Assembly: GCA_021817455.1 (NCBI GenBank) | Contig: JAKAUW010000013.1 | Span: forward strand, 62,001 to 126,000 | Reading direction: 5' to 3' | DNA length: 64,000 nucleotides | Source: Thermoplasmata archaeon | Lineage (GTDB): Archaea; Thermoplasmatota; Thermoplasmata; Thermoplasmatales; Thermoplasmataceae | In this document: positions 1 through 64,000 of the stretch, in pieces | Position numbering within the stretch: position 1 is the stretch's first letter | How the letters are laid out: each line of letters starts with the position of its first letter | Made by a program: the position numbers and the translations under genes | The notes under the pieces: generated by a model | What the model saw: the letters and a program-made list of their open reading frames with translations, nothing else | Databases searched by the model: none | What the model was told of the DNA's origin: nothing

Positions 1-1156
1 GTTTCAGGTTTGCAACTTCCAGATCAATCTTTCTTGGGACAGGATACACTTTCTTCTCAAGTTTCTGGTGGTTCTTCACCAGATACTCCGCCGTCAATGC
101 CTGTATGGAGAAGCTCATATCCATAATCTCTACCGGGTGTCCCTGGCCAGCTGCAAGGTTAACGAGCCTTCCGTCCGCAATAAGGTCAATAGTATTCCCG
201 TTTTCAAGCTTGTATCTATTTATGGATTCTCTCACAGGTCTCTTTTCCAGCGACTTCGACTCAAGTTCTTTCACTGGAATTTCATTGTTGAAGTGCCCAG
301 AGTTTGCCAGTATGAGGTTTTTCTTGGCCACAAGCAGGTCTGCGTACGATACAACATTCTTCATTCCTGTTGCAGTAACAACTAGGTCCGCTTCCCTTAT
401 GGCCATATTCATGGGTTTTACGTCAAAACCATCCATTGCAGCTTCCACAGCTTTTACAGGGTTAATCTCCGTCACAGTCACAAGTCCACCCAGCCCCTTC
501 ATCCGCATGGCAATACCCTTGCCACACCAGCCATAGCCTGCAACGACTATCTTCTTTCCGGCCAACAGAACATTGGTTGCGGACATAATGCCATCAAGGG
601 TGCTCTGGCCCGTTCCGTACCTGTTGTCAAAGAAATGCTTCATTTCTGCATCATTGACGTCAAACATTGGAAATTTCAATGCGCCGGCTTTTTCCATCGC
701 AAATAGCCTCACGACGCCCGTTGTAGTCTCCTCATTGCCCCCAATTATGTTGTCAAGAAGATCAGTACGGTCTTCGGAAACAATTTTGACAAGGTCTCCT
801 CCATCATCGATTATGACATTGGGCTTGAGATCAAGTGTCTTATTGAGGTACTCATAGTATTCTTCCTCTGTTTCACCCTTTTTTGCATAAACTTCCATTT
901 TATAATCGTCCCTCAGAGAGTGGACGACGCTATCATCTGAGCTTAGCGGATTGCAGGATGACATTCTTATCTCTGCACCTCCTTCCCGCAGTAAAAGAGC
1001 GAAAATTCCCGTCTTGGCTTCCACATGCAAAGCCATAGAAATTTTCACTCCTTTGAGTGGCTTTTCCCGGATGAATCTCTCGCGTATCTGGGATGTAACG
1101 TCCATCCTTTCCCTGGCCCAGCCAAGTCTCAGGAATCCTTTACTTGTGTTTTCCAT
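1..1156 (-). CDS. ahcY: S-adenosylhomocysteine hydrolase (3' end cut by window)
   Basis: Hydrolyses S-adenosylhomocysteine to adenosine and homocysteine, removing the inhibitory product of SAM-dependent methylation. The frame is open from an ATG at 1156 to the window edge, 385 codons. Visible family features are the substrate-site segment DNRYGTGQS, the NAD-binding Rossmann loop VAGYGWCGKGIA and the late segment GQGHPVEIMDMSF. By comparison with archaeal homologues of about 410-420 residues, roughly 30 C-terminal residues lie outside the window. The ATG lies 28 bases inside the end of the upstream reductase gene on the same strand, so the two are probably co-transcribed. Identification is secure; only the C-terminus is unseen. 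Confidence 0.95.
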   Translation of the reverse strand, partial: MENTSKGFLRLGWARERMDVTSQIRERFIREKPLKGVKISMALHVEAKTGIFALLLREGGAEIRMSSCNPLSSDDSVVHSLRDDYKMEVYAKKGETEEEYYEYLNKTLDLKPNVIIDDGGDLVKIVSEDRTDLLDNIIGGNEETTTGVVRLFAMEKAGALKFPMFDVNDAEMKHFFDNRYGTGQSTLDGIMSATNVLLAGKKIVVAGYGWCGKGIAMRMKGLGGLVTVTEINPVKAVEAAMDGFDVKPMNMAIREADLVVTATGMKNVVSYADLLVAKKNLILANSGHFNNEIPVKELESKSLEKRPVRESINRYKLENGNTIDLIADGRLVNLAAGQGHPVEIMDMSFSIQALTAEYLVKNHQKLEKKVYPVPRKIDLEVANLK

Positions 1157-1785
1157 AGTCTCTGTAAGTGATATGGATCAAGGCTTATAAGAACACCCTT
1201 GCCGAAAGGTTCTGCAGACTTAATCACGTTGCGGATTTCAAAACCGGGCGAAAACAACTGGAACCCTCCTCCTTCTATTATGATGTCGCCGATGTAAAGG
1301 TGGAACTGATCTATGAAACGTTCCTCAATGAAACTTGTTATAATTGATCTACCACCTTCAACAAGCAGCTTGCTGATACCCTCTTCTTGCAGTTCAGATA
1401 GAATGTTCTCCAGCTGGAGTCCTTTTAAATCCCTGGTCCTGATCTCGCATTCCCTATTATCTTCCCTAACTTTGGCTGTATAGATGATAGTTCTCGCTGC
1501 TGAGTCATAGACCCTTGATCCAATCCCGGTCCTTAGACTACGGTCAAGAATTATTCTCACTGGAAACTTCTCTTTCTTGACGGCGTTCTGGTCAACAAGC
1601 AGCCTCGGATCATCTGCAATAACTGTCCCAGAGCCAATAAGTATGGCATCGACCTCGGATCTAAGTTCATGTACCCTTACCATGTCCTCTGGAGAAGAAA
1701 TGATTACTCTTCTGCCATCTTTGCCTGAAATAAACCCATTCAGGCTCTGTGCAACGTTTACAATGACGTAAGGTCTTTTGGTCAA
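1129..1785 (-). CDS. arfC: 2,5-diamino-6-ribosylamino-pyrimidinone 5'-phosphate reductase (RibD C-terminal family)
   Basis: A 218-residue stand-alone reductase of the RibD C-terminal/dihydrofolate-reductase-like fold. In archaea this enzyme performs the NADPH-dependent ribosyl reduction early in riboflavin and F420 biosynthesis. Seen in the sequence: N-terminal RPYVIVNVAQSLNGFIS, the segment DAILIGSGTVIADDPRL typical of the family, and LLVEGGRSIITSF near residue 150. No deaminase domain is present, as usual for archaea. The start is TTG at 1785; no ATG occurs upstream in frame. Its end overlaps the ahcY start by 28 bases. The exact substrate (before or after deamination) cannot be decided from sequence. 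Confidence 0.9.
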   Translation of the reverse strand: MTKRPYVIVNVAQSLNGFISGKDGRRVIISSPEDMVRVHELRSEVDAILIGSGTVIADDPRLLVDQNAVKKEKFPVRIILDRSLRTGIGSRVYDSAARTIIYTAKVREDNRECEIRTRDLKGLQLENILSELQEEGISKLLVEGGRSIITSFIEERFIDQFHLYIGDIIIEGGGFQLFSPGFEIRNVIKSAEPFGKGVLISLDPYHLQRLWKTQVKDS

Positions 1786-1870
1786 CTGCTGAAAAACACG
1801 GTGTCCATATTAATTTTCTCTATTAGAAGACTTGTTGCTAGAAAACACATACGTCAAAAACTGGGAGTGC

Positions 1871-1880
1871 AAATATTTAG
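1871..1880 (+). promoter_or_regulatory. TATA-like box for hel308
   Basis: AAATATTTAG lies about 30 bases before the ATG at 1907. The spacing fits a leaderless archaeal transcript and argues against the longer TTG-started frame (1832) that would begin upstream of this box. Confidence 0.5.
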
Positions 1881-1906
1881 TTTTTGGTAGACATAGACCA
1901 TGGATA

Positions 1907-3985
1907 ATGAGATTAACAGGACTGGATTTGCCAGGGCAGTTTCTAGATATGTTCGATGGCGTTGACCTGGAACTATACAATCACCAGGAGGAGGCAATCA
2001 GGCACCTTGAAGCTGGCAGGAATGTGGTAGTCTCTGTTCCAACAGCCTCAGGTAAATCACTCATAGCCTATGTTGCAATTTACAGGGAATTCCTGAAGGG
2101 CCGAAAGTCAATGTATATAGTGCCACTTCGGGCGCTTGCCTCTGAAAAATATGATGACTTAAAAAGAATGTCTACCCTGGGGCTCAAGGTGGCAATATCA
2201 GTCGGTGATTATGATGACTCCCCTGAGTTCATGAAGAAGTTTGATGTAATCGTGTGCACTTCTGAGAAAGCTGACTCACTTTTCCATCATGATCCATCTA
2301 TTATGTTTGAGATATCTCTAATCGTTGCAGATGAACTTCATCTAATAGGGGACGAAAGCAGGGGAGCGAGGCTTGAAACATTTCTTTCAGCTGCAAGATA
2401 CATGAATCCCGACATAAGGATACTGGGGCTATCCGCAACAATTTCCAATATTGAGGACGTATCAGGCTGGTTGGACGCTGAGGCGGTCATCAGCGATTTT
2501 CGCCCCGTCAAACTTGAAAAAGGAGTCCTCTTCAACAGGACGCTAGAATTTCAGGAAGGGGGCGAACCAATATTATTCAAAGGCAAAGATGACCTCTCCC
2601 GGCTCTGTGAACATTATATTCTGCAAGGGGGTCAACTGCTGGTATTCGTCAACTCTAGAAAGAGGGCGGAGGACCTGTCAAGGAAACTTTCGTTCTCACT
2701 GGAGGAAGGTGTGGTTGGCACCATTCAGTGGGAACCACCATGGGGCGGTGAAACGGACAGGTATCAGGGGATTCTTTCAGAACTCATACCAAAGGGGGTC
2801 AGTTTTCACCATGCAGGCCTTTCTTCCGCCCAGAGGAATGTCGTCGAATCGCTTTTCCGGGAAGGGAAGATAAAGGTTCTTGTGGCTACACCCACCCTCG
2901 CTGCAGGCGTTAATCTTCCTGCAAGGGTGGTTGTCATAAGGGACATCACAAGATTTTCTGACGGTTATGTGGGGTATATCTCAAACACTGAAGTACATCA
3001 GATGCTTGGAAGGGCTGGCAGGCCTAAATATGACAGAACTGGATTTGGCATCATTTATGCCGCATCTGAAACTTCACTGGAACGTGCCTGGGAATACCTT
3101 GACGGTGATCCAGAACCGGTTTTCTCAGGCATAGGGAAAGAGTCGTTGATAAGGTTCAATACCCTTGCGCTTGTTAGTACCGGAATCGCAATAGACATAG
3201 ATGGCCTGATGAAGTTTCACGAAAAGACCCTCCTGGGGTACCAGACAGATATCTCTTTGCAGAGGAACAGGTTCGAGGGAGCTCTGGCATTTCTTCACGA
3301 AAATGGCTTCATTCAAGGATCTGAAGACGAATATAAGGTTACAAGGTTTGGCAAAACTGTCAGTGACCTTTATATTGACCCGGTTTCGGCCCTTGTTTTG
3401 AAGAAATACATTGACGGAGGCAACATAACCGACCAGAGGACACTATACAACATATGCCTGACTCCTGAAGTTCCTTCCTTAATTGCCAAGAGGGATGACA
3501 CTGATGATATTGTGTTCTTTATGGAAGAGAACAGCCTTGATTATCAGGACAGCAGTGATTGCTTCAACAGTGCCAAGACTGCTATGGTGCTTTATGACTG
3601 GATCTGCGAAAAATCGACTGATTACATAACAAACAGATACGGTATAGGCCCGGGAGACATTCAGGCAAAGGTAAGCAGCGCCGAATGGATGGCTTACTCC
3701 CTTTCCAGGCTGGCATCCATGTATCTCGCCGAGAGGCGCACATACTTTGAAATGCTGGCAATAAGGATCAGGGAAGGAATCAAGGAGGACATATGGGAAC
3801 TCACCGCAATACCAAATATAGGAAGAGTGAGAGCCAGGAGGCTTTATGCATCAGGCTTTACAAGCCTTGATTCCATTGCGGGCGCGTCTGAACAAGAGGT
3901 TTCCCGTATAGCTGGTTTCTCTCACAAACTGTCAACTGAAACCATTAGCCATGCCAGGACTTTACTTCAGAGGAGAAGAAGGTGA
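1907..3985 (+). CDS. hel308: Hel308-type superfamily 2 DNA helicase
   Basis: An ATP-dependent 3'-5' helicase of the Ski2/Hel308 family, which acts at stalled or branched replication forks. From the ATG at 1907 it is 692 residues. Motif I is PTASGKS at about residues 45-51, motif II is the DELH box (VADELHLIG), motif III is LSATISN and motif VI lies in HQMLGRAGRPKYD. The C-terminus has the helix-hairpin-helix-like segment TAIPNIGRVRARRLYASGF expected of Hel308 domain 5, followed by a basic RRRR tail. The frame stays open to a TTG at 1832, but the TATA-like box at 1871 and the family N-terminus favour 1907. It overlaps trm5 by four bases (GTGA), indicating translational coupling. Confidence 0.93.
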   Translation: MRLTGLDLPGQFLDMFDGVDLELYNHQEEAIRHLEAGRNVVVSVPTASGKSLIAYVAIYREFLKGRKSMYIVPLRALASEKYDDLKRMSTLGLKVAISVGDYDDSPEFMKKFDVIVCTSEKADSLFHHDPSIMFEISLIVADELHLIGDESRGARLETFLSAARYMNPDIRILGLSATISNIEDVSGWLDAEAVISDFRPVKLEKGVLFNRTLEFQEGGEPILFKGKDDLSRLCEHYILQGGQLLVFVNSRKRAEDLSRKLSFSLEEGVVGTIQWEPPWGGETDRYQGILSELIPKGVSFHHAGLSSAQRNVVESLFREGKIKVLVATPTLAAGVNLPARVVVIRDITRFSDGYVGYISNTEVHQMLGRAGRPKYDRTGFGIIYAASETSLERAWEYLDGDPEPVFSGIGKESLIRFNTLALVSTGIAIDIDGLMKFHEKTLLGYQTDISLQRNRFEGALAFLHENGFIQGSEDEYKVTRFGKTVSDLYIDPVSALVLKKYIDGGNITDQRTLYNICLTPEVPSLIAKRDDTDDIVFFMEENSLDYQDSSDCFNSAKTAMVLYDWICEKSTDYITNRYGIGPGDIQAKVSSAEWMAYSLSRLASMYLAERRTYFEMLAIRIREGIKEDIWELTAIPNIGRVRARRLYASGFTSLDSIAGASEQEVSRIAGFSHKLSTETISHARTLLQRRRR

Positions 3986-4947
3986 AGGATCACCTGAAGG
4001 TTTCAAAGGAAGATGCGCAAGCCATTCTCCAGAAGCTGAGAAAGGGCAACTGGATAGACTTTGAGAATCAAATCCAGCGCGATACAGATAATGTTTATAT
4101 CCCATTGAAAAACACCGAGGTGGATGAGGCAATTGTAAACTTGCCCTGGGTTATAGTTTCCATTGAACCGGTCCCCTCAAAGGATAAACACCTTCCAAAA
4201 CTTGCAGGTGGGGCATTTGATCTCATAGGTGACATAGCCATAACCAAGATAAGGGAAAGGGATAGGGCCATTCATCTTGCAGATGCTTTGACAGAAACCC
4301 ACCCTAACATAAAGGGAGTATTCCTGGACAAGGGGATAACTGGCCCATTCCGGTTGCGCGACTTGGAGTTGTTGAGGGGAGGGCCAGGCACAATTACACA
4401 ATATCGCGAAAACGGGGTAATTTTCAGGCTCGATGTCTCCAAGGTCTACTTTTCGCCAAGACTGGCAACAGAACGTATGTTTGTATCGCGGGAAGTCAGG
4501 GTTGGCGAGAACATTATAGACATGTTCGCAGGAATAGGTGCCTTTTCGTTAAACATTGCGAAGACACAGAAGGCATCAATATATGCCATAGACAGCAACC
4601 CTGATGCCATAAAGTACATGAAGGAAAGCATTGCACTGAACAGGCTCATCGGGACCATAGAACCCATATGTGGTGATTCATTGGAAATCATCAATGCACT
4701 GCCGGATGCTGACAGAATAATTATGAACCTCCCGCATGAATCTCACCGGTACCTTAGAAAGGCAATTGAAAAACTTCGCAGAAATGGCATATTGCATTAC
4801 TATGAAATCCTCGATATGAAGGGTATTGAGGAGAGGATGGAAGAATTCCGGGACCTCGGCCTATTCATTATGAAAAAAAGGGAAGTTCATGGGTATTCCA
4901 GCTCTCTTACAATGTACTCTTTGACTGCCGCCATGACCGGGGAATAA
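3982..4947 (+). CDS. trm5: tRNA (guanine-37-N1) methyltransferase, Trm5 family
   Basis: A SAM-dependent class I methyltransferase that makes m1G37 next to the anticodon, which prevents frameshifting and, in archaea, precedes wyosine formation. It has 321 residues from a GTG start. Residues about 110-165 carry the substrate-side region VYFSPRLATER. The SAM-binding motif I is DMFAGIGAFSLNIA near 175, followed by IYAIDSNPDA. The catalytic loop is MNLPHESH (NLP motif) near 250. The GTG overlaps the hel308 stop codon. Specificity between Trm5 and the related wyosine enzymes (Taw2/Taw22) cannot be fixed from sequence alone; Trm5 fits best because of the NLP motif. Confidence 0.88.
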   Translation: MKDHLKVSKEDAQAILQKLRKGNWIDFENQIQRDTDNVYIPLKNTEVDEAIVNLPWVIVSIEPVPSKDKHLPKLAGGAFDLIGDIAITKIRERDRAIHLADALTETHPNIKGVFLDKGITGPFRLRDLELLRGGPGTITQYRENGVIFRLDVSKVYFSPRLATERMFVSREVRVGENIIDMFAGIGAFSLNIAKTQKASIYAIDSNPDAIKYMKESIALNRLIGTIEPICGDSLEIINALPDADRIIMNLPHESHRYLRKAIEKLRRNGILHYYEILDMKGIEERMEEFRDLGLFIMKKREVHGYSSSLTMYSLTAAMTGE

Positions 4948-4953
4948 ATATTA
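4943..4953 (+). promoter_or_regulatory. TATA-like box for uppS
   Basis: AATAAATATTA is centred about 32 bases before the ATG at 4981 and would place transcription initiation downstream of the alternative TTG at 4963. It may provide a second promoter inside the hel308-trm5-uppS series. Confidence 0.4.
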
Positions 4954-4980
4954 AGCTCAAAATTGCATAGCGTTAACTGG

Positions 4981-5757
4981 ATGGGAATAGCCGATCAGAT
5001 TGGGAGCCTTACCACAGAGGTATACGAAAAAATCCTCATGGACGAAGTGAAGAAAGGGCAGGTTCCAATGCACATTGGCATCATAACAGACGGAAACAGG
5101 CGTTATGCGAGGGGAAACGGGCTCAGTACCAATGAAGGTCACGTAAAGGGCAAAGACAAACTCGAGGAGGTACTTCAGTGGTGCATGGACGCAGGCGTCA
5201 GGATCGTAACCGTTTATGGTTTCTCCACTGAAAATTTCAACAGGGACATAAAGGAAGTAGAATTCCTTTTCAGACTCATCAATGATGCATTCGTTGATCT
5301 CCTGGAAGATCCAAGGATTTATGAAAACAAGATCAGAGTGAAGGTCATCGGGGAATTTGACCATCTCCCAGATTACTTGCAGAATACAATCCAAAAAGTT
5401 GAGGAAAAAACCAAAGGTTTCAGGAATTTTCGTTTCAACATAGCAATCGGTTATGGCGGCAGGCAGGAAATCATAAATGCGATGAAAAAAATGTACAGGG
5501 AGATCGAAAAAGGGAAAATGACCGTGGACGATATCACCGAAGAAAAATTCCGCGAATTCCTTTACGACAAGAGCCTGCCTGATCCAGATCTTATATTCAG
5601 GACAAGCGGGGAGGAAAGGATCTCGAACTTCCTGCTCTGGCAGTCTGCCTATTCTGAGTTATATTTCTCCGATGTGAACTGGCCTGAACTGAGGAAGGCA
5701 GACTTCCTTAAGGCAATTATTTCCTATCAGGGAAGGAAGCGAAGATACGGTGTATAA
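4981..5757 (+). CDS. uppS: cis-prenyltransferase (polyprenyl diphosphate synthase)
   Basis: Condenses isopentenyl diphosphate units in cis to build the long polyprenyl (dolichol-type) carrier that bears glycans for AglB-dependent N-glycosylation. The ATG at 4981 gives 258 residues; a TTG at 4963 would add six. The signature GIITDGNRRYARGNG holds the catalytic Asp, FSTENFNR and the C-terminal segments DPDLIFRTSGEERISNFLLWQSAYSE (split here by the reader into its conserved RTSGE and NFLLWQ parts) are diagnostic. The sequence continues ELYFSDVNWPE. It ends directly before tiaS with no intergenic base. The lipid carrier role links it functionally to aglB at 27 kb. Confidence 0.93.
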   Translation: MGIADQIGSLTTEVYEKILMDEVKKGQVPMHIGIITDGNRRYARGNGLSTNEGHVKGKDKLEEVLQWCMDAGVRIVTVYGFSTENFNRDIKEVEFLFRLINDAFVDLLEDPRIYENKIRVKVIGEFDHLPDYLQNTIQKVEEKTKGFRNFRFNIAIGYGGRQEIINAMKKMYREIEKGKMTVDDITEEKFREFLYDKSLPDPDLIFRTSGEERISNFLLWQSAYSELYFSDVNWPELRKADFLKAIISYQGRKRRYGV

Positions 5758-7077
5758 ATGTACATAGCAGTAGATGACACAGATTCCCGGGAGGGAATGT
5801 GCACAACCTATCTTCTTTCTGAAATCATTATCCGAAGCGGAATGGACCTTATTGGTTATCCGCACCTTGTAAGGCTTAACCCTGCAATCAAACATAAAAC
5901 AAGGGGGAATGGAGCACTCTGTGCCAATTTGGGCGAAGGCAAGGGACTCCCGCTTAAGATTGGTAGCTTCAACGGAAAGGATATCATGAGCTACCCTGAT
6001 GAGGAAAGAGGCACCAAGTCAACTGATCTGGTCCAGCTAGCCAGTGAAATTGTGGGGGAGATGGCAGTGCTCGATGAACCTGACACTAACCCCGGGATAG
6101 TAGCCTCCTGCAATGAATTTGATCCATCATTTTACTGGAAAGCTGTCCGGGAGGAAGTTTCAATCGACCAGGCTGAGGCATTCATAAAAAAACAGGGCGG
6201 TGAATACAGGAAATTCAAGAATGGAAGGGGAATCATTGGGGCAGCTGCAGCAATCTCATGGCCTGCTAAACAAGTGACATATGAATTTCTCGCATACACG
6301 TTCCCTAAGGGTGACCATTTAGGCGCAGATTTGAAATTGAGAATTGCAAGCATGGCAAATCGAATTCCAGGGAGTTTCAATAACATAGACCGCAGGAATA
6401 ACCACGCCGCTATCTTCCCCAGTGAAAGGACTCCTGTTGTATTGGGAATCAGGGCAATCAAGCCTGAGGCTTTACTTGCTGAAGGCCCGGAGATCGTGGC
6501 TGAAACTGGCTCAGTAATAGAAAGGTGCCTTCTATTCAGAACAAATCAGGCCACGGATGATCATATTATTCCGGATCCAGCTGAACTCCGGAATGGGTGC
6601 TCCTATTCAATTGAGGGAACAGTTAAAGTCCAGCCCTACAGCATATCAGGCGGACATTATTTTGCGGAACTGCAGAGCAGGCATATGGAACTTGCCATAG
6701 CAGCATTCGAGCCTACAAAGGAATTCAGGAAAACTTTTTCAAAACTTGCTCCAGGTGATAATGTAAGGGTCTTTGGAACATATAAGGAAAACTGCCTTAA
6801 CGTTGAGAAGATGGAAATCAAGTCCGTCTCAGATATTTACAATAGAGTTCCTCCAGAATGCGGAGAATGTGGTGACCGTATGCACAGCAGAGGAAAGGGC
6901 GATTATAGATGCTACAGGTGTGGAAACAAGGGAAAGCTGGCCTCTTATGAACTAGAACCGCGGGAGATCGATGTTGGAAAGTTCGATGTGCCTGTGATGT
7001 CAAGAAGGCATCTTTCCAGGCCATTTGAACTGGACTTTAATGATGGCGTGGTCACACTCTCTGAGGTTTACGCTTGA
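5758..7077 (+). CDS. tiaS: tRNA(Ile2) 2-agmatinylcytidine synthetase TiaS
   Basis: Attaches agmatine to C34 of tRNA(Ile2) using ATP, so that the CAU anticodon reads AUA only. It is an essential archaeal enzyme. It has 439 residues and starts MYIAVDDTDSREGMCTTY, the classic TiaS N-terminus. HKTRGNGALC and the region with NNIDRRNNHAAIFP are also characteristic. An OB-fold-like segment lies around residues 275-350, and the C-terminal zinc ribbon has four cysteines (CGECG...CYRCG). The ATG follows the uppS stop directly. The next gene overlaps its stop by four bases, so uppS, tiaS and the kinase look like one translationally coupled unit. Confidence 0.95.
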   Translation: MYIAVDDTDSREGMCTTYLLSEIIIRSGMDLIGYPHLVRLNPAIKHKTRGNGALCANLGEGKGLPLKIGSFNGKDIMSYPDEERGTKSTDLVQLASEIVGEMAVLDEPDTNPGIVASCNEFDPSFYWKAVREEVSIDQAEAFIKKQGGEYRKFKNGRGIIGAAAAISWPAKQVTYEFLAYTFPKGDHLGADLKLRIASMANRIPGSFNNIDRRNNHAAIFPSERTPVVLGIRAIKPEALLAEGPEIVAETGSVIERCLLFRTNQATDDHIIPDPAELRNGCSYSIEGTVKVQPYSISGGHYFAELQSRHMELAIAAFEPTKEFRKTFSKLAPGDNVRVFGTYKENCLNVEKMEIKSVSDIYNRVPPECGECGDRMHSRGKGDYRCYRCGNKGKLASYELEPREIDVGKFDVPVMSRRHLSRPFELDFNDGVVTLSEVYA

Positions 7078-7532
7078 TAAGCATCACCGGGATTCCCGGT
7101 TCCGGGAAGAGTTCGATCTGCAGTTATCTGAGAAACCTGGGATACGACTGCAGGAACATACTGGACGTAGATGACGCCAGGAATTGCCTGGAAAACGATG
7201 AAATGGACATGGATTGCCTTAATGACAGGATTAAGTGGGAAAGCAAGTCCGGCATCATTATAGAAAGCCATTACTCCCATCTTGTTCCATGTGCCACGGT
7301 ATTCATTCTTGAAAGGGGGGAGGAAGAGACAGGAAAAACACTTTTAGAGAGGGGCTATTCAAGGGAAAAAGTCGAAGAAAACCTTGATGCCATGAGATCC
7401 GATATTATATACCAGGAGGCTCTTGAGAGGCTTCCCTCAACTAAAATACACAGAATTAAGGTCGTGGAAGGAAATCCGGAACTTACAGCTTTGAAAATAG
7501 TCGAATTTCTCAAACCTTCGAAAAAAGATTAA
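7074..7532 (+). CDS. Fap7-like NMP/adenylate kinase family P-loop protein
   Basis: A small P-loop kinase of 152 residues. The Walker A motif is at the extreme N-terminus (GIPGSGKSS, residues 6-14) and a DVDD segment follows near 35. The Fap7-like hallmark ESHYSHLVPC is near residue 65. Fap7/AK6 proteins have adenylate kinase and ATPase activity and help the last steps of small-subunit ribosome maturation. The TTG start overlaps the tiaS stop (TTGA). Compared with longer AK6 proteins it is slightly short but complete. A purely metabolic nucleotide kinase role is the alternative. Confidence 0.8.
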   Translation: MISITGIPGSGKSSICSYLRNLGYDCRNILDVDDARNCLENDEMDMDCLNDRIKWESKSGIIIESHYSHLVPCATVFILERGEEETGKTLLERGYSREKVEENLDAMRSDIIYQEALERLPSTKIHRIKVVEGNPELTALKIVEFLKPSKKD

Positions 7533-7551
7533 TTGGAACTGAACATTTTCC

Positions 7552-8172
7552 ATGCTGATGGTACTGGATTCCTACAGAAGCACAGCTGATAAGTTTCTCA
7601 TCCCTTTATCGAAGCCCTTCATGAAAATCAATCCAAATACAATATCGCTGTTCTCACTGATCTTTGCCGGTTTGACTGGTCTTCTATTTTATCTTGGCGG
7701 GGTCCTAATCCTCGTAAGTTTTGCTACACTGGTCCTTTCTGCACTTTTTGATGCCATAGATGGCAAGGTTGCGAGATTGAGGAATCTATCGTCAAAAAAG
7801 GGGGACCTCATGGACCACGTACTGGACAGGTATTCAGACATCCTGATCATGCTGGGATTCATTTTCAGCGTCCATGCACAGGTTTGGATAGGTCTGCTCG
7901 CTGTCATCGGTGTGCTCCTTACAAGCTATATGGGAGTGCAGTCACAGGCATTGGGTCTTAAGAGAAACTACTCAGGAATACTCGGAAGGGCAGACAGGCT
8001 TGTCTTCATGCTTATATTCATTCTGCTTCAGTTTTTCATTTCCTACCATTTCGTCATATACGGTGTCCTGATAACACCCATCAACGTACTGCTCATTTGG
8101 TTCGCCATAGCAGGCAACATAACGGCGGTAATGCGCTTCAGGGACACTTACTCTGCGCTTGGCCCTTCCTGA
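7552..8172 (+). CDS. CDP-alcohol phosphatidyltransferase (archaetidyl-alcohol-phosphate synthase)
   Basis: An integral membrane enzyme of 206 residues that transfers an alcohol phosphate to a CDP-activated archaeol in polar lipid synthesis. It carries the complete family motif DGx2ARx8Gx3Dx3D (DGKVAR...GDLMDHVLD, residues about 64-86), including all catalytic aspartates. About five to six hydrophobic segments surround it. The acceptor alcohol cannot be read directly; archaetidylinositol phosphate synthase is the best guess because myo-inositol lipids are common in related archaea. The ATG lies 19 bases after the kinase stop. Its end overlaps the convergent mutase gene by 25 bases. Confidence 0.85.
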   Translation: MLMVLDSYRSTADKFLIPLSKPFMKINPNTISLFSLIFAGLTGLLFYLGGVLILVSFATLVLSALFDAIDGKVARLRNLSSKKGDLMDHVLDRYSDILIMLGFIFSVHAQVWIGLLAVIGVLLTSYMGVQSQALGLKRNYSGILGRADRLVFMLIFILLQFFISYHFVIYGVLITPINVLLIWFAIAGNITAVMRFRDTYSALGPS

Positions 8173-9521
8173 AGTCCCAGTATGAGTGCCTCGTATTCAA
8201 GCGCCAGTTCCCTGGCCCTTTTTTCATCACGGGACTGACCGTAGACCCTAATTATGGGTTCCGTGCCTGAGGGACGCATGAGTACCCACCCATCGCTCAG
8301 ATATATCTTGAGCCCGTCAGACCTATCCTTAGAATTTGACTCAGCGTATGAAATAATGGATGGTTCAAGGCTTTTCCAGTCCTTCTTCCTTTCAACTGAT
8401 ATTTTGTGGATGAAAAACTGTGGCAAGCTAGAAATCAATTCGGAGATCTTCTTTCCTCCCACCGCCATTAAATTGAGTATGAGGGCTACTGTCATCGCAC
8501 CGTCCCTGCAATACTGGTGTTCTCCGAAGATTATGCCGCCATTTTCTTCTCCTCCAATCATTGCCATGTTGTCTATCATTGTCCTGGAGACCAGGGGTGC
8601 GCCTACCTTTGTGCGGATAAGTTGGGCTTTTCCATCATGGCAAATTTCATCGATTGCATCGGAACTGCTTATTGGGGTAACTACCTTGCTTCCAGGCTTA
8701 ATGACACTCCTGACCACCAGGCACAACGTCTTGTCACCGTCAATGAAGTTTCCTTTTTCGTCAATGAACACAGCCCTGTCAGCATCACCATCATGTGCAA
8801 CACCAAGGCTGAAAGCCCCATTCTTCATGAGCGATAGGAGATCTTTCAGGTTCTCTGGCCTTGGTTCGGAGGTTCTGGAGGTAAATTTCCCGTCAGGGAA
8901 AGCATTCAGCGAGACAACTTTGCATCCAAGCTTTCTAAGAAGGGCAGGAGTAGTGAAATATGAAGCTCCGTTTCCGCTGTCAACAAGCACTCTAAATTGC
9001 TTCTCTCTGATTTTTTTCACATCAACGTGTGACAAAATTCCATCTAAATACAGGTCCACAGAGGTAGGATCACTTTTCAATGTACCTGCTTCTTCCCAAG
9101 AAACTGCCTCAAAGGATTTCTCGTAATAAATCCTCTCAATCTTCTCCTCATCTTCCCGCCTGAGTTCAGTTCCGTCACTAGCAATGCATTTGATGCCATT
9201 GAACTGGGGCGGGTTGTGGGACGCAGTGATTACAACTCCAAAAATCTCCTTTGATTTGCAATAATACTGCACGGCTGGTGTGGGGAGGATTCCAAGGTCA
9301 ATGACGTTAGCTCCTGAACTCATCATGCCTGAAGTCACTGCGTTAAAAATCATATTTCCCGTGTCTCTGGTGTCCCTGCCCATAGCCACGGATACTTTAC
9401 CGTAATAGGTTCCAATGGCTTTGCCAATTTCCTGTGCGAATTCCACGGTGAGGTCTTTGTTTGGTATTCCACGTATTCCATTGGTGCCAAAAATGGGTTC
9501 ATATTCTGGAATGTCAGTCAA
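8148..9521 (-). CDS. Phosphohexose mutase (GlmM / PGM-PMM family)
   Basis: An alpha-D-phosphohexomutase of 457 residues that moves phosphate between C1 and C6 of hexose or hexosamine, feeding nucleotide-sugar synthesis for glycans. The catalytic serine is in TASHNPP (Ser101), the metal-binding loop is DGDADR (244-249), the sugar-specificity loop is GGEENGG and the phosphate-binding loop near the C-terminus is RPSGTEP. All four domains appear intact. The start is TTG; an out-of-frame ATG just upstream terminates at once. Substrate (glucosamine, glucose or mannose phosphate) is uncertain, so no symbol is given. It probably supports the N-glycosylation genes elsewhere in the window. Confidence 0.9.
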   Translation of the reverse strand: MTDIPEYEPIFGTNGIRGIPNKDLTVEFAQEIGKAIGTYYGKVSVAMGRDTRDTGNMIFNAVTSGMMSSGANVIDLGILPTPAVQYYCKSKEIFGVVITASHNPPQFNGIKCIASDGTELRREDEEKIERIYYEKSFEAVSWEEAGTLKSDPTSVDLYLDGILSHVDVKKIREKQFRVLVDSGNGASYFTTPALLRKLGCKVVSLNAFPDGKFTSRTSEPRPENLKDLLSLMKNGAFSLGVAHDGDADRAVFIDEKGNFIDGDKTLCLVVRSVIKPGSKVVTPISSSDAIDEICHDGKAQLIRTKVGAPLVSRTMIDNMAMIGGEENGGIIFGEHQYCRDGAMTVALILNLMAVGGKKISELISSLPQFFIHKISVERKKDWKSLEPSIISYAESNSKDRSDGLKIYLSDGWVLMRPSGTEPIIRVYGQSRDEKRARELALEYEALILGLQEGPSAE

Positions 9522-9545
9522 CTTAACCGTGTTTTCATTGTATTG

Positions 9546-9554
9546 TAATATAAG
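9546..9554 (-). promoter_or_regulatory. TATA-like box for the phosphohexose mutase
   Basis: Read on the minus strand, CTTATATTA is centred about 29 bases before the TTG start at 9521. This supports the TTG as a leaderless or nearly leaderless start. Confidence 0.45.
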
Positions 9555-9566
9555 AATCTACCCAGC

Positions 9567-10652
9567 TTACTCTTCTAGTGAGTAATCTCTCCCTCTCCAG
9601 CTTATGGATTTCATACTGGCGGCTTTTGCCAGATTATAGATGTAAATGAACGGTATGAGCAGGCTTATAAAGAATGAGTAAAATGGCAGTTTTCCCGACC
9701 TTTTTACTGCCCTTGCAGCATTGATGAATGTTGGAAGCAGGAACAGCGCAAAGAGAGGGAAAACTAGAAAAGACAGTACTATGGATGAAATGAACAGGAG
9801 GATTGACGCGCCGTAAAAAATAAGGCCGAACCTGAGCACACTTCTCGTGGAATAGACTGAAAGTGCAGTCTGCCGGTTTGCCCATTCCATGAAGGTTGTA
9901 AAATCGTCCGGTGAATTGATTGTGGGCATAGCTTCCTTCACATATGCGATCTTCAGCCCCTTCTTTTTGCAGAGTTTTGTCAGGGCTATGTCGTCTGATA
10001 CAAAACTGCGGAAGAAGTCCATCCCATCACCCTGGATCAGTTCAGCCCTAAATGCAAGAGAACCGCCCCATCCAAATCTCGTGAGATTGGATTCCATCAT
10101 GCCAAGCCCAACAAAGCCCCAGACAAGCTTCACCTTAGACCAGAATCCTCCCACAGGTTCAAAATAAGGAAAAGTTGTAGAAATTCCCGTTGCAGGATCG
10201 GCCATAGGGGAAAGCAGTTTCGAGAGCCAATCCTGTTTAACAAGAATATCTGAGTCTGCAATAACATAAATTTCGTACGGACTGGACGCAGTAATAGCAG
10301 AGGAAATAGCCCTGACTTTGCCGCTGCAATTATTGCACTGGTCCCTCGCAAGCAGCCATTTCATTCCCACTGCATCAAGCACAGGAACACTGGGGTCATC
10401 CGGTGAATCCACAACGGCTATGATATCGTGATGGCCGTAGTCCTGCTTCATTATGCTTCTAAGATTTGCATCTAGGGAATAATCAAGGCCCCTGCATGGA
10501 ACTATAACTAAGGCTCTGGATTGTGGCTGACCAGAGTAAGACCCATTTTTATTCCTGACTGTTGCGATATATGTCAATCCTAAAAAGATAAGAAAAAGGA
10601 TTAACGTGAAAAAATCGAAAAAGAAATTGTAAAAGGGCCAGGGAAATGACAT
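9567..10652 (-). CDS. Membrane-bound family 2 glycosyltransferase
   Basis: A processive-type or ceramide-glucosyltransferase-like GT2 enzyme of 361 residues. One N-terminal transmembrane helix (about 8-30) precedes the GT-A catalytic domain. That domain starts RALVIVPCRG, has IIAVVDSPDD for the nucleotide, the metal-binding DSD in VIADSDILVKQ, and EWANRQTALS near 255 in the place of the (Q/R)xxRW motif. Two or three helices follow at about 270-345. It presumably adds a sugar to a lipid or surface glycan on the cytoplasmic face. The ATG shares one base with the stop of the aEF1-beta gene. Donor and acceptor are unknown. Confidence 0.85.
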   Translation of the reverse strand: MSFPWPFYNFFFDFFTLILFLIFLGLTYIATVRNKNGSYSGQPQSRALVIVPCRGLDYSLDANLRSIMKQDYGHHDIIAVVDSPDDPSVPVLDAVGMKWLLARDQCNNCSGKVRAISSAITASSPYEIYVIADSDILVKQDWLSKLLSPMADPATGISTTFPYFEPVGGFWSKVKLVWGFVGLGMMESNLTRFGWGGSLAFRAELIQGDGMDFFRSFVSDDIALTKLCKKKGLKIAYVKEAMPTINSPDDFTTFMEWANRQTALSVYSTRSVLRFGLIFYGASILLFISSIVLSFLVFPLFALFLLPTFINAARAVKRSGKLPFYSFFISLLIPFIYIYNLAKAASMKSISWRGRDYSLEE

Positions 10653-10918
10653 CAGACCAGAGTAACTTCTTCTGTATCTACCTGGCCAACTCCCTCAACG
10701 CCGGAAATGGTCTGTTCAACCTGGTCTATCTTGCCTTCCTGATCAGGAACTATGACCTGCAGCTTGATGGACTTAAGGCCAAACCCTACTTCTATAATTT
10801 CCACCTTGTTTACTTCACAAAGGGGTTTTACCTTGTTTACGACCTCATTCTTGAGGGCGTTGATATCAAGTTCCACGTCGGTGGGTAAAATTTTTAACAG
10901 TACTGCTACGTCTCCCAT
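10652..10918 (-). CDS. ef1b: Translation elongation factor aEF1-beta (nucleotide exchange factor)
   Basis: Promotes GDP release from aEF1-alpha during elongation. The start chosen is the ATG at 10918, giving 88 residues starting MGDVAVLLKILPTDVELD, the family's normal start and length. The frame stays open upstream to 11056, but that region is the zinc-protein gene in another frame. A good ribosome-binding site (GGAGA) sits 5 bases before this ATG, directly after the stop of the zinc protein. The C-terminal segment VGFGLKSIKLQVIVPDQEG is the exchange-factor core. Pairing with the small zinc protein and translational coupling to the glycosyltransferase downstream are evident. Confidence 0.95.
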   Translation of the reverse strand: MGDVAVLLKILPTDVELDINALKNEVVNKVKPLCEVNKVEIIEVGFGLKSIKLQVIVPDQEGKIDQVEQTISGVEGVGQVDTEEVTLV

Positions 10919-10928
10919 TGAAATCTCC

Positions 10929-11096
10929 TCATGGTCCCTGGAAACCGCACTTGGGGCAGTCGTATTTCGTGGAGTGTTCGCGGCAGTCTTTGCAGCGACC
11001 GATAAGCTCTTCACCGCACTGTGGGCATTCAAATATGGAGTAACCAGTCTGGACAAGTCCGACTCCGCAGGACGTGCAATTTTCTTTGTATCTCAT
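10929..11096 (-). CDS. Small CPxCG zinc-ribbon protein (COG2888-like, translation-associated)
   Basis: A 55-residue gene that is easily missed. It runs from ATG at 11096 to TGA at 10931. It contains four Cys-x2-Cys pairs: CTSCG, CPQCG, CKDC and CPKCG, with a short basic RYKEN start, so it can form two zinc fingers. This matches the archaeal 'Zn-ribbon RNA-binding protein' family, which is regularly found just upstream of aEF1-beta, as here with a 10-base gap. Family knowledge suggests a role in translation or RNA binding; the sequence itself shows only the zinc sites. No convincing TATA box at canonical spacing was found. Confidence 0.9.
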
Positions 11097-11212
11097 CTAA
11101 ACCATTGCCTTCTTAAACGGGATTCAGGATACCTGTTCCATGAATACCTAAACTAAGACTGAACCAAATTTCTGGAAAATATATAATCCTTAGCCAGATG
11201 TCATGGGTGCAA

Positions 11213-11464
11213 ATGCCAAAAATGACAATTCTTACGGCCATTGACGGCCAGAAAGTGGAATATCCTGTTGAAAATTTTTTCAAAGCTTCAGAAAGTCCCC
11301 TATACCTCGGTGTGATAACTAAACCATCTCCCGGGCTCTGGGAACTTCTGTCCAGATCAAAGGCTGTGTTGGTCGTTACTGATGACTTGCCCATTACATA
11401 TAGGATATCCTACAGAATAGAGGTTGGAGAAAACTCAATTTTCTTTCTTACGCCCAAGGAGTGA
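11213..11464 (+). CDS. Small conserved-looking protein of unknown function
   Basis: An 83-residue protein with no recognisable domain. A TATA-like stretch AATATATAA (about 11178-11186) lies about 30 bases before the ATG at 11213, so this start is preferred over the ATG at 11198. The protein has mixed alpha/beta character, no membrane segment and no cysteine. It has a central hydrophobic strand (KAVLVVTDDLP) and a basic-acidic C-terminus. It is convergent with the M50 protease gene and separate from any operon. The promoter, frame and typical codon use support a real gene. Confidence 0.55.
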   Translation: MPKMTILTAIDGQKVEYPVENFFKASESPLYLGVITKPSPGLWELLSRSKAVLVVTDDLPITYRISYRIEVGENSIFFLTPKE

Positions 11465-11480
11465 ATAACAACTGAATTTC

Positions 11481-12092
11481 CTAACCGAATATTACAAATG
11501 AGATTACAGCCATGAAAACCATGCTTACCATAATAACAATGTAAGAGCGTATGTTCCAGGACATCACCTTCTGGCCATCGAGTGGCGGAACTGGAATCAT
11601 GTTGAAAACTCCAAGGTAAAGGTTGATCTGTGATAGATACCCCATTGGAAAAGCCCAAATTGTTGCGCTAAGTGAAATACCTGCTGCAAGAAAAACAGTT
11701 CCTAAAACAAGATTCGTCATTGGTCCGGCTAGGGCAGTTTTACCCACTCTCCCCTGTCCGAAGACCCCCTCAATGTAGACTGCTCCAGGAGCTGCTATTA
11801 CAAACCCGAGGAATGAAAAGATTAAACCACTGAGAAGGCCCATGGGCCAGATTCTGAATTCAGCATGCCCTCCGTATCTTCTTGCTATTTGCCTGTGGGC
11901 CAGTTCGTGTGCCAGGAAAGCAAGACAAACTGCGGCTAGGCTCAGGGCGAGATAGTACAGGACCTGGGATGGGGAAAGCCTGAAAGAATAGTGGCTGAAA
12001 ATAGAGATGGAAAAGGCCATGGTCAGTGCAAATACTGCAATCAGTATATCCTGCACTTCCCTTCTCAATCGGGAATACCCAAAATAGTGCAA
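11481..12092 (-). CDS. Site-2-protease-type intramembrane metalloprotease (M50 family)
   Basis: A zinc protease that cleaves substrates inside the membrane, typically releasing regulators or clearing membrane fragments. It has 203 residues with about six hydrophobic segments. The zinc-binding HExxH is HELAH (62-66). The second motif NxxPxxxLDG appears as NMIPVPPLDG (164-173). AGPMTN (122-127) is another family landmark. No PDZ or CBS domain is attached. The TTG start follows the stop codon of the large TPR gene with no gap, so the two are translationally linked. A shared function is inference. Confidence 0.88.
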   Translation of the reverse strand: MHYFGYSRLRREVQDILIAVFALTMAFSISIFSHYSFRLSPSQVLYYLALSLAAVCLAFLAHELAHRQIARRYGGHAEFRIWPMGLLSGLIFSFLGFVIAAPGAVYIEGVFGQGRVGKTALAGPMTNLVLGTVFLAAGISLSATIWAFPMGYLSQINLYLGVFNMIPVPPLDGQKVMSWNIRSYIVIMVSMVFMAVISFVIFG

Positions 12093-15000
12093 TCAGATTT
12101 CGCCCTCTTCATTCATCTTTGACATGTATTCCATTAGGGTCATGACTTCGAGGGCCTCAGATATGCCTATCTTCAGGAAGAATGCAATATGGAGAGTTTC
12201 CTGCTTGATATTTTCCTTCAGTGCAACTCTTAGTAGTTTCAGAAGAGTCTCATCCTTCAGCTTTGGCCTCCTGGCTAATTCCATCTGGTCTTTTATGTAT
12301 ATGTATATATTTCTTGCAAGGACTGGGTCTTTCCTGTCTAGGTTATTGAAAATGACATTTATGGACAAGTCCTTGAGGCTTTCAAGGTCAACAGCCTTGG
12401 CGGCTTTCTGTATAACATCCCTTGTCAGTATCTCATATTTTTCCTCATTCACATCGAAGTAAAAGTCCCTGCTGGCAAGGAACTGGAACACGGGCTCAAT
12501 CTGTTCAATGGGGATATCTGCCTTATAGAACGCCTCCTTCTTGTCAAATTTCTTTCCCACCTTGTATTCGAGCTTGAGGAGCCTGCTGACATAGAAGATC
12601 GTCTCCATAAATTCCTTCTTGGTCTTGAGGTCCTCCCTGAGTTCATTGTGTGTTTCTTTGGTAAGGAGGGTGCCTTCATACCTTCCCATGAGCTTTTCAG
12701 CCATGTCGAAGTTATCTGCCTCCATGTAACTCCTTATGACAAACTGGAGGCTCCTTTCATCAACGAACTTCGGATTGGTTTCGTAAAAATGGATTACCGC
12801 CTCGTAATCACGGTCGTCATAGTAAAGTCTCAGCAGGGTATTTGTCACGTTCAGGCCCCTGGAGAACTCATCACAATATTTTAGGCTCTGTAGCAGTAGT
12901 TCGATTGCATCCTCCCTTTGGCCTGACTTGATTAGAAGCTCTGCATAGAGATTTACTATCTCAAGATCCTCAGGGTTGTTCTTGTTGAGGTTCTTTGCAA
13001 CTTCAAGGGCTAGTTTCGTATCGCTGTTATCAAAAGTCCTTGATGCGATAATTTTTCCAAGCCATGTATAACCCTCCTGCTTGTACAGGTTGACCAGGAA
13101 ATCCCTCACATCTCTGTTGTACCACAGGTTGTCCACTGCATATCGAACTATATCCTGGTCCTCATCCTTCTTAAATGTCAGCTTTCCTAGAAGTTCTATC
13201 ACTCCCATAATATCGGAAGTCTTCTGGAGAAGTTTCAGTTGAAGAAGTTTATTATCTGTTTTCTTAATGAGCTGTTCCGACTCCTCAAATTTTCCAACTT
13301 CCATGAGTGAAGTCACATAGTTTTCTATTTTCTCCGGGTCAGCCCCCAAAGAGATGGCAATTGAATAATGCTGGAGGGCTTCCTGGAATTTTGAGGAGCC
13401 CATGTAGGTGTCTCCAATCAAAAGTTCAAGCCAGATGGTCCTGTTCTCTGTCTCCAGGTCAATGAGGAAATTAAGGATTTCGGATGACTTACCTAAGCTC
13501 TGGTAAATGCTTATCTGCCTGAGAACGTCATCCTGGTCATATTGGTTTGTGCTGAAAAGAATCATGGAAGCTTCACCCGCTTTCTTGTATTCCTTGTTGA
13601 CCAGAGCCAAGTCACGTCTGAGCTTAACTATCCATGGGTTCCGCACATGCCCTTCGGCATCGAAGGAAAGCAGAACTGTGGCCATTTCCCAGAGTTTGTT
13701 TTTTGTTATTGTCTGGTATATTTCTGAAAAGTCAAAGAAATCCAGAATATTCATACCAACAATTTCTTCAAGGTATTCCCTGAATTTCTTCTGTTCATCG
13801 GTAGCGAGCGCTATGTTCAGGAGAAGTTTCAGGAAATCTGCATTCCTTAGCCGGTCATGGGCACTCTCTGCATACTTTCTGGCTGTGCTGTATTCACTTT
13901 TTCTGAATTCAATCAGGGCTACCCCGTACTTGTAGAACGGGTCATCTTCCGAGTGCGAGGTGCGGTTAAGCTGTGCCTCCGCCTTATCTAGCTTGCCCAT
14001 TTTGATGTAAGCTTCAGTAAGGGGGAACAGAAATCTCGCGGAATCAACCACATCATCTGAGAATCTCCCCTCATAAATCTGGGTGAGGAAATCCATGAGC
14101 CCTCTTATCTCCTTGAACTGTGGGGTATATAGCATGCTTCTTATCCGGTCGGGAACAACCGGGTTCCTCGTGGAAAAATACTCATAAGAAAATATGTATG
14201 CAAGGGCTTGAGAGGTGTTTCCTGCAATTATTGAATCATCCAGAGAATCCATCCTTGGCCGCAATCCCCTCAAACGATTGGAAACTATCCTGTAATAAGG
14301 TGTCCTGTTCTTTCTGGACCCATAAATATCATCAAGCCTGCCGAGAAAATCATCATCCCGCACATTGAAAAATATTGAATCCACCACTTCAGGGGAATCC
14401 ATCAGTTCCGGGTGTTCAGCAAGTTCCTTCAACGCTGATTTGTTTTCATCCTCGTAAATTTCACAGGCTACATAGATAGGGTGGAATTTGGTTTTGATGC
14501 TGGAATGGTCTTCGCATATGGTTACTATGGAATCGTATTCTCCGCGTTTGAATAGCCAGTTCATTGCATAAGAGGTAGCTTCGTGGTTTTCAGGGTCCTT
14601 CTCCATAAGGTCTCTTGCAAGGTTGAACGCCTCGCTTTCTTTGTTCAACTTTATGAGAACCGTTAACTTGAGATTCAGGAGGCCTTTGTCATCAGGATGT
14701 TTGGTCAATGCCTGATCCAGGTCCTTGATTGCTTCATTGAATTTGGAACTGGATATTTCGCACTCTATTTTCTTGCCCAAAATATCTGGATCTGCCGTTG
14801 AGGCAGGGTAGGTCTCGATTAGCTGTTGGCACTCAGAATAGAGTTTTTGCGAAAATGCCAGATTTATGGCTTTTTTAATGGAACCCATATCCGAATTGTT
14901 TCTATTTGCAAGATGCTTGAAAATTTCGTAAGACTCAACAGTCTCATTGAGTTTAAGCAACGCCTCACCCTTAAGCTTCAGGAGTTCATAATCATCAGGG

Positions 15001-15794
15001 AAAAGCTTTAGGCCATTCTGTACAAAGTTGACCGTAAAAGAAGGCATATCATTCCGCAAAAGGAGAAGCCCAATGTTCCTCAGGTCCTGCAGCTCTGTTA
15101 TACTCTCAGGCTCAAGTTTCTGGATCTCTTCAATGAATTTCTCGTGGTTCTCCTTCTCTAAAAGTTCGATGAGCCTTATTTCGGCCCAGGTGTCTTTGCC
15201 ATCTGTAAGCAGAAGTTCCAGGAAATTTTCAGCCAGCAGCGTATTTTTTCCAGCCAGGAAATTGCTCAGTATAGCAGCCTTAGAAGTTAAATCGAGCCCC
15301 CGAGAAACCGCACCCTGGAAAAGTTCCCGGTCGTATGACCCTTTTCCTGAAAGATACACAGCAGTTTCTGGATAACGGTCAAGTTCCCTTGACGCCCTAT
15401 TCAGGATATCAAGGTTGGTTTCGTTCAGGGAAATAGGCCTATCCATGCCAATCAGCCCCAAGATTTCAGAATACGCATCGATGGAACTCAGTTGAGACAG
15501 TTTCATGTCCCAGAGTTTCTGCGATGTTGTGATGAATGAAAGGACCTTGTCCAGGCTTATCAGGAATAAGTCTTGGTCTGCTGCCTTCAAGTTTTCAAAT
15601 ATGGTTTCCACTTCAAGGAAGGTATCATCTTCAGGAGAGAGGTGGCCTGAACCCCAAGATTCTTCCAGCTCTTCAAGGCTATCCAGGAATTCCTTCCGAG
15701 CGGCCTCTCTGGAATCTCCGGCTGAGGCAATCGCGCCTTCGGCAGCCTGTCTCAGTCTCTTGACGGCTTTCTTGATTGTAGTGGCTTCCGCCAT
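12093..15794 (-). CDS. Very large TPR-repeat protein (1,233 residues)
   Basis: A soluble, highly helical protein built of tetratricopeptide-like repeats along nearly its entire length. Recognisable units include residues near 275-345, 355-440, 590-660 and 790-860 (for example SKFQEALQHYSIAISL and GKLDKAEAQL). No signal peptide, membrane helix or enzymatic motif is visible. Such proteins act as scaffolds for protein complexes. The start chosen is ATG 15794, because a TATA-like box at 15815-15824 sits about 25 bases upstream; a TTG at 15812 is the alternative. It lies directly downstream of the archaellum operon on the same strand but has its own promoter, and it is coupled to the M50 protease. 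Its partner is unknown. Confidence 0.85.
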   Translation of the reverse strand: MAEATTIKKAVKRLRQAAEGAIASAGDSREAARKEFLDSLEELEESWGSGHLSPEDDTFLEVETIFENLKAADQDLFLISLDKVLSFITTSQKLWDMKLSQLSSIDAYSEILGLIGMDRPISLNETNLDILNRASRELDRYPETAVYLSGKGSYDRELFQGAVSRGLDLTSKAAILSNFLAGKNTLLAENFLELLLTDGKDTWAEIRLIELLEKENHEKFIEEIQKLEPESITELQDLRNIGLLLLRNDMPSFTVNFVQNGLKLFPDDYELLKLKGEALLKLNETVESYEIFKHLANRNNSDMGSIKKAINLAFSQKLYSECQQLIETYPASTADPDILGKKIECEISSSKFNEAIKDLDQALTKHPDDKGLLNLKLTVLIKLNKESEAFNLARDLMEKDPENHEATSYAMNWLFKRGEYDSIVTICEDHSSIKTKFHPIYVACEIYEDENKSALKELAEHPELMDSPEVVDSIFFNVRDDDFLGRLDDIYGSRKNRTPYYRIVSNRLRGLRPRMDSLDDSIIAGNTSQALAYIFSYEYFSTRNPVVPDRIRSMLYTPQFKEIRGLMDFLTQIYEGRFSDDVVDSARFLFPLTEAYIKMGKLDKAEAQLNRTSHSEDDPFYKYGVALIEFRKSEYSTARKYAESAHDRLRNADFLKLLLNIALATDEQKKFREYLEEIVGMNILDFFDFSEIYQTITKNKLWEMATVLLSFDAEGHVRNPWIVKLRRDLALVNKEYKKAGEASMILFSTNQYDQDDVLRQISIYQSLGKSSEILNFLIDLETENRTIWLELLIGDTYMGSSKFQEALQHYSIAISLGADPEKIENYVTSLMEVGKFEESEQLIKKTDNKLLQLKLLQKTSDIMGVIELLGKLTFKKDEDQDIVRYAVDNLWYNRDVRDFLVNLYKQEGYTWLGKIIASRTFDNSDTKLALEVAKNLNKNNPEDLEIVNLYAELLIKSGQREDAIELLLQSLKYCDEFSRGLNVTNTLLRLYYDDRDYEAVIHFYETNPKFVDERSLQFVIRSYMEADNFDMAEKLMGRYEGTLLTKETHNELREDLKTKKEFMETIFYVSRLLKLEYKVGKKFDKKEAFYKADIPIEQIEPVFQFLASRDFYFDVNEEKYEILTRDVIQKAAKAVDLESLKDLSINVIFNNLDRKDPVLARNIYIYIKDQMELARRPKLKDETLLKLLRVALKENIKQETLHIAFFLKIGISEALEVMTLMEYMSKMNEEGEI

Positions 15795-15814
15795 CTCTGC
15801 TCTAGAGTGCAACT

Positions 15815-15824
15815 CATATATTAT
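15815..15824 (-). promoter_or_regulatory. TATA-like box for the TPR-M50 pair
   Basis: On the minus strand AATATATGAG, centred about 25 bases before ATG 15794. It marks independent transcription from the arl operon that ends at 15851. Confidence 0.5.
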
Positions 15825-15850
15825 TATTATCTCGCATTAATTCGGGGATA

Positions 15851-17506
15851 TCACAGGGAGCCGCCCAGTATAAGGTTTACAATCTGCAGCGTACCATACA
15901 TGACGGCAGTCACTATCCAGGTCATGATGACAAAATGATGCAGTCCGTGTACGACTTTTCCACCGTCTGCGATTTTAAGCGCAGTCCCTGCTATGAATGA
16001 GTGTATGAGCAGTATTGCAACAATGAAAGCCTCGATGGTGAATATTGAGGACTGAGGCTGGGACACAAATATACCAAAGGAGTTCAGGGATGACACGTTG
16101 AAAGTGGAGAAAACCTGGTTTATGATCTGCAGAACTCCAAAGGCAATTGCAAGGGAAAAGGCAAGCCCTCCGGTTATGCCATAGAGGACACCAACGTAAC
16201 TGGTAACGGAGGCATGTCTCCTCTTTCTCAGCCTTATAACCCTGTCGAAATTGTCTGCAACGACAGATCCCGCCTTGTCTGCGTTTGCCCCAAGTTCAAC
16301 GCTTTCAACAAAACTCTCTGAGAACACTTCTATGAGGTGAGATCCTGTATCTGCACTGAAGTTCTTCCATGAGGAGAGGTTATTGATCCTGTATGCAAGC
16401 CTTCTGTAAAGTGCCCTTATGTCCACTGTCAGTGTACCAAAGTCATGAAGTACAATGGCCTTCAGGGCTTCTATTATCATGTTTCCTCTGGCGGCTGCTG
16501 AACCTGCAAGTGACCTGATGAAACTTCCAAACATCTCGTCTTTCTTTGCAACCATCTTTTCAGCTTTTGAACCCACATAACCTGGAACAAAGAGCGGAGT
16601 TACGACTATGGATATTATAAAATAAAAAGGGAGCCTGGCCTGAAGATTCATAAATATGGAGATGGCAAGGAGGGCAACAGACGATGCGCCCCCAATGATT
16701 AGGTACTTCCGTATCTTGATCTGCAGGGGCGTCTTAATCCCGGTGTCGTGCCATATGGGGTCATTCGGCAGCACTACTTTGATCCCGTAAACAAGCATTG
16801 CTTCCCCAAGCACTATGGTAAGCAGGCTCAGTGAGAGGACCTGAACAATATTTATGTTGATTAGTATGGGCATTATCATTACAAATGTTATGAGAAATGC
16901 GAAAGACAGCAGCATTGAAACATACAGGTCCTTGTAAAGGTCGAAGGTATACAGTGCAGAAATATAGGTGGTTTCAAAATTGCTCATCACGGTCTCCGCC
17001 TCGTTGTTCACAAATTCCTCAAAATCCTGTCCGCTGTTGATAGCATGTCCAAACCTTGCGAGGAAATCCTCAAAAATTTCACTTGGCGACCTGGATGAGA
17101 GAAACATTGCAGCTTCAGAAAGGCCCCTTCTCCAGTTCTTGACCAGATTTACCAATTTGGCGATCTCATCCTTGATCCTTCCTAGTTTTTCCTTCTCTGA
17201 AAGGAGCTCCAGCATGTCAATCCTGTTTGCCGCACTCACTGAGAGGGTTGCAAAAGCAGTTATGAAATAGGGTATGTTTGAATTTATGTCAGTCTTGGCC
17301 ACATCCCGTTCAAGCACCGGCCGCAGAATAATGAAAAGAACCAATACTGCTCCGACGGCAGCGGCTCCTGCCAGGTATAGAATTCCGGTAAGGTTGTAAA
17401 GAATTATCCCCACAACAACCAGGACAAGGGAAATACCCATGATTGCCAGGTCTCTCTTCTTGAACTCTATCTTGGAAACTGTCCCCAGCAACTTGAACTC
17501 TGCCAT
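15851..17506 (-). CDS. arlJ: Archaellum platform protein ArlJ (FlaJ)
   Basis: The polytopic membrane platform on which the archaellum is assembled, working with the ArlI ATPase; homologous to TadC/PilC-like proteins. From ATG 17506 it has 551 residues, with paired hydrophobic segments near the N-terminus (about 22-65), in the middle (about 210-320) and at the C-terminus (about 430-545). Two cytoplasmic helical regions carry the T2SF-like fold (for example around 325-400). A strong ribosome-binding site GGTGAGG lies four bases before this ATG. The GTG at 17515 that overlaps the arlI stop is the alternative start. Last gene of the arl operon. Confidence 0.92.
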   Translation of the reverse strand: MAEFKLLGTVSKIEFKKRDLAIMGISLVLVVVGIILYNLTGILYLAGAAAVGAVLVLFIILRPVLERDVAKTDINSNIPYFITAFATLSVSAANRIDMLELLSEKEKLGRIKDEIAKLVNLVKNWRRGLSEAAMFLSSRSPSEIFEDFLARFGHAINSGQDFEEFVNNEAETVMSNFETTYISALYTFDLYKDLYVSMLLSFAFLITFVMIMPILININIVQVLSLSLLTIVLGEAMLVYGIKVVLPNDPIWHDTGIKTPLQIKIRKYLIIGGASSVALLAISIFMNLQARLPFYFIISIVVTPLFVPGYVGSKAEKMVAKKDEMFGSFIRSLAGSAAARGNMIIEALKAIVLHDFGTLTVDIRALYRRLAYRINNLSSWKNFSADTGSHLIEVFSESFVESVELGANADKAGSVVADNFDRVIRLRKRRHASVTSYVGVLYGITGGLAFSLAIAFGVLQIINQVFSTFNVSSLNSFGIFVSQPQSSIFTIEAFIVAILLIHSFIAGTALKIADGGKVVHGLHHFVIMTWIVTAVMYGTLQIVNLILGGSL

Positions 17507-17511
17507 TGACC

Positions 17512-19131
17512 TCACCCGTATACCGGTATTGATTCTGCACCCTTGGTGTAGAAAGACTTGATGAGCTCAAAGACCTTGTAATATGACATTATGTTGTTCT
17601 TGAGCATCCATTCTATTATCCTAGCACGCTTGAACAGCTCGTCGTAAATTGCTTTCGGGTCCGTCATTCCCGCGGTCTGGGCAATTCTCTTCTCCAAGAT
17701 GTAACTGTTGTTGAGCCCCCTGAATACGTGCTTATCGTTGGTCGCGTCCCACTGGAATACCTGCTTGGTTGATACTCCACCAAGCTCCTCGAAGTATCCT
17801 TCGATCTCGTTTATGCTGGTTGTCCTCCTCAGGAATTTCCCGTTTACATAGACAGCCTGCTGTATCAGGGCAATATTCAGGTTATCCATGAAAGTGACGG
17901 GGATGTTGATTGGGGTCCCAGTGAACCTTTGAATCATTTTTTTCACGGAAGCCGCATGGAATGTTGAAATAACAGGGTGTCCAGTCTGCATTGCCTGGAA
18001 GGCCATGGATCCTTCTGCACCTCGAATTTCTCCCACGATGATGTAATTCGGTCTTGATCTCAATGCTGTCTTTAACAGATCGAACAGGGTAACTCTGCTC
18101 TCCTCGGCCCCCCTCTCCCTTGTTACAAGCTGTTGCCAGGCTTCCTGTGGTGCTCTCACTTCAGGGGTATCTTCAGCGCTGAATATTTTGGATTCAGGCC
18201 TTATGAAGGGTACCATAGCGTTAACAACTGTAGTCTTACCGCTGGCTGTTTCACCGCATACGAATACACTTTGGCCATACTCCAGCGCTAACCAGAGGTA
18301 GGCAGCTTCCTCAGCGGAGAGTGTATTGAACCTCACCAGCTGAACAATACTGATTGGAATATCTGCAAATTTCCTGATGGTAAAGCTCGGCCCACGCGTT
18401 GAAACATCGCTGCTGTACACAATTGAAAGCCTGGAGCCGTCTGGAAGTGTTGCATCAACGATTGGGGTCTTGTCTGAAACTGGCCTTCCAACACGTTCGC
18501 TTAGCCTTTTACTGTAAATTGAGAGTCGATCGTTGTCCCCAAAGCTAACTCTAGTCTTAAGGGAACCGAATATCTTGTGAACGATGAAAATGTCATTTGC
18601 ACCAATGCCACTAATATCTTCTATGTTAGAATCCCGGATAAGTGGCTCAATGGGGCCAAGCCCTATGACATCTTTCTTGATGTTGTAGAGCATTTTGTCC
18701 CGAAGCTCTGCCTTGATAGTGACTGAGGTCATCTTGACTTTGTTAGCTGACCCAACTGTCACAGCTTTGTTGTAGATATCTTCAAGGTTATGGTCCAGCA
18801 CTTCCTCAGACTCCGGTGGAGGGTAATCTGCTGCAAAATTGAGTATAACCCCTAGAATCTGTTCCATGAAACCAAGTTCCTCCATTGTGAGGTCAGGTTC
18901 AATAGGTTTGTAGATCTTTGTTCCGTTCTCGGTGTATATATGAATAAATATTGGATCTCCCACCGGGTATATGATATCAAGGGAAGCTACATCCCTCAGT
19001 GAGTTGTCAGGAACAGGCACGAACTGGGGAGTCCGCTGTGTCTGAGCTCTATATTCATTGATGTATTCGAAAAGGTGCGGGTTCCTCTGAACTGCAACCT
19101 GAAGGCTATCCGATATCACATAATCTGCCAT
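17512..19131 (-). CDS. arlI: Archaellum motor/assembly ATPase ArlI (FlaI)
   Basis: The hexameric secretion ATPase that powers both assembly and rotation of the archaellum. It has 539 residues. The Walker A motif is GETASGKT (293-300), the Asp box lies around 318-332 and the Walker B region is YIIVGEIRGAE (363-373). A conserved HxH-type histidine segment GHPVISTFHA follows. The N-terminal domain (about 1-240) is the ArlI-type substrate domain. The ribosome-binding site GTGAGG overlaps the stop of arlH. The C-terminal end lies next to the arlJ start, so the ATPase and its platform are translated together. Confidence 0.96.
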   Translation of the reverse strand: MADYVISDSLQVAVQRNPHLFEYINEYRAQTQRTPQFVPVPDNSLRDVASLDIIYPVGDPIFIHIYTENGTKIYKPIEPDLTMEELGFMEQILGVILNFAADYPPPESEEVLDHNLEDIYNKAVTVGSANKVKMTSVTIKAELRDKMLYNIKKDVIGLGPIEPLIRDSNIEDISGIGANDIFIVHKIFGSLKTRVSFGDNDRLSIYSKRLSERVGRPVSDKTPIVDATLPDGSRLSIVYSSDVSTRGPSFTIRKFADIPISIVQLVRFNTLSAEEAAYLWLALEYGQSVFVCGETASGKTTVVNAMVPFIRPESKIFSAEDTPEVRAPQEAWQQLVTRERGAEESRVTLFDLLKTALRSRPNYIIVGEIRGAEGSMAFQAMQTGHPVISTFHAASVKKMIQRFTGTPINIPVTFMDNLNIALIQQAVYVNGKFLRRTTSINEIEGYFEELGGVSTKQVFQWDATNDKHVFRGLNNSYILEKRIAQTAGMTDPKAIYDELFKRARIIEWMLKNNIMSYYKVFELIKSFYTKGAESIPVYG

Positions 19132-19140
19132 ATTGCATCC

Positions 19141-19812
19141 TCACGATACGCTTGAAATTTCAACTATCAATCCACGTTTAGGTTCTATCCTGAATGGAAT
19201 GGCCTGCTGGAATGAGTTAAGGGCCATGGGGAATTTAACCAGGTCCACCATATGCTTTCTTTCTCCTGCCAGGTCCTTTGTGGTGAGCGATATTATGGTT
19301 GTGGAAAGCTCATGAATGGTGGAAAGGTTGTTTTTCCCTATATCTGCCGGATTTATTGTAACGATGACAATCCTGTTTTCTGAGAACTTCCTCAGTTTAG
19401 AGAAATATTCTCCCACATCATAATCGCTGAACATTTCAGGGTTCAGTGCATCTATTATGAGAACCTGCTTGTCCTTGACCTGCTCAGTGTTCAGGAGCTC
19501 GTCTAGGCTTGCTTTCCTGTTCTTCCTCATGAGAAACACCGATGTAATGAAGGAAACCTGATCAGCGAGTATCTCATTCATCATCGGGTAGCCTAGCGAT
19601 TCCGCCTCATTGATGAATTCCCTGATGGGGAACTGGGACGATATGTAGGCGACGGTCGTATTATGTTTTATCAAACCATAGGCTAATCTCAAACACAGGA
19701 GTGTCTTTCCTGCCCCGCTGCCTCCTTCTATGGTTATCACCTGGCCGAGATACAAGCCCCCGCCCATTCTCCTGTCCAGTTCGTCCCCCTCAAGGGAAAA
19801 GTTCAGATACAT
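19141..19812 (-). CDS. arlH: Archaellum ATP-binding regulator ArlH (FlaH)
   Basis: A RecA/KaiC-like ATP-binding protein that forms a ring beneath ArlI and regulates assembly and rotation. The ATG at 19812 gives 223 residues. It lies 10 bases after the arlG stop and has the ribosome-binding site GGTGAGG three bases upstream. The frame is open to 19857, but that extension would overlap arlG. The Walker A motif GGSGAGKT is at residues 30-37 and the Walker B strand is QVLIIDAL near 130. As in the family, a catalytic Glu of a true RecA ATPase is not obvious. Confidence 0.94.
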   Translation of the reverse strand: MYLNFSLEGDELDRRMGGGLYLGQVITIEGGSGAGKTLLCLRLAYGLIKHNTTVAYISSQFPIREFINEAESLGYPMMNEILADQVSFITSVFLMRKNRKASLDELLNTEQVKDKQVLIIDALNPEMFSDYDVGEYFSKLRKFSENRIVIVTINPADIGKNNLSTIHELSTTIISLTTKDLAGERKHMVDLVKFPMALNSFQQAIPFRIEPKRGLIVEISSVS

Positions 19813-19822
19813 TGCCTCACCG

Positions 19823-20269
19823 TTAAATCTGGAATTCCATGTTCTTGCTGAGCCCATTGGCCAGCGATACAGTTATTTCATTATACCCACTGGGAATGGT
19901 CAGATTGACCACTATCTCGCCCACCTGGCTTGGCATGATCTCTCCTGAGTTGCCTGGAGAAATCATGCTGACCTCGCTACCCGAAAGCAGGGTACCGTTT
20001 ATGAGCACATTTACAGTTGTATTTGTGAAATATATCCCCGCCTCACCTGTGTTCTTTATGTAGAACACATAACCATTCTGGTATGGTATGCTGCTTGGGT
20101 CGTTTATGATCTCGAAATTGGTCTGGATCTGGCTGGAGGTACCCTGGGCGGAGTTCTGCATGCCCAGTGCAAGATGGGCTGTCTGGCCCCCAAGCACACC
20201 TACTACGCTGATGCTTAGAATGAGCGTGGCAATGAAGAATATCATTTCCGAGGTTGCCATTGACGCCAT
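19823..20269 (-). CDS. arlG: Archaellum stator protein ArlG (FlaG)
   Basis: A 148-residue pseudo-archaellin that, with ArlF, forms the stator-like assembly connecting the motor to the cell envelope. The N-terminal hydrophobic helix (about 8-30, with VVGVLGG) is followed by an extracellular beta-sandwich domain with N-glycosylation sequons (NTT, NGT, NLT). The start ATG shares a base with the arlF stop codon. The domain order and location between arlF and arlH support the assignment as well as the sequence. Confidence 0.9.
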   Translation of the reverse strand: MASMATSEMIFFIATLILSISVVGVLGGQTAHLALGMQNSAQGTSSQIQTNFEIINDPSSIPYQNGYVFYIKNTGEAGIYFTNTTVNVLINGTLLSGSEVSMISPGNSGEIMPSQVGEIVVNLTIPSGYNEITVSLANGLSKNMEFQI

Positions 20270-20691
20270 TAGGGTATCACCACCATTTCAAATTTTTCAT
20301 ATCCCGTGTTAAACACCATTTCCACTTTATGTATTCCTGCTCCTGTGGTAAACACTACTGTGTCGTTTCCCAGGGGAAACAGGTATTGGCCGCTATATGT
20401 AAAGTTAACGAGGCTCCCGTTAACCAGTATGTTTGTGTGATTCATGTTAAGGGTCACACTGCCCGTGTTTGTAACATTCATGGCTACAGTGAAGTTTGAA
20501 CCCGAGGGAGCATAGCTGTAGTTGCTTATGCTTACCCTGGAATTCGTGTAATCGTAATTCTGCAAGTATGCCTTTTGCTGTGCATCATTTATCTGTGACT
20601 CCGTGTGCACATAGTCTGAGTAAATTATGCCGAAAAAAATAAGGGAAGAGCTTAGCAATACTGCCACAGCTACAACGTAACTAAATCCCAT
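20269..20691 (-). CDS. arlF: Archaellum stator protein ArlF (FlaF)
   Basis: A 140-residue protein with a single N-terminal membrane helix (about 5-25) and an extracellular immunoglobulin-like domain. In other archaea ArlF binds the S-layer and anchors the archaellum stator. Sequons are numerous (NYS, NFT, NVT, NGS, NFT, NDT), so it is a likely substrate of AglB. The start ATG lies inside the last codons of the upstream arlD/E gene (an 11-base overlap), which indicates coupling. ArlF and ArlG are short and diverged; gene order is the main support for which is which. Confidence 0.85.
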   Translation of the reverse strand: MGFSYVVAVAVLLSSSLIFFGIIYSDYVHTESQINDAQQKAYLQNYDYTNSRVSISNYSYAPSGSNFTVAMNVTNTGSVTLNMNHTNILVNGSLVNFTYSGQYLFPLGNDTVVFTTGAGIHKVEMVFNTGYEKFEMVVIP

Positions 20692-21373
20692 ATAATTCGT
20701 CCACTCCCTTCTTCAACATTCTGAAGTCTCTTTCCAGTGCTTCGATCAGATCTCTTGTAATCTCGCCACCGTTGAGTTTCTCAATGAAGAGCATTGTGAC
20801 TATATGGTCCTGTATTGAAGGCTTAACCTTGTACTCCTGCACAGGGCTGATCAGCCCAGTCATTTTAGTGAACTTTATCATCTGTTCCTTCACTGACTGG
20901 GAAATCCATCCTATGCTCTCGTAATAGTCAAGCACATCCATGGTGTTCTCAGGGCCATAGTTGTCCAGCAGGAACTCCAGCCATCGCAAGGCAACCATGA
21001 GTGAAACCACATCGTCACCAAGCGTTTCCAGCTTGGCTTTCCTGTGGGCCTTCCATGGGTATCTTGCCTGCACCTGGCTAGTTTCCAGGTCCGGTTCAGT
21101 GGGTTTCTTCTTGTTTCCTTCACCGGATAGCATCTTCTCGACGTTCGATATCTCCTTGAATAGGTTGTCCACCTTTCCTAAGAGTGAGTTCTCTTTGCTT
21201 TCGCTATACCTTTGCTCCAGGTTGTTAAAGAGGGCTTCAATGTCCGATTTTGAGAATTTCGTAGGTGAGTTCAGTATTTTCTGCCGAAGCTCTTCCAGTA
21301 CAAATTTAGGTATGGTTTTGTCTGCAGAGTCCATTTTGGTCTGCAGAAAACTCTTCAACGCATCATTGATCAT
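20681..21373 (-). CDS. Archaellum cytoplasmic ring protein of the ArlD/ArlE family
   Basis: A 230-residue protein whose C-terminal half (about 135-225) is the FlaD/E domain (for example ALRWLEFLLDNYG, YYESIGWIS and an ending like VDELYGI). The N-terminal half is a helical linker with charged residues. Together with ArlC it forms the cytoplasmic ring that links the motor to chemotaxis adaptors in euryarchaea. Only one D/E-type gene is present here instead of separate D and E genes. A strong ribosome-binding site (CAGGAGG) precedes ATG 21373, and the gene overlaps arlC by 11 bases. Confidence 0.88.
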   Translation of the reverse strand: MINDALKSFLQTKMDSADKTIPKFVLEELRQKILNSPTKFSKSDIEALFNNLEQRYSESKENSLLGKVDNLFKEISNVEKMLSGEGNKKKPTEPDLETSQVQARYPWKAHRKAKLETLGDDVVSLMVALRWLEFLLDNYGPENTMDVLDYYESIGWISQSVKEQMIKFTKMTGLISPVQEYKVKPSIQDHIVTMLFIEKLNGGEITRDLIEALERDFRMLKKGVDELYGI

Positions 21374-21854
21374 TTGTATCCTCCTGGTGTTCTACATCTG
21401 AAATCATGTCGTCAAGATCGGGGGCCCCATATAGTTCCTTGAGATCATCGATCGCATACTGCACCATTCTCTCCAGGTCGTGTATGTTCTCCCTAAGCAC
21501 GTCTGTGACTTCCTTGATTTCCTCAGGAGTTACATCCATGAAGGGGTTGAATTTCTTGGATACCATTTCGTATAATGATACTACCATTTTAACATTCTCC
21601 TTCACTTTCTCCAACTCCTCTTTGATTTCAGATATGTTCCTCTTCGCGGTTTCCATTGATACATTCAGTTTACTGACTTCATTTTCCACCGCACTGATTC
21701 GCTGATTAACACCATCAATGAACTTACTGTCAAATGACTGTGTGTTCTGCTGTGTCTCTGTAGGTGGTTGCATTATTGAATTCTGCTGGGGTACGTTGAC
21801 TGTGGTCTCTTTCTTCTTTTTGCCTAAGCCCTTTATATTATCAAAGAGACCCAT
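21363..21854 (-). CDS. arlC: Archaellum cytoplasmic ring protein ArlC (FlaC)
   Basis: A 163-residue protein from ATG 21854; a GTG at 21863 is the alternative. The N-terminus has a short basic stretch (LGKKKKE) and a Gln-rich linker. A long coiled coil (about 50-95) leads to the FlaC signature SLYEMVSKKFNPFMD near residue 100, and an acidic C-terminal tail follows. It works with the D/E protein as the switch-complex-like ring. Lies 37 bases after the archaellin stop. Confidence 0.88.
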   Translation of the reverse strand: MGLFDNIKGLGKKKKETTVNVPQQNSIMQPPTETQQNTQSFDSKFIDGVNQRISAVENEVSKLNVSMETAKRNISEIKEELEKVKENVKMVVSLYEMVSKKFNPFMDVTPEEIKEVTDVLRENIHDLERMVQYAIDDLKELYGAPDLDDMISDVEHQEDTNDQ

Positions 21855-21891
21855 TGAAATCACTGCTCAAATAGGAGAAGGCATTTGGAGC

Positions 21892-22590
21892 TTACTGGAG
21901 CTCCATTACCTTCTGTGTGAAAGCATACGGTGCGTCGAACTGTATGACTCCTGGGTTGCCTACCTGTGGGCTGACTGATCCGGAGACCTGTGAATTCTGG
22001 GTTATTCCTATACCAAACACAGCTGTCACGTTAACGAGTATTGCTGCCTCGCCACCGGATGTAACTACTGGGTAGTTTGGTGTCATTGATGCCTGGGGAT
22101 CCTTCAGGTCAAGCACTGCAAAGTGTGTTGCATTTGCCCCTGTAAAGTAGGTAGAGTTGAACACGTTGCTTGTTCCGCTTGTAACCGCATTGAAGTCACC
22201 GACACCATAGGTCAGGGATGCTGTCTTGCCATTGTAGGTCAGTTGCAATGTGGTCTGGTTCAGGTTGATGCCGGAGCTGCCAGCGTTTGGTGAAACGTAG
22301 ATGGCGATCTCGCTTATGCTTCCTGATTCAATCACTTTTGCGTTGTCAAGGCCCCAAACTGATGTAACGGAAAGTCCCGTTGCAACCTGTTGTGTGGTCT
22401 GTGACCCAGTGCTCGTTGCTTTCTGCTGCAGGTTTCCGGCTGTGTGTATGAGCACGGTAGCTGCTACTGCTGCGACTAGAACCATGGCTATAAAGATAAT
22501 CAGGGTTCCAATCCCGGTTTCAGCCCTATTGGCCTTAAGGCTGAAGGCTCTCTGGAGTTTTTTTACTCCCATTTTTAGTGTTCTATTCAT
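21892..22590 (-). CDS. arlB: Archaellin (flagellin) ArlB
   Basis: The filament subunit. From ATG 22590 it is a 232-residue preprotein with a basic class III leader, cleaved by the ArlK/FlaK peptidase next to NRA-ETGIGTLIIF. The hydrophobic helix GIGTLIIFIAMVLVAAVAAT forms the filament core. Sequons NQT, NST, NAT and NVT in the outer domain suggest N-glycosylation. An upstream ORF extension to 22650 lacks leader features and is rejected, and a ribosome-binding site (GAGGTG) sits five bases before 22590. It is the only archaellin gene in the operon and the first gene. The preflagellin peptidase gene is not in this window. Confidence 0.95.
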   Translation of the reverse strand: MNRTLKMGVKKLQRAFSLKANRAETGIGTLIIFIAMVLVAAVAATVLIHTAGNLQQKATSTGSQTTQQVATGLSVTSVWGLDNAKVIESGSISEIAIYVSPNAGSSGINLNQTTLQLTYNGKTASLTYGVGDFNAVTSGTSNVFNSTYFTGANATHFAVLDLKDPQASMTPNYPVVTSGGEAAILVNVTAVFGIGITQNSQVSGSVSPQVGNPGVIQFDAPYAFTQKVMELQ

Positions 22591-22694
22591 TAGACACCTC
22601 AGGCTGTGGAACCAAAGTGTTTCTAATATCCGTTTTTTGTACAGGGGCATATCTGTGACTCTGTAAAGAGCACTGCAGGAATGAATGCAGGGGA

Positions 22695-23231
22695 TTATGT
22701 AGGTGTGTTCCTGCCCTTTAACGTTTTGCCCGTTTCCCTGGCAAAAGACCCTTCTATGTGTTTCATCCTGAGCACACTATAGGACTGGGCGTTCCTTTTG
22801 GCATACTCATGGAGCAGTGGGTCAGCTTCTCTCTTAACAATAGCAGGCAAACCTGCAATGAGGGAATTCTCCTTGCAAGTGAAATTTTCCTTGACAACTG
22901 CACCTGCGGCTATCACACAGCCGGATGGTATTTTAGCTCCATTCATTATTATGGCACCCATTCCAACTATTATGTTATTCATGAGTTCGCATCCATGGAC
23001 AACAGCATTGTGCCCAACAGATACGCCCTCACCGATCACTGTGGCGTGGTTGACCTCAGTATGAAAAGTTGCGTTATCCTGTATGTTAGAGCCATTTCCC
23101 ACTACTATTCTATTAAGGTCTCCCCTGAGAACGGCATTATCAAAAATAGCCACATCATCGCCTATCTCAACATCACCGATGAGGACTGCAGTATCTGCAA
23201 TGTAGCAGTTTTTTCCAATAATTATGGGCAT
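22695..23231 (-). CDS. Gamma-carbonic-anhydrase-like hexapeptide protein
   Basis: A left-handed beta-helix protein of 178 residues made of hexapeptide repeats. It has the family landmarks DNAVLRGDLNRI, NIQDNATFHTE and, spaced as expected, zinc-ligand-like histidines (FHTE, GHNAVVHG). Homologues include gamma-carbonic anhydrases, PaaY and YrdA-type proteins. CO2 hydration is a possible activity, but many family members have other or unknown roles. It lies 105 bases upstream of the archaellin gene on the same strand and might be read through into the arl operon. A palindrome that overlaps its possible promoter is listed separately. Confidence 0.85.
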   Translation of the reverse strand: MPIIIGKNCYIADTAVLIGDVEIGDDVAIFDNAVLRGDLNRIVVGNGSNIQDNATFHTEVNHATVIGEGVSVGHNAVVHGCELMNNIIVGMGAIIMNGAKIPSGCVIAAGAVVKENFTCKENSLIAGLPAIVKREADPLLHEYAKRNAQSYSVLRMKHIEGSFARETGKTLKGRNTPT

Positions 23232-23305
23232 GAAAACAGTAAGTTTTACTTTCCCTTAAGGTTTGTAGTGACGAGTACAGGTTCCGTCTGCCAATTTTTA
23301 GGGAA

Positions 23306-23320
23306 ACCTATATAATAGGT
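23306..23320. promoter_or_regulatory. 15-bp perfect palindrome ACCTAT-ATA-ATAGGT
   Basis: Two perfect 6-base inverted arms around ATA, with a TATA-like core usable on either strand. It lies in the divergent space between the carbonic-anhydrase-like gene and the RHH regulator gene. Its size and symmetry fit the short operators bound by RHH dimers; that link is inference. Confidence 0.45.
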
Positions 23321-23451
23321 GCTCAAAACGATTTGCGAAATTTAGTGTGTTTATTTTGTATTGGCAAAGTTTATATCAAGGCATTAATTTGTCAGACGAA
23401 TGTATGATGCCAATCTTCCCAGCGTGGATCACTGGTTTCTTTGCATGAGAG

Positions 23452-23790
23452 GTGAAAATACTGTCTGTACCATTTAGGATTACTGTCAGGCTGACAAAGG
23501 AAACCATGGGCCAACTTGAGGAGTTGGTTGAAAATTTCCAGTACGAGACAGTGTCGGATGTTGTAAGAAGGGCTATTGACGAATTCATAGAGCGAAACTA
23601 CAGGAAAGGGCCCACATCAAAGATAGATCTGGTATTGCCCAAGAAGATGATCGCTGAACTAGAGACAGAGATTGACCAGGGCACTGCCATCTCACTTGAC
23701 GACCTTATCCGGGTTATTCTCAGGGATTATACCTTGAGCAAGATCAACAAGGAGATCAAGGAAATCTCAAAGGAAGAGAATGTAAAGTAG
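23452..23790 (+). CDS. Tandem ribbon-helix-helix (CopG/Arc-like) regulator
   Basis: A 112-residue DNA-binding protein. Residues about 7-50 form one RHH unit (FRITVRLTKETMGQL followed by SDVVRRAIDEFI). Residues about 57-100 look like a second, diverged RHH unit (KIDLVLPKKMIAEL followed by LDDLIRVILRDYT). Two such units in one chain could give a pseudo-symmetric DNA-binding monomer. The GTG start follows an in-frame stop by one codon, so no longer form is possible; a TATA-like box (GTTTATATC, about 23366-23374) precedes it and gives a leader of some 50 bases. The target is unknown. The adjacent palindrome at 23306 is a candidate for autoregulation. Confidence 0.78.
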   Translation: MKILSVPFRITVRLTKETMGQLEELVENFQYETVSDVVRRAIDEFIERNYRKGPTSKIDLVLPKKMIAELETEIDQGTAISLDDLIRVILRDYTLSKINKEIKEISKEENVK

Positions 23791-23899
23791 CTAATTGAGC
23801 TTTTTTGCCAGAGCCAGTCTGTTAATATGTCAGATAAATATTCTTTATTGCCTAGATTTTAATAACAAGCTTTTAGAAGAGGATTATTCATGACCCAAA

Positions 23900-23908
23900 T
23901 TTTTAAAC
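23900..23908 (+). promoter_or_regulatory. TATA-like box for pheT
   Basis: TTTTTAAAC centred 26 bases before the ATG at 23929, the expected spacing for a leaderless archaeal gene. Confidence 0.5.
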
Positions 23909-23928
23909 TTCCACTTATACCCTAAATA

Positions 23929-25542
23929 ATGGTCGTCATCAAGGAGACCGTGCCTGCTTTAAGGGAAATTTACGGAAAAAGCTTCATAAGCGATGTTGAA
24001 AAGATGTCTGATGTTATAGGATTCAGCATCGAGAAAGAAAATGATGAATTCCGAGTTGAATTCAATCCTGACAGGCCAGACCTATTCTCTTTCAGCCTTT
24101 TGAAACGAAGCATTGATATTTATCAAGGTAAGAAGGAATGGCAACCAATAAGGGTTGGGGAAGGGACATCAGACTTTAACATTGAAAATGATGTAAGGTC
24201 CCTTAGGCCTTATGCTATCGGATTTCACTGCAAAGGGCCAAGAATAGGAGACCATTACAGGGAACTCATAGACTACCAGGAAAAGCTTCATCTCTCTATT
24301 GGAAAGGATCGATCAAAAGTATCCATCGGCATACACGATGAAAGATACCTCAAGTTTCCTTTGAAATATTCTTCGAGAAAATCAGGGGAAACCAGGTTTA
24401 CGACTTATGATAAAACATTAACCGCCAGTGCTTTGGATATTTTGAAAAAGCACCCAAAGGGGGTCGAGTATGCACATCTCATTCCTTCCAAGGACCTTGT
24501 GCCGATAATAGAGGATTCCGAACACAGGGTACTCTCCATGCCTCCGGTGGTAAACGGCAGTACAACAGTTGTTTCTGAAGATACCAGTGCGTTCTTTATA
24601 GACATTACTGGTACAGACATGAGGGCCTTAAAAGACGCATTCTTCCTCCTATCGTATTACTTCAACAGCCTTGATTTTGAAATTACAGAGTCAAATATAG
24701 AAGACATAAGGAAATTCTTGAACATGGATGGCAGGGAAATTTCAGTTTCTATGAATGAAATCAAGAGAATCCTGGGACAGGAAATTGGCATTGATGAATG
24801 CGTAACTCTACTCCAGAAAATGGGCTATGGTGTCCGAGTTGAAAAAGTCAGGATAGTAGCCGTTGTTCCGGGAAATAGAATAGATGTCATGGGGCCTGTA
24901 GATGTGATCGAGGATGTTGCCAAAGCCTTTGGGTATGGAAACCTGGAGCTTCATATGCCTGATATGGACATTATAGGTGCCGAAGCAGCGGGAAACCAGC
25001 TGGCAAGTAATATCAGAAACATCATGACTGGCCTGGGTTATCAGGAAATCATGACTTATGTAGTTACTACCCAAGAAAACTACAGGCTCGCAGAGTACAA
25101 AGGTGCAGTTCACATCAGGAACCCCAAAAGTCTAGAGTTCAGCATGGTGAGGGACAGGTTATATCTCGGGGTGCTTGATTTCCTCAGACTGAACAAAAGG
25201 AGAAACCTGCCTCAGGCAGTATTTGAGTTGGGTGAAATCATCATTGATGCTGAACAGCAGACAAACCTGTGCGTAGCCAGGATAGGCTCGAGATCTGCAT
25301 TTTCTGATATGAAACAAGTTCTGGATGCAATAATGACTAGGACATCCTTGGGAGAATACATAATCCGGCCCACAGATCATGAGAATTTTGTCAACGGCAG
25401 AACGGGTGAGATTATTACAATGGGTCAATGCATCGGCTATGTTGGTGAAATCCACCCTGAAACCATAGAACAATTCGAGCTGAAAAACCCGGTTGCAATG
25501 ATCGAAATGAATCTGTCAGCTGTTTCCAGTTTACTACGTTAA
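23929..25542 (+). CDS. pheT: Phenylalanyl-tRNA synthetase beta subunit
   Basis: The beta chain of the alpha2-beta2 PheRS: it carries the editing domain (B3/B4) that hydrolyses Tyr-tRNA(Phe), the B5 domain and the catalytic-like core. It has 537 residues, the normal archaeal length. Landmarks are EFNPDRPDLFS near residue 45, the B3/B4 region with LSMPPVVNGS near 205, the B5 entry (ISVSMNEIKRILG) near 270 and GNRIDVMGPVDVIEDVAKAFGY (conserved D-I-VEE-like core) near 310. It is monocistronic here; pheS is not adjacent. The end overlaps the convergent regulator gene by nine bases. Confidence 0.94.
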   Translation: MVVIKETVPALREIYGKSFISDVEKMSDVIGFSIEKENDEFRVEFNPDRPDLFSFSLLKRSIDIYQGKKEWQPIRVGEGTSDFNIENDVRSLRPYAIGFHCKGPRIGDHYRELIDYQEKLHLSIGKDRSKVSIGIHDERYLKFPLKYSSRKSGETRFTTYDKTLTASALDILKKHPKGVEYAHLIPSKDLVPIIEDSEHRVLSMPPVVNGSTTVVSEDTSAFFIDITGTDMRALKDAFFLLSYYFNSLDFEITESNIEDIRKFLNMDGREISVSMNEIKRILGQEIGIDECVTLLQKMGYGVRVEKVRIVAVVPGNRIDVMGPVDVIEDVAKAFGYGNLELHMPDMDIIGAEAAGNQLASNIRNIMTGLGYQEIMTYVVTTQENYRLAEYKGAVHIRNPKSLEFSMVRDRLYLGVLDFLRLNKRRNLPQAVFELGEIIIDAEQQTNLCVARIGSRSAFSDMKQVLDAIMTRTSLGEYIIRPTDHENFVNGRTGEIITMGQCIGYVGEIHPETIEQFELKNPVAMIEMNLSAVSSLLR

Positions 25543-26568
25543 AACACCGGGGAAGAATAGCCGCTCACTTTGCCTCGAAGAAAGATTGATCCCCATTTTT
25601 TTCAGCTTTTCGAGGCTAATCCTGTTGTTTGAAAAGTTATAATTCAGGAGGCTTTTTTCCACAACATCAAGTCCAATTCCAGTGGCTTTTGCAACTTTCT
25701 CTTCCGCTTCCTTTAGCCTAAAGTTATTGGGTCCATCAAGGTTCATCAACCGGGTATATTCAGACACCCATGCCTCAATATTCTTCCTATTGACATCAAA
25801 ACAGTTCAGGTTAATAGCCGCGCTGCAACATGGAAAATCACCGAAGGCATCCCTGTAATGAAAAGCAGCATTGTTCCCCGGAATCTCAAGCAACTGGGAA
25901 AAGTAAGGTTCCCAAATGGCAATCATATTGCACTTTCCAGCCTTGAAATCTAAGAGGGCGGAGTTCGGGTTGTCATAGCTCTCTATATTCTTTGGCAGTT
26001 TTTCCAGCATGGTTTCTGAAGCGAGAGAAATCATCGAGGATAGCTCAGTGCTTAAGATTGCTGCTTTGCCTGCTTTTTGCGAAATTATGCCTGAGCCCCC
26101 AGATGCTAGGCCTGTCAAGACGAGAAGATTTTCCTCCACCATTCCTGACATTATTACTGCCTGGGTGGGCGCAAGCATTAATTCTAGTGTGTTCTTGTTA
26201 AAATCCTGAAAGAGTTCCCTCGTCCCATCATAAAACCTATAGAGCATCTTGAAACCGGCCCTTGTCAGCACACCTTCGAAAACTGCTATAGCAGGGACGT
26301 ACTCGGAAGATTTTAGCATTCCTACCCTCAAGACGCCGCTGATTAGCCCGGGATAGAAATCTAAGTGATATACCTTTACCAACCCACCTTCTTTGCGCCT
26401 TGCTATGACTCTGTCTACTTCTGAAAGGTGAGCCAGCTGTTCGGAACAATACGACTTTGATATGCCCAGTAATTCCTGGAGATCTTTCTGGTATATGCCG
26501 TCCTTCCCCTTTTTAACAAGGAGGTCGATGATCAGGTTCTTCACCCGTGGAGGTTTTCCCAGTACCAC
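25534..26568 (-). CDS. Winged-helix regulator fused to an NMT1/THI5-like solute-binding domain
   Basis: A 344-residue chimera from a GTG at 26568. Residues about 5-65 form a winged helix-turn-helix (KNLIIDLLVKKGKDGIY, then KDLQELLGISKSYCSEQLAHL and a wing). Residues about 80-300 resemble periplasmic binding proteins of the NrtA/SsuA/TauA/ThiY type (LRVGMLKSSEYVPAI, then LELMLAPTQAVIMSG and GSGIISQKAG). No signal peptide is present and the DNA-binding domain is cytoplasmic, so the binding domain probably senses an intracellular ligand. A longer frame to 26646 is open, but its extra residues look non-coding. It is divergent from the AAA-associated-domain gene. Ligand unknown; nitrate, sulfonate or pyrimidine are options known from the family. 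Confidence 0.75.
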   Translation of the reverse strand: MVLGKPPRVKNLIIDLLVKKGKDGIYQKDLQELLGISKSYCSEQLAHLSEVDRVIARRKEGGLVKVYHLDFYPGLISGVLRVGMLKSSEYVPAIAVFEGVLTRAGFKMLYRFYDGTRELFQDFNKNTLELMLAPTQAVIMSGMVEENLLVLTGLASGGSGIISQKAGKAAILSTELSSMISLASETMLEKLPKNIESYDNPNSALLDFKAGKCNMIAIWEPYFSQLLEIPGNNAAFHYRDAFGDFPCCSAAINLNCFDVNRKNIEAWVSEYTRLMNLDGPNNFRLKEAEEKVAKATGIGLDVVEKSLLNYNFSNNRISLEKLKKMGINLSSRQSERLFFPGVLT

Positions 26569-26711
26569 AATAGGTAAAAGAGTATGGGAAATTAAGAGTA
26601 TGCTACAGATCTTATACCTGCTTGCACTCACAAAGCAAAGGAACAAGGGCCTGCCTTACCTTCGTGAGTCAGGTTTGGGTTCATGCATAAAAATTATATG
26701 CTAACAAAAAT

Positions 26712-27200
26712 ATGGAGAACAAATCTGAAATGCACCTTTTAGAGACTGAAAACATAGGGGATATTGTTGGTTTACTAGAAATACTGGAAGATTTAGGTAA
26801 ACCTGTTGACATTGCCACCCTTGACGATTCGCTGGATGAGGAAAGAACTACTCTGCTCAATCTTCTTAATGACGCCGAGGCTCTCGGGCTTGTAAATGTT
26901 GCAGACGGAGATGTTTCCCTTACCAGAGAAGGTAGTATATTCCTGAGGGCCGATCTCACACAAAGGAAAGTGATCCTGAGGAAAATTCTGTCCGGCATAG
27001 AACCTTTTTCGTCAATAATAGCATTCCTTAAGAAAGCTGGGGATGGTGCAATGGAGAAAGAGGAACTTGACGAATTCCTTGGGGGAAATTTCCCATCCGA
27101 GGATCCAGAGGTAACATTCAGGGTCCTGCTTAACTGGGGTCGCTATTCTAAGCTATTTGATTATGACATGGACGATGAGACCCTAACCTATATCGCCTGA
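26712..27200 (+). CDS. Stand-alone AAA-associated C-terminal domain protein
   Basis: A 162-residue protein that resembles the domain found C-terminal to the ATPase of nitrate/sulfonate-type ABC importers (NrtD/SsuB), here without any ATPase domain. The pattern is IGDIVGLLEILEDLGKPVDIATL, interrupted here, followed by LVNVADGDVSLTREG and the C-terminal LLNWGRYSKLFDYD. Such domains carry a winged-helix-like fold and may regulate transport. It is divergent from the HTH/solute-binding fusion, 143 bases apart. No permease or ATPase lies nearby. The start could also be the ATG at 26730. Confidence 0.65.
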   Translation: MENKSEMHLLETENIGDIVGLLEILEDLGKPVDIATLDDSLDEERTTLLNLLNDAEALGLVNVADGDVSLTREGSIFLRADLTQRKVILRKILSGIEPFSSIIAFLKKAGDGAMEKEELDEFLGGNFPSEDPEVTFRVLLNWGRYSKLFDYDMDDETLTYIA

Positions 27201-27290
27201 TTTTTAAGATAATAGCAGAATAGGATTATACTGCATTCAGATTAGTTTTTTATATTTAGATTATATTAGAGCACCTCAGGAACGACACCA

Positions 27291-30200
27291 ATGGAATTAC
27301 AGCTTGAGCCTAAATTCAACGGACTATCTAGGATATACAACTACTCAGAAGTCATAATCGTAGGCATATTGGTTGCAGTGTACCTTTTCCTTTCGAATTA
27401 TTTCTACTGGGCTGCCACATTCGTATACGGCGGGGGGATAGCTGCTCTTCCTACATCTGGAGGAAGCGACCCTTACTACAACTTTGTTGCAATACTGCAC
27501 ATATTGAATCAACACACGCAGTTGGTTTATGATCCAACCTTAAATTACCCACTTGGTACCATCAACCCAAGGAATCCGTTCTTCCACTGGTTCATAGCAC
27601 TGGTGGCTGAAATACTGTCACCAATCTATGGTGCACAGAATGCGGCTTTCTATGCTTTTGAAGAGTTCAACGCAGTCTTCGGCGCCCTTCTCATAATTCC
27701 AGTATATCTAATCACAAAGGAAATCTTTGGTAAGAATGCAGCTGGAATAGGCGCCCTGCTTTACACCCTCATGCCGAGTAACCTTTCTGCAGGTATCCTT
27801 TCTGGAGGAAGGATGCACACTCCCGAACTTATATTCGCATTCTTCGCAGTCTATTTCTTCCTCAAGGCGATCAAGCTTTCAGAAAAAACAAGGATCATTG
27901 AAAACCTCAGGGATTTCAAGTCTTACCATATCAAAGTTTATCAGTTCTTCAACAAAAACAGGGTTGCAACTATATATGGCCTTTTGGCTGGCGCCTCGCT
28001 GGGCGGTCTGATGCTCTCTTGGCAGGGATATGCTTACATAGAGGCAATCCTCCTCATATATGTTGCAGTGCAGCTAATTGTAAACCTTATTCTCAAGCGG
28101 CCCACCGGATACATCACTTATTACACTGCCCTGTTTGTCCTTCTGGGCTTTGCAATGGGCTTCTACTATTACTTAGGCGTGAACGAACTAAACGGATGGT
28201 ACAATGCTGAGCTCGAGCTCGGTCTTGTCATGATCCTTTTCGGTGCCCTCATTGGTCTAGTGGGAAGAAGGCCATGGGTACTCATCATACCTGTTCTTAT
28301 CATTGCCGTGATTGCTGGACTTGAGGGCATGGCCCATCTTAGTCCTGCCCTTTTCAACAGGCTCATCAGCGGTGACGGTTATTTCATCAAGACAAGAGTA
28401 TATACCACAATCGCTGAAGCAGCAGCCCCACAGCTCGGTTCTTACATTGGGGGATTTGGCATAGCCCAATTCCTGTTGGGAATGGTAGGAATCGGTTACG
28501 GCGCATACCTTTTCCTCAAGGAGAAGACCGACCAGTTGCTTCTCATTCTGGTATTCTCAGTAGTATCCATCTACATGAGCTTTGCAGCTGCGCGTTTCAA
28601 CATTACGGCCGCCCCGGCTTACGCCATTCTTGGTGCTGGAGTCCTATTGCTCTTCGCAAGAATCTCCAGGCTTGAAGATGTAAAGAAGAAGAAACCATTT
28701 GCTTCATCTTCCCCATTAAGGGCTGTTAAGGGAAATATTAAATGGCTTCAGGCTGTATTTGTAATCTTCGTAACGGTTCTCGTTGTATTGCCATCTGCCA
28801 CATCAATGGTTTCGGCCTCGGTACCAGCAGGCAGTTCAGCACAGGCACAGATCGAGAGCCAGATAGCAAACTCGCTTCCAGGCTTCCTCAAGACAAATAA
28901 CACTACAAACTTTGTCGGAGGCCTTAGTGGCGGAATTTCAAACGGTTCTACCCCATTGAGCAAGTCACTCGCATGGCTTAGCACACAGGATTCCAACCTT
29001 CCAATTCAGGATAAGCCTGCTTACGTTTCGTGGTGGGACTACGGTTTCCAGGAAAGGTATCAGGGCCAGCACCCCACTGTTGCAGACGATTTCCAGCAGG
29101 CAGTTGAAATGGCAGGGCAGACTCTGCTTGCACAGAATGAGTCCCAAATCATCAGTTTGTTCATAAGCAGGCTAATACAGGCCAATTTCACAAATGGCGA
29201 TTTCAATGCTCCCGTTAAGGCGAGCCTCATTCAGTATCTGGGTTATGGCGAATACCTGAATTTGACTAAGGTCTCGTCAAACCCATCATCTTTCACCAGT
29301 GTAGTGCTCGCAAACCCTTCAATATATGGCCAGTACATTAAGGAAGTAAGCGGGGCTAATGTATACTTTGCGTATGTCAAAGGACAACTTGCAAGCAAAT
29401 ATTCCATTTCTACATTAGTGAATCTTTACCAGGCCATAATGGGCGACACCGGTTACAGTATCAAATATATCCAGGTTCCAACAGATTCGAGCCTTGCATC
29501 GCTATTGCCCGTATCCGCCCAGAACACTGGAATATTCTACGCACCTGCCTATCTTACAGATTCACCCTCATACAGTTCAGCGGGTGGAGGCATTATCCCC
29601 ACAGAATACTACAACATTTACGCCAACACAAACAATGGGACATTCTCGCTTCAGAATCTCCCCCAGGGGTATATCCCAACTGCCTACAACATACAGTTTA
29701 CTTCTGAGTTTTACAACACTTCAATCTACAGATTTACAATCGGGCTTCCGCCAAACGTGCTCGGACAGACAAATGGAATACCTGGCATCTCTTTCGGGGC
29801 TTCTCAGTATTCTGTGAAACCTGCCTGGAACATGAGCAACTTCATGGTCATTTATGAAAATGTTCCATACAACCCATACACCGATTACTCAGCCCATCCC
29901 TCTGCGTGGACCACTGTACCGCTTTCACAGGCTTACTATTACCAGCAGCATGGAATGGGTACGGTTGACCTGACACCCCCAGTTTCGACTTCCCTTTCCA
30001 TTTCAGATCCCATAATAGCCTACTATCCAGGTGCTATCATTCACGGAAGAGTAACAATGCCAGATGGTCAGCCGGTTCCAGGAGTTCATGTAACATTATT
30101 TGACCAGTACGGAGTGCCTCATGGAGTTGTGGACACAAACAGCCGGGGATACTACAATGTTTCAGGCCTCCCAGGCAACGATACCCTATTCTTCTCATTC

Positions 30201-33200
30201 GGGTCTACAAATAATCAGTTCCTCATAGGAACCACAACACTTGGCACAAAGAATGTGTACGTTTCGATGAACCAGGCGAACAGGATACCCACATCATATA
30301 ACCAGTCTACCTGGCTTCCCGATTATTACATTCAGAAGAACCTGCAACTTTCGAACACAACTGCTTCAGGAAACGCTGCATTCCAGTACCAGCAGGCATA
30401 TCCAGGAAAGGGTACGACACAGACACAGCCACTAACCTCTGAAATAAGGGATGGTACAGTTACATTCAGCAACAGCCGGTACAACTTGTCTTACTCAGCA
30501 CCAATTATTGACGGCAACTATTCTATGTCAGAATTGCCTCCTATATCCTACAATGTTTCCATAACAACCGGTGGACATACATTTACAAATATTCAGGTTG
30601 CAAACATCAGCAATGGTGGCAGCGTGGTTTATAACCTCAAGGTTCCATTTGACGTAATTTTTGCAAACCTTACTGTTGCAGGCAAAGCCATCAGTGGGGT
30701 AGGAGTTTCTGCAACCAGCACTAACGGGTATGTGGCAAGTTCCACAGTTACAAACGGGAATGGCACCGCAATAATTTGGGTCACTCCCGGGAGCTACCAA
30801 GTCTCTGCTTCTGGGGCCGGTATAGGCTCCTTCAGCCAGCAGGCATCCTTTTCAAAATGGGGTAGTAATATTACACTGCAACTGAATCCGGAACTTTCTG
30901 CTAAGGTATCCATCGACGTATCCGGTTCACCTGCAGGAACCGGCGTGAAGCTTTTCACCAATGGATTGATTTCAGATGCAATTCCTTTGAGTTCTGTCAA
31001 TGGGGTCTTCACAGGTTCAATTCCATACGGTGTGTACACCATTTATGCAACCGATGGCCAAATGTCTTACATGAAAACTGTTGTCCTGAATGGAACATAT
31101 AAATCTACCATATCGCTTGTGCCTTCTTCTAACATTACAATCACTTCCAACCTTCCTGGTGCTTCAAGATATTCTGGCTCTTATGAAATCCTTAACGATT
31201 CAGCAATGATCTCATACGACTTCGCATCTATCCACAAGCTAAGCATTGAAATCCCTGAGGGAGTTTACTCAATTGCAGGTATCGGGGTCTACACTGGTGG
31301 GACATCATCTGCATATGACCGTGTCAACCTGTTTGGAAACCAGAGCCTTAACCTTAGCCTGACCTCAAATTACACAGTATCTGCACTGCTTTACAACCAG
31401 AACAGTGCCACCAGCTATAACTCCAATAGCGCAATTTCTTCCGGCATCGTAGTCCTCAAGTACGGTGGAATCCCAGTCTATTACAATCCAGTTGGTACTT
31501 CCGGAATAGCGAGTCTGTATTACCAGTCCGGATCTAGCAGTGGCCTCACTGTTACCTTTGCAGGGGCATATTACACCGGTTCAACTGTTAATGTAAAAGG
31601 CCAGCAAGTCACAGTTCCAGTTATACCGGTTGAGAAGAGCATTAAGGTTTCACTTAATTCTACACCTTTGTTCACTTCATTGCAGACACTAACTCTTGCT
31701 TCCTCGTCTGGAACATATAACTTTACGCTGCTTCACGGAACAGGTTCAGTGAAAGTTCCCATAGGCGTTTACCGTGCAACGGTAAACCAGTCTGGCATAG
31801 AGTCCGCTATTTATCCGGGATATGCTTCAATAGATATGGGAACCCCTTCATTTATGTCGTTGAATCTGGTACAGTTCGTCAATGTTAGTGTTAAGAATGC
31901 AAATTTGGCCCAACTGTACTATTCAAATGGGACTGCTGTGAATGGACTGAGAAATGTCCAGACAGGGCAGTACATTCTTTATGCCTACAACAACTCACTT
32001 GGGCTGGTCAACATGAGCAAGGTATACATAACTTCAACTACAACTATCTCTCCGACATATGTCTCTGCTTATGGGCTGAACCTGACCAACAGCTACGGAC
32101 TCAATTCAGGCACCTATAGTATTACATCAGGCGCTGGGACTATAAACACTTCAAAAGGAAACATAATGCTGCCTCAGGGCACCTATTCCGTGAGCTATAT
32201 TGAAAAACAGTCAAGCAACACCGGATCATTCATCTATTCAGGCTCTGGGAGCGTATCTTTGAATTCTAACCAGGCATTGAGCGTGCAGGTTTCAAAGAAT
32301 GAAGTTTTTGCCAAAGTTTCTGGTACTGTTACCTATGGAAACATGCCTTACCAGAACACTTACATTGAATATGTAAATTCCAATGGCAATATTGTTGCAT
32401 CTGGTCTCACCAACACCAGCGGTGGTTACACCATCAACTCACCTACAGGGTATTATACCGTTTATGCGGTGAACAATGGAACTAGGCTGGCTTATCTCGG
32501 CGTTATCAGCATTCCTGCTTATGCCACTTCATACGGGCAGAATTTAACACTGACCCAAGCCTATTCAGTTTCATTCAGCGTCAACATGGCATCCCAGACA
32601 ATCAACAACCCGGTGAATATAACCTCTGGAAACTCACTTCTGATTGTTTTGCCAGACTCTGGCTCTCTGCTTCTTCCGAAGGGCGGATATGGATTCACAT
32701 CCACGGTTACCTCGACTGAGCAGTCTGCTGTTGGAAATTACCTGTCTATTTCCTACTCCAGCTCTGTGAATTTGCAGCTTTCTTCAAACCAGGTTGTGCC
32801 ACTTACACTTTCAAAGATTGTGGTGCACTCTTTCCAGGTAAAATTACTGTCCAGTGTTGCAACCATTAACAGAGGGGGCAACCTCACCTACCAGTTCATA
32901 CTTTACAACAACGGAAACAGCAATGAAACAGTTTCTCTGGCCTCAGGAAGTAACAGGTGGCACGAGGCCTTTGTGGGCAATTCAACTATCCTTGTTGGGG
33001 GAAACGCCACTTATACAATGAATGCAACACTGGTCGGAAACCAGCAATACGGGGCAGGTTCTATTCCTTTCTACGTGAACTATACTGGTGGTTCCTCTGA
33101 ACTTTCACTGCCTGTAAAGATTGCCAAGAGCATCAATTACACTCTGAAACCCGGAATTAGCCCGGTCTATTTAGGCAACAGCGCGCTCCTCCCAATCATC

Positions 33201-33617
33201 CTGAACAATACGGGAAACGGTGAGGTCACGGTGAACTTAACGTTCAATGAAACAGTGCTTAGCCAGAATGGCTGGTCAGGATTCTTCAACGGAACCCACT
33301 CTACAAACCTTACTGTGGTTCTGCAATATAATACCGTAAAGACCGTGTACGTGACTCTGACTCCAAAAGTGCCCAATCCTCCATACCCAGTCAGCTTCAA
33401 TGTTAATGCAACTTCAACTGGGTTGCCTGGAAAAGCCGTCTACCTTACACTCGAGTCTTCACCATCTGCAAGTGTCACCCCGTACCCCACAGGTCCCCTG
33501 GTTACCTCTAACTATACAGGAACCCCAACCGAAAACCTGATTGTAGGCATTGTGATAATTGTGGTCGCCGTTGTTGCAGGCCTCGGTGTTTCAGCATACA
33601 GGGGGAGAAGAAATTGA
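27291..33617 (+). CDS. aglB: Giant oligosaccharyltransferase AglB (STT3 family) with surface extension
   Basis: Transfers a lipid-linked glycan to Asn in N-x-S/T sequons outside the cytoplasmic membrane. It has 2,108 residues; archaeal AglB proteins are usually under about 1,000. Residues 20-500 contain about a dozen hydrophobic segments with the catalytic SDPYY (Asp60) and GRMHTPELIF. The signature WWDYG is at 581-585. From about 920 a carboxypeptidase-regulatory-like module begins (GRVTMPDGQPVPG), followed by further Gly-Tyr-rich beta repeats, a NEW3/CARDB-like module (about 1,840-2,060) and a final membrane helix at about 2,080-2,101 with a basic end (YRGRRN). The extension holds roughly forty sequons by eye. 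No frameshift or internal stop is present. Its TTGA overlap couples it to the next gene. Confidence 0.93.
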   Translation: MELQLEPKFNGLSRIYNYSEVIIVGILVAVYLFLSNYFYWAATFVYGGGIAALPTSGGSDPYYNFVAILHILNQHTQLVYDPTLNYPLGTINPRNPFFHWFIALVAEILSPIYGAQNAAFYAFEEFNAVFGALLIIPVYLITKEIFGKNAAGIGALLYTLMPSNLSAGILSGGRMHTPELIFAFFAVYFFLKAIKLSEKTRIIENLRDFKSYHIKVYQFFNKNRVATIYGLLAGASLGGLMLSWQGYAYIEAILLIYVAVQLIVNLILKRPTGYITYYTALFVLLGFAMGFYYYLGVNELNGWYNAELELGLVMILFGALIGLVGRRPWVLIIPVLIIAVIAGLEGMAHLSPALFNRLISGDGYFIKTRVYTTIAEAAAPQLGSYIGGFGIAQFLLGMVGIGYGAYLFLKEKTDQLLLILVFSVVSIYMSFAAARFNITAAPAYAILGAGVLLLFARISRLEDVKKKKPFASSSPLRAVKGNIKWLQAVFVIFVTVLVVLPSATSMVSASVPAGSSAQAQIESQIANSLPGFLKTNNTTNFVGGLSGGISNGSTPLSKSLAWLSTQDSNLPIQDKPAYVSWWDYGFQERYQGQHPTVADDFQQAVEMAGQTLLAQNESQIISLFISRLIQANFTNGDFNAPVKASLIQYLGYGEYLNLTKVSSNPSSFTSVVLANPSIYGQYIKEVSGANVYFAYVKGQLASKYSISTLVNLYQAIMGDTGYSIKYIQVPTDSSLASLLPVSAQNTGIFYAPAYLTDSPSYSSAGGGIIPTEYYNIYANTNNGTFSLQNLPQGYIPTAYNIQFTSEFYNTSIYRFTIGLPPNVLGQTNGIPGISFGASQYSVKPAWNMSNFMVIYENVPYNPYTDYSAHPSAWTTVPLSQAYYYQQHGMGTVDLTPPVSTSLSISDPIIAYYPGAIIHGRVTMPDGQPVPGVHVTLFDQYGVPHGVVDTNSRGYYNVSGLPGNDTLFFSFGSTNNQFLIGTTTLGTKNVYVSMNQANRIPTSYNQSTWLPDYYIQKNLQLSNTTASGNAAFQYQQAYPGKGTTQTQPLTSEIRDGTVTFSNSRYNLSYSAPIIDGNYSMSELPPISYNVSITTGGHTFTNIQVANISNGGSVVYNLKVPFDVIFANLTVAGKAISGVGVSATSTNGYVASSTVTNGNGTAIIWVTPGSYQVSASGAGIGSFSQQASFSKWGSNITLQLNPELSAKVSIDVSGSPAGTGVKLFTNGLISDAIPLSSVNGVFTGSIPYGVYTIYATDGQMSYMKTVVLNGTYKSTISLVPSSNITITSNLPGASRYSGSYEILNDSAMISYDFASIHKLSIEIPEGVYSIAGIGVYTGGTSSAYDRVNLFGNQSLNLSLTSNYTVSALLYNQNSATSYNSNSAISSGIVVLKYGGIPVYYNPVGTSGIASLYYQSGSSSGLTVTFAGAYYTGSTVNVKGQQVTVPVIPVEKSIKVSLNSTPLFTSLQTLTLASSSGTYNFTLLHGTGSVKVPIGVYRATVNQSGIESAIYPGYASIDMGTPSFMSLNLVQFVNVSVKNANLAQLYYSNGTAVNGLRNVQTGQYILYAYNNSLGLVNMSKVYITSTTTISPTYVSAYGLNLTNSYGLNSGTYSITSGAGTINTSKGNIMLPQGTYSVSYIEKQSSNTGSFIYSGSGSVSLNSNQALSVQVSKNEVFAKVSGTVTYGNMPYQNTYIEYVNSNGNIVASGLTNTSGGYTINSPTGYYTVYAVNNGTRLAYLGVISIPAYATSYGQNLTLTQAYSVSFSVNMASQTINNPVNITSGNSLLIVLPDSGSLLLPKGGYGFTSTVTSTEQSAVGNYLSISYSSSVNLQLSSNQVVPLTLSKIVVHSFQVKLLSSVATINRGGNLTYQFILYNNGNSNETVSLASGSNRWHEAFVGNSTILVGGNATYTMNATLVGNQQYGAGSIPFYVNYTGGSSELSLPVKIAKSINYTLKPGISPVYLGNSALLPIILNNTGNGEVTVNLTFNETVLSQNGWSGFFNGTHSTNLTVVLQYNTVKTVYVTLTPKVPNPPYPVSFNVNATSTGLPGKAVYLTLESSPSASVTPYPTGPLVTSNYTGTPTENLIVGIVIIVVAVVAGLGVSAYRGRRN

Positions 33618-34417
33618 GTAAGCCGTTTCTAATTGGAGTATTCGCATTACTTCTCCTTTCTTCTTTTGCAGCAATGGGTACAGCTTCAGCTTACAGTTAT
33701 GTGCAGCCATTTGGACAGTCCATTTCAACAACCGGATACAGTTTTGTTGGTGAGAATTTCACCATTTACGTGAACGATACAAATGGATTTGCAAATTATA
33801 CCATGACTGCCTATATCGCAGGAAACAACCTGAGTGGGTTTTCACCGACATCCTCAATACACAATTTCCAGGCGAGCAACCCGGATTTCAAATTCAGCGT
33901 TACTAGCCCGTTAACTTCTCAGACACTTTACATTACTATAATTTCAGCAGCACAGTATGGCTCAACATCAGTGAAAACATCAAAGACAATCCAGGTTACT
34001 GTGGTAGATCCCATAGTATTCCATGCAGTGGTACAGAACACGGGAGTATCTACTGTAAAGAACCTCACCGTGGACTTTTACCTGGACAATTCTGCGAGCC
34101 CGATTGGAAACGTTACGGTAAAGTCTATTGCACCCAATCAAGCGGTAAACGTGAATTTTACCTATCCGCTTGATCCTGCGAAATACCTCGGAAATGGAGA
34201 ACACACTCTAAGGGTTTCCACTGGAAACCAGCTGATCAGCATAAATGGGAACATAGGCTCATCCACAACGACCTTTTATTATGGCACACCACCAAATTAC
34301 AACTGGATATTCTATGTGGCCGCAATTGTTGTGGTATTCATGGTCTTCATGGCCTTTTCTTCCGGAAGAAAAACTACGCCAGGAATGAGGGCGCCAAAGT
34401 GGAGAAAGCAGAAATAA
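33614..34417 (+). CDS. Secreted CARDB-like membrane-anchored protein coupled to AglB
   Basis: A 267-residue surface protein. It has a signal peptide (about 1-26, ending ASA), two extracellular beta domains (about 30-120 and 125-215; the second looks like a CARDB/NEW3 adhesion-type module: VVQNTGVSTVKNLTVDFYLDN broken after NLT), and a C-terminal helix at about 233-252 with a basic cytoplasmic tail. The TTG start overlaps the aglB stop (TTGA), so the two are co-translated. It carries several sequons. A role as an accessory or scaffold of the large AglB is inference. Confidence 0.8.
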   Translation: MSKPFLIGVFALLLLSSFAAMGTASAYSYVQPFGQSISTTGYSFVGENFTIYVNDTNGFANYTMTAYIAGNNLSGFSPTSSIHNFQASNPDFKFSVTSPLTSQTLYITIISAAQYGSTSVKTSKTIQVTVVDPIVFHAVVQNTGVSTVKNLTVDFYLDNSASPIGNVTVKSIAPNQAVNVNFTYPLDPAKYLGNGEHTLRVSTGNQLISINGNIGSSTTTFYYGTPPNYNWIFYVAAIVVVFMVFMAFSSGRKTTPGMRAPKWRKQK

Positions 34418-34425
34418 ATTTTTGC

Positions 34426-35079
34426 TTATCCAATTATACTTTTTAACGTTACAAATTCCTTTTCGTAAGCTTCCTTTCTCTTAATATTTTGCGCCTGCAG
34501 CTCAGGGGCAATGGTGTAATGGTGTTCCACTTGGGCTATCCTGGCAGCTGAAAGTGCGTTGTTGTGAATCTTGTGGGGGAAACTTGTATTCTGTTCATCC
34601 ACGACTTTAATCGGCAGTTCCATTTCTCTGAGGGTATTGAGAATGTGATCACGGTTAGGGGCATCACCGTTGCCCAGTTTTACCTGGAGATCAGCGTAGG
34701 TATATGAGCCAACAATAGCAGCCACCTCCTGGCCTACCTGCTGGATGGAAGGGCATTCAAAAGCCTCCATCAGGACATTGTCTCCAAATACGGCGACTCC
34801 CGGATATGGACCCGGATCTATCCCAATGACAACAGCCTCGAACTTCTCCTTCAGGAGGAGTTTTGCAAGTGACATCCTGAGCCCCCGAAGAGGAGTATCG
34901 GATTTCACCTGATTTACTATTGAGAAATTATCCCTGGCTGAACTTAGGACTACAGTTACATCATCAGGCACGGAGTCTGTGGAATCAATGCTCAGGAAGG
35001 GAAGGTTCCACTCTTTGAGCAGCTGAATCACGTCCCGATAAAATTTGAAATCAGATGTGAAGACCCCTATACGAGCCAT
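34426..35079 (-). CDS. RNase H-fold (RuvC/YqgF-like) predicted nuclease, COG2433-like short form
   Basis: A 217-residue protein whose central part (about 85-200) has RuvC-like features: the first acidic strand VVIGIDPGPYPGVAVF, LQVKLGNGDAPNRDHIL and the late VDEQNTSF plus HNNALSAARIA. The acidic residues of a two-metal nuclease are therefore broadly kept, though the last one is not assured. The N-terminal 80 residues are not recognised. A TATA-like box at 35101-35109 precedes ATG 35079 by about 26 bases, so this start is preferred over longer forms reaching to 35175 that overlap the DHH gene. The function in DNA or RNA repair is unknown. Confidence 0.7.
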   Translation of the reverse strand: MARIGVFTSDFKFYRDVIQLLKEWNLPFLSIDSTDSVPDDVTVVLSSARDNFSIVNQVKSDTPLRGLRMSLAKLLLKEKFEAVVIGIDPGPYPGVAVFGDNVLMEAFECPSIQQVGQEVAAIVGSYTYADLQVKLGNGDAPNRDHILNTLREMELPIKVVDEQNTSFPHKIHNNALSAARIAQVEHHYTIAPELQAQNIKRKEAYEKEFVTLKSIIG

Positions 35080-35100
35080 TCGAATCATAATTCGCAATAG

Positions 35101-35109
35101 ATTTAAAGC
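35101..35109 (-). promoter_or_regulatory. TATA-like box for the RNase H-fold gene
   Basis: Minus-strand GCTTTAAAT about 26 bases before ATG 35079. It sits just before the end of the upstream DHH gene and fixes the start. Confidence 0.45.
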
Positions 35110-35119
35110 TTTTCCCAGT

Positions 35120-36463
35120 TTATAGAGTGGTCTTTCCCAGTTGCTCTCCGATGAGCCTGTTTGCGGTTTCAACAAACTGCTTTTCTTTCCCTCTGGGTAT
35201 TACGGCACCTGCAGCAATGTCATGCCCGCCACCGGATCCACCAACTTCTTTTGCGCTTTCCCTCATAACAAGGGACAGGTTTAGCCCTTTCTGAACCTGG
35301 CGTCTGGATCCGCGCCCTGAAACTTTTGTATCGTTATTCCCTACGTTGAATCCAATTAACGGCTTGTCCTGCTTCAGGAGGTACAGCATCATGATGCCGC
35401 TGATAGCCCCTGCCATTTCTGATTCCGGGGCATAGAAGTATCTCACATTTGGCTCCTCGTAGATCTCCTTGAAAGCTCTGTAAGTATATTCTATGAGTTT
35501 TGTCTTGAATATTCTCCAGTTGTTCACCATTTCTTCCCTCTGGCTCTTGTCTCCAAGGAAGAAAATGACTGGAACTGAATTCATTCCCACTTTTGCATTG
35601 CCATCCACCAGCGTACTGATTTCCTTTGAGGTAAATCCAAGCTGGTCAAACTTGATCATGTCATTTTCAAGGTACTTTATGGCTTCAGATCCGCTGTTCT
35701 GTTCAAGAAGCTTAAATGAGAGAAATTCAGCAAGTATTCGCTTCTCATCCTCAGTAATGTCAAATATGCTCTTATCAGGAGAAATACCGAGGTTTTCTAG
35801 CACTTTCCTGACATTGTCAGGTTTCCCGCTTAGGTCCATGAAGAAAGGATCTGTAGAATAAGTAATGCCATCTGTGAGGTTATGCCCTTCAAAATTCAGT
35901 GTGCGTATTGTTTTCAGGTCCTTGGCGTAATGTTCCATAATAACCTGGTTCAATCCCGTGTAACCACCGATATCTTGTTTGTCAGCTATTATGCCTGATA
36001 CGAGGAAGGGCAGCAGGTCTGAGTTTTTCTCATTCATGGCAAGTGCCATCACGAAAGCCATTGTTGCGCCGCATGCTCCCCTGGTCCCGTCTATCCCGAA
36101 TTGCCTAGCGTTGATGTTCAGGCCCTTGAAAGAATTCTCCTGGAAGAAGTGGTGATCAAGGATGCAGACATTATCATATTCTTCAATGAACTTCGCCTGA
36201 TCTGATCCAGCGTCCACTACTATGGTATAAATATCAGAAAACTCCTGGATCCTCTGCCTGAAGCTTTCGCCATCAAGGCTCTTGATAAATCCAAGATGAA
36301 ACTTAATTCCAACTCTCCTTAAGGCTGTGGTGAGAATAATGGCTGCGCTGCCCCCATCTCCGTCAAAATGGGCCAGGACCCTGACATATTGGTTTTTAAG
36401 GATGCGTTCTGCACCCTCTTTCAGTAATTTATAAAATTCTGGATCTATAATGTCCTTTAACAT
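35120..36463 (-). CDS. DHH-family phosphoesterase, archaeal RecJ-like (RecJ/GAN type)
   Basis: A 447-residue metal-dependent phosphoesterase that digests single-stranded nucleic acid. Motifs are AHFDGDGGSAA (Asp34/Asp36), an acidic VVDAG near 84, the namesake DHH (103-105, ILDHHF) and the C-terminal DHHA1 motif GGSGGGHDIAAG. Such proteins associate with GINS/MCM or act as RNA exonucleases in archaea. The ATG follows the uS15 stop by one base, an arrangement often seen in archaea. Which of the RecJ subfamilies it belongs to cannot be decided here. Confidence 0.9.
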   Translation of the reverse strand: MLKDIIDPEFYKLLKEGAERILKNQYVRVLAHFDGDGGSAAIILTTALRRVGIKFHLGFIKSLDGESFRQRIQEFSDIYTIVVDAGSDQAKFIEEYDNVCILDHHFFQENSFKGLNINARQFGIDGTRGACGATMAFVMALAMNEKNSDLLPFLVSGIIADKQDIGGYTGLNQVIMEHYAKDLKTIRTLNFEGHNLTDGITYSTDPFFMDLSGKPDNVRKVLENLGISPDKSIFDITEDEKRILAEFLSFKLLEQNSGSEAIKYLENDMIKFDQLGFTSKEISTLVDGNAKVGMNSVPVIFFLGDKSQREEMVNNWRIFKTKLIEYTYRAFKEIYEEPNVRYFYAPESEMAGAISGIMMLYLLKQDKPLIGFNVGNNDTKVSGRGSRRQVQKGLNLSLVMRESAKEVGGSGGGHDIAAGAVIPRGKEKQFVETANRLIGEQLGKTTL

Positions 36464-36464
36464 C

Positions 36465-36902
36465 TTAGAGGACTTTGGAGAGATTCCACTCTGGTGCCAG
36501 AGATCCGGATCGCTTGTAATATTTTACAAGCCTGAGTATCTTGGCCATCAGGAGAGCCTGCCCCCTCTTGTTGCTCATATCGTTCCTGTTGACTTCCATA
36601 TGTTTAGTGGCATTCCTGTATTTCTTAATGAGGTTCACAAGGTCTTCAGGCACATCGTCCTTGATTCCAGCTGATTGGAGTACTTTGCCGAGCTTCTTGC
36701 CGAGAATGGCTTTTGTGCCCGGAATTCCATATTGGTCCCTGAGCTTAACGCCGATAACTGAATTGCTTGTCCCTGCCTTCTTGAGGTCAACGATCATTTT
36801 TTCCACTTCTTCGTTGGAAAACTGTATCCAGTCTGGTTTAACCTGGCTGTAAATTCTTCTTGATTTTGATTTTCCCCTCTTTCTAGTGTGCATTCGCGCC
36901 AT
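36465..36902 (-). CDS. rps15: Ribosomal protein uS15
   Basis: The small-subunit protein that binds the central domain of 16S rRNA and contributes to subunit bridges. It has 145 residues, the archaeal/eukaryotic length with an N-terminal extension ([16 protein letters not shown]). [14 protein letters not shown] and the C-terminal [15 protein letters not shown] are diagnostic. A minus-strand AGATTAATAC (36941-36950) about 40 bases upstream is a plausible TATA box with a short leader. First gene of the uS15-RecJ unit. Confidence 0.97.
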
Positions 36903-36977
36903 GTTGATCTTTACCCTTGAGTTGTCCCTAATCTGTAAAGTATTAATCTACTTTTTTGTTTGCTAGGACTGCAATCC

Positions 36978-37652
36978 TCACACAATGCCGAAAGCCCTTT
37001 CATATTGGGCAATTATTTCCATGGCAACTGACCAAATGGTCAACTCTTCTTTGTATATTGAGAATGACTCTGCCAGCCCATATACATCAGAAGTGAAATC
37101 CCCCTCAGAAAAGCCGCCAATAATGAATGAAGCTTCGTTATGGCCTGGGTCAACGAGTGTTGAAACCGTAGTCATTTTCCCTTTAGGGGAAAGAATCTTC
37201 ATGTTTTCTGCACCAGCCAATTCCATAAGTTTCTTCACATCCCCTTGGTGGATTCTCAGTAGGGGCTGTTCCTCATACCTGATCTCGCCCTTTTCAAAAA
37301 GATCCTCAAAAAGGCCGATAAACCTGTTGAAAGATTTCGGAAGTCTGGTATTTGGGGATACTTCTATGATGGAGTTGGTTCTCGTGTGGATCCAAACACG
37401 CAACCCGCCTTGTTTGTTCAAAATACTTTCCATAGCTACAGCCAGGAGATGGTATACGATATCTGGCCTTCCCCTGCGGTTAGATTCGCCCGGGTAATGC
37501 TTGTCTATGGCAGAATGCATGTAATTGGAATCCAATATGATCCTCTGTGGAGGTTTTTTCCTCTTCTTGGCATGAAGCTTGATTGAGTAATCGTCGAGCA
37601 TATCCCCGGGGATGAGTTCCAGCTCAGCATCGGCGATTAATATCTTTAACAT
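36978..37652 (-). CDS. nep1: 16S rRNA pseudouridine N1-methyltransferase Nep1
   Basis: A SPOUT-class enzyme that methylates a pseudouridine in the small-subunit rRNA and helps ribosome assembly. The start is ATG 37652 (224 residues, MLKILIADAELELIP), 25 bases after a TATA-like box; the frame remains open to 37712, which is ignored. The landmarks are NRRGRPDIVYHLL near residue 88 and SPNTRLPKSFNRFIGL near 122, both strong Nep1 signatures, and IIGGFSEGDF in the SAM-knot region near 185. It is single on the minus strand, 75 bases away from uS15. Confidence 0.93.
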   Translation of the reverse strand: MLKILIADAELELIPGDMLDDYSIKLHAKKRKKPPQRIILDSNYMHSAIDKHYPGESNRRGRPDIVYHLLAVAMESILNKQGGLRVWIHTRTNSIIEVSPNTRLPKSFNRFIGLFEDLFEKGEIRYEEQPLLRIHQGDVKKLMELAGAENMKILSPKGKMTTVSTLVDPGHNEASFIIGGFSEGDFTSDVYGLAESFSIYKEELTIWSVAMEIIAQYERAFGIV

Positions 37653-38053
37653 TGCAACTGTATTGGGTGCAACAATTAAAACTGTCTCCGGGAAATGAAA
37701 TGCATCGAACATTGAATCTTATGTTCAGATGGATGCAACTATGGTCAGAATAGTATCGGGGATTTGTAAAAGTGAAATAACTGAGGACAGAACCCTGCTA
37801 TCATGATGCACGGTTCAGGCATGAAGTCACATTAACTAATCCAGTCCGGTTCCCGAAGAATAGAAGTGAAAGCAATGAAGTTTTGAGAACTTGGGATAAT
37901 ATTCCGTATAAGATAATGCACGGGACGAGGCTTTTTACATGCGTGCGGGGGAAATAAAGGCCAGTATTCAAATGGCATCCCAGGCAGCAACGGCGTTATT
38001 TTCTAAATAGGAACTGCAAACTAATAAAAACAACCTCTTGCTATATTCAATGC
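37653..38053. other. Intergenic region without a supported gene
   Basis: About 400 bases between nep1 and the helicase-nuclease gene. It contains two promoters: a minus-strand TATA-like ATTAATT/TTTTAATT at 37673-37681 for nep1 and a plus-strand CTAATAAAAA at 38021-38030 for the helicase. A plus-strand frame of about 58 codons around 37780-37960 is open but has no start codon and no recognisable similarity. No tRNA or clear non-coding RNA was recognised. Confidence 0.5.
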
Positions 38054-40744
38054 GTGACTGACAGGATAATCGTAGCAAACCCGGGCACGGGGAAGACCGC
38101 TGAAATTGTGGAAGAGGTTGCCAGGCTCCTGAGATCAGGCATCAGGGGTGAGGATATTGCTTGTGTTACATTCACCAACAAAGCCGCTGATGAAATGAAG
38201 AAGAGGGTCTTCCAGAAGATTCGGAGAGACCTTCCCGGCCTGATAAGCGAAGCTTTCCAGATAGAAGTCTCTACAATTCATGGGTATGCTATGGCTCATC
38301 TTCAGGCTGTGGGCAAAACTTCTGAAATCACATCAAATACGACACTAAGGTTCGTGATATACCGGAGGCTTCTCGAGCTCAACACGTTCAACTATGGCAG
38401 GGATTACCTTATTGAAAACCTGGTACCTAAATTTGAGAACTCTATAAGGTACCTGAAAAGTTTTGGAATACTTCCTAATAGAATCGATATTGGCAAAGTT
38501 ACCTGGTTAACCCAGGAAAAAATGTCCTCCTCTAGAAATTTGTCTCTCTCAAAGGAAGGCACGGAGAGACTAGTGAAAGACTTTGTTGACGTATTTGCCA
38601 CCTATGAAAAGTACAAGGAAGAGCACAGTGTGGTGGATTTCAACGACCTGCTCAGGGTTTTCAACGATCTGGAGAATTTTCCCAGGAAGTCTCATGTCCT
38701 CGTGGACGAGTTCCAGGACCTCAACAGGCTGCAAACGGACATTGTGAGCAGGATGGCTGAAAACAGGTTCTTCGTGGGGGACAGAAAACAGTCGATATTC
38801 GGCTTCCAGGGTGGGAGCCTCAGCTCTTTCCACAGGTTCCTCAATGATTCTGGATTCGAGGTGGAGGGGATGAGCCGGAACCACAGGAGCACAAACAATA
38901 TTCTTGGCTTTGCAAAGAAATATTTCATGGCTTACTCCACAGATGAAGGATCAAGGAAAGAGGTGGAGAACCTGAACAATCCGGATAAGAAGGATGGCGA
39001 AAAAGTGAGCCTTATTGCCTCACCTGACCCGGAGTCAAATGCTGTTGCCCTAGTAAGCAGTTTCCTGTCAGAATTCAGGAACGAAAGCGAGGACATTGCA
39101 GTAATAGCAAGGACAAACAGCCAGGTTGAAAAGATATCTGCACAGTTCCAATCAGCTGGCATTGAATTTTCTTCCACAATCAAGAACAGGGTCAATCAGA
39201 AGCAGATCAACGAGATCCTAGATTATGTAAAGGGCCTTGTTTCCAGTGATCCAATTGTGGTTTCAAAGGCCCTCCTCACCCCTTTTTCGGGACTTACACT
39301 TCAGGAAGCGGTAAATCACGGAGCAGAGCTGGCAAAGGGGGATCTGAAAGAGGAGTTGCTCCCTGAGAAGTTCAGGTCTTTAAGAAACCTGAAATTTGGA
39401 ACAAATTTGATGGAAGAGGCATTTGAAACTGTGATTCTCCCAATCTGCTCCTCAATGTCCCAGGAATACGTTGCCTCTGCATTATCAGTTTTAAACTCTT
39501 CCCGGGAATACCTGTCCAATTTTACTGATTTCTCCATTAAAGGGTTCACAGACTTCATGTCACTGGCCAGTGATTCTGCTGAGGAAGACTTGAAAAAATC
39601 AAGGGTCAATGTCCTGACAGTCCACAAGGCCAAAGGACTTGAATTCCACACTGTAATTTATGTTCCAACTGAGCCAAGGAAGAATCTTGAGTTCATGGAC
39701 AACCTCACGACATCAATCATCTCAGAAACCACTGGTGTAAATGTCATGCAGGACCTTGAGGAAGAACCAATCAGGATAGATTTTGTCGCGCTGACAAGGG
39801 CAAGGGAAAAACTCATTGTAATGGCTTCTGACAGGCTGGTTTCTCGGTATCAGATAGGGAGCGACAATTATTCCTACCAGGAGTCGGATTTTGAGAAATC
39901 CTCCTTTAGCAGCCGAAGATATGACGAATCATACAACCTCTTCATTGCAGGGAGAAAGGAAGATGCAATGGCACTTATCAACCGGTCCAAGGTCTGGCTG
40001 CCGCAGAAGATCAGGGACTACTTCAGATCCATTGACCACTTGTCCTATTCAACCATAAGCTCCATTAATGATCCATACAGCTTCCTGAAGAACCATATTC
40101 TTGGAATCAGGGATTACTCTCCAGCTGCGTCAGCCGGAAGCAGCTTCCACCAGTTGGCCCAGTCTTACGCCAATGGAAAGCTGCCAAAAGATGCGATACC
40201 AGAGGAACTCAAGATGCATTTCAGGAACTTTGACCAACTTCTGGACCAGATCAGGCCAGAATACGGGATACCGCCAAAGTACAGCGAGTACAAAATAGTC
40301 CTTCCTCTGAACGTAATTTTCGAGAGTCCCGGAGTGCATGAGGAGGTTATGTTGGAAAGCAGGTTGGACGCAGTGTATGAAGGAAAAGCAGGCAAATTCC
40401 TGGTCGCAGACTATAAGACATCCAGGTCAACTGGTTCAGAGTACTGGCATCAGCTATGGCTTTATACAAGAATGTTCCAGAAAAAGTTCAGTATTGAACC
40501 GGAAAAGATCTCAGGGGCCATCATGTATGTGAGCCTCAGGGAACCTGTAGATACAGGGGGTTTAAATTCAGAACTGGATTTAAGGGAATTCAACAAGATC
40601 AGGACAGATGTTGTTGAAAGGCGTCTCTCTGAGTTTCTGACATATATGAATGATCCGGAAATGTTCATTGGAAAACTGTTAACAAAAAGCCCTGCAACTG
40701 AAATGGACTTGAGGATACGCGACTCCCTTGAAAGGGCATTCTGA
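38054..40744 (+). CDS. UvrD-like helicase fused to a RecB/PD-(D/E)XK nuclease
   Basis: A superfamily 1 helicase-nuclease of 896 residues, similar in layout to AddA but probably acting alone. Motif I is NPGTGKT (9-15), the Walker B motif is VLVDEFQDLN near 216, and motifs V and VI are VHKAKGLEFHTVIY and FVALTRAREKLIV (in the 520-600 region). The C-terminal nuclease has the leading histidine SSFHQLAQSY, then ESRLDAVYEG, VADYKTS and QLWLY (about 770-815), giving all RecB-nuclease residues. A GTG start is chosen; a nearby ATG is out of frame. Role: probable DNA end processing or repair. No AddB partner lies nearby. Confidence 0.87.
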   Translation: MTDRIIVANPGTGKTAEIVEEVARLLRSGIRGEDIACVTFTNKAADEMKKRVFQKIRRDLPGLISEAFQIEVSTIHGYAMAHLQAVGKTSEITSNTTLRFVIYRRLLELNTFNYGRDYLIENLVPKFENSIRYLKSFGILPNRIDIGKVTWLTQEKMSSSRNLSLSKEGTERLVKDFVDVFATYEKYKEEHSVVDFNDLLRVFNDLENFPRKSHVLVDEFQDLNRLQTDIVSRMAENRFFVGDRKQSIFGFQGGSLSSFHRFLNDSGFEVEGMSRNHRSTNNILGFAKKYFMAYSTDEGSRKEVENLNNPDKKDGEKVSLIASPDPESNAVALVSSFLSEFRNESEDIAVIARTNSQVEKISAQFQSAGIEFSSTIKNRVNQKQINEILDYVKGLVSSDPIVVSKALLTPFSGLTLQEAVNHGAELAKGDLKEELLPEKFRSLRNLKFGTNLMEEAFETVILPICSSMSQEYVASALSVLNSSREYLSNFTDFSIKGFTDFMSLASDSAEEDLKKSRVNVLTVHKAKGLEFHTVIYVPTEPRKNLEFMDNLTTSIISETTGVNVMQDLEEEPIRIDFVALTRAREKLIVMASDRLVSRYQIGSDNYSYQESDFEKSSFSSRRYDESYNLFIAGRKEDAMALINRSKVWLPQKIRDYFRSIDHLSYSTISSINDPYSFLKNHILGIRDYSPAASAGSSFHQLAQSYANGKLPKDAIPEELKMHFRNFDQLLDQIRPEYGIPPKYSEYKIVLPLNVIFESPGVHEEVMLESRLDAVYEGKAGKFLVADYKTSRSTGSEYWHQLWLYTRMFQKKFSIEPEKISGAIMYVSLREPVDTGGLNSELDLREFNKIRTDVVERRLSEFLTYMNDPEMFIGKLLTKSPATEMDLRIRDSLERAF

Positions 40745-40908
40745 CACCATAATCCGAAGTAACTGTGAACTGCAGAAGTACCACTGACTAATTTTCCAGG
40801 TTTCAAAGAAGTGAGGCATTGGTTGTTTCTTCGATCCCTAGTTTTCCTCTTCAGTGATCTAGTTGGATATCAACCCGACCCACAGACCTGGTTCTCATGA
40901 AGCAGAGG

Positions 40909-41859
40909 TCAGTTTGTCCTTCTCCTGATATTCTCAAGCATCTGGATTCTCTTGGCAGGGTGGGGGTGGGAACTGAAAATCGAGTGGAGAAAAGAGACCT
41001 TCATGCCTCTCCATTTTTCCAGCAATGCGCTGATGTCCCCGTCTGCTTCAGTGTTTATGTCAGAAAACAAAAGCATGCTTGTAATGTTGTTTGTTGCCTC
41101 GGTCTTTCTCCTGCGAAACCTCGTTCCACTGTAAGAAACAATTTTGGCAAGAGCAGTTTGCAGGTTGGTCGCGCCTTCGCTGGCATACAGAGTTGCGTTA
41201 ATGTCGGCATAGGTTTCCCTCATTCTGTTTATTCCAAGTATGACAAGATTGAAAACAAAACTGAGGATCATCAGAGCAAGGGCTATGATGAAAGCATAAC
41301 CAGACTGCTGCCTGTTGTGGCTGGAAAAGATAAGGCCGTAAGCTACATAGAAAATCAGAGAAGGAATGAGACCAATTGCAAACAGAAGTTCCACATCGCG
41401 ATGCTTTAGGTGCCCAAGTTCATGGGCAAGAACAGCTTCAAGCTCCTCTCTGTTAAGAATAGTGAAAAGAGGCCTTGTGATGGCCACTCTTCTTCCAGCA
41501 ATGGGGGACGAATAAGCAAAGGCATTAGGAAATCCTACCTCTGCAATGTATATTTTGGGAGGCCTTATTCCACTCTGGCTTGAAATCCGCTGAACTATTT
41601 CCAGAAGCCACGAATAATTTACATCATTTTCAGGAACGGGTGTGAGTCTGTATGCAAGCCCTATGAGGTAAGGTGAGAACAGCCACTGAATAACATCCAC
41701 AACGAGGATGAACAGCAGGATCAAGGAGAGCATGAACAGTGAGAACCCTGTCCCGAAAAAGTACTGGATCACGGTAATGATTATCGCTGCAGCAACCACA
41801 GCAATTGCTATGCCGCCAAGTAGTGAAGCGACTCTCAACTTTGCGGAAAGCAGGTCCAT
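40909..41859 (-). CDS. HtpX-like M48 membrane metalloprotease
   Basis: A zinc protease that degrades misfolded membrane proteins. It has 316 residues, two N-terminal hydrophobic segments (about 12-33 and 38-62), the HELGH motif (146-150) in AVLAHELGHLKHRD, then two more hydrophobic segments (about 155-215), and the third ligand in RMRETYADI. PNAFAYSSP is another landmark. The C-terminus ends in SSHPHPAKRIQML. It lies 42 bases after the ABC exporter genes, so the three may form one unit; a quality-control link to the exporter is inference. Confidence 0.9.
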   Translation of the reverse strand: MDLLSAKLRVASLLGGIAIAVVAAAIIITVIQYFFGTGFSLFMLSLILLFILVVDVIQWLFSPYLIGLAYRLTPVPENDVNYSWLLEIVQRISSQSGIRPPKIYIAEVGFPNAFAYSSPIAGRRVAITRPLFTILNREELEAVLAHELGHLKHRDVELLFAIGLIPSLIFYVAYGLIFSSHNRQQSGYAFIIALALMILSFVFNLVILGINRMRETYADINATLYASEGATNLQTALAKIVSYSGTRFRRRKTEATNNITSMLLFSDINTEADGDISALLEKWRGMKVSFLHSIFSSHPHPAKRIQMLENIRRRTN

Positions 41860-41901
41860 AAGTGCCTATGGAAATTCAGGATAAAAACGCGCTGCATAAT
41901 T

Positions 41902-43680
41902 TCAGAACCCGTCCGAGTTCCCGTACTGGATTGAGTAAAGGTGATGGAATACCCCGTCTGATGAAAGGAGATCATTGAAATTCCCCTCTTCAACAACATT
42001 ACCTTCATTGAGGACAATTATCCTGTCAACGAGAGCGACCATGGAAAAACGGTGGGTAATCAGGATGAGGGTCTTATCTTCCAGGAAGTCCGACAGTGAA
42101 TCTATTATCAGTTTTTCCGAGTATGGGTCAATCTGGGAAGTCGGTTCGTCAAGTATGAGAATTTCCGGATCCCTGATGAACGCCCTCAATATGGAAATTG
42201 CTTGCCTCTGCCCTTCCGAAAGGTTTCTTCCCATCTCACCGATATTTGTCTTCAAGCCATCTGGAAGATTGCGGAACACTTCCCCAAGGGAGAACCTCTT
42301 CACAAGTGCATCTATCTGTTCCCTGGACGCACCGGGATTGGAAAAAAGGACATTGTCGTAAACGCTTCCCTTGAACATGAAAGGTTCCTGAAGAACAGGA
42401 GCAATAAGCTTCCTGTAATCGCCTGTGCTTATGCTTCTGAGGTTCTGGCCATCAAGCAGTATCTCACCTTCAGTAGGAGAATAGAACTTCATGATCAGGT
42501 TGGAAAGTGTAGTTTTTCCAGCACCTGTGTGGCCAACAATGCCTATTTTTTCACCTTTGCGAATCTTGATGTTTATATTCCTTAAAGCATCGTCCTCTCC
42601 GTAAGAGAACGATACGCCTCTTAGTTCTATGTGATCCCTGAAATCCGCAGGCATGGTCGCATTTTCAGTTGATGACTGCCTTGGAAAATCTATGATTCCA
42701 TAAATTCTGGCAACGCCCACCATGGACGACTGATATGAGTTGTAAAGTTGTGAAAGCTGGACCACAGGCTCAAAGAATTCCTGGACATAGACTACAAATG
42801 CGACCAGTATACCAACGCTCGCAAGGCCCGCTTTAAGCTGGAGCGCACCTGCGATAAGAACAATCGCAACCCCTACTGCTTCTATGACCCTGATGGATGA
42901 GCCATATAACGATGAGAGCAGAGAAGCTTTCATGTTTGCAGTAAAGTTTGTGTTATTGAGGCCGTCAAAGCGTTCCTCCATATTCTTTTCCACATTGAAT
43001 GACTTTATGGTCCTTACCGCATTGATGTTTTCGCTGAGATTTCCGGTGATGGCTGCGATGGACCTTCTCGTCCTGAGATAATTCCTCCGTACCTTGCCCT
43101 GCAGGGAAAGTGTGAATCCCATAAGTGCTGGAATCACTATAAGCGCGTATAGAGTGAGGTTAAAATCGTAATAGAACATGATTGAGATTGACACTATTAC
43201 AGTGGCGACCCCTGAAACAACCTGAGGCAACTGGAAAGTCAGGAATTCGCTCAGTGTCTCACCGTCATTTGTTATCCTGCTGATAAGATATCCTGTTTTT
43301 ACTTTCCCAAAGAAAGTGACTGGAACGTACTGAAGATTCTCAAAGGCTCTTTCCCTCAAGCTCCTGATCACCGACTGGGCAAGAACAGTTGAGCTTATGG
43401 TTCTTTCCCGGTTGGAGAAGAACTGTACGACATAAAGCAGGAAGAAAATTGTTGCATATATGTAGAGATATTCAAAATTACCTGAAATGACGCTGTTTAT
43501 GGCGAAAGCAAGAGAGAGTGGGTACAATGTCGCTGCAATGGCAGTTGTGAGGACGGCCCCGATTAGGATGCTCGACTCCCGTCTCATTGAAAAGATGTCC
43601 TTGAGAAGTCTCCCAAACGCCCTGGAACCTTTCTGCATGGGTATAAACTTCTCTTCTTCCTGCTCATATTCATAAGCCAT
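41902..43680 (-). CDS. ABC exporter half-transporter, catalytic-Glu subunit
   Basis: A 592-residue half-transporter with six N-terminal transmembrane helices (about 30-325) and a C-terminal ATPase. Walker A is GHTGAGKT near 385. The Walker B region is ILILDEPTSQID near 505, with the normal catalytic Glu. Its signature loop is LSEGQRQ, not LSGGQ. This subunit pairs with the preceding gene, whose Walker B has Asp in place of Glu and whose signature is canonical. The two would form one canonical and one degenerate ATP site. The ATG shares a base with the upstream stop. Substrate unknown. Confidence 0.9.
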   Translation of the reverse strand: MAYEYEQEEEKFIPMQKGSRAFGRLLKDIFSMRRESSILIGAVLTTAIAATLYPLSLAFAINSVISGNFEYLYIYATIFFLLYVVQFFSNRERTISSTVLAQSVIRSLRERAFENLQYVPVTFFGKVKTGYLISRITNDGETLSEFLTFQLPQVVSGVATVIVSISIMFYYDFNLTLYALIVIPALMGFTLSLQGKVRRNYLRTRRSIAAITGNLSENINAVRTIKSFNVEKNMEERFDGLNNTNFTANMKASLLSSLYGSSIRVIEAVGVAIVLIAGALQLKAGLASVGILVAFVVYVQEFFEPVVQLSQLYNSYQSSMVGVARIYGIIDFPRQSSTENATMPADFRDHIELRGVSFSYGEDDALRNINIKIRKGEKIGIVGHTGAGKTTLSNLIMKFYSPTEGEILLDGQNLRSISTGDYRKLIAPVLQEPFMFKGSVYDNVLFSNPGASREQIDALVKRFSLGEVFRNLPDGLKTNIGEMGRNLSEGQRQAISILRAFIRDPEILILDEPTSQIDPYSEKLIIDSLSDFLEDKTLILITHRFSMVALVDRIIVLNEGNVVEEGNFNDLLSSDGVFHHLYSIQYGNSDGF

Positions 43681-45437
43681 CAGGCATCCGCCTCCCCTTC
43701 TTCATCCCTAAACTTGTCTGGAACCACGGGAATGTGTTGCACAGGTGTCTCTTCAGTTAGTACACCGTCATTGAGGCTGAGGACCCTGTCGGAAAACCGG
43801 AGGGCAGATTCCCTGTGAGTCACGGTTATTACAGTGGTTCCTGAAAGGTTCTCCCGTATCCCGCGGAAAATCTCAAGCTCTGTTTCTGGATCCACACTTG
43901 AGGTCGCATCATCAAGAATGAGAATTTCCGGTTTTGTCAGGAGGGCCCTGGCAATGGCTACTCTCTGCCTTTGGCCACCGGAAAGTGTAATTCCCCTTTC
44001 CCCCACCATGGTTTCATAAGCATCAGGGAGAGCTTCTATGAAATCTGATATCCTCGCAATCCTAGCAGCCCACTTGATTGTTTCCAGATCTCCCTTGGAA
44101 GAACCGAATGCAATATTCTGTCTTATTGTGCCTGATATGAGGTTTATCTCCTGAGGGACAAATGCTACACTGTTTCTCAGCAATGCAAGTGAGACCTTGC
44201 TGACATTCGTCCCGCCGATAGATATTGTTCCAGAAACTGGGTCATAGAACCTTGGTATGAGGTTCACCAGAGTGCTCTTTCCAGCAGCGGTCCTTCCGGT
44301 AAGTCCAACAAATTCGCCAGCTTTTACCTCGAAGGATATGTCCTTCAGTATCTCAAAACCTTCCCTCTTGAAACTGATATGGTCAAACTTAAGGTTCCCG
44401 CCGACCCTTTTCTTTTCCCCCAATTCCAGGTCCTCGTCCTTATCGCTGTCAAGGACAGTCTGAATTCTCGATATACCTGCCCTGGCATTTTCTGAGAACA
44501 CTATGAGCCTCCCCAGGAAACTTACCGGGAAACTGATAAGACTGAAAATATTCACGGCTGCAACAAGGGGGCCGACCACAGTTGCGCCAATGATGTCTGT
44601 GTATCCACCGTAAAGTAGAATTCCAGTGGCTGCAGCGCTGACAACAAGGGGCATAAGATTGTTGTATTTCCCCCGGAGCCTGGCCACAATGATATATTCA
44701 TCGTAGTAGCTGCCCGTTGTGCCTGAGAATTTGGCCATCTCCTGCACTTCAGCGGAAAATCCCCTGACTACCCTGTTTCCCACGATGTTCTCCTGAAGCT
44801 GTTCGTTCATCTGGCCATAGTAGGTCCTTATCCTTCTCCAGTGAGTTCTCTGCTTCCTCTGAAATACTATTCCGATATAGATGAGGATGGGAACGGCAAT
44901 GGTGAATATCCCTGCAAAGTATGGATTGATGGTGAACAGGAAGACAAAGGCGAATATTATGAGAAATAGTGTGGGTATGAGCTGAGAGGAGGTATTGAGA
45001 ATGAAGTTCCTCGACGCCTCGATGTCCATGGTTGAACGGGAAAGGAGGTCTCCTGAAGTCTGTTCTTCGAAGAAACTGAATTTTTTCCTGATCAGGTGCG
45101 AGAAAACGTCCTTTCTAAGATTGTACGCATAAGACTGGCTGATGTACTGTGAACCATAGTTTACCACGAACTGTACAACACCGGATATGCTTGAAACCGC
45201 AAAGATGAGCAGTGAATAATATTCCACATCAGAATACTGTATTTTCTGTATGGCTGTCACCGCGTCCCCGATGTATATTGGAACCAGAAGCCTGAAGAGT
45301 GTGGAGACAACAGATGAAATGACTACAATGGCAAGGATCCATTTTCGGTCCAAGAGGTAACGAAGACCAAAGGCAAGCGGCCCAAAAACTGCGAATACCT
45401 TCCCCATTCCTTTTGAATCACCTGATAAATCTGCCAT
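43680..45437 (-). CDS. ABC exporter half-transporter, degenerate Walker B subunit
   Basis: A 585-residue partner of the gene above with the same plan: a six-helix transmembrane domain (about 25-320) and an ATPase domain. Walker A is GRTAAGKS near 380, the signature is LSGGQRQR near 484 and Walker B is ILILDDATSSVD near 505, where Asp replaces the catalytic Glu. Heterodimeric exporters such as TM287/288, TmrAB and BmrCD show exactly this asymmetry. A lipid, drug or peptide may be the substrate. First gene of the exporter unit, from an ATG at 45437. Confidence 0.9.
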   Translation of the reverse strand: MADLSGDSKGMGKVFAVFGPLAFGLRYLLDRKWILAIVVISSVVSTLFRLLVPIYIGDAVTAIQKIQYSDVEYYSLLIFAVSSISGVVQFVVNYGSQYISQSYAYNLRKDVFSHLIRKKFSFFEEQTSGDLLSRSTMDIEASRNFILNTSSQLIPTLFLIIFAFVFLFTINPYFAGIFTIAVPILIYIGIVFQRKQRTHWRRIRTYYGQMNEQLQENIVGNRVVRGFSAEVQEMAKFSGTTGSYYDEYIIVARLRGKYNNLMPLVVSAAATGILLYGGYTDIIGATVVGPLVAAVNIFSLISFPVSFLGRLIVFSENARAGISRIQTVLDSDKDEDLELGEKKRVGGNLKFDHISFKREGFEILKDISFEVKAGEFVGLTGRTAAGKSTLVNLIPRFYDPVSGTISIGGTNVSKVSLALLRNSVAFVPQEINLISGTIRQNIAFGSSKGDLETIKWAARIARISDFIEALPDAYETMVGERGITLSGGQRQRVAIARALLTKPEILILDDATSSVDPETELEIFRGIRENLSGTTVITVTHRESALRFSDRVLSLNDGVLTEETPVQHIPVVPDKFRDEEGEADA

Positions 45438-45554
45438 GGAATAATCCTGCCAAATAACACGCTTTTATGGAATAGGCTATGATCATAGTTAAAATTGTTG
45501 CACTTTTGGGAGCTAAAAAGAGCTGCTGGATAAGCTTGAAAAGGGTACGGCGAA

Positions 45555-46436
45555 TTATTTGGTCAGAGAAACATATGTGCTTTCAATGTCATTGTATGGA
45601 GTAACCCATTTCACCTCAAGACCGTTCTTCCTGCAGTGTTCTATTATTTCTGAATTCCTTGTTCCATCCACTTTCTGGACATAAATTAAATTGCCCTCAG
45701 CTTTCCACTGGCTCACCATCTCCTTGGGGAAATCCAAGTTTTTTCCGGGCAATTCAAGTTCTATTTTCAGATGATGGGCAAAGTCGTTATTCAGGTCATA
45801 CCCAATTTTTCCGTTATTTACAATGATAATCCTGTCGCATACCTCCTGTGCTTCATAAATGAGGTGTGTGCTAAGTATGATTATCTTGTTTTTGCGGGCA
45901 TTGATCTCCTTGATGATGTCTCTTATCCTCTTCATTCCGCTCGGATCAAGCCCAAATGTGGGCTCATCAAGTATGATTATGTCAGGATCGCCAACCAGCG
46001 CAACTGCCAGCCCAAGCCTCTGTTTCATTCCGCGGGAAAACTCTCCAGCTTTCCTGTCCAGGTAGCCCTCAATAGAGGTAAGCTCGCTCACCCGCTTGAT
46101 CTCTTCCTTTTCTTCCTTCACCATCTTAATCTTGATCACAAAACTGAGGATTTCACGGGCGGTGAGGTATGGATAGAACTCAGGCTGTTCAACCAGTGCC
46201 CCTACTCTTGCAAGGGCCCTTTCTGGATATTCGGATACTGTAATGCCATCCAGTGTGGCGACTCCCTTGGATGGTTTCACAATATTTGTCAGAATCTTGA
46301 GCATTGTTGTTTTTCCTGCGCCGTTTGGTCCGAGAATTCCAACACATCCCGGCCCATCAATTGTGAACGAAACTGTATCCAGTGCAGTAACATTGCCAAA
46401 ACGTTTTGTGATGCCGTTCAGACAGATTGAAGGCAA
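45555..46436 (-). CDS. ABC-2 type transporter ATPase
   Basis: A 293-residue ATPase: Walker A GPNGAGKT at about 36-43, signature SRGMKQRLGLA near 132 and Walker B IIILDEPTFGLDP near 155, followed by a short C-terminal domain. It pairs with the adjacent permease to form an ABC-2 exporter, likely for a polysaccharide, lipid or drug, or acting as a peptide protection system. The TTG start follows the permease stop with no gap. It is the last gene of a three-gene unit with the permease and a surface protein upstream. Confidence 0.92.
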   Translation of the reverse strand: MPSICLNGITKRFGNVTALDTVSFTIDGPGCVGILGPNGAGKTTMLKILTNIVKPSKGVATLDGITVSEYPERALARVGALVEQPEFYPYLTAREILSFVIKIKMVKEEKEEIKRVSELTSIEGYLDRKAGEFSRGMKQRLGLAVALVGDPDIIILDEPTFGLDPSGMKRIRDIIKEINARKNKIIILSTHLIYEAQEVCDRIIIVNNGKIGYDLNNDFAHHLKIELELPGKNLDFPKEMVSQWKAEGNLIYVQKVDGTRNSEIIEHCRKNGLEVKWVTPYNDIESTYVSLTK

Positions 46437-47276
46437 TTACTTCACCTCTTTTCTCTCAAATATGATAAGTGAAACTGCAATTGACACAATTGCATATATG
46501 GCCATGACCAGGACAGACTGGGTTATCTCACCAAAGCCCACGGGATTCAGTGAAAAAGTGAAATTGAATGGGGACAGTGAGATATTGACGTAGACTTTCT
46601 CAATAATCCCGGCAGCATTGTCCAAGAGGTAAAATGGCGTGGTTTTGTATAGCAGTTCTGCTATGAACTGGTAAGCTGTGAATATGAGGAAATAGATGAG
46701 GAACACGGAAATGTAGGCATATGTGTTCTTGTTGAAAATGCTGCTTAGCATAAAAGTGAAAGCAGTCATGGAAAAGATGAAGATTATGAGCAGTGCCAGT
46801 GAATAGAAAAATCCCGAAATCAGGGGGATCTGGAACACATAAATGAATGTGGCAGCCTGGATCAAGATGTAAATCATGCTGATTACAACAGTAACCATAA
46901 CAGCAGCAAGATACTTTGAAATCAGAAGGCTGCTCCTGCTGATTGGCAGGGAGAAAATATGGAATGCCGTCCTGTTCTCTATCTCACTGGATATGGCCGA
47001 TGAGCCAAAGAACACTGATGAAAATACTGGGAGGTAAAGAAGAACATATGACCACAGGAACCCGAAAACAGATTCCTTTGTTGGCATACTGAGTGAGGCC
47101 AGGTTCAGGCTAGGCAGGAATCCAGTCAGGCTGTTAACATATCTGATGGTGAAGAACGTCATGAGGCCCGAGACTAAGAGGGACATGGCCAGCATTAGGT
47201 AAAAGCTGCGTGACCTGTAGTAATTCCTGAAATAATATGAAGTGGAAGCTGCAAATTTTGTCATACCCGCGTTCAT
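46437..47276 (-). CDS. ABC-2 type transporter permease
   Basis: A 279-residue membrane protein with about six transmembrane segments (near 25-48, 75-95, 110-140, 150-175, 185-205 and 250-272). The segment SSEIENRTAFHIFSLPISRS, a coupling helix typical for the ABC-2 family (permeases of the NosY/CcmB-like type), lies near residue 100. The ATG overlaps the stop of the preceding surface gene by four bases (ATGA). Substrate unknown. Confidence 0.88.
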   Translation of the reverse strand: MNAGMTKFAASTSYYFRNYYRSRSFYLMLAMSLLVSGLMTFFTIRYVNSLTGFLPSLNLASLSMPTKESVFGFLWSYVLLYLPVFSSVFFGSSAISSEIENRTAFHIFSLPISRSSLLISKYLAAVMVTVVISMIYILIQAATFIYVFQIPLISGFFYSLALLIIFIFSMTAFTFMLSSIFNKNTYAYISVFLIYFLIFTAYQFIAELLYKTTPFYLLDNAAGIIEKVYVNISLSPFNFTFSLNPVGFGEITQSVLVMAIYAIVSIAVSLIIFERKEVK

Positions 47277-48145
47277 TGTAACTGCCCCGAGATTATCTGG
47301 GTCAGATTGTAAGATGCCAGGTCATCTAAAAGGTACTGGAGCAGATAGTAGTTTCCTATCCCGACTTCCATGGTTCCGTTAACCCAATTTCCCTGGCTTG
47401 GGTTGAGGTAGAAATAGGTATAGTTGGTGGAAAGAGCATTTAGCGCACTTATGCCACGGGTTACATTGATAGTTACCTCCGTGCTGTTGAATTCGAGGTT
47501 GAACGTTGTCTTCTCGTTAAAAACGTTTACTATAGCCTGCTTGATTGGCAAATTGTTTGAATTATAATAAACTGAAATATTGGCAGTGCTGTTGAAATAC
47601 GTTGATGAGAGCTGTGTGAACCAGGTCTTGTCCAGGTATGTGTTTATGGAAGTAACTACCGAATCAAATGAGCCAAGAGTGACAACATTGGAAAAGTCTG
47701 CAACATAGATGGTGTTATTCTGGACGTACTTGGTAACATTCAGTGTCAGGTTGTACTGAGCGGTTATGCCTGTAATGTTCTGGGGAATCAGCCCTTCCAG
47801 TGAGACATTCTTTACCTGATAGACGTTATATCCTCTGTAAGATATGTAAAGCGAAGGCTCAACTACGGGATGAACACCTCCGCTAGTGTTTGTTGCGATA
47901 GCTATCTGCTGGCTGAAGGCAGAAAGACCCACGCCCAATACTACGCCATTTGCATTTGAGGAGTTGTAAATGTATCCTGGCGTATTATTATAGGTTCCGG
48001 CAACAACCACAGTAGAATTTCCTGGAACTAGCTGAGACATTGCAACATTGACCTGCTGAAAACTTTCAACTGCATAGTAACCCGCTGGAATAACAACTGC
48101 GACAGTAAGGAGAGTGATAATTAAACCTTTAAACAGGGGCCTCAT
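47273..48145 (-). CDS. Membrane-anchored, sequon-rich surface protein of the ABC-2 operon
   Basis: A 290-residue protein with an N-terminal membrane anchor or signal (about 7-28) and otherwise an extracellular part, rich in Asn, Thr, Ser and Tyr. It has over a dozen N-x-S/T sequons (for example NST, NSS, NVS, NIT, NLT, NVT). No known domain was recognised. It is the first gene of the ABC-2 unit and overlaps the permease gene (ATGA). It could be an extracellular subunit or a substrate receptor; that is inference. TATA-like TTAATAAAC/TTAATG lies about 25 bases upstream on the minus strand. Confidence 0.65.
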   Translation of the reverse strand: MRPLFKGLIITLLTVAVVIPAGYYAVESFQQVNVAMSQLVPGNSTVVVAGTYNNTPGYIYNSSNANGVVLGVGLSAFSQQIAIATNTSGGVHPVVEPSLYISYRGYNVYQVKNVSLEGLIPQNITGITAQYNLTLNVTKYVQNNTIYVADFSNVVTLGSFDSVVTSINTYLDKTWFTQLSSTYFNSTANISVYYNSNNLPIKQAIVNVFNEKTTFNLEFNSTEVTINVTRGISALNALSTNYTYFYLNPSQGNWVNGTMEVGIGNYYLLQYLLDDLASYNLTQIISGQLQ

Positions 48146-48314
48146 ATCTTATTATTTCTAAAAGCTTAATAAACATTAATGCTAACGTGATAAGAAGCAG
48201 AATCCAATTTGAAGCCGCTCCCCTACGGTATTTTCTCTGGAACCGTCATACCTGATTTTATTGCTGTGATAGGAAAGCCAATGAAAAGGCTTATTATGTA
48301 TGGTATGTTAATGA

Positions 48315-48926
48315 GTGTCATGCCAAAAGAGGAGAGTGATCCGTTTTTTATCTAATGAATCCGCACCTCAGCTGGATAAATTGAGAAAACGCCTTGAACG
48401 AAACACCAGCAGCCTTATTGGGCTCTTCAGGGAAAGGGTCACTTTAGCAAGGGAGATCGGCAAGATCAAGGAAGAGAACTCGATACCAATCCGCATCCGC
48501 CAAAGGGAAAGGGAACTTCTAGACTCGCTTCGCGATATGGATGAAGTATCAAGATCAATAATATCATCTCTTTTCGAATTCACAATTGTAAACGAATCAT
48601 CATTGGAAGGAAACAGCCGCCTCAGTGAAAAATCTTTAGAGTTGTCCGGCGAAAAGGGGCAACTCATGCTTCTTGCAGGACTGCTAATTTCTTCCCCAGG
48701 CGTTGAGGCTTACACATTGGACCAGCTTCCGGAGCCCCTGGAATTAGGCATACAGGCTAATGGGGGCCATATAGTATTTGATGACATCGAAAACCCTGAT
48801 CTAGTTGTAGGAATTGGGATTATGGTGCCTTGCGGTGTGGCAATTGATTGTAGCGGAACAATGCGGATCGATATACATTGCCTCAAATCTCCCAAACCCA
48901 GGAAAATACTGGTGAGGCAACGTTGA
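48315..48926 (+). CDS. Chorismate mutase (AroQ) with an extra C-terminal domain
   Basis: A 203-residue protein. The N-terminal region (about 18-95) is an AroQ-type helical chorismate mutase (LRKRLERNTSSLIGLFRERV, then IGKIKEENSIPIRIRQRERE), catalysing chorismate to prephenate. The last 90 residues (from about 110) are a Gly/Val-rich module that I do not recognise (VVGIGIMVPCGVAIDC). The GTG start at 48315 is not firmly fixed; an ATG at 48320 close to the expected transcription start encodes only 11 codons. It overlaps the next gene (TTGA). Together they lead from chorismate to tyrosine precursors. Confidence 0.75.
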   Translation: MSCQKRRVIRFLSNESAPQLDKLRKRLERNTSSLIGLFRERVTLAREIGKIKEENSIPIRIRQRERELLDSLRDMDEVSRSIISSLFEFTIVNESSLEGNSRLSEKSLELSGEKGQLMLLAGLLISSPGVEAYTLDQLPEPLELGIQANGGHIVFDDIENPDLVVGIGIMVPCGVAIDCSGTMRIDIHCLKSPKPRKILVRQR

Positions 48927-49576
48927 AGATACTCGTGCTGGGGAGTTCAGGCAATTTTGGTTCAGCATTAACAATTTACCTTAAAAAAAATAGCCACCAG
49001 GTATCAGGCATGGAACGGGGTGAAAAGATTCCGGCGCCCCTAGATGAATTCGATGCCTGCTTTCTCGCCATCCCGCTTAAGGAGGCTATTGAATTCCTTG
49101 AAACGCATTCCCACGATAAGGTTATAGAAATCTGTTCAGTGAAAACGCCAATGACGAAATTCAGGAACCGCGTTATCAGCATACATCCGATGTTCGGCCC
49201 AGGCAGCATTGGAAATCCGGATTTTCGGAATATCATCTACGTTGATGACATAAGCCCCCCTAATTCCATGGGGATAATTGAGGAACTTTTCCCAGACTTT
49301 TTCATTGAATCAATGTCTGCTGATGAACACGACAAGCTCATGGTTGAACTGCTTGTGAAGCCCTACCTGACTTCAATATTGGCTGCCGCGATATCCAAGC
49401 CTGTCCAATGGAAAACCACCTGCACATCCCATAAGGCATTCCAGAAACTTGCATCAATTTCTGCCATTGAATCTCGCCTGGTCCTCAATGACACTATCCG
49501 TCACAATCCCTATTCAAAGCGGGCCCTCGATGAATTGCAGGAAGGCTTGGCAATCCTCATGAAAGAAATGGAATGA
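48923..49576 (+). CDS. tyrA: Prephenate dehydrogenase (TyrA)
   Basis: Oxidative decarboxylation of prephenate to 4-hydroxyphenylpyruvate. The TTG at 48923 gives 217 residues and overlaps the chorismate mutase stop. The NAD-binding loop LGSSGNFGSA is near the N-terminus; it is followed by the catalytic SVKTPM and HPMFGPG near 90, a typical TyrA signature. It is shorter than many TyrA proteins and has no ACT domain. Upstream extension to 48878 is open but unsupported. Confidence 0.87.
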   Translation: MKILVLGSSGNFGSALTIYLKKNSHQVSGMERGEKIPAPLDEFDACFLAIPLKEAIEFLETHSHDKVIEICSVKTPMTKFRNRVISIHPMFGPGSIGNPDFRNIIYVDDISPPNSMGIIEELFPDFFIESMSADEHDKLMVELLVKPYLTSILAAAISKPVQWKTTCTSHKAFQKLASISAIESRLVLNDTIRHNPYSKRALDELQEGLAILMKEME

Positions 49577-49596
49577 TTGAGGGAGAGATGTTGCAG

Positions 49597-49896
49597 TCAC
49601 AAACCTGACACACTGAGGAGGAGGGAAGCAAGCATGGCGACAAGGACTGTCGCCCCTGCATTTCTGGTCCAGTATGCAACAAGGACCGCCGGGATAAGAG
49701 GAACCAGGGATACCGGTGTGAATGACTGTATGTTCTCCACCATCAGTGACCCGAATGCGGATATTGCTACATAGTCAAATACAATGGTCAGTATGGTCTC
49801 GCCCTTATGGCCTTTATAAACGGCCCACGGCACAAGCCTCTGAAGGAGGCTAAGGATGCTGAGTGATGCTACAGCAAGGATTAGGAAGTAATTCAT
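49597..49896 (-). CDS. azlD: AzlD-like branched-chain amino acid export subunit
   Basis: A 99-residue membrane protein with about three hydrophobic segments. It is the small partner of AzlC in a presumed amino acid exporter (branched-chain amino acids in other organisms). The family landmark is LVPLIPAVLVAYWTRNAG near the centre, and the N-terminus is hydrophobic. The ATG overlaps the azlC stop (ATGA), the usual arrangement of this pair. Confidence 0.85.
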   Translation of the reverse strand: MNYFLILAVASLSILSLLQRLVPWAVYKGHKGETILTIVFDYVAISAFGSLMVENIQSFTPVSLVPLIPAVLVAYWTRNAGATVLVAMLASLLLSVSGL

Positions 49897-50567
49897 TTCC
49901 CGCCTCCGGCTTTCAGCATAAGCAGTCCAGCCAGAATTCCGGCTCCTATTGAAATGAGAATAGAATACTCAGGAAGTTCGTAAAGTTTGATCACAACAGC
50001 GACTGAGATGGAGACTGCAGCAGAAAGCGCAGTGCTGGCTCCCTTCACCCTTGGAATCAGCAGTGCCAGGAATAGCGCAGGGAGTGCTAAATACAGTATA
50101 GGATATAGGAAAAGTGGCAACCCTCCGGCCAGGGCAACGCCCAGGGCTGAACTCACGACCCAGCATGAATACGCAAAATATCCAAGGTTCCTCACAACTG
50201 GGACTTTCATTGGCGGGTCGCTCACTGCTAATGCGTAAATCTCATCAGTCAGGACCGGGGCGATTGAGTACATGTCTCTGGAAGACATAAGAGGATATTT
50301 TTCCTCAAGATGCGGCCCATAGAACGTATGCCTGAGATTGAGAAGAAACGCGGTAAGAATCATTGTTATGGGTTCAAACCCGATGGCCCAGAGACCAACA
50401 AAAGCGGACTGTACAGCGCCTGAATAAACGACAACTGAAAGGATTACTGTATAGTACCATGGGATGTGTAAGGCAGTGGCCAGTGTACCATAAGCAACTC
50501 CTGATGGAACATAGGTTGTCAGGATGGCTACAATTCTTCCAAAGGTACCTGAGTCCAATTTCAGCAA
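49893..50567 (-). CDS. azlC: AzlC-like branched-chain amino acid export subunit
   Basis: A 224-residue membrane protein with about five to seven hydrophobic segments. Family landmarks are PSGVAYGTLA near the start, YSGAVQSAFVGLW near 50, and LLNLRHTFYG near 75. It is the large subunit of the AzlCD exporter. The TTG start lies about 30 bases downstream of a weak TATA-like TTTAAAATA on the minus strand. Forms a two-gene unit with azlD. Confidence 0.88.
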   Translation of the reverse strand: MLKLDSGTFGRIVAILTTYVPSGVAYGTLATALHIPWYYTVILSVVVYSGAVQSAFVGLWAIGFEPITMILTAFLLNLRHTFYGPHLEEKYPLMSSRDMYSIAPVLTDEIYALAVSDPPMKVPVVRNLGYFAYSCWVVSSALGVALAGGLPLFLYPILYLALPALFLALLIPRVKGASTALSAAVSISVAVVIKLYELPEYSILISIGAGILAGLLMLKAGGGK

Positions 50568-50673
50568 TTCTGGTAAATTGTTAGGTATTTTAAAGAATAT
50601 CGATTAATAAGCCCGAAGAAGTCAGAACAAAAGTGTGGGGATTTCTGCAAGGTCAAAAATATATAAGAACAGA

Positions 50674-50853
50674 TCAGTCAGCGTTTCCATGATCGTGGTA
50701 CTGGTTCAGGTGGTGGTCTTCCCCCCCAAACCTCTGTTCCGTGTTTCTTGAACTGAGGTAACTCCTCAGGATCTCGTTAACCTGTTCCGATGTGGTTATC
50801 CCTTCTCCCTGGAGCTGTTCAAATACATCCTTTCTTATGTGCACTTCTGGCAT
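50674..50853 (-). CDS. Tiny RHH-like protein with a histidine-rich tail
   Basis: A 59-residue gene too short for most gene finders. The first 36 residues (MPEVHIRKDVFEQLQ, then EQVNEILRSYL) resemble a ribbon-helix-helix or antitoxin-type DNA-binding domain. The last 15 hold four histidines (DHHLNQYHDH), a possible metal site. Its ATG at 50853 follows a clear TATA-like box at about 50874-50885 by 27 bases. It lies 106 bases upstream of azlC on the same strand. No toxin partner is adjacent. A metal-sensing repressor or an orphan antitoxin are both possible. Confidence 0.6.
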   Translation of the reverse strand: MPEVHIRKDVFEQLQGEGITTSEQVNEILRSYLSSRNTEQRFGGEDHHLNQYHDHGNAD

Positions 50854-50873
50854 TAAATCAAAGAGCCAACTGT

Positions 50874-50885
50874 GATATTTATAAT
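50874..50885 (-). promoter_or_regulatory. TATA-like box for the tiny RHH-like gene
   Basis: Minus-strand ATTATAAATATC centred 27 bases before ATG 50853; strong match to archaeal spacing and the main external support for that gene. Confidence 0.55.
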
Positions 50886-51027
50886 TTGCTTAAGTGCACT
50901 TCGGCATTTAACGTGTAGTTTAAAAAGTGCCAGTAATGCGGCTTCGCTATGCATGTCATCGTATGCCATAGTCTGTAAACTCAATAAAATGGCTGATTTT
51001 TGAAATAAAAGCAAAAGTCGAAGTTTG

Positions 51028-51792
51028 TCAGTAAACAGTCCAGCCATTATCCGCCACAAGAACAGATCCGTTGATGTAGCTGGAATCCTTTGAGACAAGG
51101 AATAGCGCAGTCCGGGCAATTTCCTGCGGGTCTGCCGGTCTTCCCATGCTGCCAGTGGTTTTTTCCAGCACCTTCAGGCCCAAGGGACTCGGTTTGCCTG
51201 ATCCATACCCTATCTGGGTATTGACTGCGCCTAGTGCCATTGCATTGCAGCGGATTCCTTTATCACCATAATATGCCGCCACATGTTTAGTGAAGCCAAT
51301 AAGCCCATGCTTGGAAACAGTGTATGCCAGTCCGGCCCGACCCCCATAAAGTCCCGCAACTGAAGATGTGTTCAGGATGGTTCCGCCGCCATTATGCATC
51401 ATGTGAGGAATTGCCATCTTGGTTGTCAGGTAAGGTGCCTTCAGATTCACGTTCAAGACCTTATCCCACCATTCCTCTTCTGTCTCCTCCAGCGAGTAGA
51501 AGCCGTCCATTATTCCTGCGTTGTTGCATAGAATGTCTATGTGGTCGAAAATCTTGACTGAGTCGTCGACAAGTTTCTTGATATCATCTTTTTTTGTGAG
51601 GTCAAGGACCATCCCATAAACAGTGCCGTGTTTGGACCTTATCGCCGCAACAGTTTTGTCCACCCTTTCTGGAACTACATCTACAACAACTATCGTTGCA
51701 CCTTCAGAACTAAAAAGCTTAGCCATTTCCTCACCAATGCCGGATCCAGCACCCGTGATAATTGTAACTTTATGATCCAGTACCTTTGACAT
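51028..51792 (-). CDS. SDR-family NAD(P)-dependent oxidoreductase
   Basis: A 254-residue short-chain dehydrogenase/reductase. The cofactor loop is TGAGSGIG (13-20), NNAG is at 90-93 and the catalytic triad is Ser143 or Ser144, Tyr157 and Lys161 (YTVSK). The acidic residue after strand 2 (VVVDVV) suggests NAD(H) preference. The substrate, probably a sugar or alcohol, cannot be determined. It is a single gene with an ATG at 51792. Confidence 0.88.
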   Translation of the reverse strand: MSKVLDHKVTIITGAGSGIGEEMAKLFSSEGATIVVVDVVPERVDKTVAAIRSKHGTVYGMVLDLTKKDDIKKLVDDSVKIFDHIDILCNNAGIMDGFYSLEETEEEWWDKVLNVNLKAPYLTTKMAIPHMMHNGGGTILNTSSVAGLYGGRAGLAYTVSKHGLIGFTKHVAAYYGDKGIRCNAMALGAVNTQIGYGSGKPSPLGLKVLEKTTGSMGRPADPQEIARTALFLVSKDSSYINGSVLVADNGWTVY

Positions 51793-52058
51793 GCATTATC
51801 AAGTCTGTAAAGTTATATTAAAAAGCTACCTAATTGTTAAGTATAATTTCCCTGAAAATTACAGTAAAGATCAGGATATGTACCCTAAAAAGGCTAAAAA
51901 TCAGGTTATTATGGCTAAAATTTTGCTGGAAGGGCAATTTCGTCAAAAGGTCAATGATGAAATTCGTAATCTCGTCTTTTGCTTGCGGCAATTTCAGGCA
52001 TTAAACAACCTGAACCTTTAATAAAAACAATCTTTAATACGTTAATACATGAAGTAAG
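51793..52058. other. Intergenic region with divergent promoters
   Basis: AT-rich. It contains TCTTTAATAC (52031-52040), which is about 24 bases before the ATG of the coiled-coil gene at 52059. A minus-strand TTAATATAAC-like stretch near 51815 may serve the SDR gene. A 76-codon plus-strand frame here overlaps the SDR start and is not believable. Confidence 0.4.
52032..52039 (+). promoter_or_regulatory. TATA-like box of the SPFH/zinc-ribbon cluster
   Basis: CTTTAATA centred about 24 bases before ATG 52059, the first gene of the three-gene cluster. Confidence 0.45.
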
Positions 52059-52598
52059 ATGGAGCCCGGAAACCCTGACATCCGTCAGGAAGTGGAGAGA
52101 AGCAGGGGACTGTTAAAGAAGATACAACTCATTTTGCCTCTGTTCAAGGGTTACAGGAAACTTGAAGATCTAAGGGAGGCAGATGAGCTTCTGAGGAGGC
52201 AATTATCAGATATACTCCAGCAGACATTGAAGAATCTCCAGGATCAGAGAGTGAGCCTTGTGAACAGCGGAGCCTTTGACCAGCTAACCAGCATCGCATC
52301 AGTTATATCAAAGACGCAGGAGCTTCAGGGAGATATTCTGCATGCCACACAGGGATATTCAGGCATTTCACCTGCCATAAGAGTGGATGAGGGAACGCTG
52401 AACGCATTGTATGAAAGTGATCTGAAGTTCCTTGAGGTATGCCAGGGCATTAAGAATTCAAGCCTTTCTAGTGAATCCGGGCAGATTGGCTCAGATCTTT
52501 CAAGGCTGAATGGGGAGATTGATCTGGCCAGAACCTCCTGGCAGGAAAGGATTCTGAAAGTGCAGAACATACTTATTCAAAGCGGAGGCGAAAGCTAA
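52059..52598 (+). CDS. Coiled-coil protein leading an SPFH/zinc-ribbon cluster
   Basis: A 179-residue helical protein with no known domain: charged helices at about 5-80 and 120-175 could form coiled coils. No signal peptide or membrane helix. Its stop overlaps the start of the SPFH-like gene (TAATG). A structural or regulatory partner of the two following proteins is inferred from the coupling. Confidence 0.7.
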   Translation: MEPGNPDIRQEVERSRGLLKKIQLILPLFKGYRKLEDLREADELLRRQLSDILQQTLKNLQDQRVSLVNSGAFDQLTSIASVISKTQELQGDILHATQGYSGISPAIRVDEGTLNALYESDLKFLEVCQGIKNSSLSSESGQIGSDLSRLNGEIDLARTSWQERILKVQNILIQSGGES

Positions 52599-53755
52599 TG
52601 TTTGGAAAGAAATCAACAGGGATACCCTCATCCGGCGGAAGCCTGCTCGGTTCAACCACGGTAACATGGGAAAATCAATACAAGGCGGGCAACTCCATGT
52701 GGAAGGTTCCCAGGCTCATACGCCTAAATGACAACATTGTGGTAAGGGAAGACGAATCAGCGATTTTCATGAGGGATGGGAAGATCCTTTCTGTCTTTGA
52801 ACAGGCCGGCAGATATGCACTGACAGACATCAATGCCCCAATAGTCGGGCCTCTCGTCAAGGCACTGTCCGGAGTCCAGCAGCAAGCCGAAGTCTACTAC
52901 CTACAGAGAAGATACCTGGACGGGAAGTTTGGCAGCCAGGAACCCTACCAGTTTACTGATCCAACATTTGGGGTGGTAAATCTCAGGGTTTTCGGTGAAT
53001 ACAGGTGGAAAATATCTGACGTGAACATTTTCGTCAGCCAGTTTATTGGGACATTCAATTCGGATACCTCTGAAGACGTGGAGCAGAGACTCAGGGAACA
53101 GGTTGTCATCCTGGTATACAATGCTCTTGGAAAAATGAAGGAACAGGGACTCAAGGTTACAGACCTGCCATCTAACCTGACAACAATAGAGCAGGTTGTC
53201 ATCACCACATCACAGGACCATTTCAGGCAGTTCGGCGTTGAAATAAACAAGATCCAGCAATTGAACATTTCACTTCCTGAAGAAGTTCAGAAAGCAGTGG
53301 ATACCAGATCGGAAATGTCTGTGCTGGGAGTCAATTATATCCAGTACCAGGCTGGCCAGGCCATGGTTGATGCTTCGAAGAATTCATCTGGTGTGGCTGG
53401 AGTGGGAGCTGGACTTGGTGTTGGCCTTGGAGCAGGGGCAGGGATGGGATACGCCTTCTCGAACCAGCTTTCCGGCATGCAGCAACAGCAGGGAAGGAAC
53501 TGCCCCAAGTGCGGAACCCTTGTTCCTCAGAACAGCAACTTCTGCCCCAGTTGTGGCTTCAATATGCAACAGCAACAGATCAAAACTGTCAAGTGCCCGA
53601 ATTGCGGAACAGAAGTGCCTGAAGGTTCAAAGTTCTGCCCTAACTGCGGAAACACAATGGCTCAGAAGCAACCTCAAACCATTAAGTGCTCCAAATGCGG
53701 TAACGATGTTGAACAGGGAGTAAAATTCTGTCCAAACTGTGGAAACAAGATGTGA
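52598..53755 (+). CDS. SPFH/YdjI-like protein with three C-terminal zinc ribbons
   Basis: A 385-residue protein. Residues about 25-260 resemble the SPFH or 'virion core protein'-like YdjI family (FGVVNLRVFGEYRWKISDV, then a later coiled segment FGVEINKIQQLNISLPEEV). A Gly-rich hydrophobic stretch at about 265-287 (GVGAGLGVGLGAGAGMG) follows, then three tandem zinc ribbons (CPKCG/CPSCG, CPNCG/CPNCG, CSKCG/CPNCG). SPFH proteins form membrane-associated rings or scaffolds. Function unknown; membrane stress roles are known for bacterial YdjI relatives. Translationally coupled to the upstream gene. Confidence 0.82.
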   Translation: MFGKKSTGIPSSGGSLLGSTTVTWENQYKAGNSMWKVPRLIRLNDNIVVREDESAIFMRDGKILSVFEQAGRYALTDINAPIVGPLVKALSGVQQQAEVYYLQRRYLDGKFGSQEPYQFTDPTFGVVNLRVFGEYRWKISDVNIFVSQFIGTFNSDTSEDVEQRLREQVVILVYNALGKMKEQGLKVTDLPSNLTTIEQVVITTSQDHFRQFGVEINKIQQLNISLPEEVQKAVDTRSEMSVLGVNYIQYQAGQAMVDASKNSSGVAGVGAGLGVGLGAGAGMGYAFSNQLSGMQQQQGRNCPKCGTLVPQNSNFCPSCGFNMQQQQIKTVKCPNCGTEVPEGSKFCPNCGNTMAQKQPQTIKCSKCGNDVEQGVKFCPNCGNKM

Positions 53756-53759
53756 TAAA

Positions 53760-54776
53760 ATGTTCTGTGAAAAATGTGGATCAAATATACCGGATGATGC
53801 TGTTTTCTGCCCTAAATGCGGCGCTAAGCAGGAAATAAACGCGGCAAATGTAAATCAGCCAGCACAGCAGCAGACTAATAATGGAAAAGTGCTGGCAGGT
53901 TCAGGTGTCACGGAATTGAAATGTCCGGGCTGTGGTGCCCCGATTAAGCCACAGTTCGGCGAAATGGTCATTACCTGTGAATACTGTGGATCAAGCATAT
54001 CTCTGGCAGATGCTGGCTGGAAGAGTATCGCCAAACACACAATGCTCCCATTATCCCTTGCAACCAAAGACCAGGCGGTTTCAGACCTGAAAGATAAAAT
54101 GGACAGGGGGCTCCTGCACAGGCATCTGCAGGAGCAGTCAACTCTCCAGGAATTGAATCTCAGTTATGTGCCATTCTGGATTGTTCCGGTCTCTGCCAGA
54201 ACGAACTATACTGCCGTCGATGCAGCAGCAGAGGTAGGTACCATAGCTGCAACAGCAGCAATAATGGGCCTTGCTGGAGGCGCCATGGGCGGAAGGGGCC
54301 GCGGAGGCATGGGATTAGGAATGGTAGAAGGGACAATGATGGGCGGAATGATGATGGGAGGAATGGGTGCAGGAAACACAATTAGAGCATACCAGCTCAA
54401 TGGGAATTACAATTACCCTGTTGTGGGTGTCAAGGCACTTACCCAGTACCAGCCGAAAGATTATGCCTTTGACCTATCCAAGAGGGTAGATTTTGACACA
54501 GCTAAAATCCCAAAAGGTCTCAAGATACTCAATGGTGATATTGGGGAAGATTCATCAAAATACGAAGCCAAGACCAATGTGAGCCAGGTCCAGTCTTCAA
54601 AGGCCCATGCTCAGCATCATATGATCAGGAGCATTAACACTGAGACAGATGCAGGAGAACCTGAACTGTTGCACGCACCTATCTGGTTTGCAAGATATGA
54701 GCACAAAGCGAAGAATATTATCCTTGTCCTTGACGCAAGTTCAGGCGGCGTAATAAACAGTATTGGAATAGATTAG
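53760..54776 (+). CDS. Zinc-ribbon protein with a Gly/Met-rich segment
   Basis: A 338-residue protein from ATG 53760, four bases after the SPFH-like stop. It has a zinc ribbon at 3-21 (CEKCG/CPKCG), a second at about 55-77 (CPGCG/CEYCG, the TFIIS- or TFIIB-like style), then a domain at about 95-150 and 205-335 of unknown fold. Between them lies a low-complexity Gly/Met-rich region (169-205, ten Met). It forms the third gene of the cluster and probably works with the SPFH-like protein. No enzymatic motif was recognised. Confidence 0.72.
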   Translation: MFCEKCGSNIPDDAVFCPKCGAKQEINAANVNQPAQQQTNNGKVLAGSGVTELKCPGCGAPIKPQFGEMVITCEYCGSSISLADAGWKSIAKHTMLPLSLATKDQAVSDLKDKMDRGLLHRHLQEQSTLQELNLSYVPFWIVPVSARTNYTAVDAAAEVGTIAATAAIMGLAGGAMGGRGRGGMGLGMVEGTMMGGMMMGGMGAGNTIRAYQLNGNYNYPVVGVKALTQYQPKDYAFDLSKRVDFDTAKIPKGLKILNGDIGEDSSKYEAKTNVSQVQSSKAHAQHHMIRSINTETDAGEPELLHAPIWFARYEHKAKNIILVLDASSGGVINSIGID

Positions 54777-55116
54777 TGGAAGTGAAATCTCCCTCAATCT
54801 ACCTTTATTGGTCTTCTTATGGTCAGGGCTTTACCAGTTAATGGAAAATGTTGATTGAAAATATGAAATGTCATAAGATGCCTGCCATATCTCATTTAAA
54901 CATTTATCCAGCCTGATGCTGGTGCATGTATTACCACAGGATAGGAGTGAGCCCTGGAAAGGCACAGGAGGAAAGGATTGAAAGAAACCGCAGTGACATC
55001 AGGCCCCATGTGTTTTCCGGAAGGAACCGGAGTGTCCTCATATATCATGTTGGCATTGAATTGCTTCTGTACAATATGGTATCAGTGAAGGGTATCCCCG
55101 TCCTGGAAACGGAAGG
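54777..55116. other. Intergenic region without a supported gene
   Basis: About 340 bases between the zinc-ribbon gene and the GNAT remnant. A 103-codon plus-strand frame (54926-55237) is open but shares no recognisable family and ends inside the remnant in another frame. It may include degraded 5' parts of the acetyltransferase. Nothing else was recognised. Confidence 0.4.
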
Positions 55117-55400
55117 AACTACAGGGCCTCAGATCTCCCGGAGGCAAACAAAAGGCTCTGGAGAGTCACTTGCTTCTTTGTGGACAAACAGTATAGGAGA
55201 AAGGGTGTTTCCAACTTCGTCCTGGATGAAATACTGAAGAGAATTTAATCACAGAGAGGGGGGATGTCGAGGCGATCCCGGTGATTAATTTCAAAGCGGT
55301 GAGCGTGTGGTTCGGCCTAATCTCCTTGTATAAGGTATGAGGTTTCCATCCTGTCGCCAAAATTGGGCGAAGTACATTCCTTGTAAGAAAGGAGATATAG
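55117..55400 (+). pseudogene. Remnant of a GNAT-family acetyltransferase
   Basis: Conceptual translation gives the typical segment DLPEANKRLWRVTCFFVDKQ, then RRKGVSNFVLDEIL, then GGDVEAIPV, WFGLISLYKV and GFHPVAKIG. This is the recognisable end of a GNAT acetyltransferase with the acetyl-CoA loop (RRKGV). Reading continuity is broken by an in-frame TAA at 55246-55248, a one-base deletion in the G run at about 55258-55263, and a TGA at 55338-55340. The N-terminal part was not found. Three separate lesions make sequencing error alone unlikely, although the G run could be one. Confidence 0.7.
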
Positions 55401-55465
55401 TTCTTTCTGAAAGGTTTCAGAACCATCACACTAATAAAGGGCGGGTCAATATTAAACTGATATAG

Positions 55466-57040
55466 TTGAAAGCGAGCGATCTCTTTGTAAAGGCCCTAGA
55501 CAATGAGGGTGTGGAGTTTATTTTTGGCCTGCCGGGAGAGGAGAATATCGATCTGTTGGACTCTTTGGGCGGATCAGGAATCAAGTTCATCACCACCAGG
55601 CATGAGCAGGGCGCTGCTTTCATGGCCGATGTATATGGCAGGTTAACTGGGAAGCCTGGGGTCTGCCTTTCCACTCTCGGTCCGGGCGCCTCCAACCTTG
55701 TTACAGGGGTGGCAAATGCACATCTTGACAAAGTTCCAGTTGTTGCCCTCACAGGACAGACTGCCAGAAACAAGCTCCATAAGGAATCTCATCAGAACGT
55801 TGACACCCTGAAATTATTCTCCGGCATCACAAAATACAATCAGGCAGTCATCCTGCCGGAGACAATTCCAGAAATCGTAAGGAAGTCTTTTGCCACATCC
55901 GTGAGGGAAACGCCAGGGGCATCGCATATACAACTGCCACAGGATGTTGCAGCTTCGGAAGTGGAGGAAATTCAGATGTTGCATATCCCCACAGAGAAAG
56001 TGCCTACTGTATCTCCAGTTCTCATAAAAGAGGCAGCTGAAGCAATCAATAAAGCGAAAAACCCAATTATACTGGCCGGAAACGGAGTCATTCGTTCCAA
56101 AGCATGGAAGGAGGTCAGCGATTTAGTCGACGCTACTAATGTTCCTATTGTAGGCACCTTTATGGCAAAGGGAATAGTGCCCTTCAACCACCCCAGAAAC
56201 CTCTTCATTGTCGGCGGAAAACCGTACCCTCCCGGGATGAGGCCGCTCCACTCTTCAGACTTGGTTATAGCGATTGGATTTGATCTCGTGGAATATGACC
56301 CTGTCACCTGGAACGCAGACCGGTCCAGGCAGATCATCAATATCCACAGTTTCGCCGCGGAACTGGATGAGCATTTTCCTGTATCAGTGGACATGACTGG
56401 GGATATAGCCCTGGCCATCAGGGAACTTGCACCACTAGTGAATAAGAGAAAGGATACTACTGTTCACGATGAAATCAGGGATAGAAGATTAAGAGAAATG
56501 ACGGAGATCAAGGACAAATCCCAAGTTATGCCCAAAGCGGTGATGAAGGCACTTACCAGGGATCTACCGGAAAATACCGTTCTAATATCTGATGTTGGCC
56601 TCCACAAGGTTTGGGTCTCCAGATGGTATCATCCCTCAAAAGCGGGAAAAACAATCATTTTCAATGGCTTTGCCTCCATGGGCGGATCGCTGCCGGGGGC
56701 AATCGCTGCAAAACTCGCGTGCCCGCAGGATACAGTGGTATCAGTATGTGGAGACGGTGGGTTCATGATGAATGTTCAGGAACTTGAAACTGCCACAAGG
56801 CTTGGCCTGAAATTTGCAGTGGTCTTATTCAATGACGGGAAATTCAGCTTGATTGAGAAGGAACAGATTGACAATGGCTTTAAACCGTCCCATATTTCTT
56901 TTAAAAATCCCGACTTCGGGTTGCTGGCCAAAAGTTTTGGCATTCATCATGAACATTGCTCCAGTGAGGAGGAATTTGATTCTGCCCTGCAGGGTTTCCT
57001 GGAGGATGAAAAGCTTACCCTAATTGAAGTTAAGCTATGA
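55466..57040 (+). CDS. ThDP-dependent enzyme, acetolactate synthase large-subunit-like
   Basis: A 524-residue thiamin diphosphate enzyme of the acetohydroxyacid synthase group. It has the catalytic Glu47 (TRHEQGAAFMADVYGRLTG), a central domain with a FAD-type fold (about 185-330), and the C-terminal ThDP motif GDGGFMMNVQELETA (about 428-442), with an Asn-bearing VVLFNDGKFS. Candidate roles are acetolactate synthesis for branched-chain amino acids, or a catabolic pyruvate or glyoxylate/benzoylformate-type reaction. No regulatory small subunit is adjacent. The start is TTG 55466. Confidence 0.82.
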   Translation: MKASDLFVKALDNEGVEFIFGLPGEENIDLLDSLGGSGIKFITTRHEQGAAFMADVYGRLTGKPGVCLSTLGPGASNLVTGVANAHLDKVPVVALTGQTARNKLHKESHQNVDTLKLFSGITKYNQAVILPETIPEIVRKSFATSVRETPGASHIQLPQDVAASEVEEIQMLHIPTEKVPTVSPVLIKEAAEAINKAKNPIILAGNGVIRSKAWKEVSDLVDATNVPIVGTFMAKGIVPFNHPRNLFIVGGKPYPPGMRPLHSSDLVIAIGFDLVEYDPVTWNADRSRQIINIHSFAAELDEHFPVSVDMTGDIALAIRELAPLVNKRKDTTVHDEIRDRRLREMTEIKDKSQVMPKAVMKALTRDLPENTVLISDVGLHKVWVSRWYHPSKAGKTIIFNGFASMGGSLPGAIAAKLACPQDTVVSVCGDGGFMMNVQELETATRLGLKFAVVLFNDGKFSLIEKEQIDNGFKPSHISFKNPDFGLLAKSFGIHHEHCSSEEEFDSALQGFLEDEKLTLIEVKL

Positions 57041-57129
57041 GATGAAACATTCCTTTTTATAAATGTTCTAAACTGCATTGCTGGCAGGCTAACCTTAATA
57101 ATCCATTACTCATAGCCCAGATTAGGCCA

Positions 57130-58170
57130 ATGACATTCGACTATGATGCAATAGTGATAGGTGCTGGAACAGGAGGACTTGCTGCCGGCATAGCCCTGAA
57201 GCAGGGCGGAAAAAAGTACTTGATTCTTGACAAGAAAGAAGAAATAGGGGTTCCAGTAAGATCAACCGGAGCAGTTTCCATGGAATGGGTCAAGAAGATA
57301 GGCATGCCTACTGATCCCAATATCGTCAGGTCTTTGATCAAATCTATCTGGTTCAGGACGGACACAGGAAAGAATATCTCCCTAAAGTATGAACATCCTG
57401 TGGGCCTGGTTTACGATTTTACAACTTACGAGAAATTTCTTTCAAAAGAGATGGCGGGTGACCTAGATATACGGATGAAGACAAGGGTCACATCAGTTGA
57501 AGGCAACGAAGTCACCACCGATGGGGAAACACTCACTGCAAAGCATATTGTGATGGCGGCTGGCCCCCAGTCAACGTTTGGCGAAAAACTTTCGAGAGAC
57601 AATGTACTTGTTGCATACGAGGAAGTGAGGGAACTTCCCAAAAGGGAAGATTACGAGATGATTCTCTGGTTCAGCGACAAAGCTCCTGGTGGATATTTCT
57701 GGGATTTTGCAGACACTGACAGTACACGAAAGATCGGAGTTTGCTATTACCCGAAGACTCAAGCAAAACCAAAAGATGTTCTTTCCGAATTTACAAAAAA
57801 TTTCCCTGAAGTGGATGGCAAGCTGGTCAGCACAATAGCCCACCAGATACCACTGGGGGCTCCGCTCGAAACCGTAGTCAGGGAAAATCGCCTTTATGTT
57901 GGCGACATGGTCAATGCTGTCCTGAACACAACTGCAGGTGGCTTGCAGGGCGCATTCTGGAGTGGAATGGCAGCAGGCAGGGCAATAGTCAATGATAATC
58001 CATCCCTATACCAGGGTACCTGGGATAGTGATATCAGGCCCTGGCTAATGAAACACCACGAACTTCACAGGCGCATGAATAAAAACGGTGCAAAATCCAT
58101 TGGCAGGTTGATGACCATGGCAAAGTTCATGCCAAAGTCAATGCAGAAAAAAGTATTCGGCGGCCTTTAA
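57130..58170 (+). CDS. Geranylgeranyl-reductase-family FAD protein
   Basis: A 346-residue flavoprotein. The N-terminal FAD-binding loop is IGAGTGGLAAGIALKQGGKK. The middle region lacks strong signature residues, and the late RLYVGDMVNAVLNTTAGG resembles the GD-containing segment of the family. These enzymes saturate the isoprenoid chains of archaeal lipids or the carrier lipid dolichol-type chains. The lipid substrate is not fixed. TATA-like TTAATAATCC lies about 35 bases before the ATG. It converges with gap. Confidence 0.72.
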   Translation: MTFDYDAIVIGAGTGGLAAGIALKQGGKKYLILDKKEEIGVPVRSTGAVSMEWVKKIGMPTDPNIVRSLIKSIWFRTDTGKNISLKYEHPVGLVYDFTTYEKFLSKEMAGDLDIRMKTRVTSVEGNEVTTDGETLTAKHIVMAAGPQSTFGEKLSRDNVLVAYEEVRELPKREDYEMILWFSDKAPGGYFWDFADTDSTRKIGVCYYPKTQAKPKDVLSEFTKNFPEVDGKLVSTIAHQIPLGAPLETVVRENRLYVGDMVNAVLNTTAGGLQGAFWSGMAAGRAIVNDNPSLYQGTWDSDIRPWLMKHHELHRRMNKNGAKSIGRLMTMAKFMPKSMQKKVFGGL

Positions 58171-58186
58171 TCTTTTTTAATCCGCA

Positions 58187-59191
58187 TCACGCGATTCCAA
58201 GTGTGGAATCGGTGATCCTAATGGAATCTTCTTTTGAGGTATCGCCGGTCATTGCCCTGATCGCATCCACATTTTCAGGGACAACAATGCTCTCCTGGTG
58301 GACTGCCTGAATGTAGGAAAGTGTACCACTGTTGACGTGTGCGCTGTCTTTCCAAATGGCGAGCTCGAACAGGTCCGATCTTTCCCTTCCTATTTCCCTG
58401 GCAAAATCCATGATTTGCGCCGTGGACTTGTATCCGTCCTTTGAGTTGAAAAGCTTTATCCTTTTGTATTTTTCCCATAGATCAAGGACTTCTTTGGCGG
58501 ATGCCTGCTTTGCCAGATCCACAAGCACAACATGGGTGTGCATCAGTGTTGTTGGGACCTTCAATGCCATGGAGTCTATGTTCAGGTCCCTGATTATGGT
58601 CTTTGCATCAATGGAATGATGTGAAGGGAATGAAAAGCTAGGCTCTATGGCATTCATTGGTCCCTTTTTGTGGTCATTTGGATCCGTACCCCTCCGCACA
58701 AGAGTTGCATTGACTTTCTTTATACCGAGTTCGCTGTAAATAGGGTAAAGGCTCCTCATAAGTGCTGTGGTGTTGCATGATACAACTCTTACAAAGGTCT
58801 TACCTCGTGCCTCGTCATAATTGGCATATGCATTGAAACTGACATCGGCCACAGTCTCTTTTTCTCCGCCCTGAAAGACCGCCCTAACATTATGCTTCCT
58901 GTAAAGCGCCTTATTCTGGTCCCCCATACCTTCCGGGGTGGCATCAATTACAATATCGCAGCCATTGAGCAAATCCTTTACTGTACCGTGGACCTTGATA
59001 CCGCTTTCATCGAAGGTTTTCAGGCCACTATCATCAGAAACGTAGAGCTTGTGTTTCTGTGCAGCTATTCTAGACAGGTAATCAGGTGTTCTTTTCACTA
59101 CACCCACAATCTGCATGTCTTTCTGCTTTGAAACAGCGTCTGCCACCCTTTTCCCTATGGTTCCGTATCCGTTAATGGCCACTTTAATCAT
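58187..59191 (-). CDS. gap: Archaeal type II glyceraldehyde-3-phosphate dehydrogenase
   Basis: Oxidises glyceraldehyde-3-phosphate in glycolysis/gluconeogenesis, accepting NAD(P). It has 334 residues, the archaeal length. The N-terminal Rossmann loop is NGYGTIGKRVADAV; the catalytic cysteine is Cys139 (SCNTT, 138-142), and VRRGTDPNDHKKGP is the archaeal landmark. The ATG lies at 59191. It faces the upstream ACT-domain gene across a 150-base gap containing a hairpin. Confidence 0.95.
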   Translation of the reverse strand: MIKVAINGYGTIGKRVADAVSKQKDMQIVGVVKRTPDYLSRIAAQKHKLYVSDDSGLKTFDESGIKVHGTVKDLLNGCDIVIDATPEGMGDQNKALYRKHNVRAVFQGGEKETVADVSFNAYANYDEARGKTFVRVVSCNTTALMRSLYPIYSELGIKKVNATLVRRGTDPNDHKKGPMNAIEPSFSFPSHHSIDAKTIIRDLNIDSMALKVPTTLMHTHVVLVDLAKQASAKEVLDLWEKYKRIKLFNSKDGYKSTAQIMDFAREIGRERSDLFELAIWKDSAHVNSGTLSYIQAVHQESIVVPENVDAIRAMTGDTSKEDSIRITDSTLGIA

Positions 59192-59252
59192 GTAGAACGT
59201 TTGTTAAATCGTACGGGAAGAAATATTACTTTCCATTGAACCGTAAAAAGAA

Positions 59253-59276
59253 AACTCTGAGGTGCCACCCCGAGTT
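59253..59276 (-). terminator. Hairpin followed by a T-rich run (possible terminator of the ACT-domain gene)
   Basis: On the minus strand AACTC...GAGTT flank an inner GGTGGCACC, and the stem is followed by TTTTCTTTTT. It lies about 65 bases after the ACT-domain gene's stop codon and before gap. A rho-independent-like terminator is the simplest reading; the T-box-like GGGTGGCACC core is treated as coincidence. Confidence 0.3.
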
Positions 59277-59341
59277 ATGTAGTAGCCTTAGCTTCTGATT
59301 CTAGAATATAAAAAAGAAGCATTCAATGATTCCCGTTCTTT

Positions 59342-59938
59342 CTAAGCCGCACTTAGGATTTCATAAGCAGGTATGCAGGAATCCTTCTTGAGGATCAATA
59401 TGGTCTCATTGGAGCAGGAAATCAGCTGCAGTATGTTTATGCCCCTTGCATAAAGTTTGTGGGTTATCCTCATTATGAAGCCGGGGGTGGATTCAATTTC
59501 ACCTGGCGAGTATATGTGGATCATGCTGACATGGCTATCCACACTGACCTCTTCGCTCTCCTGCGGGAGTTTCTGTTCCATCTCATCCACTATGTAAACC
59601 ACGCTTCCTTCCAGAAATGTGGCAGAAATATATTTGAGGTGAAGCGGTTTCTTTGCATTTACTACGCTGACCTTGTCCTGCAAGGAAATCTTGCTTTTCC
59701 TCAGGAGTTCGTCTGCCTTGTTTTTTGCCCTGACCCCTATTTTCCTGTCATTCATTCGAATAAGGGCTGCCCTCACGGAGATAGGATTCAATTGCCTGTT
59801 TTCTTCCGTTATGTTCTTGGACAGTTTGCTTATGTTCAGCAAGTTCTGTTCCAGTGCCATAAATATCTCAGGGTTTTCCCTTAAGTAAATTTGTACCGCT
59901 TCTTCCACGCTTTTAGGCCCAATTCCTTTTATTGCCAC
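59342..59938 (-). CDS. ACT-domain protein with N-terminal helical domain
   Basis: A 198-residue protein. The first 90 residues look helical (VEEAVQIYLRENPEIFMALE; also ISVRAALIRMNDRKIGV), resembling HTH-like regions of archaeal ACT regulators. Residues about 135-195 form an ACT domain (MIHIYSPGEIESTPGFI and LYARGINILQLISCSNETI). ACT domains bind amino acids and regulate. It is divergent from argG across 117 bases holding a perfect palindrome, so it may sense an amino acid and control argGH or itself. That link is inference. The start codon is GTG. Confidence 0.72.
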   Translation of the reverse strand: MAIKGIGPKSVEEAVQIYLRENPEIFMALEQNLLNISKLSKNITEENRQLNPISVRAALIRMNDRKIGVRAKNKADELLRKSKISLQDKVSVVNAKKPLHLKYISATFLEGSVVYIVDEMEQKLPQESEEVSVDSHVSMIHIYSPGEIESTPGFIMRITHKLYARGINILQLISCSNETILILKKDSCIPAYEILSAA

Positions 59939-59984
59939 AAAAATGTGATAGGTTTTATCTAAATTAACATTGTCACATCAAAAA

Positions 59985-60001
59985 TAACATAATTTATGTT
60001 A
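59985..60001. promoter_or_regulatory. 17-bp palindrome TAACATA-ATT-TATGTTA (candidate operator)
   Basis: Two perfect seven-base inverted arms around ATT in the divergent argG/ACT-gene spacer, about 55-70 bases before the argG start. A related half-site TTAACAT lies about 20 bases away at 59964-59970. Its position and symmetry fit a dimeric regulator's operator. Confidence 0.5.
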
Positions 60002-60025
60002 AAAGCGTACAAATTGATGCTTTTC

Positions 60026-60034
60026 TTTATATTA
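60026..60034 (+). promoter_or_regulatory. TATA-like box for argGH
   Basis: TTTATATTA-like sequence centred 26 bases before ATG 60056; leaderless spacing. It lies about 25 bases downstream of the palindrome at 59985-60001, so a repressor or activator there could affect the promoter. Confidence 0.55.
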
Positions 60035-60055
60035 AATCCGCCCTGAAGGCGAAGC

Positions 60056-61276
60056 ATGGAGAAAAAGGCACTTCTGCTTTACTCGGGCGGCTTAGACACT
60101 TCGGTTATGATAAGGTGGCTGCAGGAAAAGCTTGGGTACGAAGTTTCAACACTGACTCTCGATGTCGGTCAGGAGAAAAACAACCTTAAACAGATTGCTG
60201 ACAAGGCCAGGCGCCTGGGTGCAGTCGAAACAATTACAAAAGATGTTACCAGCACATTTGCTGAAGACTACGTTTCACTCGGAATACTCGGAGATGCCCT
60301 TTATGAGGGCTCTTACCCGCTTTCAACAAGCCTGGCAAGGCCACTGATGGCAAAGGAGGCAGTTGATGTAGCCCACCTGCTGGATTGCGACACCATCGTC
60401 CATGGAAGCACGGGCAAGGGAAATGATCAGGTCAGGTTTGAGGTTTCCATCCGAGCTCTTGATGAGAGCCTGAAAGTCATAGCACCAGTGAGGGATATGA
60501 ATATGAACAGGGATGAGGAGATTGAATACGCCAAAACACATGGGATTGAGATCCCATTTGGAGGGAAATATTCAGTCGATGAAAATCTCTGGGGCAGGTC
60601 AGTGGAAGGTTCTACCATAGAGCACATCTCTGAGCCGGTGCCTCAGGATGCATACCAGTGGGTAACATATCCGGAAAATGCAAAGGAAACCCCGGACATT
60701 GTCAGAATAGATTTCGAGCAGGGGCTCCCTGTCGCACTCAACGGGGTCTCTCTGTCCCTTCGTGACATAATCATTTCACTGAACACCATTGCAGGCTCAA
60801 ATGGAATAGGATCAATTGAGGTGATAGAGAACAGGGTGGTCGGAATTAAAAGCCATGAATTCTACGAATGCCCCGCGGCAATAACTATACTCAAGGGCCA
60901 CAAGTACCTTGAATCTGCAGTCCTAAACAAGAAGGAACTTAACCTCAAATCCTATATGGACAACCAGCTCTCTGAGTATATTTACTCCGGCCTCTGGTTT
61001 GATCCCGTGATGGACCATATCTGGGCAATGGAGAAGAGCCTGAATGAGCACGTCGGCGGGACAGTTAATCTCAAGCTGTACAAGGGGAGTGTAACACCAA
61101 TGGGCATAGAGAGCAAGTCAGCAGTATATGACATTTCTCTCTCCAGCTATGGAAAGGGCCAGACATTCGATCAGGCAAAGTCACCAGGCTACATCTATGT
61201 TTTCGGGAATGAAACAGTTCTCACAAGGAAAGCCAGGTCCAGCATAAAGGAACAGCCAGAGATCCGGATTGAATAA
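60056..61276 (+). CDS. argG: Argininosuccinate synthase
   Basis: Condenses citrulline and aspartate with ATP in arginine synthesis. It has 406 residues. The PP-loop YSGGLDTS is at 9-16. Further landmarks are HGSTGKGNDQVRFE near 120 and a C-terminal region with GSVTPMGIESKSAVYD. argH follows two bases downstream, so the two form an operon. Confidence 0.96.
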   Translation: MEKKALLLYSGGLDTSVMIRWLQEKLGYEVSTLTLDVGQEKNNLKQIADKARRLGAVETITKDVTSTFAEDYVSLGILGDALYEGSYPLSTSLARPLMAKEAVDVAHLLDCDTIVHGSTGKGNDQVRFEVSIRALDESLKVIAPVRDMNMNRDEEIEYAKTHGIEIPFGGKYSVDENLWGRSVEGSTIEHISEPVPQDAYQWVTYPENAKETPDIVRIDFEQGLPVALNGVSLSLRDIIISLNTIAGSNGIGSIEVIENRVVGIKSHEFYECPAAITILKGHKYLESAVLNKKELNLKSYMDNQLSEYIYSGLWFDPVMDHIWAMEKSLNEHVGGTVNLKLYKGSVTPMGIESKSAVYDISLSSYGKGQTFDQAKSPGYIYVFGNETVLTRKARSSIKEQPEIRIE

Positions 61277-61278
61277 TC

Positions 61279-62628
61279 ATGGCGAGAATTTGGGGAGGAG
61301 GTCTTTCAGATGATGATAACCCGCATCTGGAAGACCTGATGATAACAGAGGACAACGAAGTAGATTCATACCTGATCGGATATGAAATACTTGGCCTCAT
61401 CTCTTATCATTTGGAAATTTCCAAAAACAACGTAATACCGAGACAGGAATCTGAGGAACTGTTGAGTGCACTCCTTAACTTGTATGACAACATTCCGCCA
61501 AGCGTGAAGGGCTTTGAGGATGTGCATTCCCTGGTAGATTCTGAAATAAACAGTGCAACCAGCTTTGGCAGTGACCTCCGAATTTTCCTGTCAAGGAATG
61601 ACCAGAGTCATTTTGACATCAGATCCTTCTACCTTGACAAGTTACTCGAGATGGGCGTGATCCTGGTGGAAATTTCCAGCACGATCAAAATACGGTTTGA
61701 AAATGCAGAAGGATTTATGGCTGGGTACACGCACTACAGACAGGCAATGCCTGTTTCGTTTAAGACTTATTTCGACTATCTGTCTGGAATATTCGCGGAT
61801 CTTGCAGAAGATAGCCTCCTTTTGTATGGTAAACTTTCGATATCTTCACCTCTAGGGTATGGTTCAGGGTATGGTTCACCGGTGCCGGCAGACATGGCAC
61901 AGGTTGGGAAGTCCCTTGGATACAAGGGTAACTTTGGAAATCCATTGAATGGATCATTTTACAGAGGTCTGGATGACGTAGAGCTTTCCTTTTTGCTGTC
62001 AAAAATTATGCTTGCAATTTCCAGGATTTCCCAGGATCTCATAATGTACAGTTCTGACGAATTCAACTTCCTGGAGTTGCCAAAGGGATACACCACTGGC
62101 AGTTCCCTCATGCCAAACAAAAGGAACCCAGATTTCTTGGAAATGCTTCAGGGATATGCCGCTGAAGCCTCTGGAGCATTGTTTACCACTTTTTCAGTAA
62201 TATTTAACAAAGGATCTGGTTACCACCGGGAATTTCAACTTTCCAAGGATAAAACTATAGCCTTCACCTTAAGGGCAATTAAGATCCTGAAGGCTCTTCT
62301 CCCCTTATTCTCAGGAATTAAGATAGATGATAGCAGGGCGAAGTCATTGATGAAAAACCCCACATACGCTACAATGGCTGCTTATGAGAAGTTCAGAGAA
62401 GGAGGAAAGTGGAAAGATGCCTACCGGTACATAGGAGCCAAGTTAAAGGCCGGGGAACCAGTGGCAGAATACTGCCCGGATTCTTATGTTGGGACAGAAC
62501 GAAATGAACTCCACATTTTGCAGGAAAAAATCGAGGCCTTAATTCAAATAAGATGCAATATGGAATCTGAGTTAATAAAAACTGCAAGGGAATTTATAAA
62601 GCAAAAGAAAAGATTGAATATTAATTGA
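61279..62628 (+). CDS. argH: Argininosuccinate lyase
   Basis: Cleaves argininosuccinate to arginine and fumarate, the last step of the pathway. A member of the fumarase/aspartase superfamily with 449 residues. It has the superfamily signature GSSLMPNKRNPD at 274-285, the N-terminal ARIWGGGLSDDDNPHL and HTHYRQAMPVSF-like GYTHYRQAMP near 150. The ATG lies two bases after the argG stop. ArgG and ArgH suggest that this organism makes arginine. Confidence 0.96.
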   Translation: MARIWGGGLSDDDNPHLEDLMITEDNEVDSYLIGYEILGLISYHLEISKNNVIPRQESEELLSALLNLYDNIPPSVKGFEDVHSLVDSEINSATSFGSDLRIFLSRNDQSHFDIRSFYLDKLLEMGVILVEISSTIKIRFENAEGFMAGYTHYRQAMPVSFKTYFDYLSGIFADLAEDSLLLYGKLSISSPLGYGSGYGSPVPADMAQVGKSLGYKGNFGNPLNGSFYRGLDDVELSFLLSKIMLAISRISQDLIMYSSDEFNFLELPKGYTTGSSLMPNKRNPDFLEMLQGYAAEASGALFTTFSVIFNKGSGYHREFQLSKDKTIAFTLRAIKILKALLPLFSGIKIDDSRAKSLMKNPTYATMAAYEKFREGGKWKDAYRYIGAKLKAGEPVAEYCPDSYVGTERNELHILQEKIEALIQIRCNMESELIKTAREFIKQKKRLNIN

Positions 62629-62773
62629 CATGTGTATTTAGGTGAACATTGTACTAGAGTGTGCCATTTTATTACAAATATTGTATCAATGTTTCAATTC
62701 TATAACATCATTATTTTAAATGCGTGAGGGTTATTGTATTGCACTATCTATTAATAGTGACAGGAAGCAAAAA

Positions 62774-64000
62774 ATGAAAATATCGAAAATTTCAGTAATT
62801 GCTGTGGCCGTTATTTTTATGGCAACATCAGGCACGCTATTGTTGAACAGTTCTGCCCAGGGCGCTGGAGCCACTGCACAGGCTGCGGTTCCTATTGGAA
62901 GTACCGCCCAGTCACACGTTATAAATGCCCTAAGTGATCCGGTTCTGCCTAGCGGGTTTCCTCCTGCGAATTTTACCAATCCACAGGGGTCTCAGCCACC
63001 CGCAGTACCGGATACAACACCTGTTGTTGTACCGATCACGGCATTCGGGACTGTCTCAATACCCAATGGAACATGGGAAACTGCCATACTCAATGTAACT
63101 GGATATGATGCAGGCACCGCATACGACTACTTCAACAGTTTCAGTGTCAATGGCGCAACAGTATGGCTAGGGGTCAATCCAGAGGCAGGTAGCTGGGCTG
63201 TGAATGTGAACATAAGTCTCTTTATGAGCTTCTTTGACGGAAAGAATTCCATCTCGGTATCCGGGACAACTTTGGGGATTCACCAGAATTTCAGGGGAAT
63301 CCAGTACAACAATTACACATTGTTGCTCTACCCGGTTCCTGCAGGCCACGCTCCGCCTACATATCCATCCCAGGTCATCTCATTGAGGGGCGGGACTAAT
63401 TACGTTAATATACCCACTGATACAGTGGCCGCCAATGTACAGTCCATTGTGATCGACAATGAATTCCAGTACACGCTGAATCCAGCATGGGCAGCTTACA
63501 CATGGTCAGTAAATGGCACAAAACTTGCAGACTCATTCATATTCCCGTGGATCAATTCAGGAGGCATAGATCTGTTCTCTTGGAGGCCGGTATATCCTCC
63601 GTACATGCTGAACCACCAGTGGAATGTTGTAAATCTTACTGATGCGCTTGGGATGATAGAAGGCAACAATGTGCCTTTACAGGTAAGCGGAGCCTCAGAA
63701 GGGCCTGGGATTGGCCTTTTCGCTGGTAACCTCTTCCTCTACACTCAGAACAATGTCCTTGGCGCAAAACAGTTGGGATACGGATTCCACGAAGGAAAAC
63801 TAGTGAATGTTACTCAGACTACAAACGGGCTTGTAAATGAGAACGGAAACAACTACAGCCTTTACAACACATACAGGAACATATTCTATGGCGGAGCTTC
63901 ACTTATAAAGACAACACAGGGTTCCATCAGGGTATCTTCCTTGACAAGCATGAACTTCACAAACCTCCAGACCTTGCCCAATTCTGTTTGGCAGAATTTA
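62774..64000 (+). CDS. Secreted PNGase A-like protein (N-glycan amidase fold), 3' end cut
   Basis: Open from ATG 62774 to the window end (409 codons). A signal peptide (about 1-28) precedes an extracellular part. The segments VPITAFGTVSIPNGTWETA, LLYPVPAGHAPP and FPWINSGGIDLFSWRPV resemble peptide-N4-(N-acetyl-glucosaminyl)asparagine amidase A (PNGase A). If so, it would remove N-glycans from glycoproteins, perhaps for turnover or feeding. AGGAAG lies eight bases upstream as ribosome-binding site. Catalytic residues cannot be confirmed because the C-terminus is missing. Confidence 0.6.
   Translation, partial: MKISKISVIAVAVIFMATSGTLLLNSSAQGAGATAQAAVPIGSTAQSHVINALSDPVLPSGFPPANFTNPQGSQPPAVPDTTPVVVPITAFGTVSIPNGTWETAILNVTGYDAGTAYDYFNSFSVNGATVWLGVNPEAGSWAVNVNISLFMSFFDGKNSISVSGTTLGIHQNFRGIQYNNYTLLLYPVPAGHAPPTYPSQVISLRGGTNYVNIPTDTVAANVQSIVIDNEFQYTLNPAWAAYTWSVNGTKLADSFIFPWINSGGIDLFSWRPVYPPYMLNHQWNVVNLTDALGMIEGNNVPLQVSGASEGPGIGLFAGNLFLYTQNNVLGAKQLGYGFHEGKLVNVTQTTNGLVNENGNNYSLYNTYRNIFYGGASLIKTTQGSIRVSSLTSMNFTNLQTLPNSVWQNL

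Follow-up and report, generated by a model that had tools for sequence, protein, structure and literature searches.

Two divergent genes of an acidophilic Thermoplasmata archaeon, here called P1 and P2, encode proteins that resemble parts of ABC importers, and the locus raises the question whether transporter pieces have been reused together as a ligand-sensing regulatory unit, as the initial annotation had proposed, or whether the two genes have separate roles. The window, i.e., the whole stretch of DNA that was analysed, comprises 64,000 nucleotides of assembly GCA_021817455.1 (contig JAKAUW010000013.1, positions 62,001-126,000 of the forward strand). The folds, the association of P2 with a permease, the dispersal of the importer genes over three contigs and the link of a nad operator to P1 were computed directly. 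With a probability of about 0.7, the promoter region at this locus serves two unrelated functions, P1 being a one-component regulator and P2 an importer subunit. The features are as follows:

25534..26568, minus strand: P1, regulator with a winged helix and an SsuA/NrtA-type binding-protein domain, 344 amino acids, GTG start at 26568
26344..26568, minus strand: winged-helix DNA-binding domain of P1, residues 1-75 (model helices and MarR-type Pfam matches of homologues)
25537..26343, minus strand: sensor domain of P1, type II SBP fold, residues 76-344 (alignment, model and fold matches)
26569..26646, minus strand: TTG-started extension of 26 residues, non-coding (in-frame stops in G003, G004, and G005; family alignment starts at 26568)
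26569..26711, no strand: divergent intergenic region common to P1 and P2
26685..26701, no strand: candidate operator GCATA-N7-TATGC over the TATA-like box of P2 (exact matches in related loci)
26712..27200, plus strand: P2, stand-alone AAA_assoc_C (PF09821) with a tandem winged-helix fold, probably a detached importer subunit

A PheT-like gene (23929-25542) is convergent with P1, and the two overlap by 9 bases (25534-25542). Downstream of P2 lies an STT3/AglB-like gene (27291-33617; 2108 residues) with carboxypeptidase-regulatory-like domains C-terminal to the catalytic part; a similarly long copy is present in most relatives. The earlier statement that neither a permease nor an ATPase lies near the pair was correct for its surroundings, and both were found elsewhere in the same genome.

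As listed, the open reading frame of P1 opens at TTG 26646, and its 26-residue N-terminus is hydrophobic and signal-like. The homologous stretch upstream of the GTG start contains an in-frame stop in three congeners (G003, G004, and G005). Because of these stops and the start of the family alignment at 26568, P1 was assigned 344 amino acids and the intergenic region positions 26569-26711. The TTG-started extension is thus non-coding and P1 lacks a signal peptide, in agreement with the initial annotation; an importer-type export signal was not found in P1, the winged helix of which begins at residue 8.

The single sequence of P1 yielded weak Pfam evidence (NMT1_2, E 0.098; HTH_24, E 0.12). At a threshold of E 0.01, MarR_2 was matched by 24 and NMT1_2 by 8 of the 37 P1 homologues, P1 itself remaining below the cut-off. 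Neither P1 nor P2 exceeded the cut-off of any NCBIfam family, and a sequence search of the PDB with P1 returned no match. The AlphaFold2 model of P1, generated from 37 aligned sequences (pLDDT 92.5, pTM 0.89), revealed a winged helix at residues 8-68 (helices 8-23, 27-34, and 38-50 as well as wing strands) followed by a two-lobed domain. Residues 76-342 matched binding proteins of the SsuA/TauA/NrtA/CmpA type (Foldseek E down to 1.1e-15). The best PDB match of this sensor domain was 3un6 from S. aureus (Z 25.7, rmsd 3.0, 259 aligned); further matches were NrtA (Z 24.3), the CmpC regulatory domain (23.9), TauA (23.6), CmpA (23.5), and SsuA (21.5). The cytosolic regulatory domain of CmpC/NrtC was represented by 9uak, 9uai, and 8wm7 (Z 23.9 and 23.8). 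The model, the fold matches and the Pfam matches of the homologues confirmed the proposed fusion of a winged helix to an NMT1/SsuA-like binding domain.

Twelve alignment columns were invariant in all 37 homologues of P1, and the invariant residues of the sensor are E89, Y90, P134, G158, M179, W219, E220, P221, C247, and C248. An N-terminal winged helix was likewise present in 37 of 37, with the residues Q27, S37, S39, and S42 of its helix-turn-helix invariant or nearly so. The winged helix and its conserved residues argue against an enzymatic or ligand-carrying role of P1, like that of THI5/MqnA/MqnD, in place of regulation; we regard such a role as very improbable even though Thi5, MqnD, and MqnA occur among the fold matches with lower Z (17.6, 19.1, and 14.3, respectively). 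A one-component regulator of transcription that resides in the cytosol explains P1 well, and we have high confidence that it is a ligand-sensing one. The MarR-like winged helix would read DNA, the binding-protein domain would serve as the ligand sensor, and P1 would act by ligand-dependent repression at promoters; repression is proposed because in one related family the operator immediately precedes nadX and, in two genomes, an amt-like gene. Candidate ligands are small anions and precursors, and the targets of P1 in this genus may be P2 and perhaps P1 itself.

Among transporter proteins, P1 is closest to NMT1_2 binding proteins that carry a WEP...CC signature. Nine binding-protein matches to P1 were fetched; most of these were secreted, with a permease and an ATPase nearby. 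Several secreted binding proteins related to the sensor look circularly permuted, in the order membrane anchor, C-terminal lobe (WEP...CC), N-terminal lobe (L264:7040-8065, L265:7482-8624, L267:7537-8637, L269:7054-8154, and L270:7710-8834; also in L262, L266, and L268). In L267, residues 30-121 correspond to positions 149-240 of the NMT1_2 profile and residues 273-363 to positions 28-119 of NMT1. The secreted binding protein at L263:7397-8512 has its lobes in the normal order.

P2 matched AAA_assoc_C (PF09821) with an E of 3.7e-27 and 95.7 bits (cut-off 27.6) over positions 3-119 of the 119-position profile, and all 34 aligned homologues matched PF09821. Both domains foreseen in the initial annotation are present, the HMM search finding AAA_assoc_C of P2 strongly and NMT1_2 of P1 weakly. 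Besides AAA_assoc_C, P2 gave two weak matches only, and a P-loop ATPase domain (PF00005) was not found in it. The model of P2 (pLDDT 91.1) consists of helices with small wings, folding as two winged helices. Its best Foldseek matches were weak, none reaching E <= 0.001, with many winged-helix proteins among them, and a sequence search of the PDB with P2 returned nothing significant (MgtE at E 0.23).

Co-occurrence was assessed in 61 genomes, namely the genome of the window and 60 relatives, with tests that ignore phylogeny and carry no correction for kinship; gene neighbourhoods were derived from a longest-ORF caller. P2 was present in 48 and a duplicated permease of the SsuC/NrtB type in 46 of these genomes. 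Both occurred in 46, P2 only in 2, the permease only in 0 and neither in 13 (Fisher p 1.6e-11, kinship ignored), the two genomes with P2 only being assemblies of 69% and 76% completeness. In 27 of the 46 genomes, including G012 with its broken copy, P2 and the permease were at most 3 kb apart, and an ABC ATPase of about 250-280 residues usually also adjoined the two in the fetched neighbourhoods. In G012, the duplicated permease lies in four pieces beside a partial P2 (G012:C1:153418-155012), which reflects either decay or an assembly error. G060 contains two copies of P2, one similar to the P2 of the window and one divergent from it, and the permease that adjoins each copy is of the corresponding type.

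In bacteria, the P2 domain forms the C-terminus of an ABC ATPase. In a tblastn search, 23 plasmid records matched, and the name of an ATPase was annotated under 21 of these matches, one of the other two being unannotated. Twelve plasmid regions were viewed: in 11, a permease gene (about 555-671 codons) was directly followed by the gene for the ATPase with AAA_assoc_C, and the twelfth was unannotated. The bacterial cassettes L327, L328, and L334 have neighbours of the Nramp, MgtC/SapB or VIT families and no binding protein annotated beside them, which hints at metals.

The genome of the window contains a single PF09821 match, an orthologue of the permease (C16:44120-45733; 48%), the genes displayed around it including no ATPase, and an orthologue of the ATPase (C47:12091-12834; 66%). 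It has all three importer genes, scattered on three contigs. This dispersal, together with the tracking of the permease by P2, indicates that P2 is a detached importer subunit, an assignment in which our confidence is as high as for the role of P1; a three-protein complex is predicted. P2 would represent the C-terminal tandem winged-helix domain of an ABC ATPase of the nitrate/sulfonate/bicarbonate type, encoded as a separate subunit. A stand-alone AAA_assoc_C should be read as a transporter subunit, the partners of which may be scattered over the genome.

The domain type given for P2 in the initial annotation, the C-terminal AAA-associated domain of NrtD/SsuB-type ATPases, was correct, whereas its reuse as a regulatory part was not supported: the presence of P2, its two sequence types and its neighbours follow the ABC permease, and bacteria fuse the domain to the ATPase. 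A complete transporter operon was found beside P2 alone in relatives, and not beside the pair. The fold of P2 as two winged helices and its head-to-head position with P1 in 14 of the 43 fetched P1 loci would suit a single regulatory unit, in which P2 acts with P1 in transcription control. This is improbable given the 46/2/0/13 distribution with the permease, the bacterial fusions and the occurrence of P2 without P1 in 8 of the 61 genomes. The idea that transporter pieces have become a ligand-sensing regulator holds for P1, through its fold, its winged helix and the operator described below for family f5, but not for P2, which is an importer part. The further suggestion of the initial annotation, control of an importer encoded elsewhere, may hold, P2 itself belonging to an importer with its remaining genes at other loci.

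P1 was present in 47 of the 61 genomes. Among 292 genomes of the phylum, all full-length matches fell inside the order, and other groups matched part of the protein. The 43 fetched P1 loci leave out some genomes with a P1 match (e.g., G012, G024, G025, G036, and G051). Of these loci, 14 have P2 head-to-head with P1, 5 have AglB, 2 have NadX and 4 have an amino-acid permease (6 when small ORFs were ignored) in this position. The amino-acid permease occupies the slot held here by P2 in L075:8508-9830, L112, L272, and L274. Association of P1 with the duplicated permease over the 61 genomes was weak (38/9/8/6, p 0.087). Since P1 often faces AglB or an amino-acid permease, the pairing with P2 may simply result from the order of genes at the locus.

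A target of P1 was suggested by relatives. NadA is encoded in 9 of the 61 genomes, is confined to two families and is absent from the genome of the window. In family f5, P1 adjoins nadX-nadA-nadC in three genomes, and the start of nadX is preceded, at a distance of roughly twelve bases, by TGAACA-NN-TGTTCA, a perfect palindrome; the predicted target DNA of P1 in this family is TGAACAnnTGTTCA. The palindrome precedes nadX in 5 of 5 f5 genomes with P1 (G040, G044, G047, G057, and G059) and occurs in none of the four nad promoters of NadA genomes without P1 (G041, G050, G053, and G055; Fisher p 0.008, phylogeny ignored). The palindrome precedes nadX even in G047 and G057, where separate contigs carry nad and P1; the second NadA copy of G047 has none. 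The motif is rare, with 11 places in the 61 genomes, seven of which are in the five f5 genomes with P1 (five before nad and two before amt-like genes) and the remaining four inside ORFs of family f1 genomes. The amt-like places are in G040 and G057 (L305:1501-1514 and L306:1501-1514), and the promoter in G040 contains a second copy with one mismatch 20 bases away. The amt-like genes of G044 and G047, both with P1, and of G050, G053, and G055 have no palindrome. Endonuclease III, amt, RibB, MTA phosphorylase, beta-CASP, and XPD are names assigned on visual inspection.

In G050, G053, and G055, the order endonuclease III, Lrp-type gene, c45, nadXAC is kept, and both P1 and the palindrome are missing; G057, a member of that genus, has the two. 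In these fetched loci, the loss of P1 and palindrome while the Lrp-type gene stays amounts to a natural deletion experiment and speaks against binding of the palindrome by the Lrp-type protein. The palindrome could be bound by another factor and have been lost together with P1, as only nine genomes have NadA and the association could stem from as few as one or two losses. The retention of the Lrp-type gene in 3 of 3 f5 genomes without P1 and site and the contrast within one genus make this explanation unlikely. The comparison of relatives suggests that the P1 family controls NAD synthesis genes; the f5 branch of P1 probably represses NAD synthesis, and its role as a nad regulator with the predicted operator is likely. 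The predicted operator, the target operon and the natural loss make the proposed role of P1 directly testable.

Whether P1 controls P2 in the window was approached through their common intergenic region. The fetched loci, 1.50 Mb in total, contain four exact matches of GCATA-N7-TATGC, and three of these lie in the P1-P2 intergenic region (window, G003, and G008). G008 represents another genus, so the candidate P2 operator is kept in two genera. With one mismatch allowed, the count in the window was not above chance. The regions upstream of P1 were compared across the order in a set of 26, after removal of three near-duplicates and of any region that was internal to an operon or truncated by a contig end; dyads of 4-6 bases revealed no common palindrome and only AT-rich or two-region patterns. 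The f5 operator is therefore not transferable to this genome, which also lacks NadA. A comparison by eye of the promoter of the permease in this genome with the P1-P2 region showed no common motif or operator. Control of P2 by P1 is plausible here, at somewhat less than even odds. Of similar weight, and marginally above it, is the possibility that P1 regulates other genes and stands beside P2 by accident, P2 having merely landed between P1 and AglB. The wider linkage of P1 with AglB than with P2, the filling of the same slot by P2 or an APC permease and the weak phyletic link of P1 with the importer permease speak for such an accident; the head-to-head order held in 14 loci and the TATA-overlapping palindrome kept in two genera speak against it.

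A more far-reaching proposal joins the two proteins through NAD. P1 would then be an archaeal family derived from an importer binding protein that came to sense an NAD precursor in the cytosol, repressing nadXAC in genomes with de novo NAD synthesis and, in genomes without nadA, controlling uptake of the precursor by the importer with P2 and the duplicated permease. The permease is absent from all 9 NadA genomes and present in 46 of the 52 genomes without NadA. Against an NAD-precursor importer stand the occurrence of both NadA and PF09821 in Sulfolobus acidocaldarius and Synechococcus elongatus, which served as control genomes, and the metal-transport genes (Nramp, MgtC, and VIT family) among the neighbours of the bacterial cassettes. 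We consider this proposal speculative and rather unlikely as a whole; the preferred reading remains a regulator and an importer subunit at one promoter region.

None of the components, namely the fold of the sensor, the winged helix and AAA_assoc_C, is of a new kind. Literature searches yielded no archaeal one-component regulator that joins a MarR-like winged helix to an SsuA/NrtA-type sensor, nothing on the P1 family in work on archaeal NAD regulons, and nothing on AAA_assoc_C by name or on an AAA-associated domain together with an ABC transporter. Residues 76-342 of P1 share the fold of the SsuA/TauA/NrtA/CmpA-type binding proteins (NMT1_2, PF13379), and its EP...CC stretch is also found in 3un6 from S. 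aureus and in secreted archaeal relatives. In contrast to SsuA/NrtA-type binding proteins, P1 is predicted to be cytosolic, has a winged helix instead of a signal peptide and has no permease or ATPase of its own adjoining. The regulatory domain of CmpC/NrtC is the closest earlier example of an intracellular role for such a fold (PMC11349869). Like P1, this domain uses the fold as an intracellular sensor, but it is fused to an ABC ATPase, whereas the sensor of P1 is fused to a DNA-binding domain. LysR-type regulators combine a winged helix with a type II binding-protein fold and work as proposed for P1, but the helix-turn-helix of P1 appears to be of the MarR type, and P1 did not match the LysR profiles HTH_1 and LysR_substrate at E up to 1.

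P2 corresponds to the C-terminal domain of the nitrate/sulfonate/bicarbonate ABC ATPase that acts with a duplicated permease, a cassette present in the 11 annotated plasmid regions and which we take to be COG4986. Unlike in the bacterial cassette, AAA_assoc_C is here encoded by a gene of its own, and all three importer genes lie apart. The sensor domain of the bacterial NiaR/NrtR-type NAD regulators is unrelated to that of P1, and P1 is archaeal. These bacterial regulators are described as repressors of nad genes (PMC5343564; PMC6800001), the role that P1 of family f5 would have. P1 would represent a clean case of an importer binding protein turned into a cytosolic transcription sensor in archaea.

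Follow-up and report, generated by a model that had tools for sequence, protein, structure and literature searches.

The window, the whole stretch of 64,000 nucleotides analysed here, carries on its forward strand a giant frame for AglB, the archaeal oligosaccharyltransferase (OST), and, overlapping its stop codon, the gene of a small membrane protein referred to below as the partner. The features of the locus are as follows (AfAglB, A. fulgidus AglB; TM, transmembrane helix):

27291..33617, forward strand: giant AglB frame of 2108 residues, with an ATG start and no internal stop; orthologous full-length frames occur in the order and the class
27321..28820, forward strand: multi-TM STT3 membrane domain (about residues 11-510), from the AlphaFold2 model and Foldseek to AfAglB 7e9s
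27465..27479, forward strand: SDPYY (residues 59-63), the first acidic catalytic motif, with D60 in 99/99 sequences
27810..27818, forward strand: R-M-H (residues 174-176) at the second DxD position (AfAglB D161-x-H163); S/A/T167-R174-H176 in 50/50 sequences of the window's family, f1
28407..28418, forward strand: TIAE, the TIxE motif (E376), with T373 and E376 in 99/99 sequences
28821..30002, forward strand: soluble AglB core domain (about residues 511-904), from the AlphaFold2 model and A2 conservation
29031..29045, forward strand: WWDYG motif (residues 581-585), in 99/99 sequences
30003..32855, forward strand: tandem array of about 11 beta-sandwich domains of the TTR/CarboxypepD_reg-like type (residues 905 to about 1855), from AlphaFold2, profile self-comparison and Pfam
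32856..33470, forward strand: two NEW3-like beta domains (about residues 1856-2060), from their mutual profile match and NPCBM_assoc in relatives
33525..33599, forward strand: C-terminal TM (residues 2079-2103) with a short basic tail, from the model and topology
33614..34417, forward strand: partner gene, 267 residues, with signal peptide, beta domain, CARDB, TM and basic tail

The protein is laid out as an STT3/AglB core (residues 1-904), about 13 beta-sandwich domains and a membrane helix. Because this last helix brings the chain back to the membrane, the topology suggests that the array would form a double-anchored arch and not a free stalk. A preliminary description of the locus had announced the uninterrupted frame, the STT3 core with SDPYY and WWDYG, a large, beta-rich, glycosylatable extension with carboxypeptidase-regulatory-like and NEW3-like modules, and the terminal membrane helix, all of which were borne out; what it called 'Gly-Tyr repeats' is the G-x-Y turn that the consensus shows towards the end of every TTR-like domain. 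A search of the window against Rfam gave no match.

The core is recognised as an OST at the level of both sequence and fold. Pfam STT3 matches residues 59-449 (1.6e-7), and the NCBIfam model archaeo_STT3 (TIGR04154, archaeosortase A system-associated OST) matches at 3.9e-51, with 174 bits, below its curated cut-off of 450. The AlphaFold2 model of the core (pLDDT 86.7) has the GT-C multi-TM fold, matching AfAglB 7e9s in the PDB by Foldseek at E 5e-25 and TMt 0.68; the A. fulgidus AglB structures rank best, and human and yeast STT3 come next. Motifs were counted in 99 aligned full-length sequences of the class, 50 from the window's family and 49 from its other families, and D60, T373, E376 and WWDYG are each retained throughout. 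The alignment to AfAglB stops near residue 631, and the DK/MI motif could not be located in it.

The metal site is different. In AfAglB it comprises R154 together with D161 and H163 of the DxD/DxH motif, the Arg and the motif being also present in PglB (PMC7226087). Outside the window's family the canonical R-D-D is found in 30/49 class sequences, whereas within the family the second motif with its upstream Arg is missing: all 50 sequences retain the His but carry S, A or T in place of the Arg and R in place of the first Asp. As read from the alignment, the family has swapped the R..DxD metal-binding constellation for S/A..RxH, a natural metal-site rearrangement in a universal enzyme. Since N-glycans have been observed in the order (PMC12448462), the enzyme is presumably active with this remodelled site; because the second motif alone deviates and the order has N-glycans, what is claimed for the core is AglB descent and likeness, not a canonical active site.

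The extension (residues 905-2060) is modelled by AlphaFold2 as all-beta, with a pLDDT of 88.2 and a pTM of 0.55, the latter leaving its interdomain geometry uncertain. Pfam CarboxypepD_reg matches three stretches, best at 917-970 (6.8e-19), and when the profile is compared with itself, about 11 TTR/CarboxypepD_reg-like domains related to one another emerge ahead of the NEW3-like pair, whose members match each other (1870-1950 vs 1950-2060, E 1e-8); NPCBM_assoc was found in 6/38 relatives. This likeness belongs to a very widespread superfamily, and hence no specific function is indicated by it. Foldseek of the extension against the PDB gave just generic tandem Ig/beta strings (TMq ~0.1, uninformative), and none of the S-layer families was matched in the Pfam and NCBIfam searches. 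Among class members the extension is colinear, with few gaps across 1,200 columns. The extension changes more quickly than the core. In close pairs of the window's family dN/dS is 0.02-0.06 for the core and 0.06-0.10 for the extension, which by this measure is under strong purifying selection.

Whole-genome searches found matches in 73/77 genomes of the window's family and 107/117 of the order, and a core match in 375/400 of the class, with frames mostly above 2000 aa; the 99 aligned frames, from independent genomes, range from 2033 to 2300 aa. The core tree broadly matches taxonomy, and on these comparisons nearly every class member has an AglB of ~2030-2430 aa, passed on by vertical inheritance. 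Among the named members with the giant form are Thermoplasma, Cuniculiplasma, I-plasma and DHVE2 archaea. In E-plasma it is split over two frames (1233 + 916 aa), and in the Acidiplasma group the array is shortened (protein of 1433-1454 aa), so that these genomes can do without the full length. The phylum's other classes have AglBs of 926-1004, ~1200-1430, 2340-2620 or up to ~3300 aa. The preliminary statement that AglB usually stays under about 1,000 residues therefore holds for characterised enzymes, as in A. fulgidus (868, 591 and 593 aa; PMC3703281), but the size is not peculiar to the organism of the window, which is ordinary for its class. Of the refuting case named in that description, one half holds, in that relatives all have about 2,000 residues; no annotation or description of their extension was found, and a search of the open-access literature yielded no account of a giant AglB or of AglB size in Thermoplasmata.

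The extension ectodomain of the window's AglB holds 43 N-x-S/T sequons against 25 expected from shuffles; in this sequence alone the excess is weak, because the reversed motif [ST]xN occurs 39 times. Across the family the difference is firm, and it extends to other relatives: sequons vs reversed motifs average 57.7 vs 32.1 in the window's family (50/50 sequences), 45.5 vs 20.5 in the rest of the order (16/16) and 27.5 vs 13.6 in the rest of the class (29/33), evidence that sequons are selected above the reversed-motif control. Their positions turn over, few being conserved, and several class members have only 7-15 extension sequons, yet keep the same colinear array. Glycosylation would accordingly be a layer added onto a conserved structure.

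A profile search places the partner gene next to AglB, and on its strand, in 36/36 loci chosen to represent the class, as well as in 64/64 loci of named genomes that extend far enough downstream; some loci belong to both sets. It occurs in 108/117 genomes of the order (50/51 of the near-complete ones), essentially single-copy, with one locus per genome. In other classes the profile found it beside AglB in 0/14 loci, and no similar gene with signal peptide, TM and basic tail stood out among the AglB neighbours. Its cytosolic tail has 51% K+R and a median net charge of +7, with the conserved motifs PKWKK in the order and RKPVKN(F/Y)GKPKxRR in f11, a family of methanogens considered below. Pfam recognises only CARDB-type and other Ig-like domains, showing no sequence homology to Ost1, Wbp1, Swp1 and others. 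Two possible links to AglB's own sequence were considered and are not claimed: descent as a copy of the C-terminal NEW3 domains of AglB is weak (probability 54-80%), and fusion into AglB in other classes comes down to a single weak internal match (L224, 17 bits). The archaeal OST has been described as single-subunit (PMC5131992, PMC7226087), and profile searches published earlier had turned up no promising homologues of eukaryotic OST accessory subunits in archaea or prokaryotes (PMC4973528); gene order and co-retention make the partner a candidate accessory subunit of the archaeal OST.

Some relatives have lost their catalytic motifs. The tested members of family f11 carry McrA and are hence methanogens, which we infer to be Methanomethylophilaceae. 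In 19 f11 genomes of 8 genera (AglB of 1829-2555 aa) WWDYG, E376, R435 and the DxD positions are all lost, and D60 in 15 of the 19; in genus g84 of the same family the motifs are intact. Partial and independent loss is seen in one genome of another methanogen family, G254, the tree requiring two changes. All 20 genomes retain the adjoining partner, and a second OST was searched for and none found. dN/dS is 0.10-0.22 in both core and extension for the closest f11 pairs, and 0.27-0.37 and 0.57-0.69 for more distant ones (0.57-0.69 in the extension), indicating weaker constraint on the extension there. These genes are most simply read as encoding a pseudo-oligosaccharyltransferase retained for a role other than catalysis, the loss of activity in f11 being predicted from motifs in diverged proteins whose function may have changed.

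Taken together, these data lead us to propose, with a probability of somewhat under one half (about 0.48), that AglB is bifunctional in these archaea, an OST core being joined to an arch that acts, with the partner, as a structural part of the cell surface. The array would stand as an arch on the membrane and, together with the partner, form a structural component of the exterior protein layer, and both might also keep the enzyme where surface proteins are exported. In acidophilic lineages the arch may itself be a surface protein carrying N-glycans, attached either by its own core or by a neighbouring copy. Because the methanogen relatives retain arch and partner after active-site loss, a role independent of catalysis is suggested for both; these natural losses, with both proteins kept, make the structural role separable from the catalytic one. 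The proposal draws on vertical inheritance, colinearity, strong selection on the extension, double anchoring, the constant partner and sequon selection. Against it stand the shortened Acidiplasma array, the uncertain interdomain geometry and the diverged f11 relatives with their weaker extension constraint.

Most Thermoplasmatales are without an S-layer, and cryoET of Cuniculiplasma and Oxyplasma has revealed an unordered exterior layer of ~20 nm, likely glycoprotein (PMC12448462). A surface role of the extension is compatible with this layer. With an assumed 3.5-4 nm per domain, about 13 domains would span a contour of ~45-52 nm; the arch would reach about half of that, near the thickness of the layer, an argument of consistency that depends on the assumed ~4 nm per domain and is not a proof. 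The STT3 subunit has also been detected in the P. torridus secretome, in a list that includes cytoplasmic proteins (PMC8345856), which lends mild support. Giant AglB and partner are a concrete candidate for the surface layer of archaea that lack an S-layer.

The main rival, possible though on the doubtful side, is a translocon-coupled glycosylation platform, in which array and partner would engage SecY, the ribosome or nascent secretory chains and hand acceptors over to the core, in the manner of the eukaryotic NOMO, TRAP and OST accessory subunits around Sec61. In its plan the partner resembles TRAP, with signal peptide, Ig-like domains and TM (compare PMC11186639), and it has a conserved basic cytosolic tail, although such a tail also agrees with the positive-inside rule. 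The best PDB match of the extension profile is NOMO2 (7.4e-26), and a model of the fifth transthyretin-like domain of NOMO matches 21/38 relatives; however, since the matches to NOMO spread over several registers that are not colinear, and a collagen adhesin is matched too, the similarity is a superfamily resemblance only. Orthology to NOMO was ruled out, there being no colinear homology over the 12-domain array. Moreover, pseudo-enzymes without catalysis need no presentation of acceptors for glycosylation.

The preliminary description had itself suggested that the extension may be a wall-spanning, self-glycosylating stalk, perhaps replacing or joining the S-layer. The 43 sequons of the window, their selection in relatives and the absence of an S-layer from most of the order speak for this, and it was partly supported overall, but as a whole it is improbable. 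The distal end is anchored by the C-terminal TM, so that an arch fits better than a stalk, and few sequon positions are conserved. The extension occurs class-wide regardless of sequon number, and since the array is retained where sequons are few, self-glycosylation is not its main reason. Nor can replacement of the S-layer explain how the extension arose, since it is older than the acidophiles and is found in methanogens and further families of the class.

A repeat spacer that is neutral or under weak constraint, with no function of its own, would account for the faster evolution of the extension and its shortening in Acidiplasma, but is more improbable still in view of the low dN/dS, the class-wide conservation of domain order and number, and the retention of partner and terminal TM. 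An artefact falsely fusing AglB to a surface protein, conceivable within the 96-contig source assembly, is refuted by the recurrence of the same frame in some 100 independent genomes, among them the single-contig G008, G034, G057 and G064.

Beyond the bifunctional AglB favoured here, a wider and decidedly speculative extrapolation may be offered, namely that the Thermoplasmata OST is a two-protein surface machine (giant AglB and CARDB/TM partner) with an ancestral structural role, which would have become a pseudo-OST scaffold in some methanogens and a principal component of the exterior layer in members lacking an S-layer. The enzyme family itself is known; what is new is the recognition of the partner gene and of natural pseudo-enzyme relatives, which make the second function testable.

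Among known systems, A. fulgidus AglB-L (3waj, 5gmy, 7e9s) shares with the giant protein the multi-TM GT-C core, the first acidic motif (D60, D47 in AfAglB), TIxE (E376, E360 in AfAglB) and WWDYG, but has 868 aa vs 2108, with neither array nor terminal TM, and lacks the S/A..RxH that the window's family has as second DxD. More generally, characterised archaeal OSTs of ~600-1000 aa contrast with a class-wide giant form and its obligate partner gene. The eukaryotic OST accessory subunits and TRAP alpha/beta resemble the partner in architecture only, as small single-TM proteins with a beta-sandwich ectodomain beside STT3 or Sec61, with no sequence homology in Pfam. NOMO, of the BOS complex in the ER multipass translocon, likewise has tandem TTR/prealbumin-like domains outside the membrane and a C-terminal TM, but it is not fused to an OST and its matches are not colinear. 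Finally, the exterior layer of Cuniculiplasma and Oxyplasma (PMC12448462) belongs to organisms of the same order as the window, and AglB is a candidate member of it.

In the window's oligosaccharyltransferase AglB, the second DxD metal motif is replaced by R-x-H (window 27810-27818), a change found throughout its family (50/50 f1 members examined) and accompanied in every one of them by loss of the upstream Arg. Two genomes possess an additional, diverged AglB copy, G018 (L093 / L193) and G113 (L094), the DxD position of L193 in G018 reading GYD.

The size of the enzyme varies among relatives. The Acidiplasma group (L089-L091, L171, L173, L175) has an array shorter by about 650 residues and, despite this, retains the partner gene, which encodes a CARDB protein and adjoins AglB. 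In E-plasma (G030; L092 / L169), AglB is spread over two frames that overlap, one 1233 aa long and the other 916 aa, an arrangement that may reflect a real split or a frameshift. At three loci from other classes of the phylum (L220-L222; G482, G517, G554), the frames measure 3189-3245 aa, exceeding the window's, and have a C-terminal transmembrane segment; no partner gene adjoins AglB there.

Beyond the partner lies a further gene, for which Pfam gave no match:

34426-35175, (-) strand, convergent gene downstream of the partner, its position kept across the order

Finally, the catalytic motifs are gone from 19 AglB orthologues of methanogen family f11 (L238, L239, L273-L289), and in part from L272 (G254), the giant architecture being intact and the partner gene adjacent in both cases. 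On the simplest reading, these methanogen orthologues are predicted to be pseudo-oligosaccharyltransferases.
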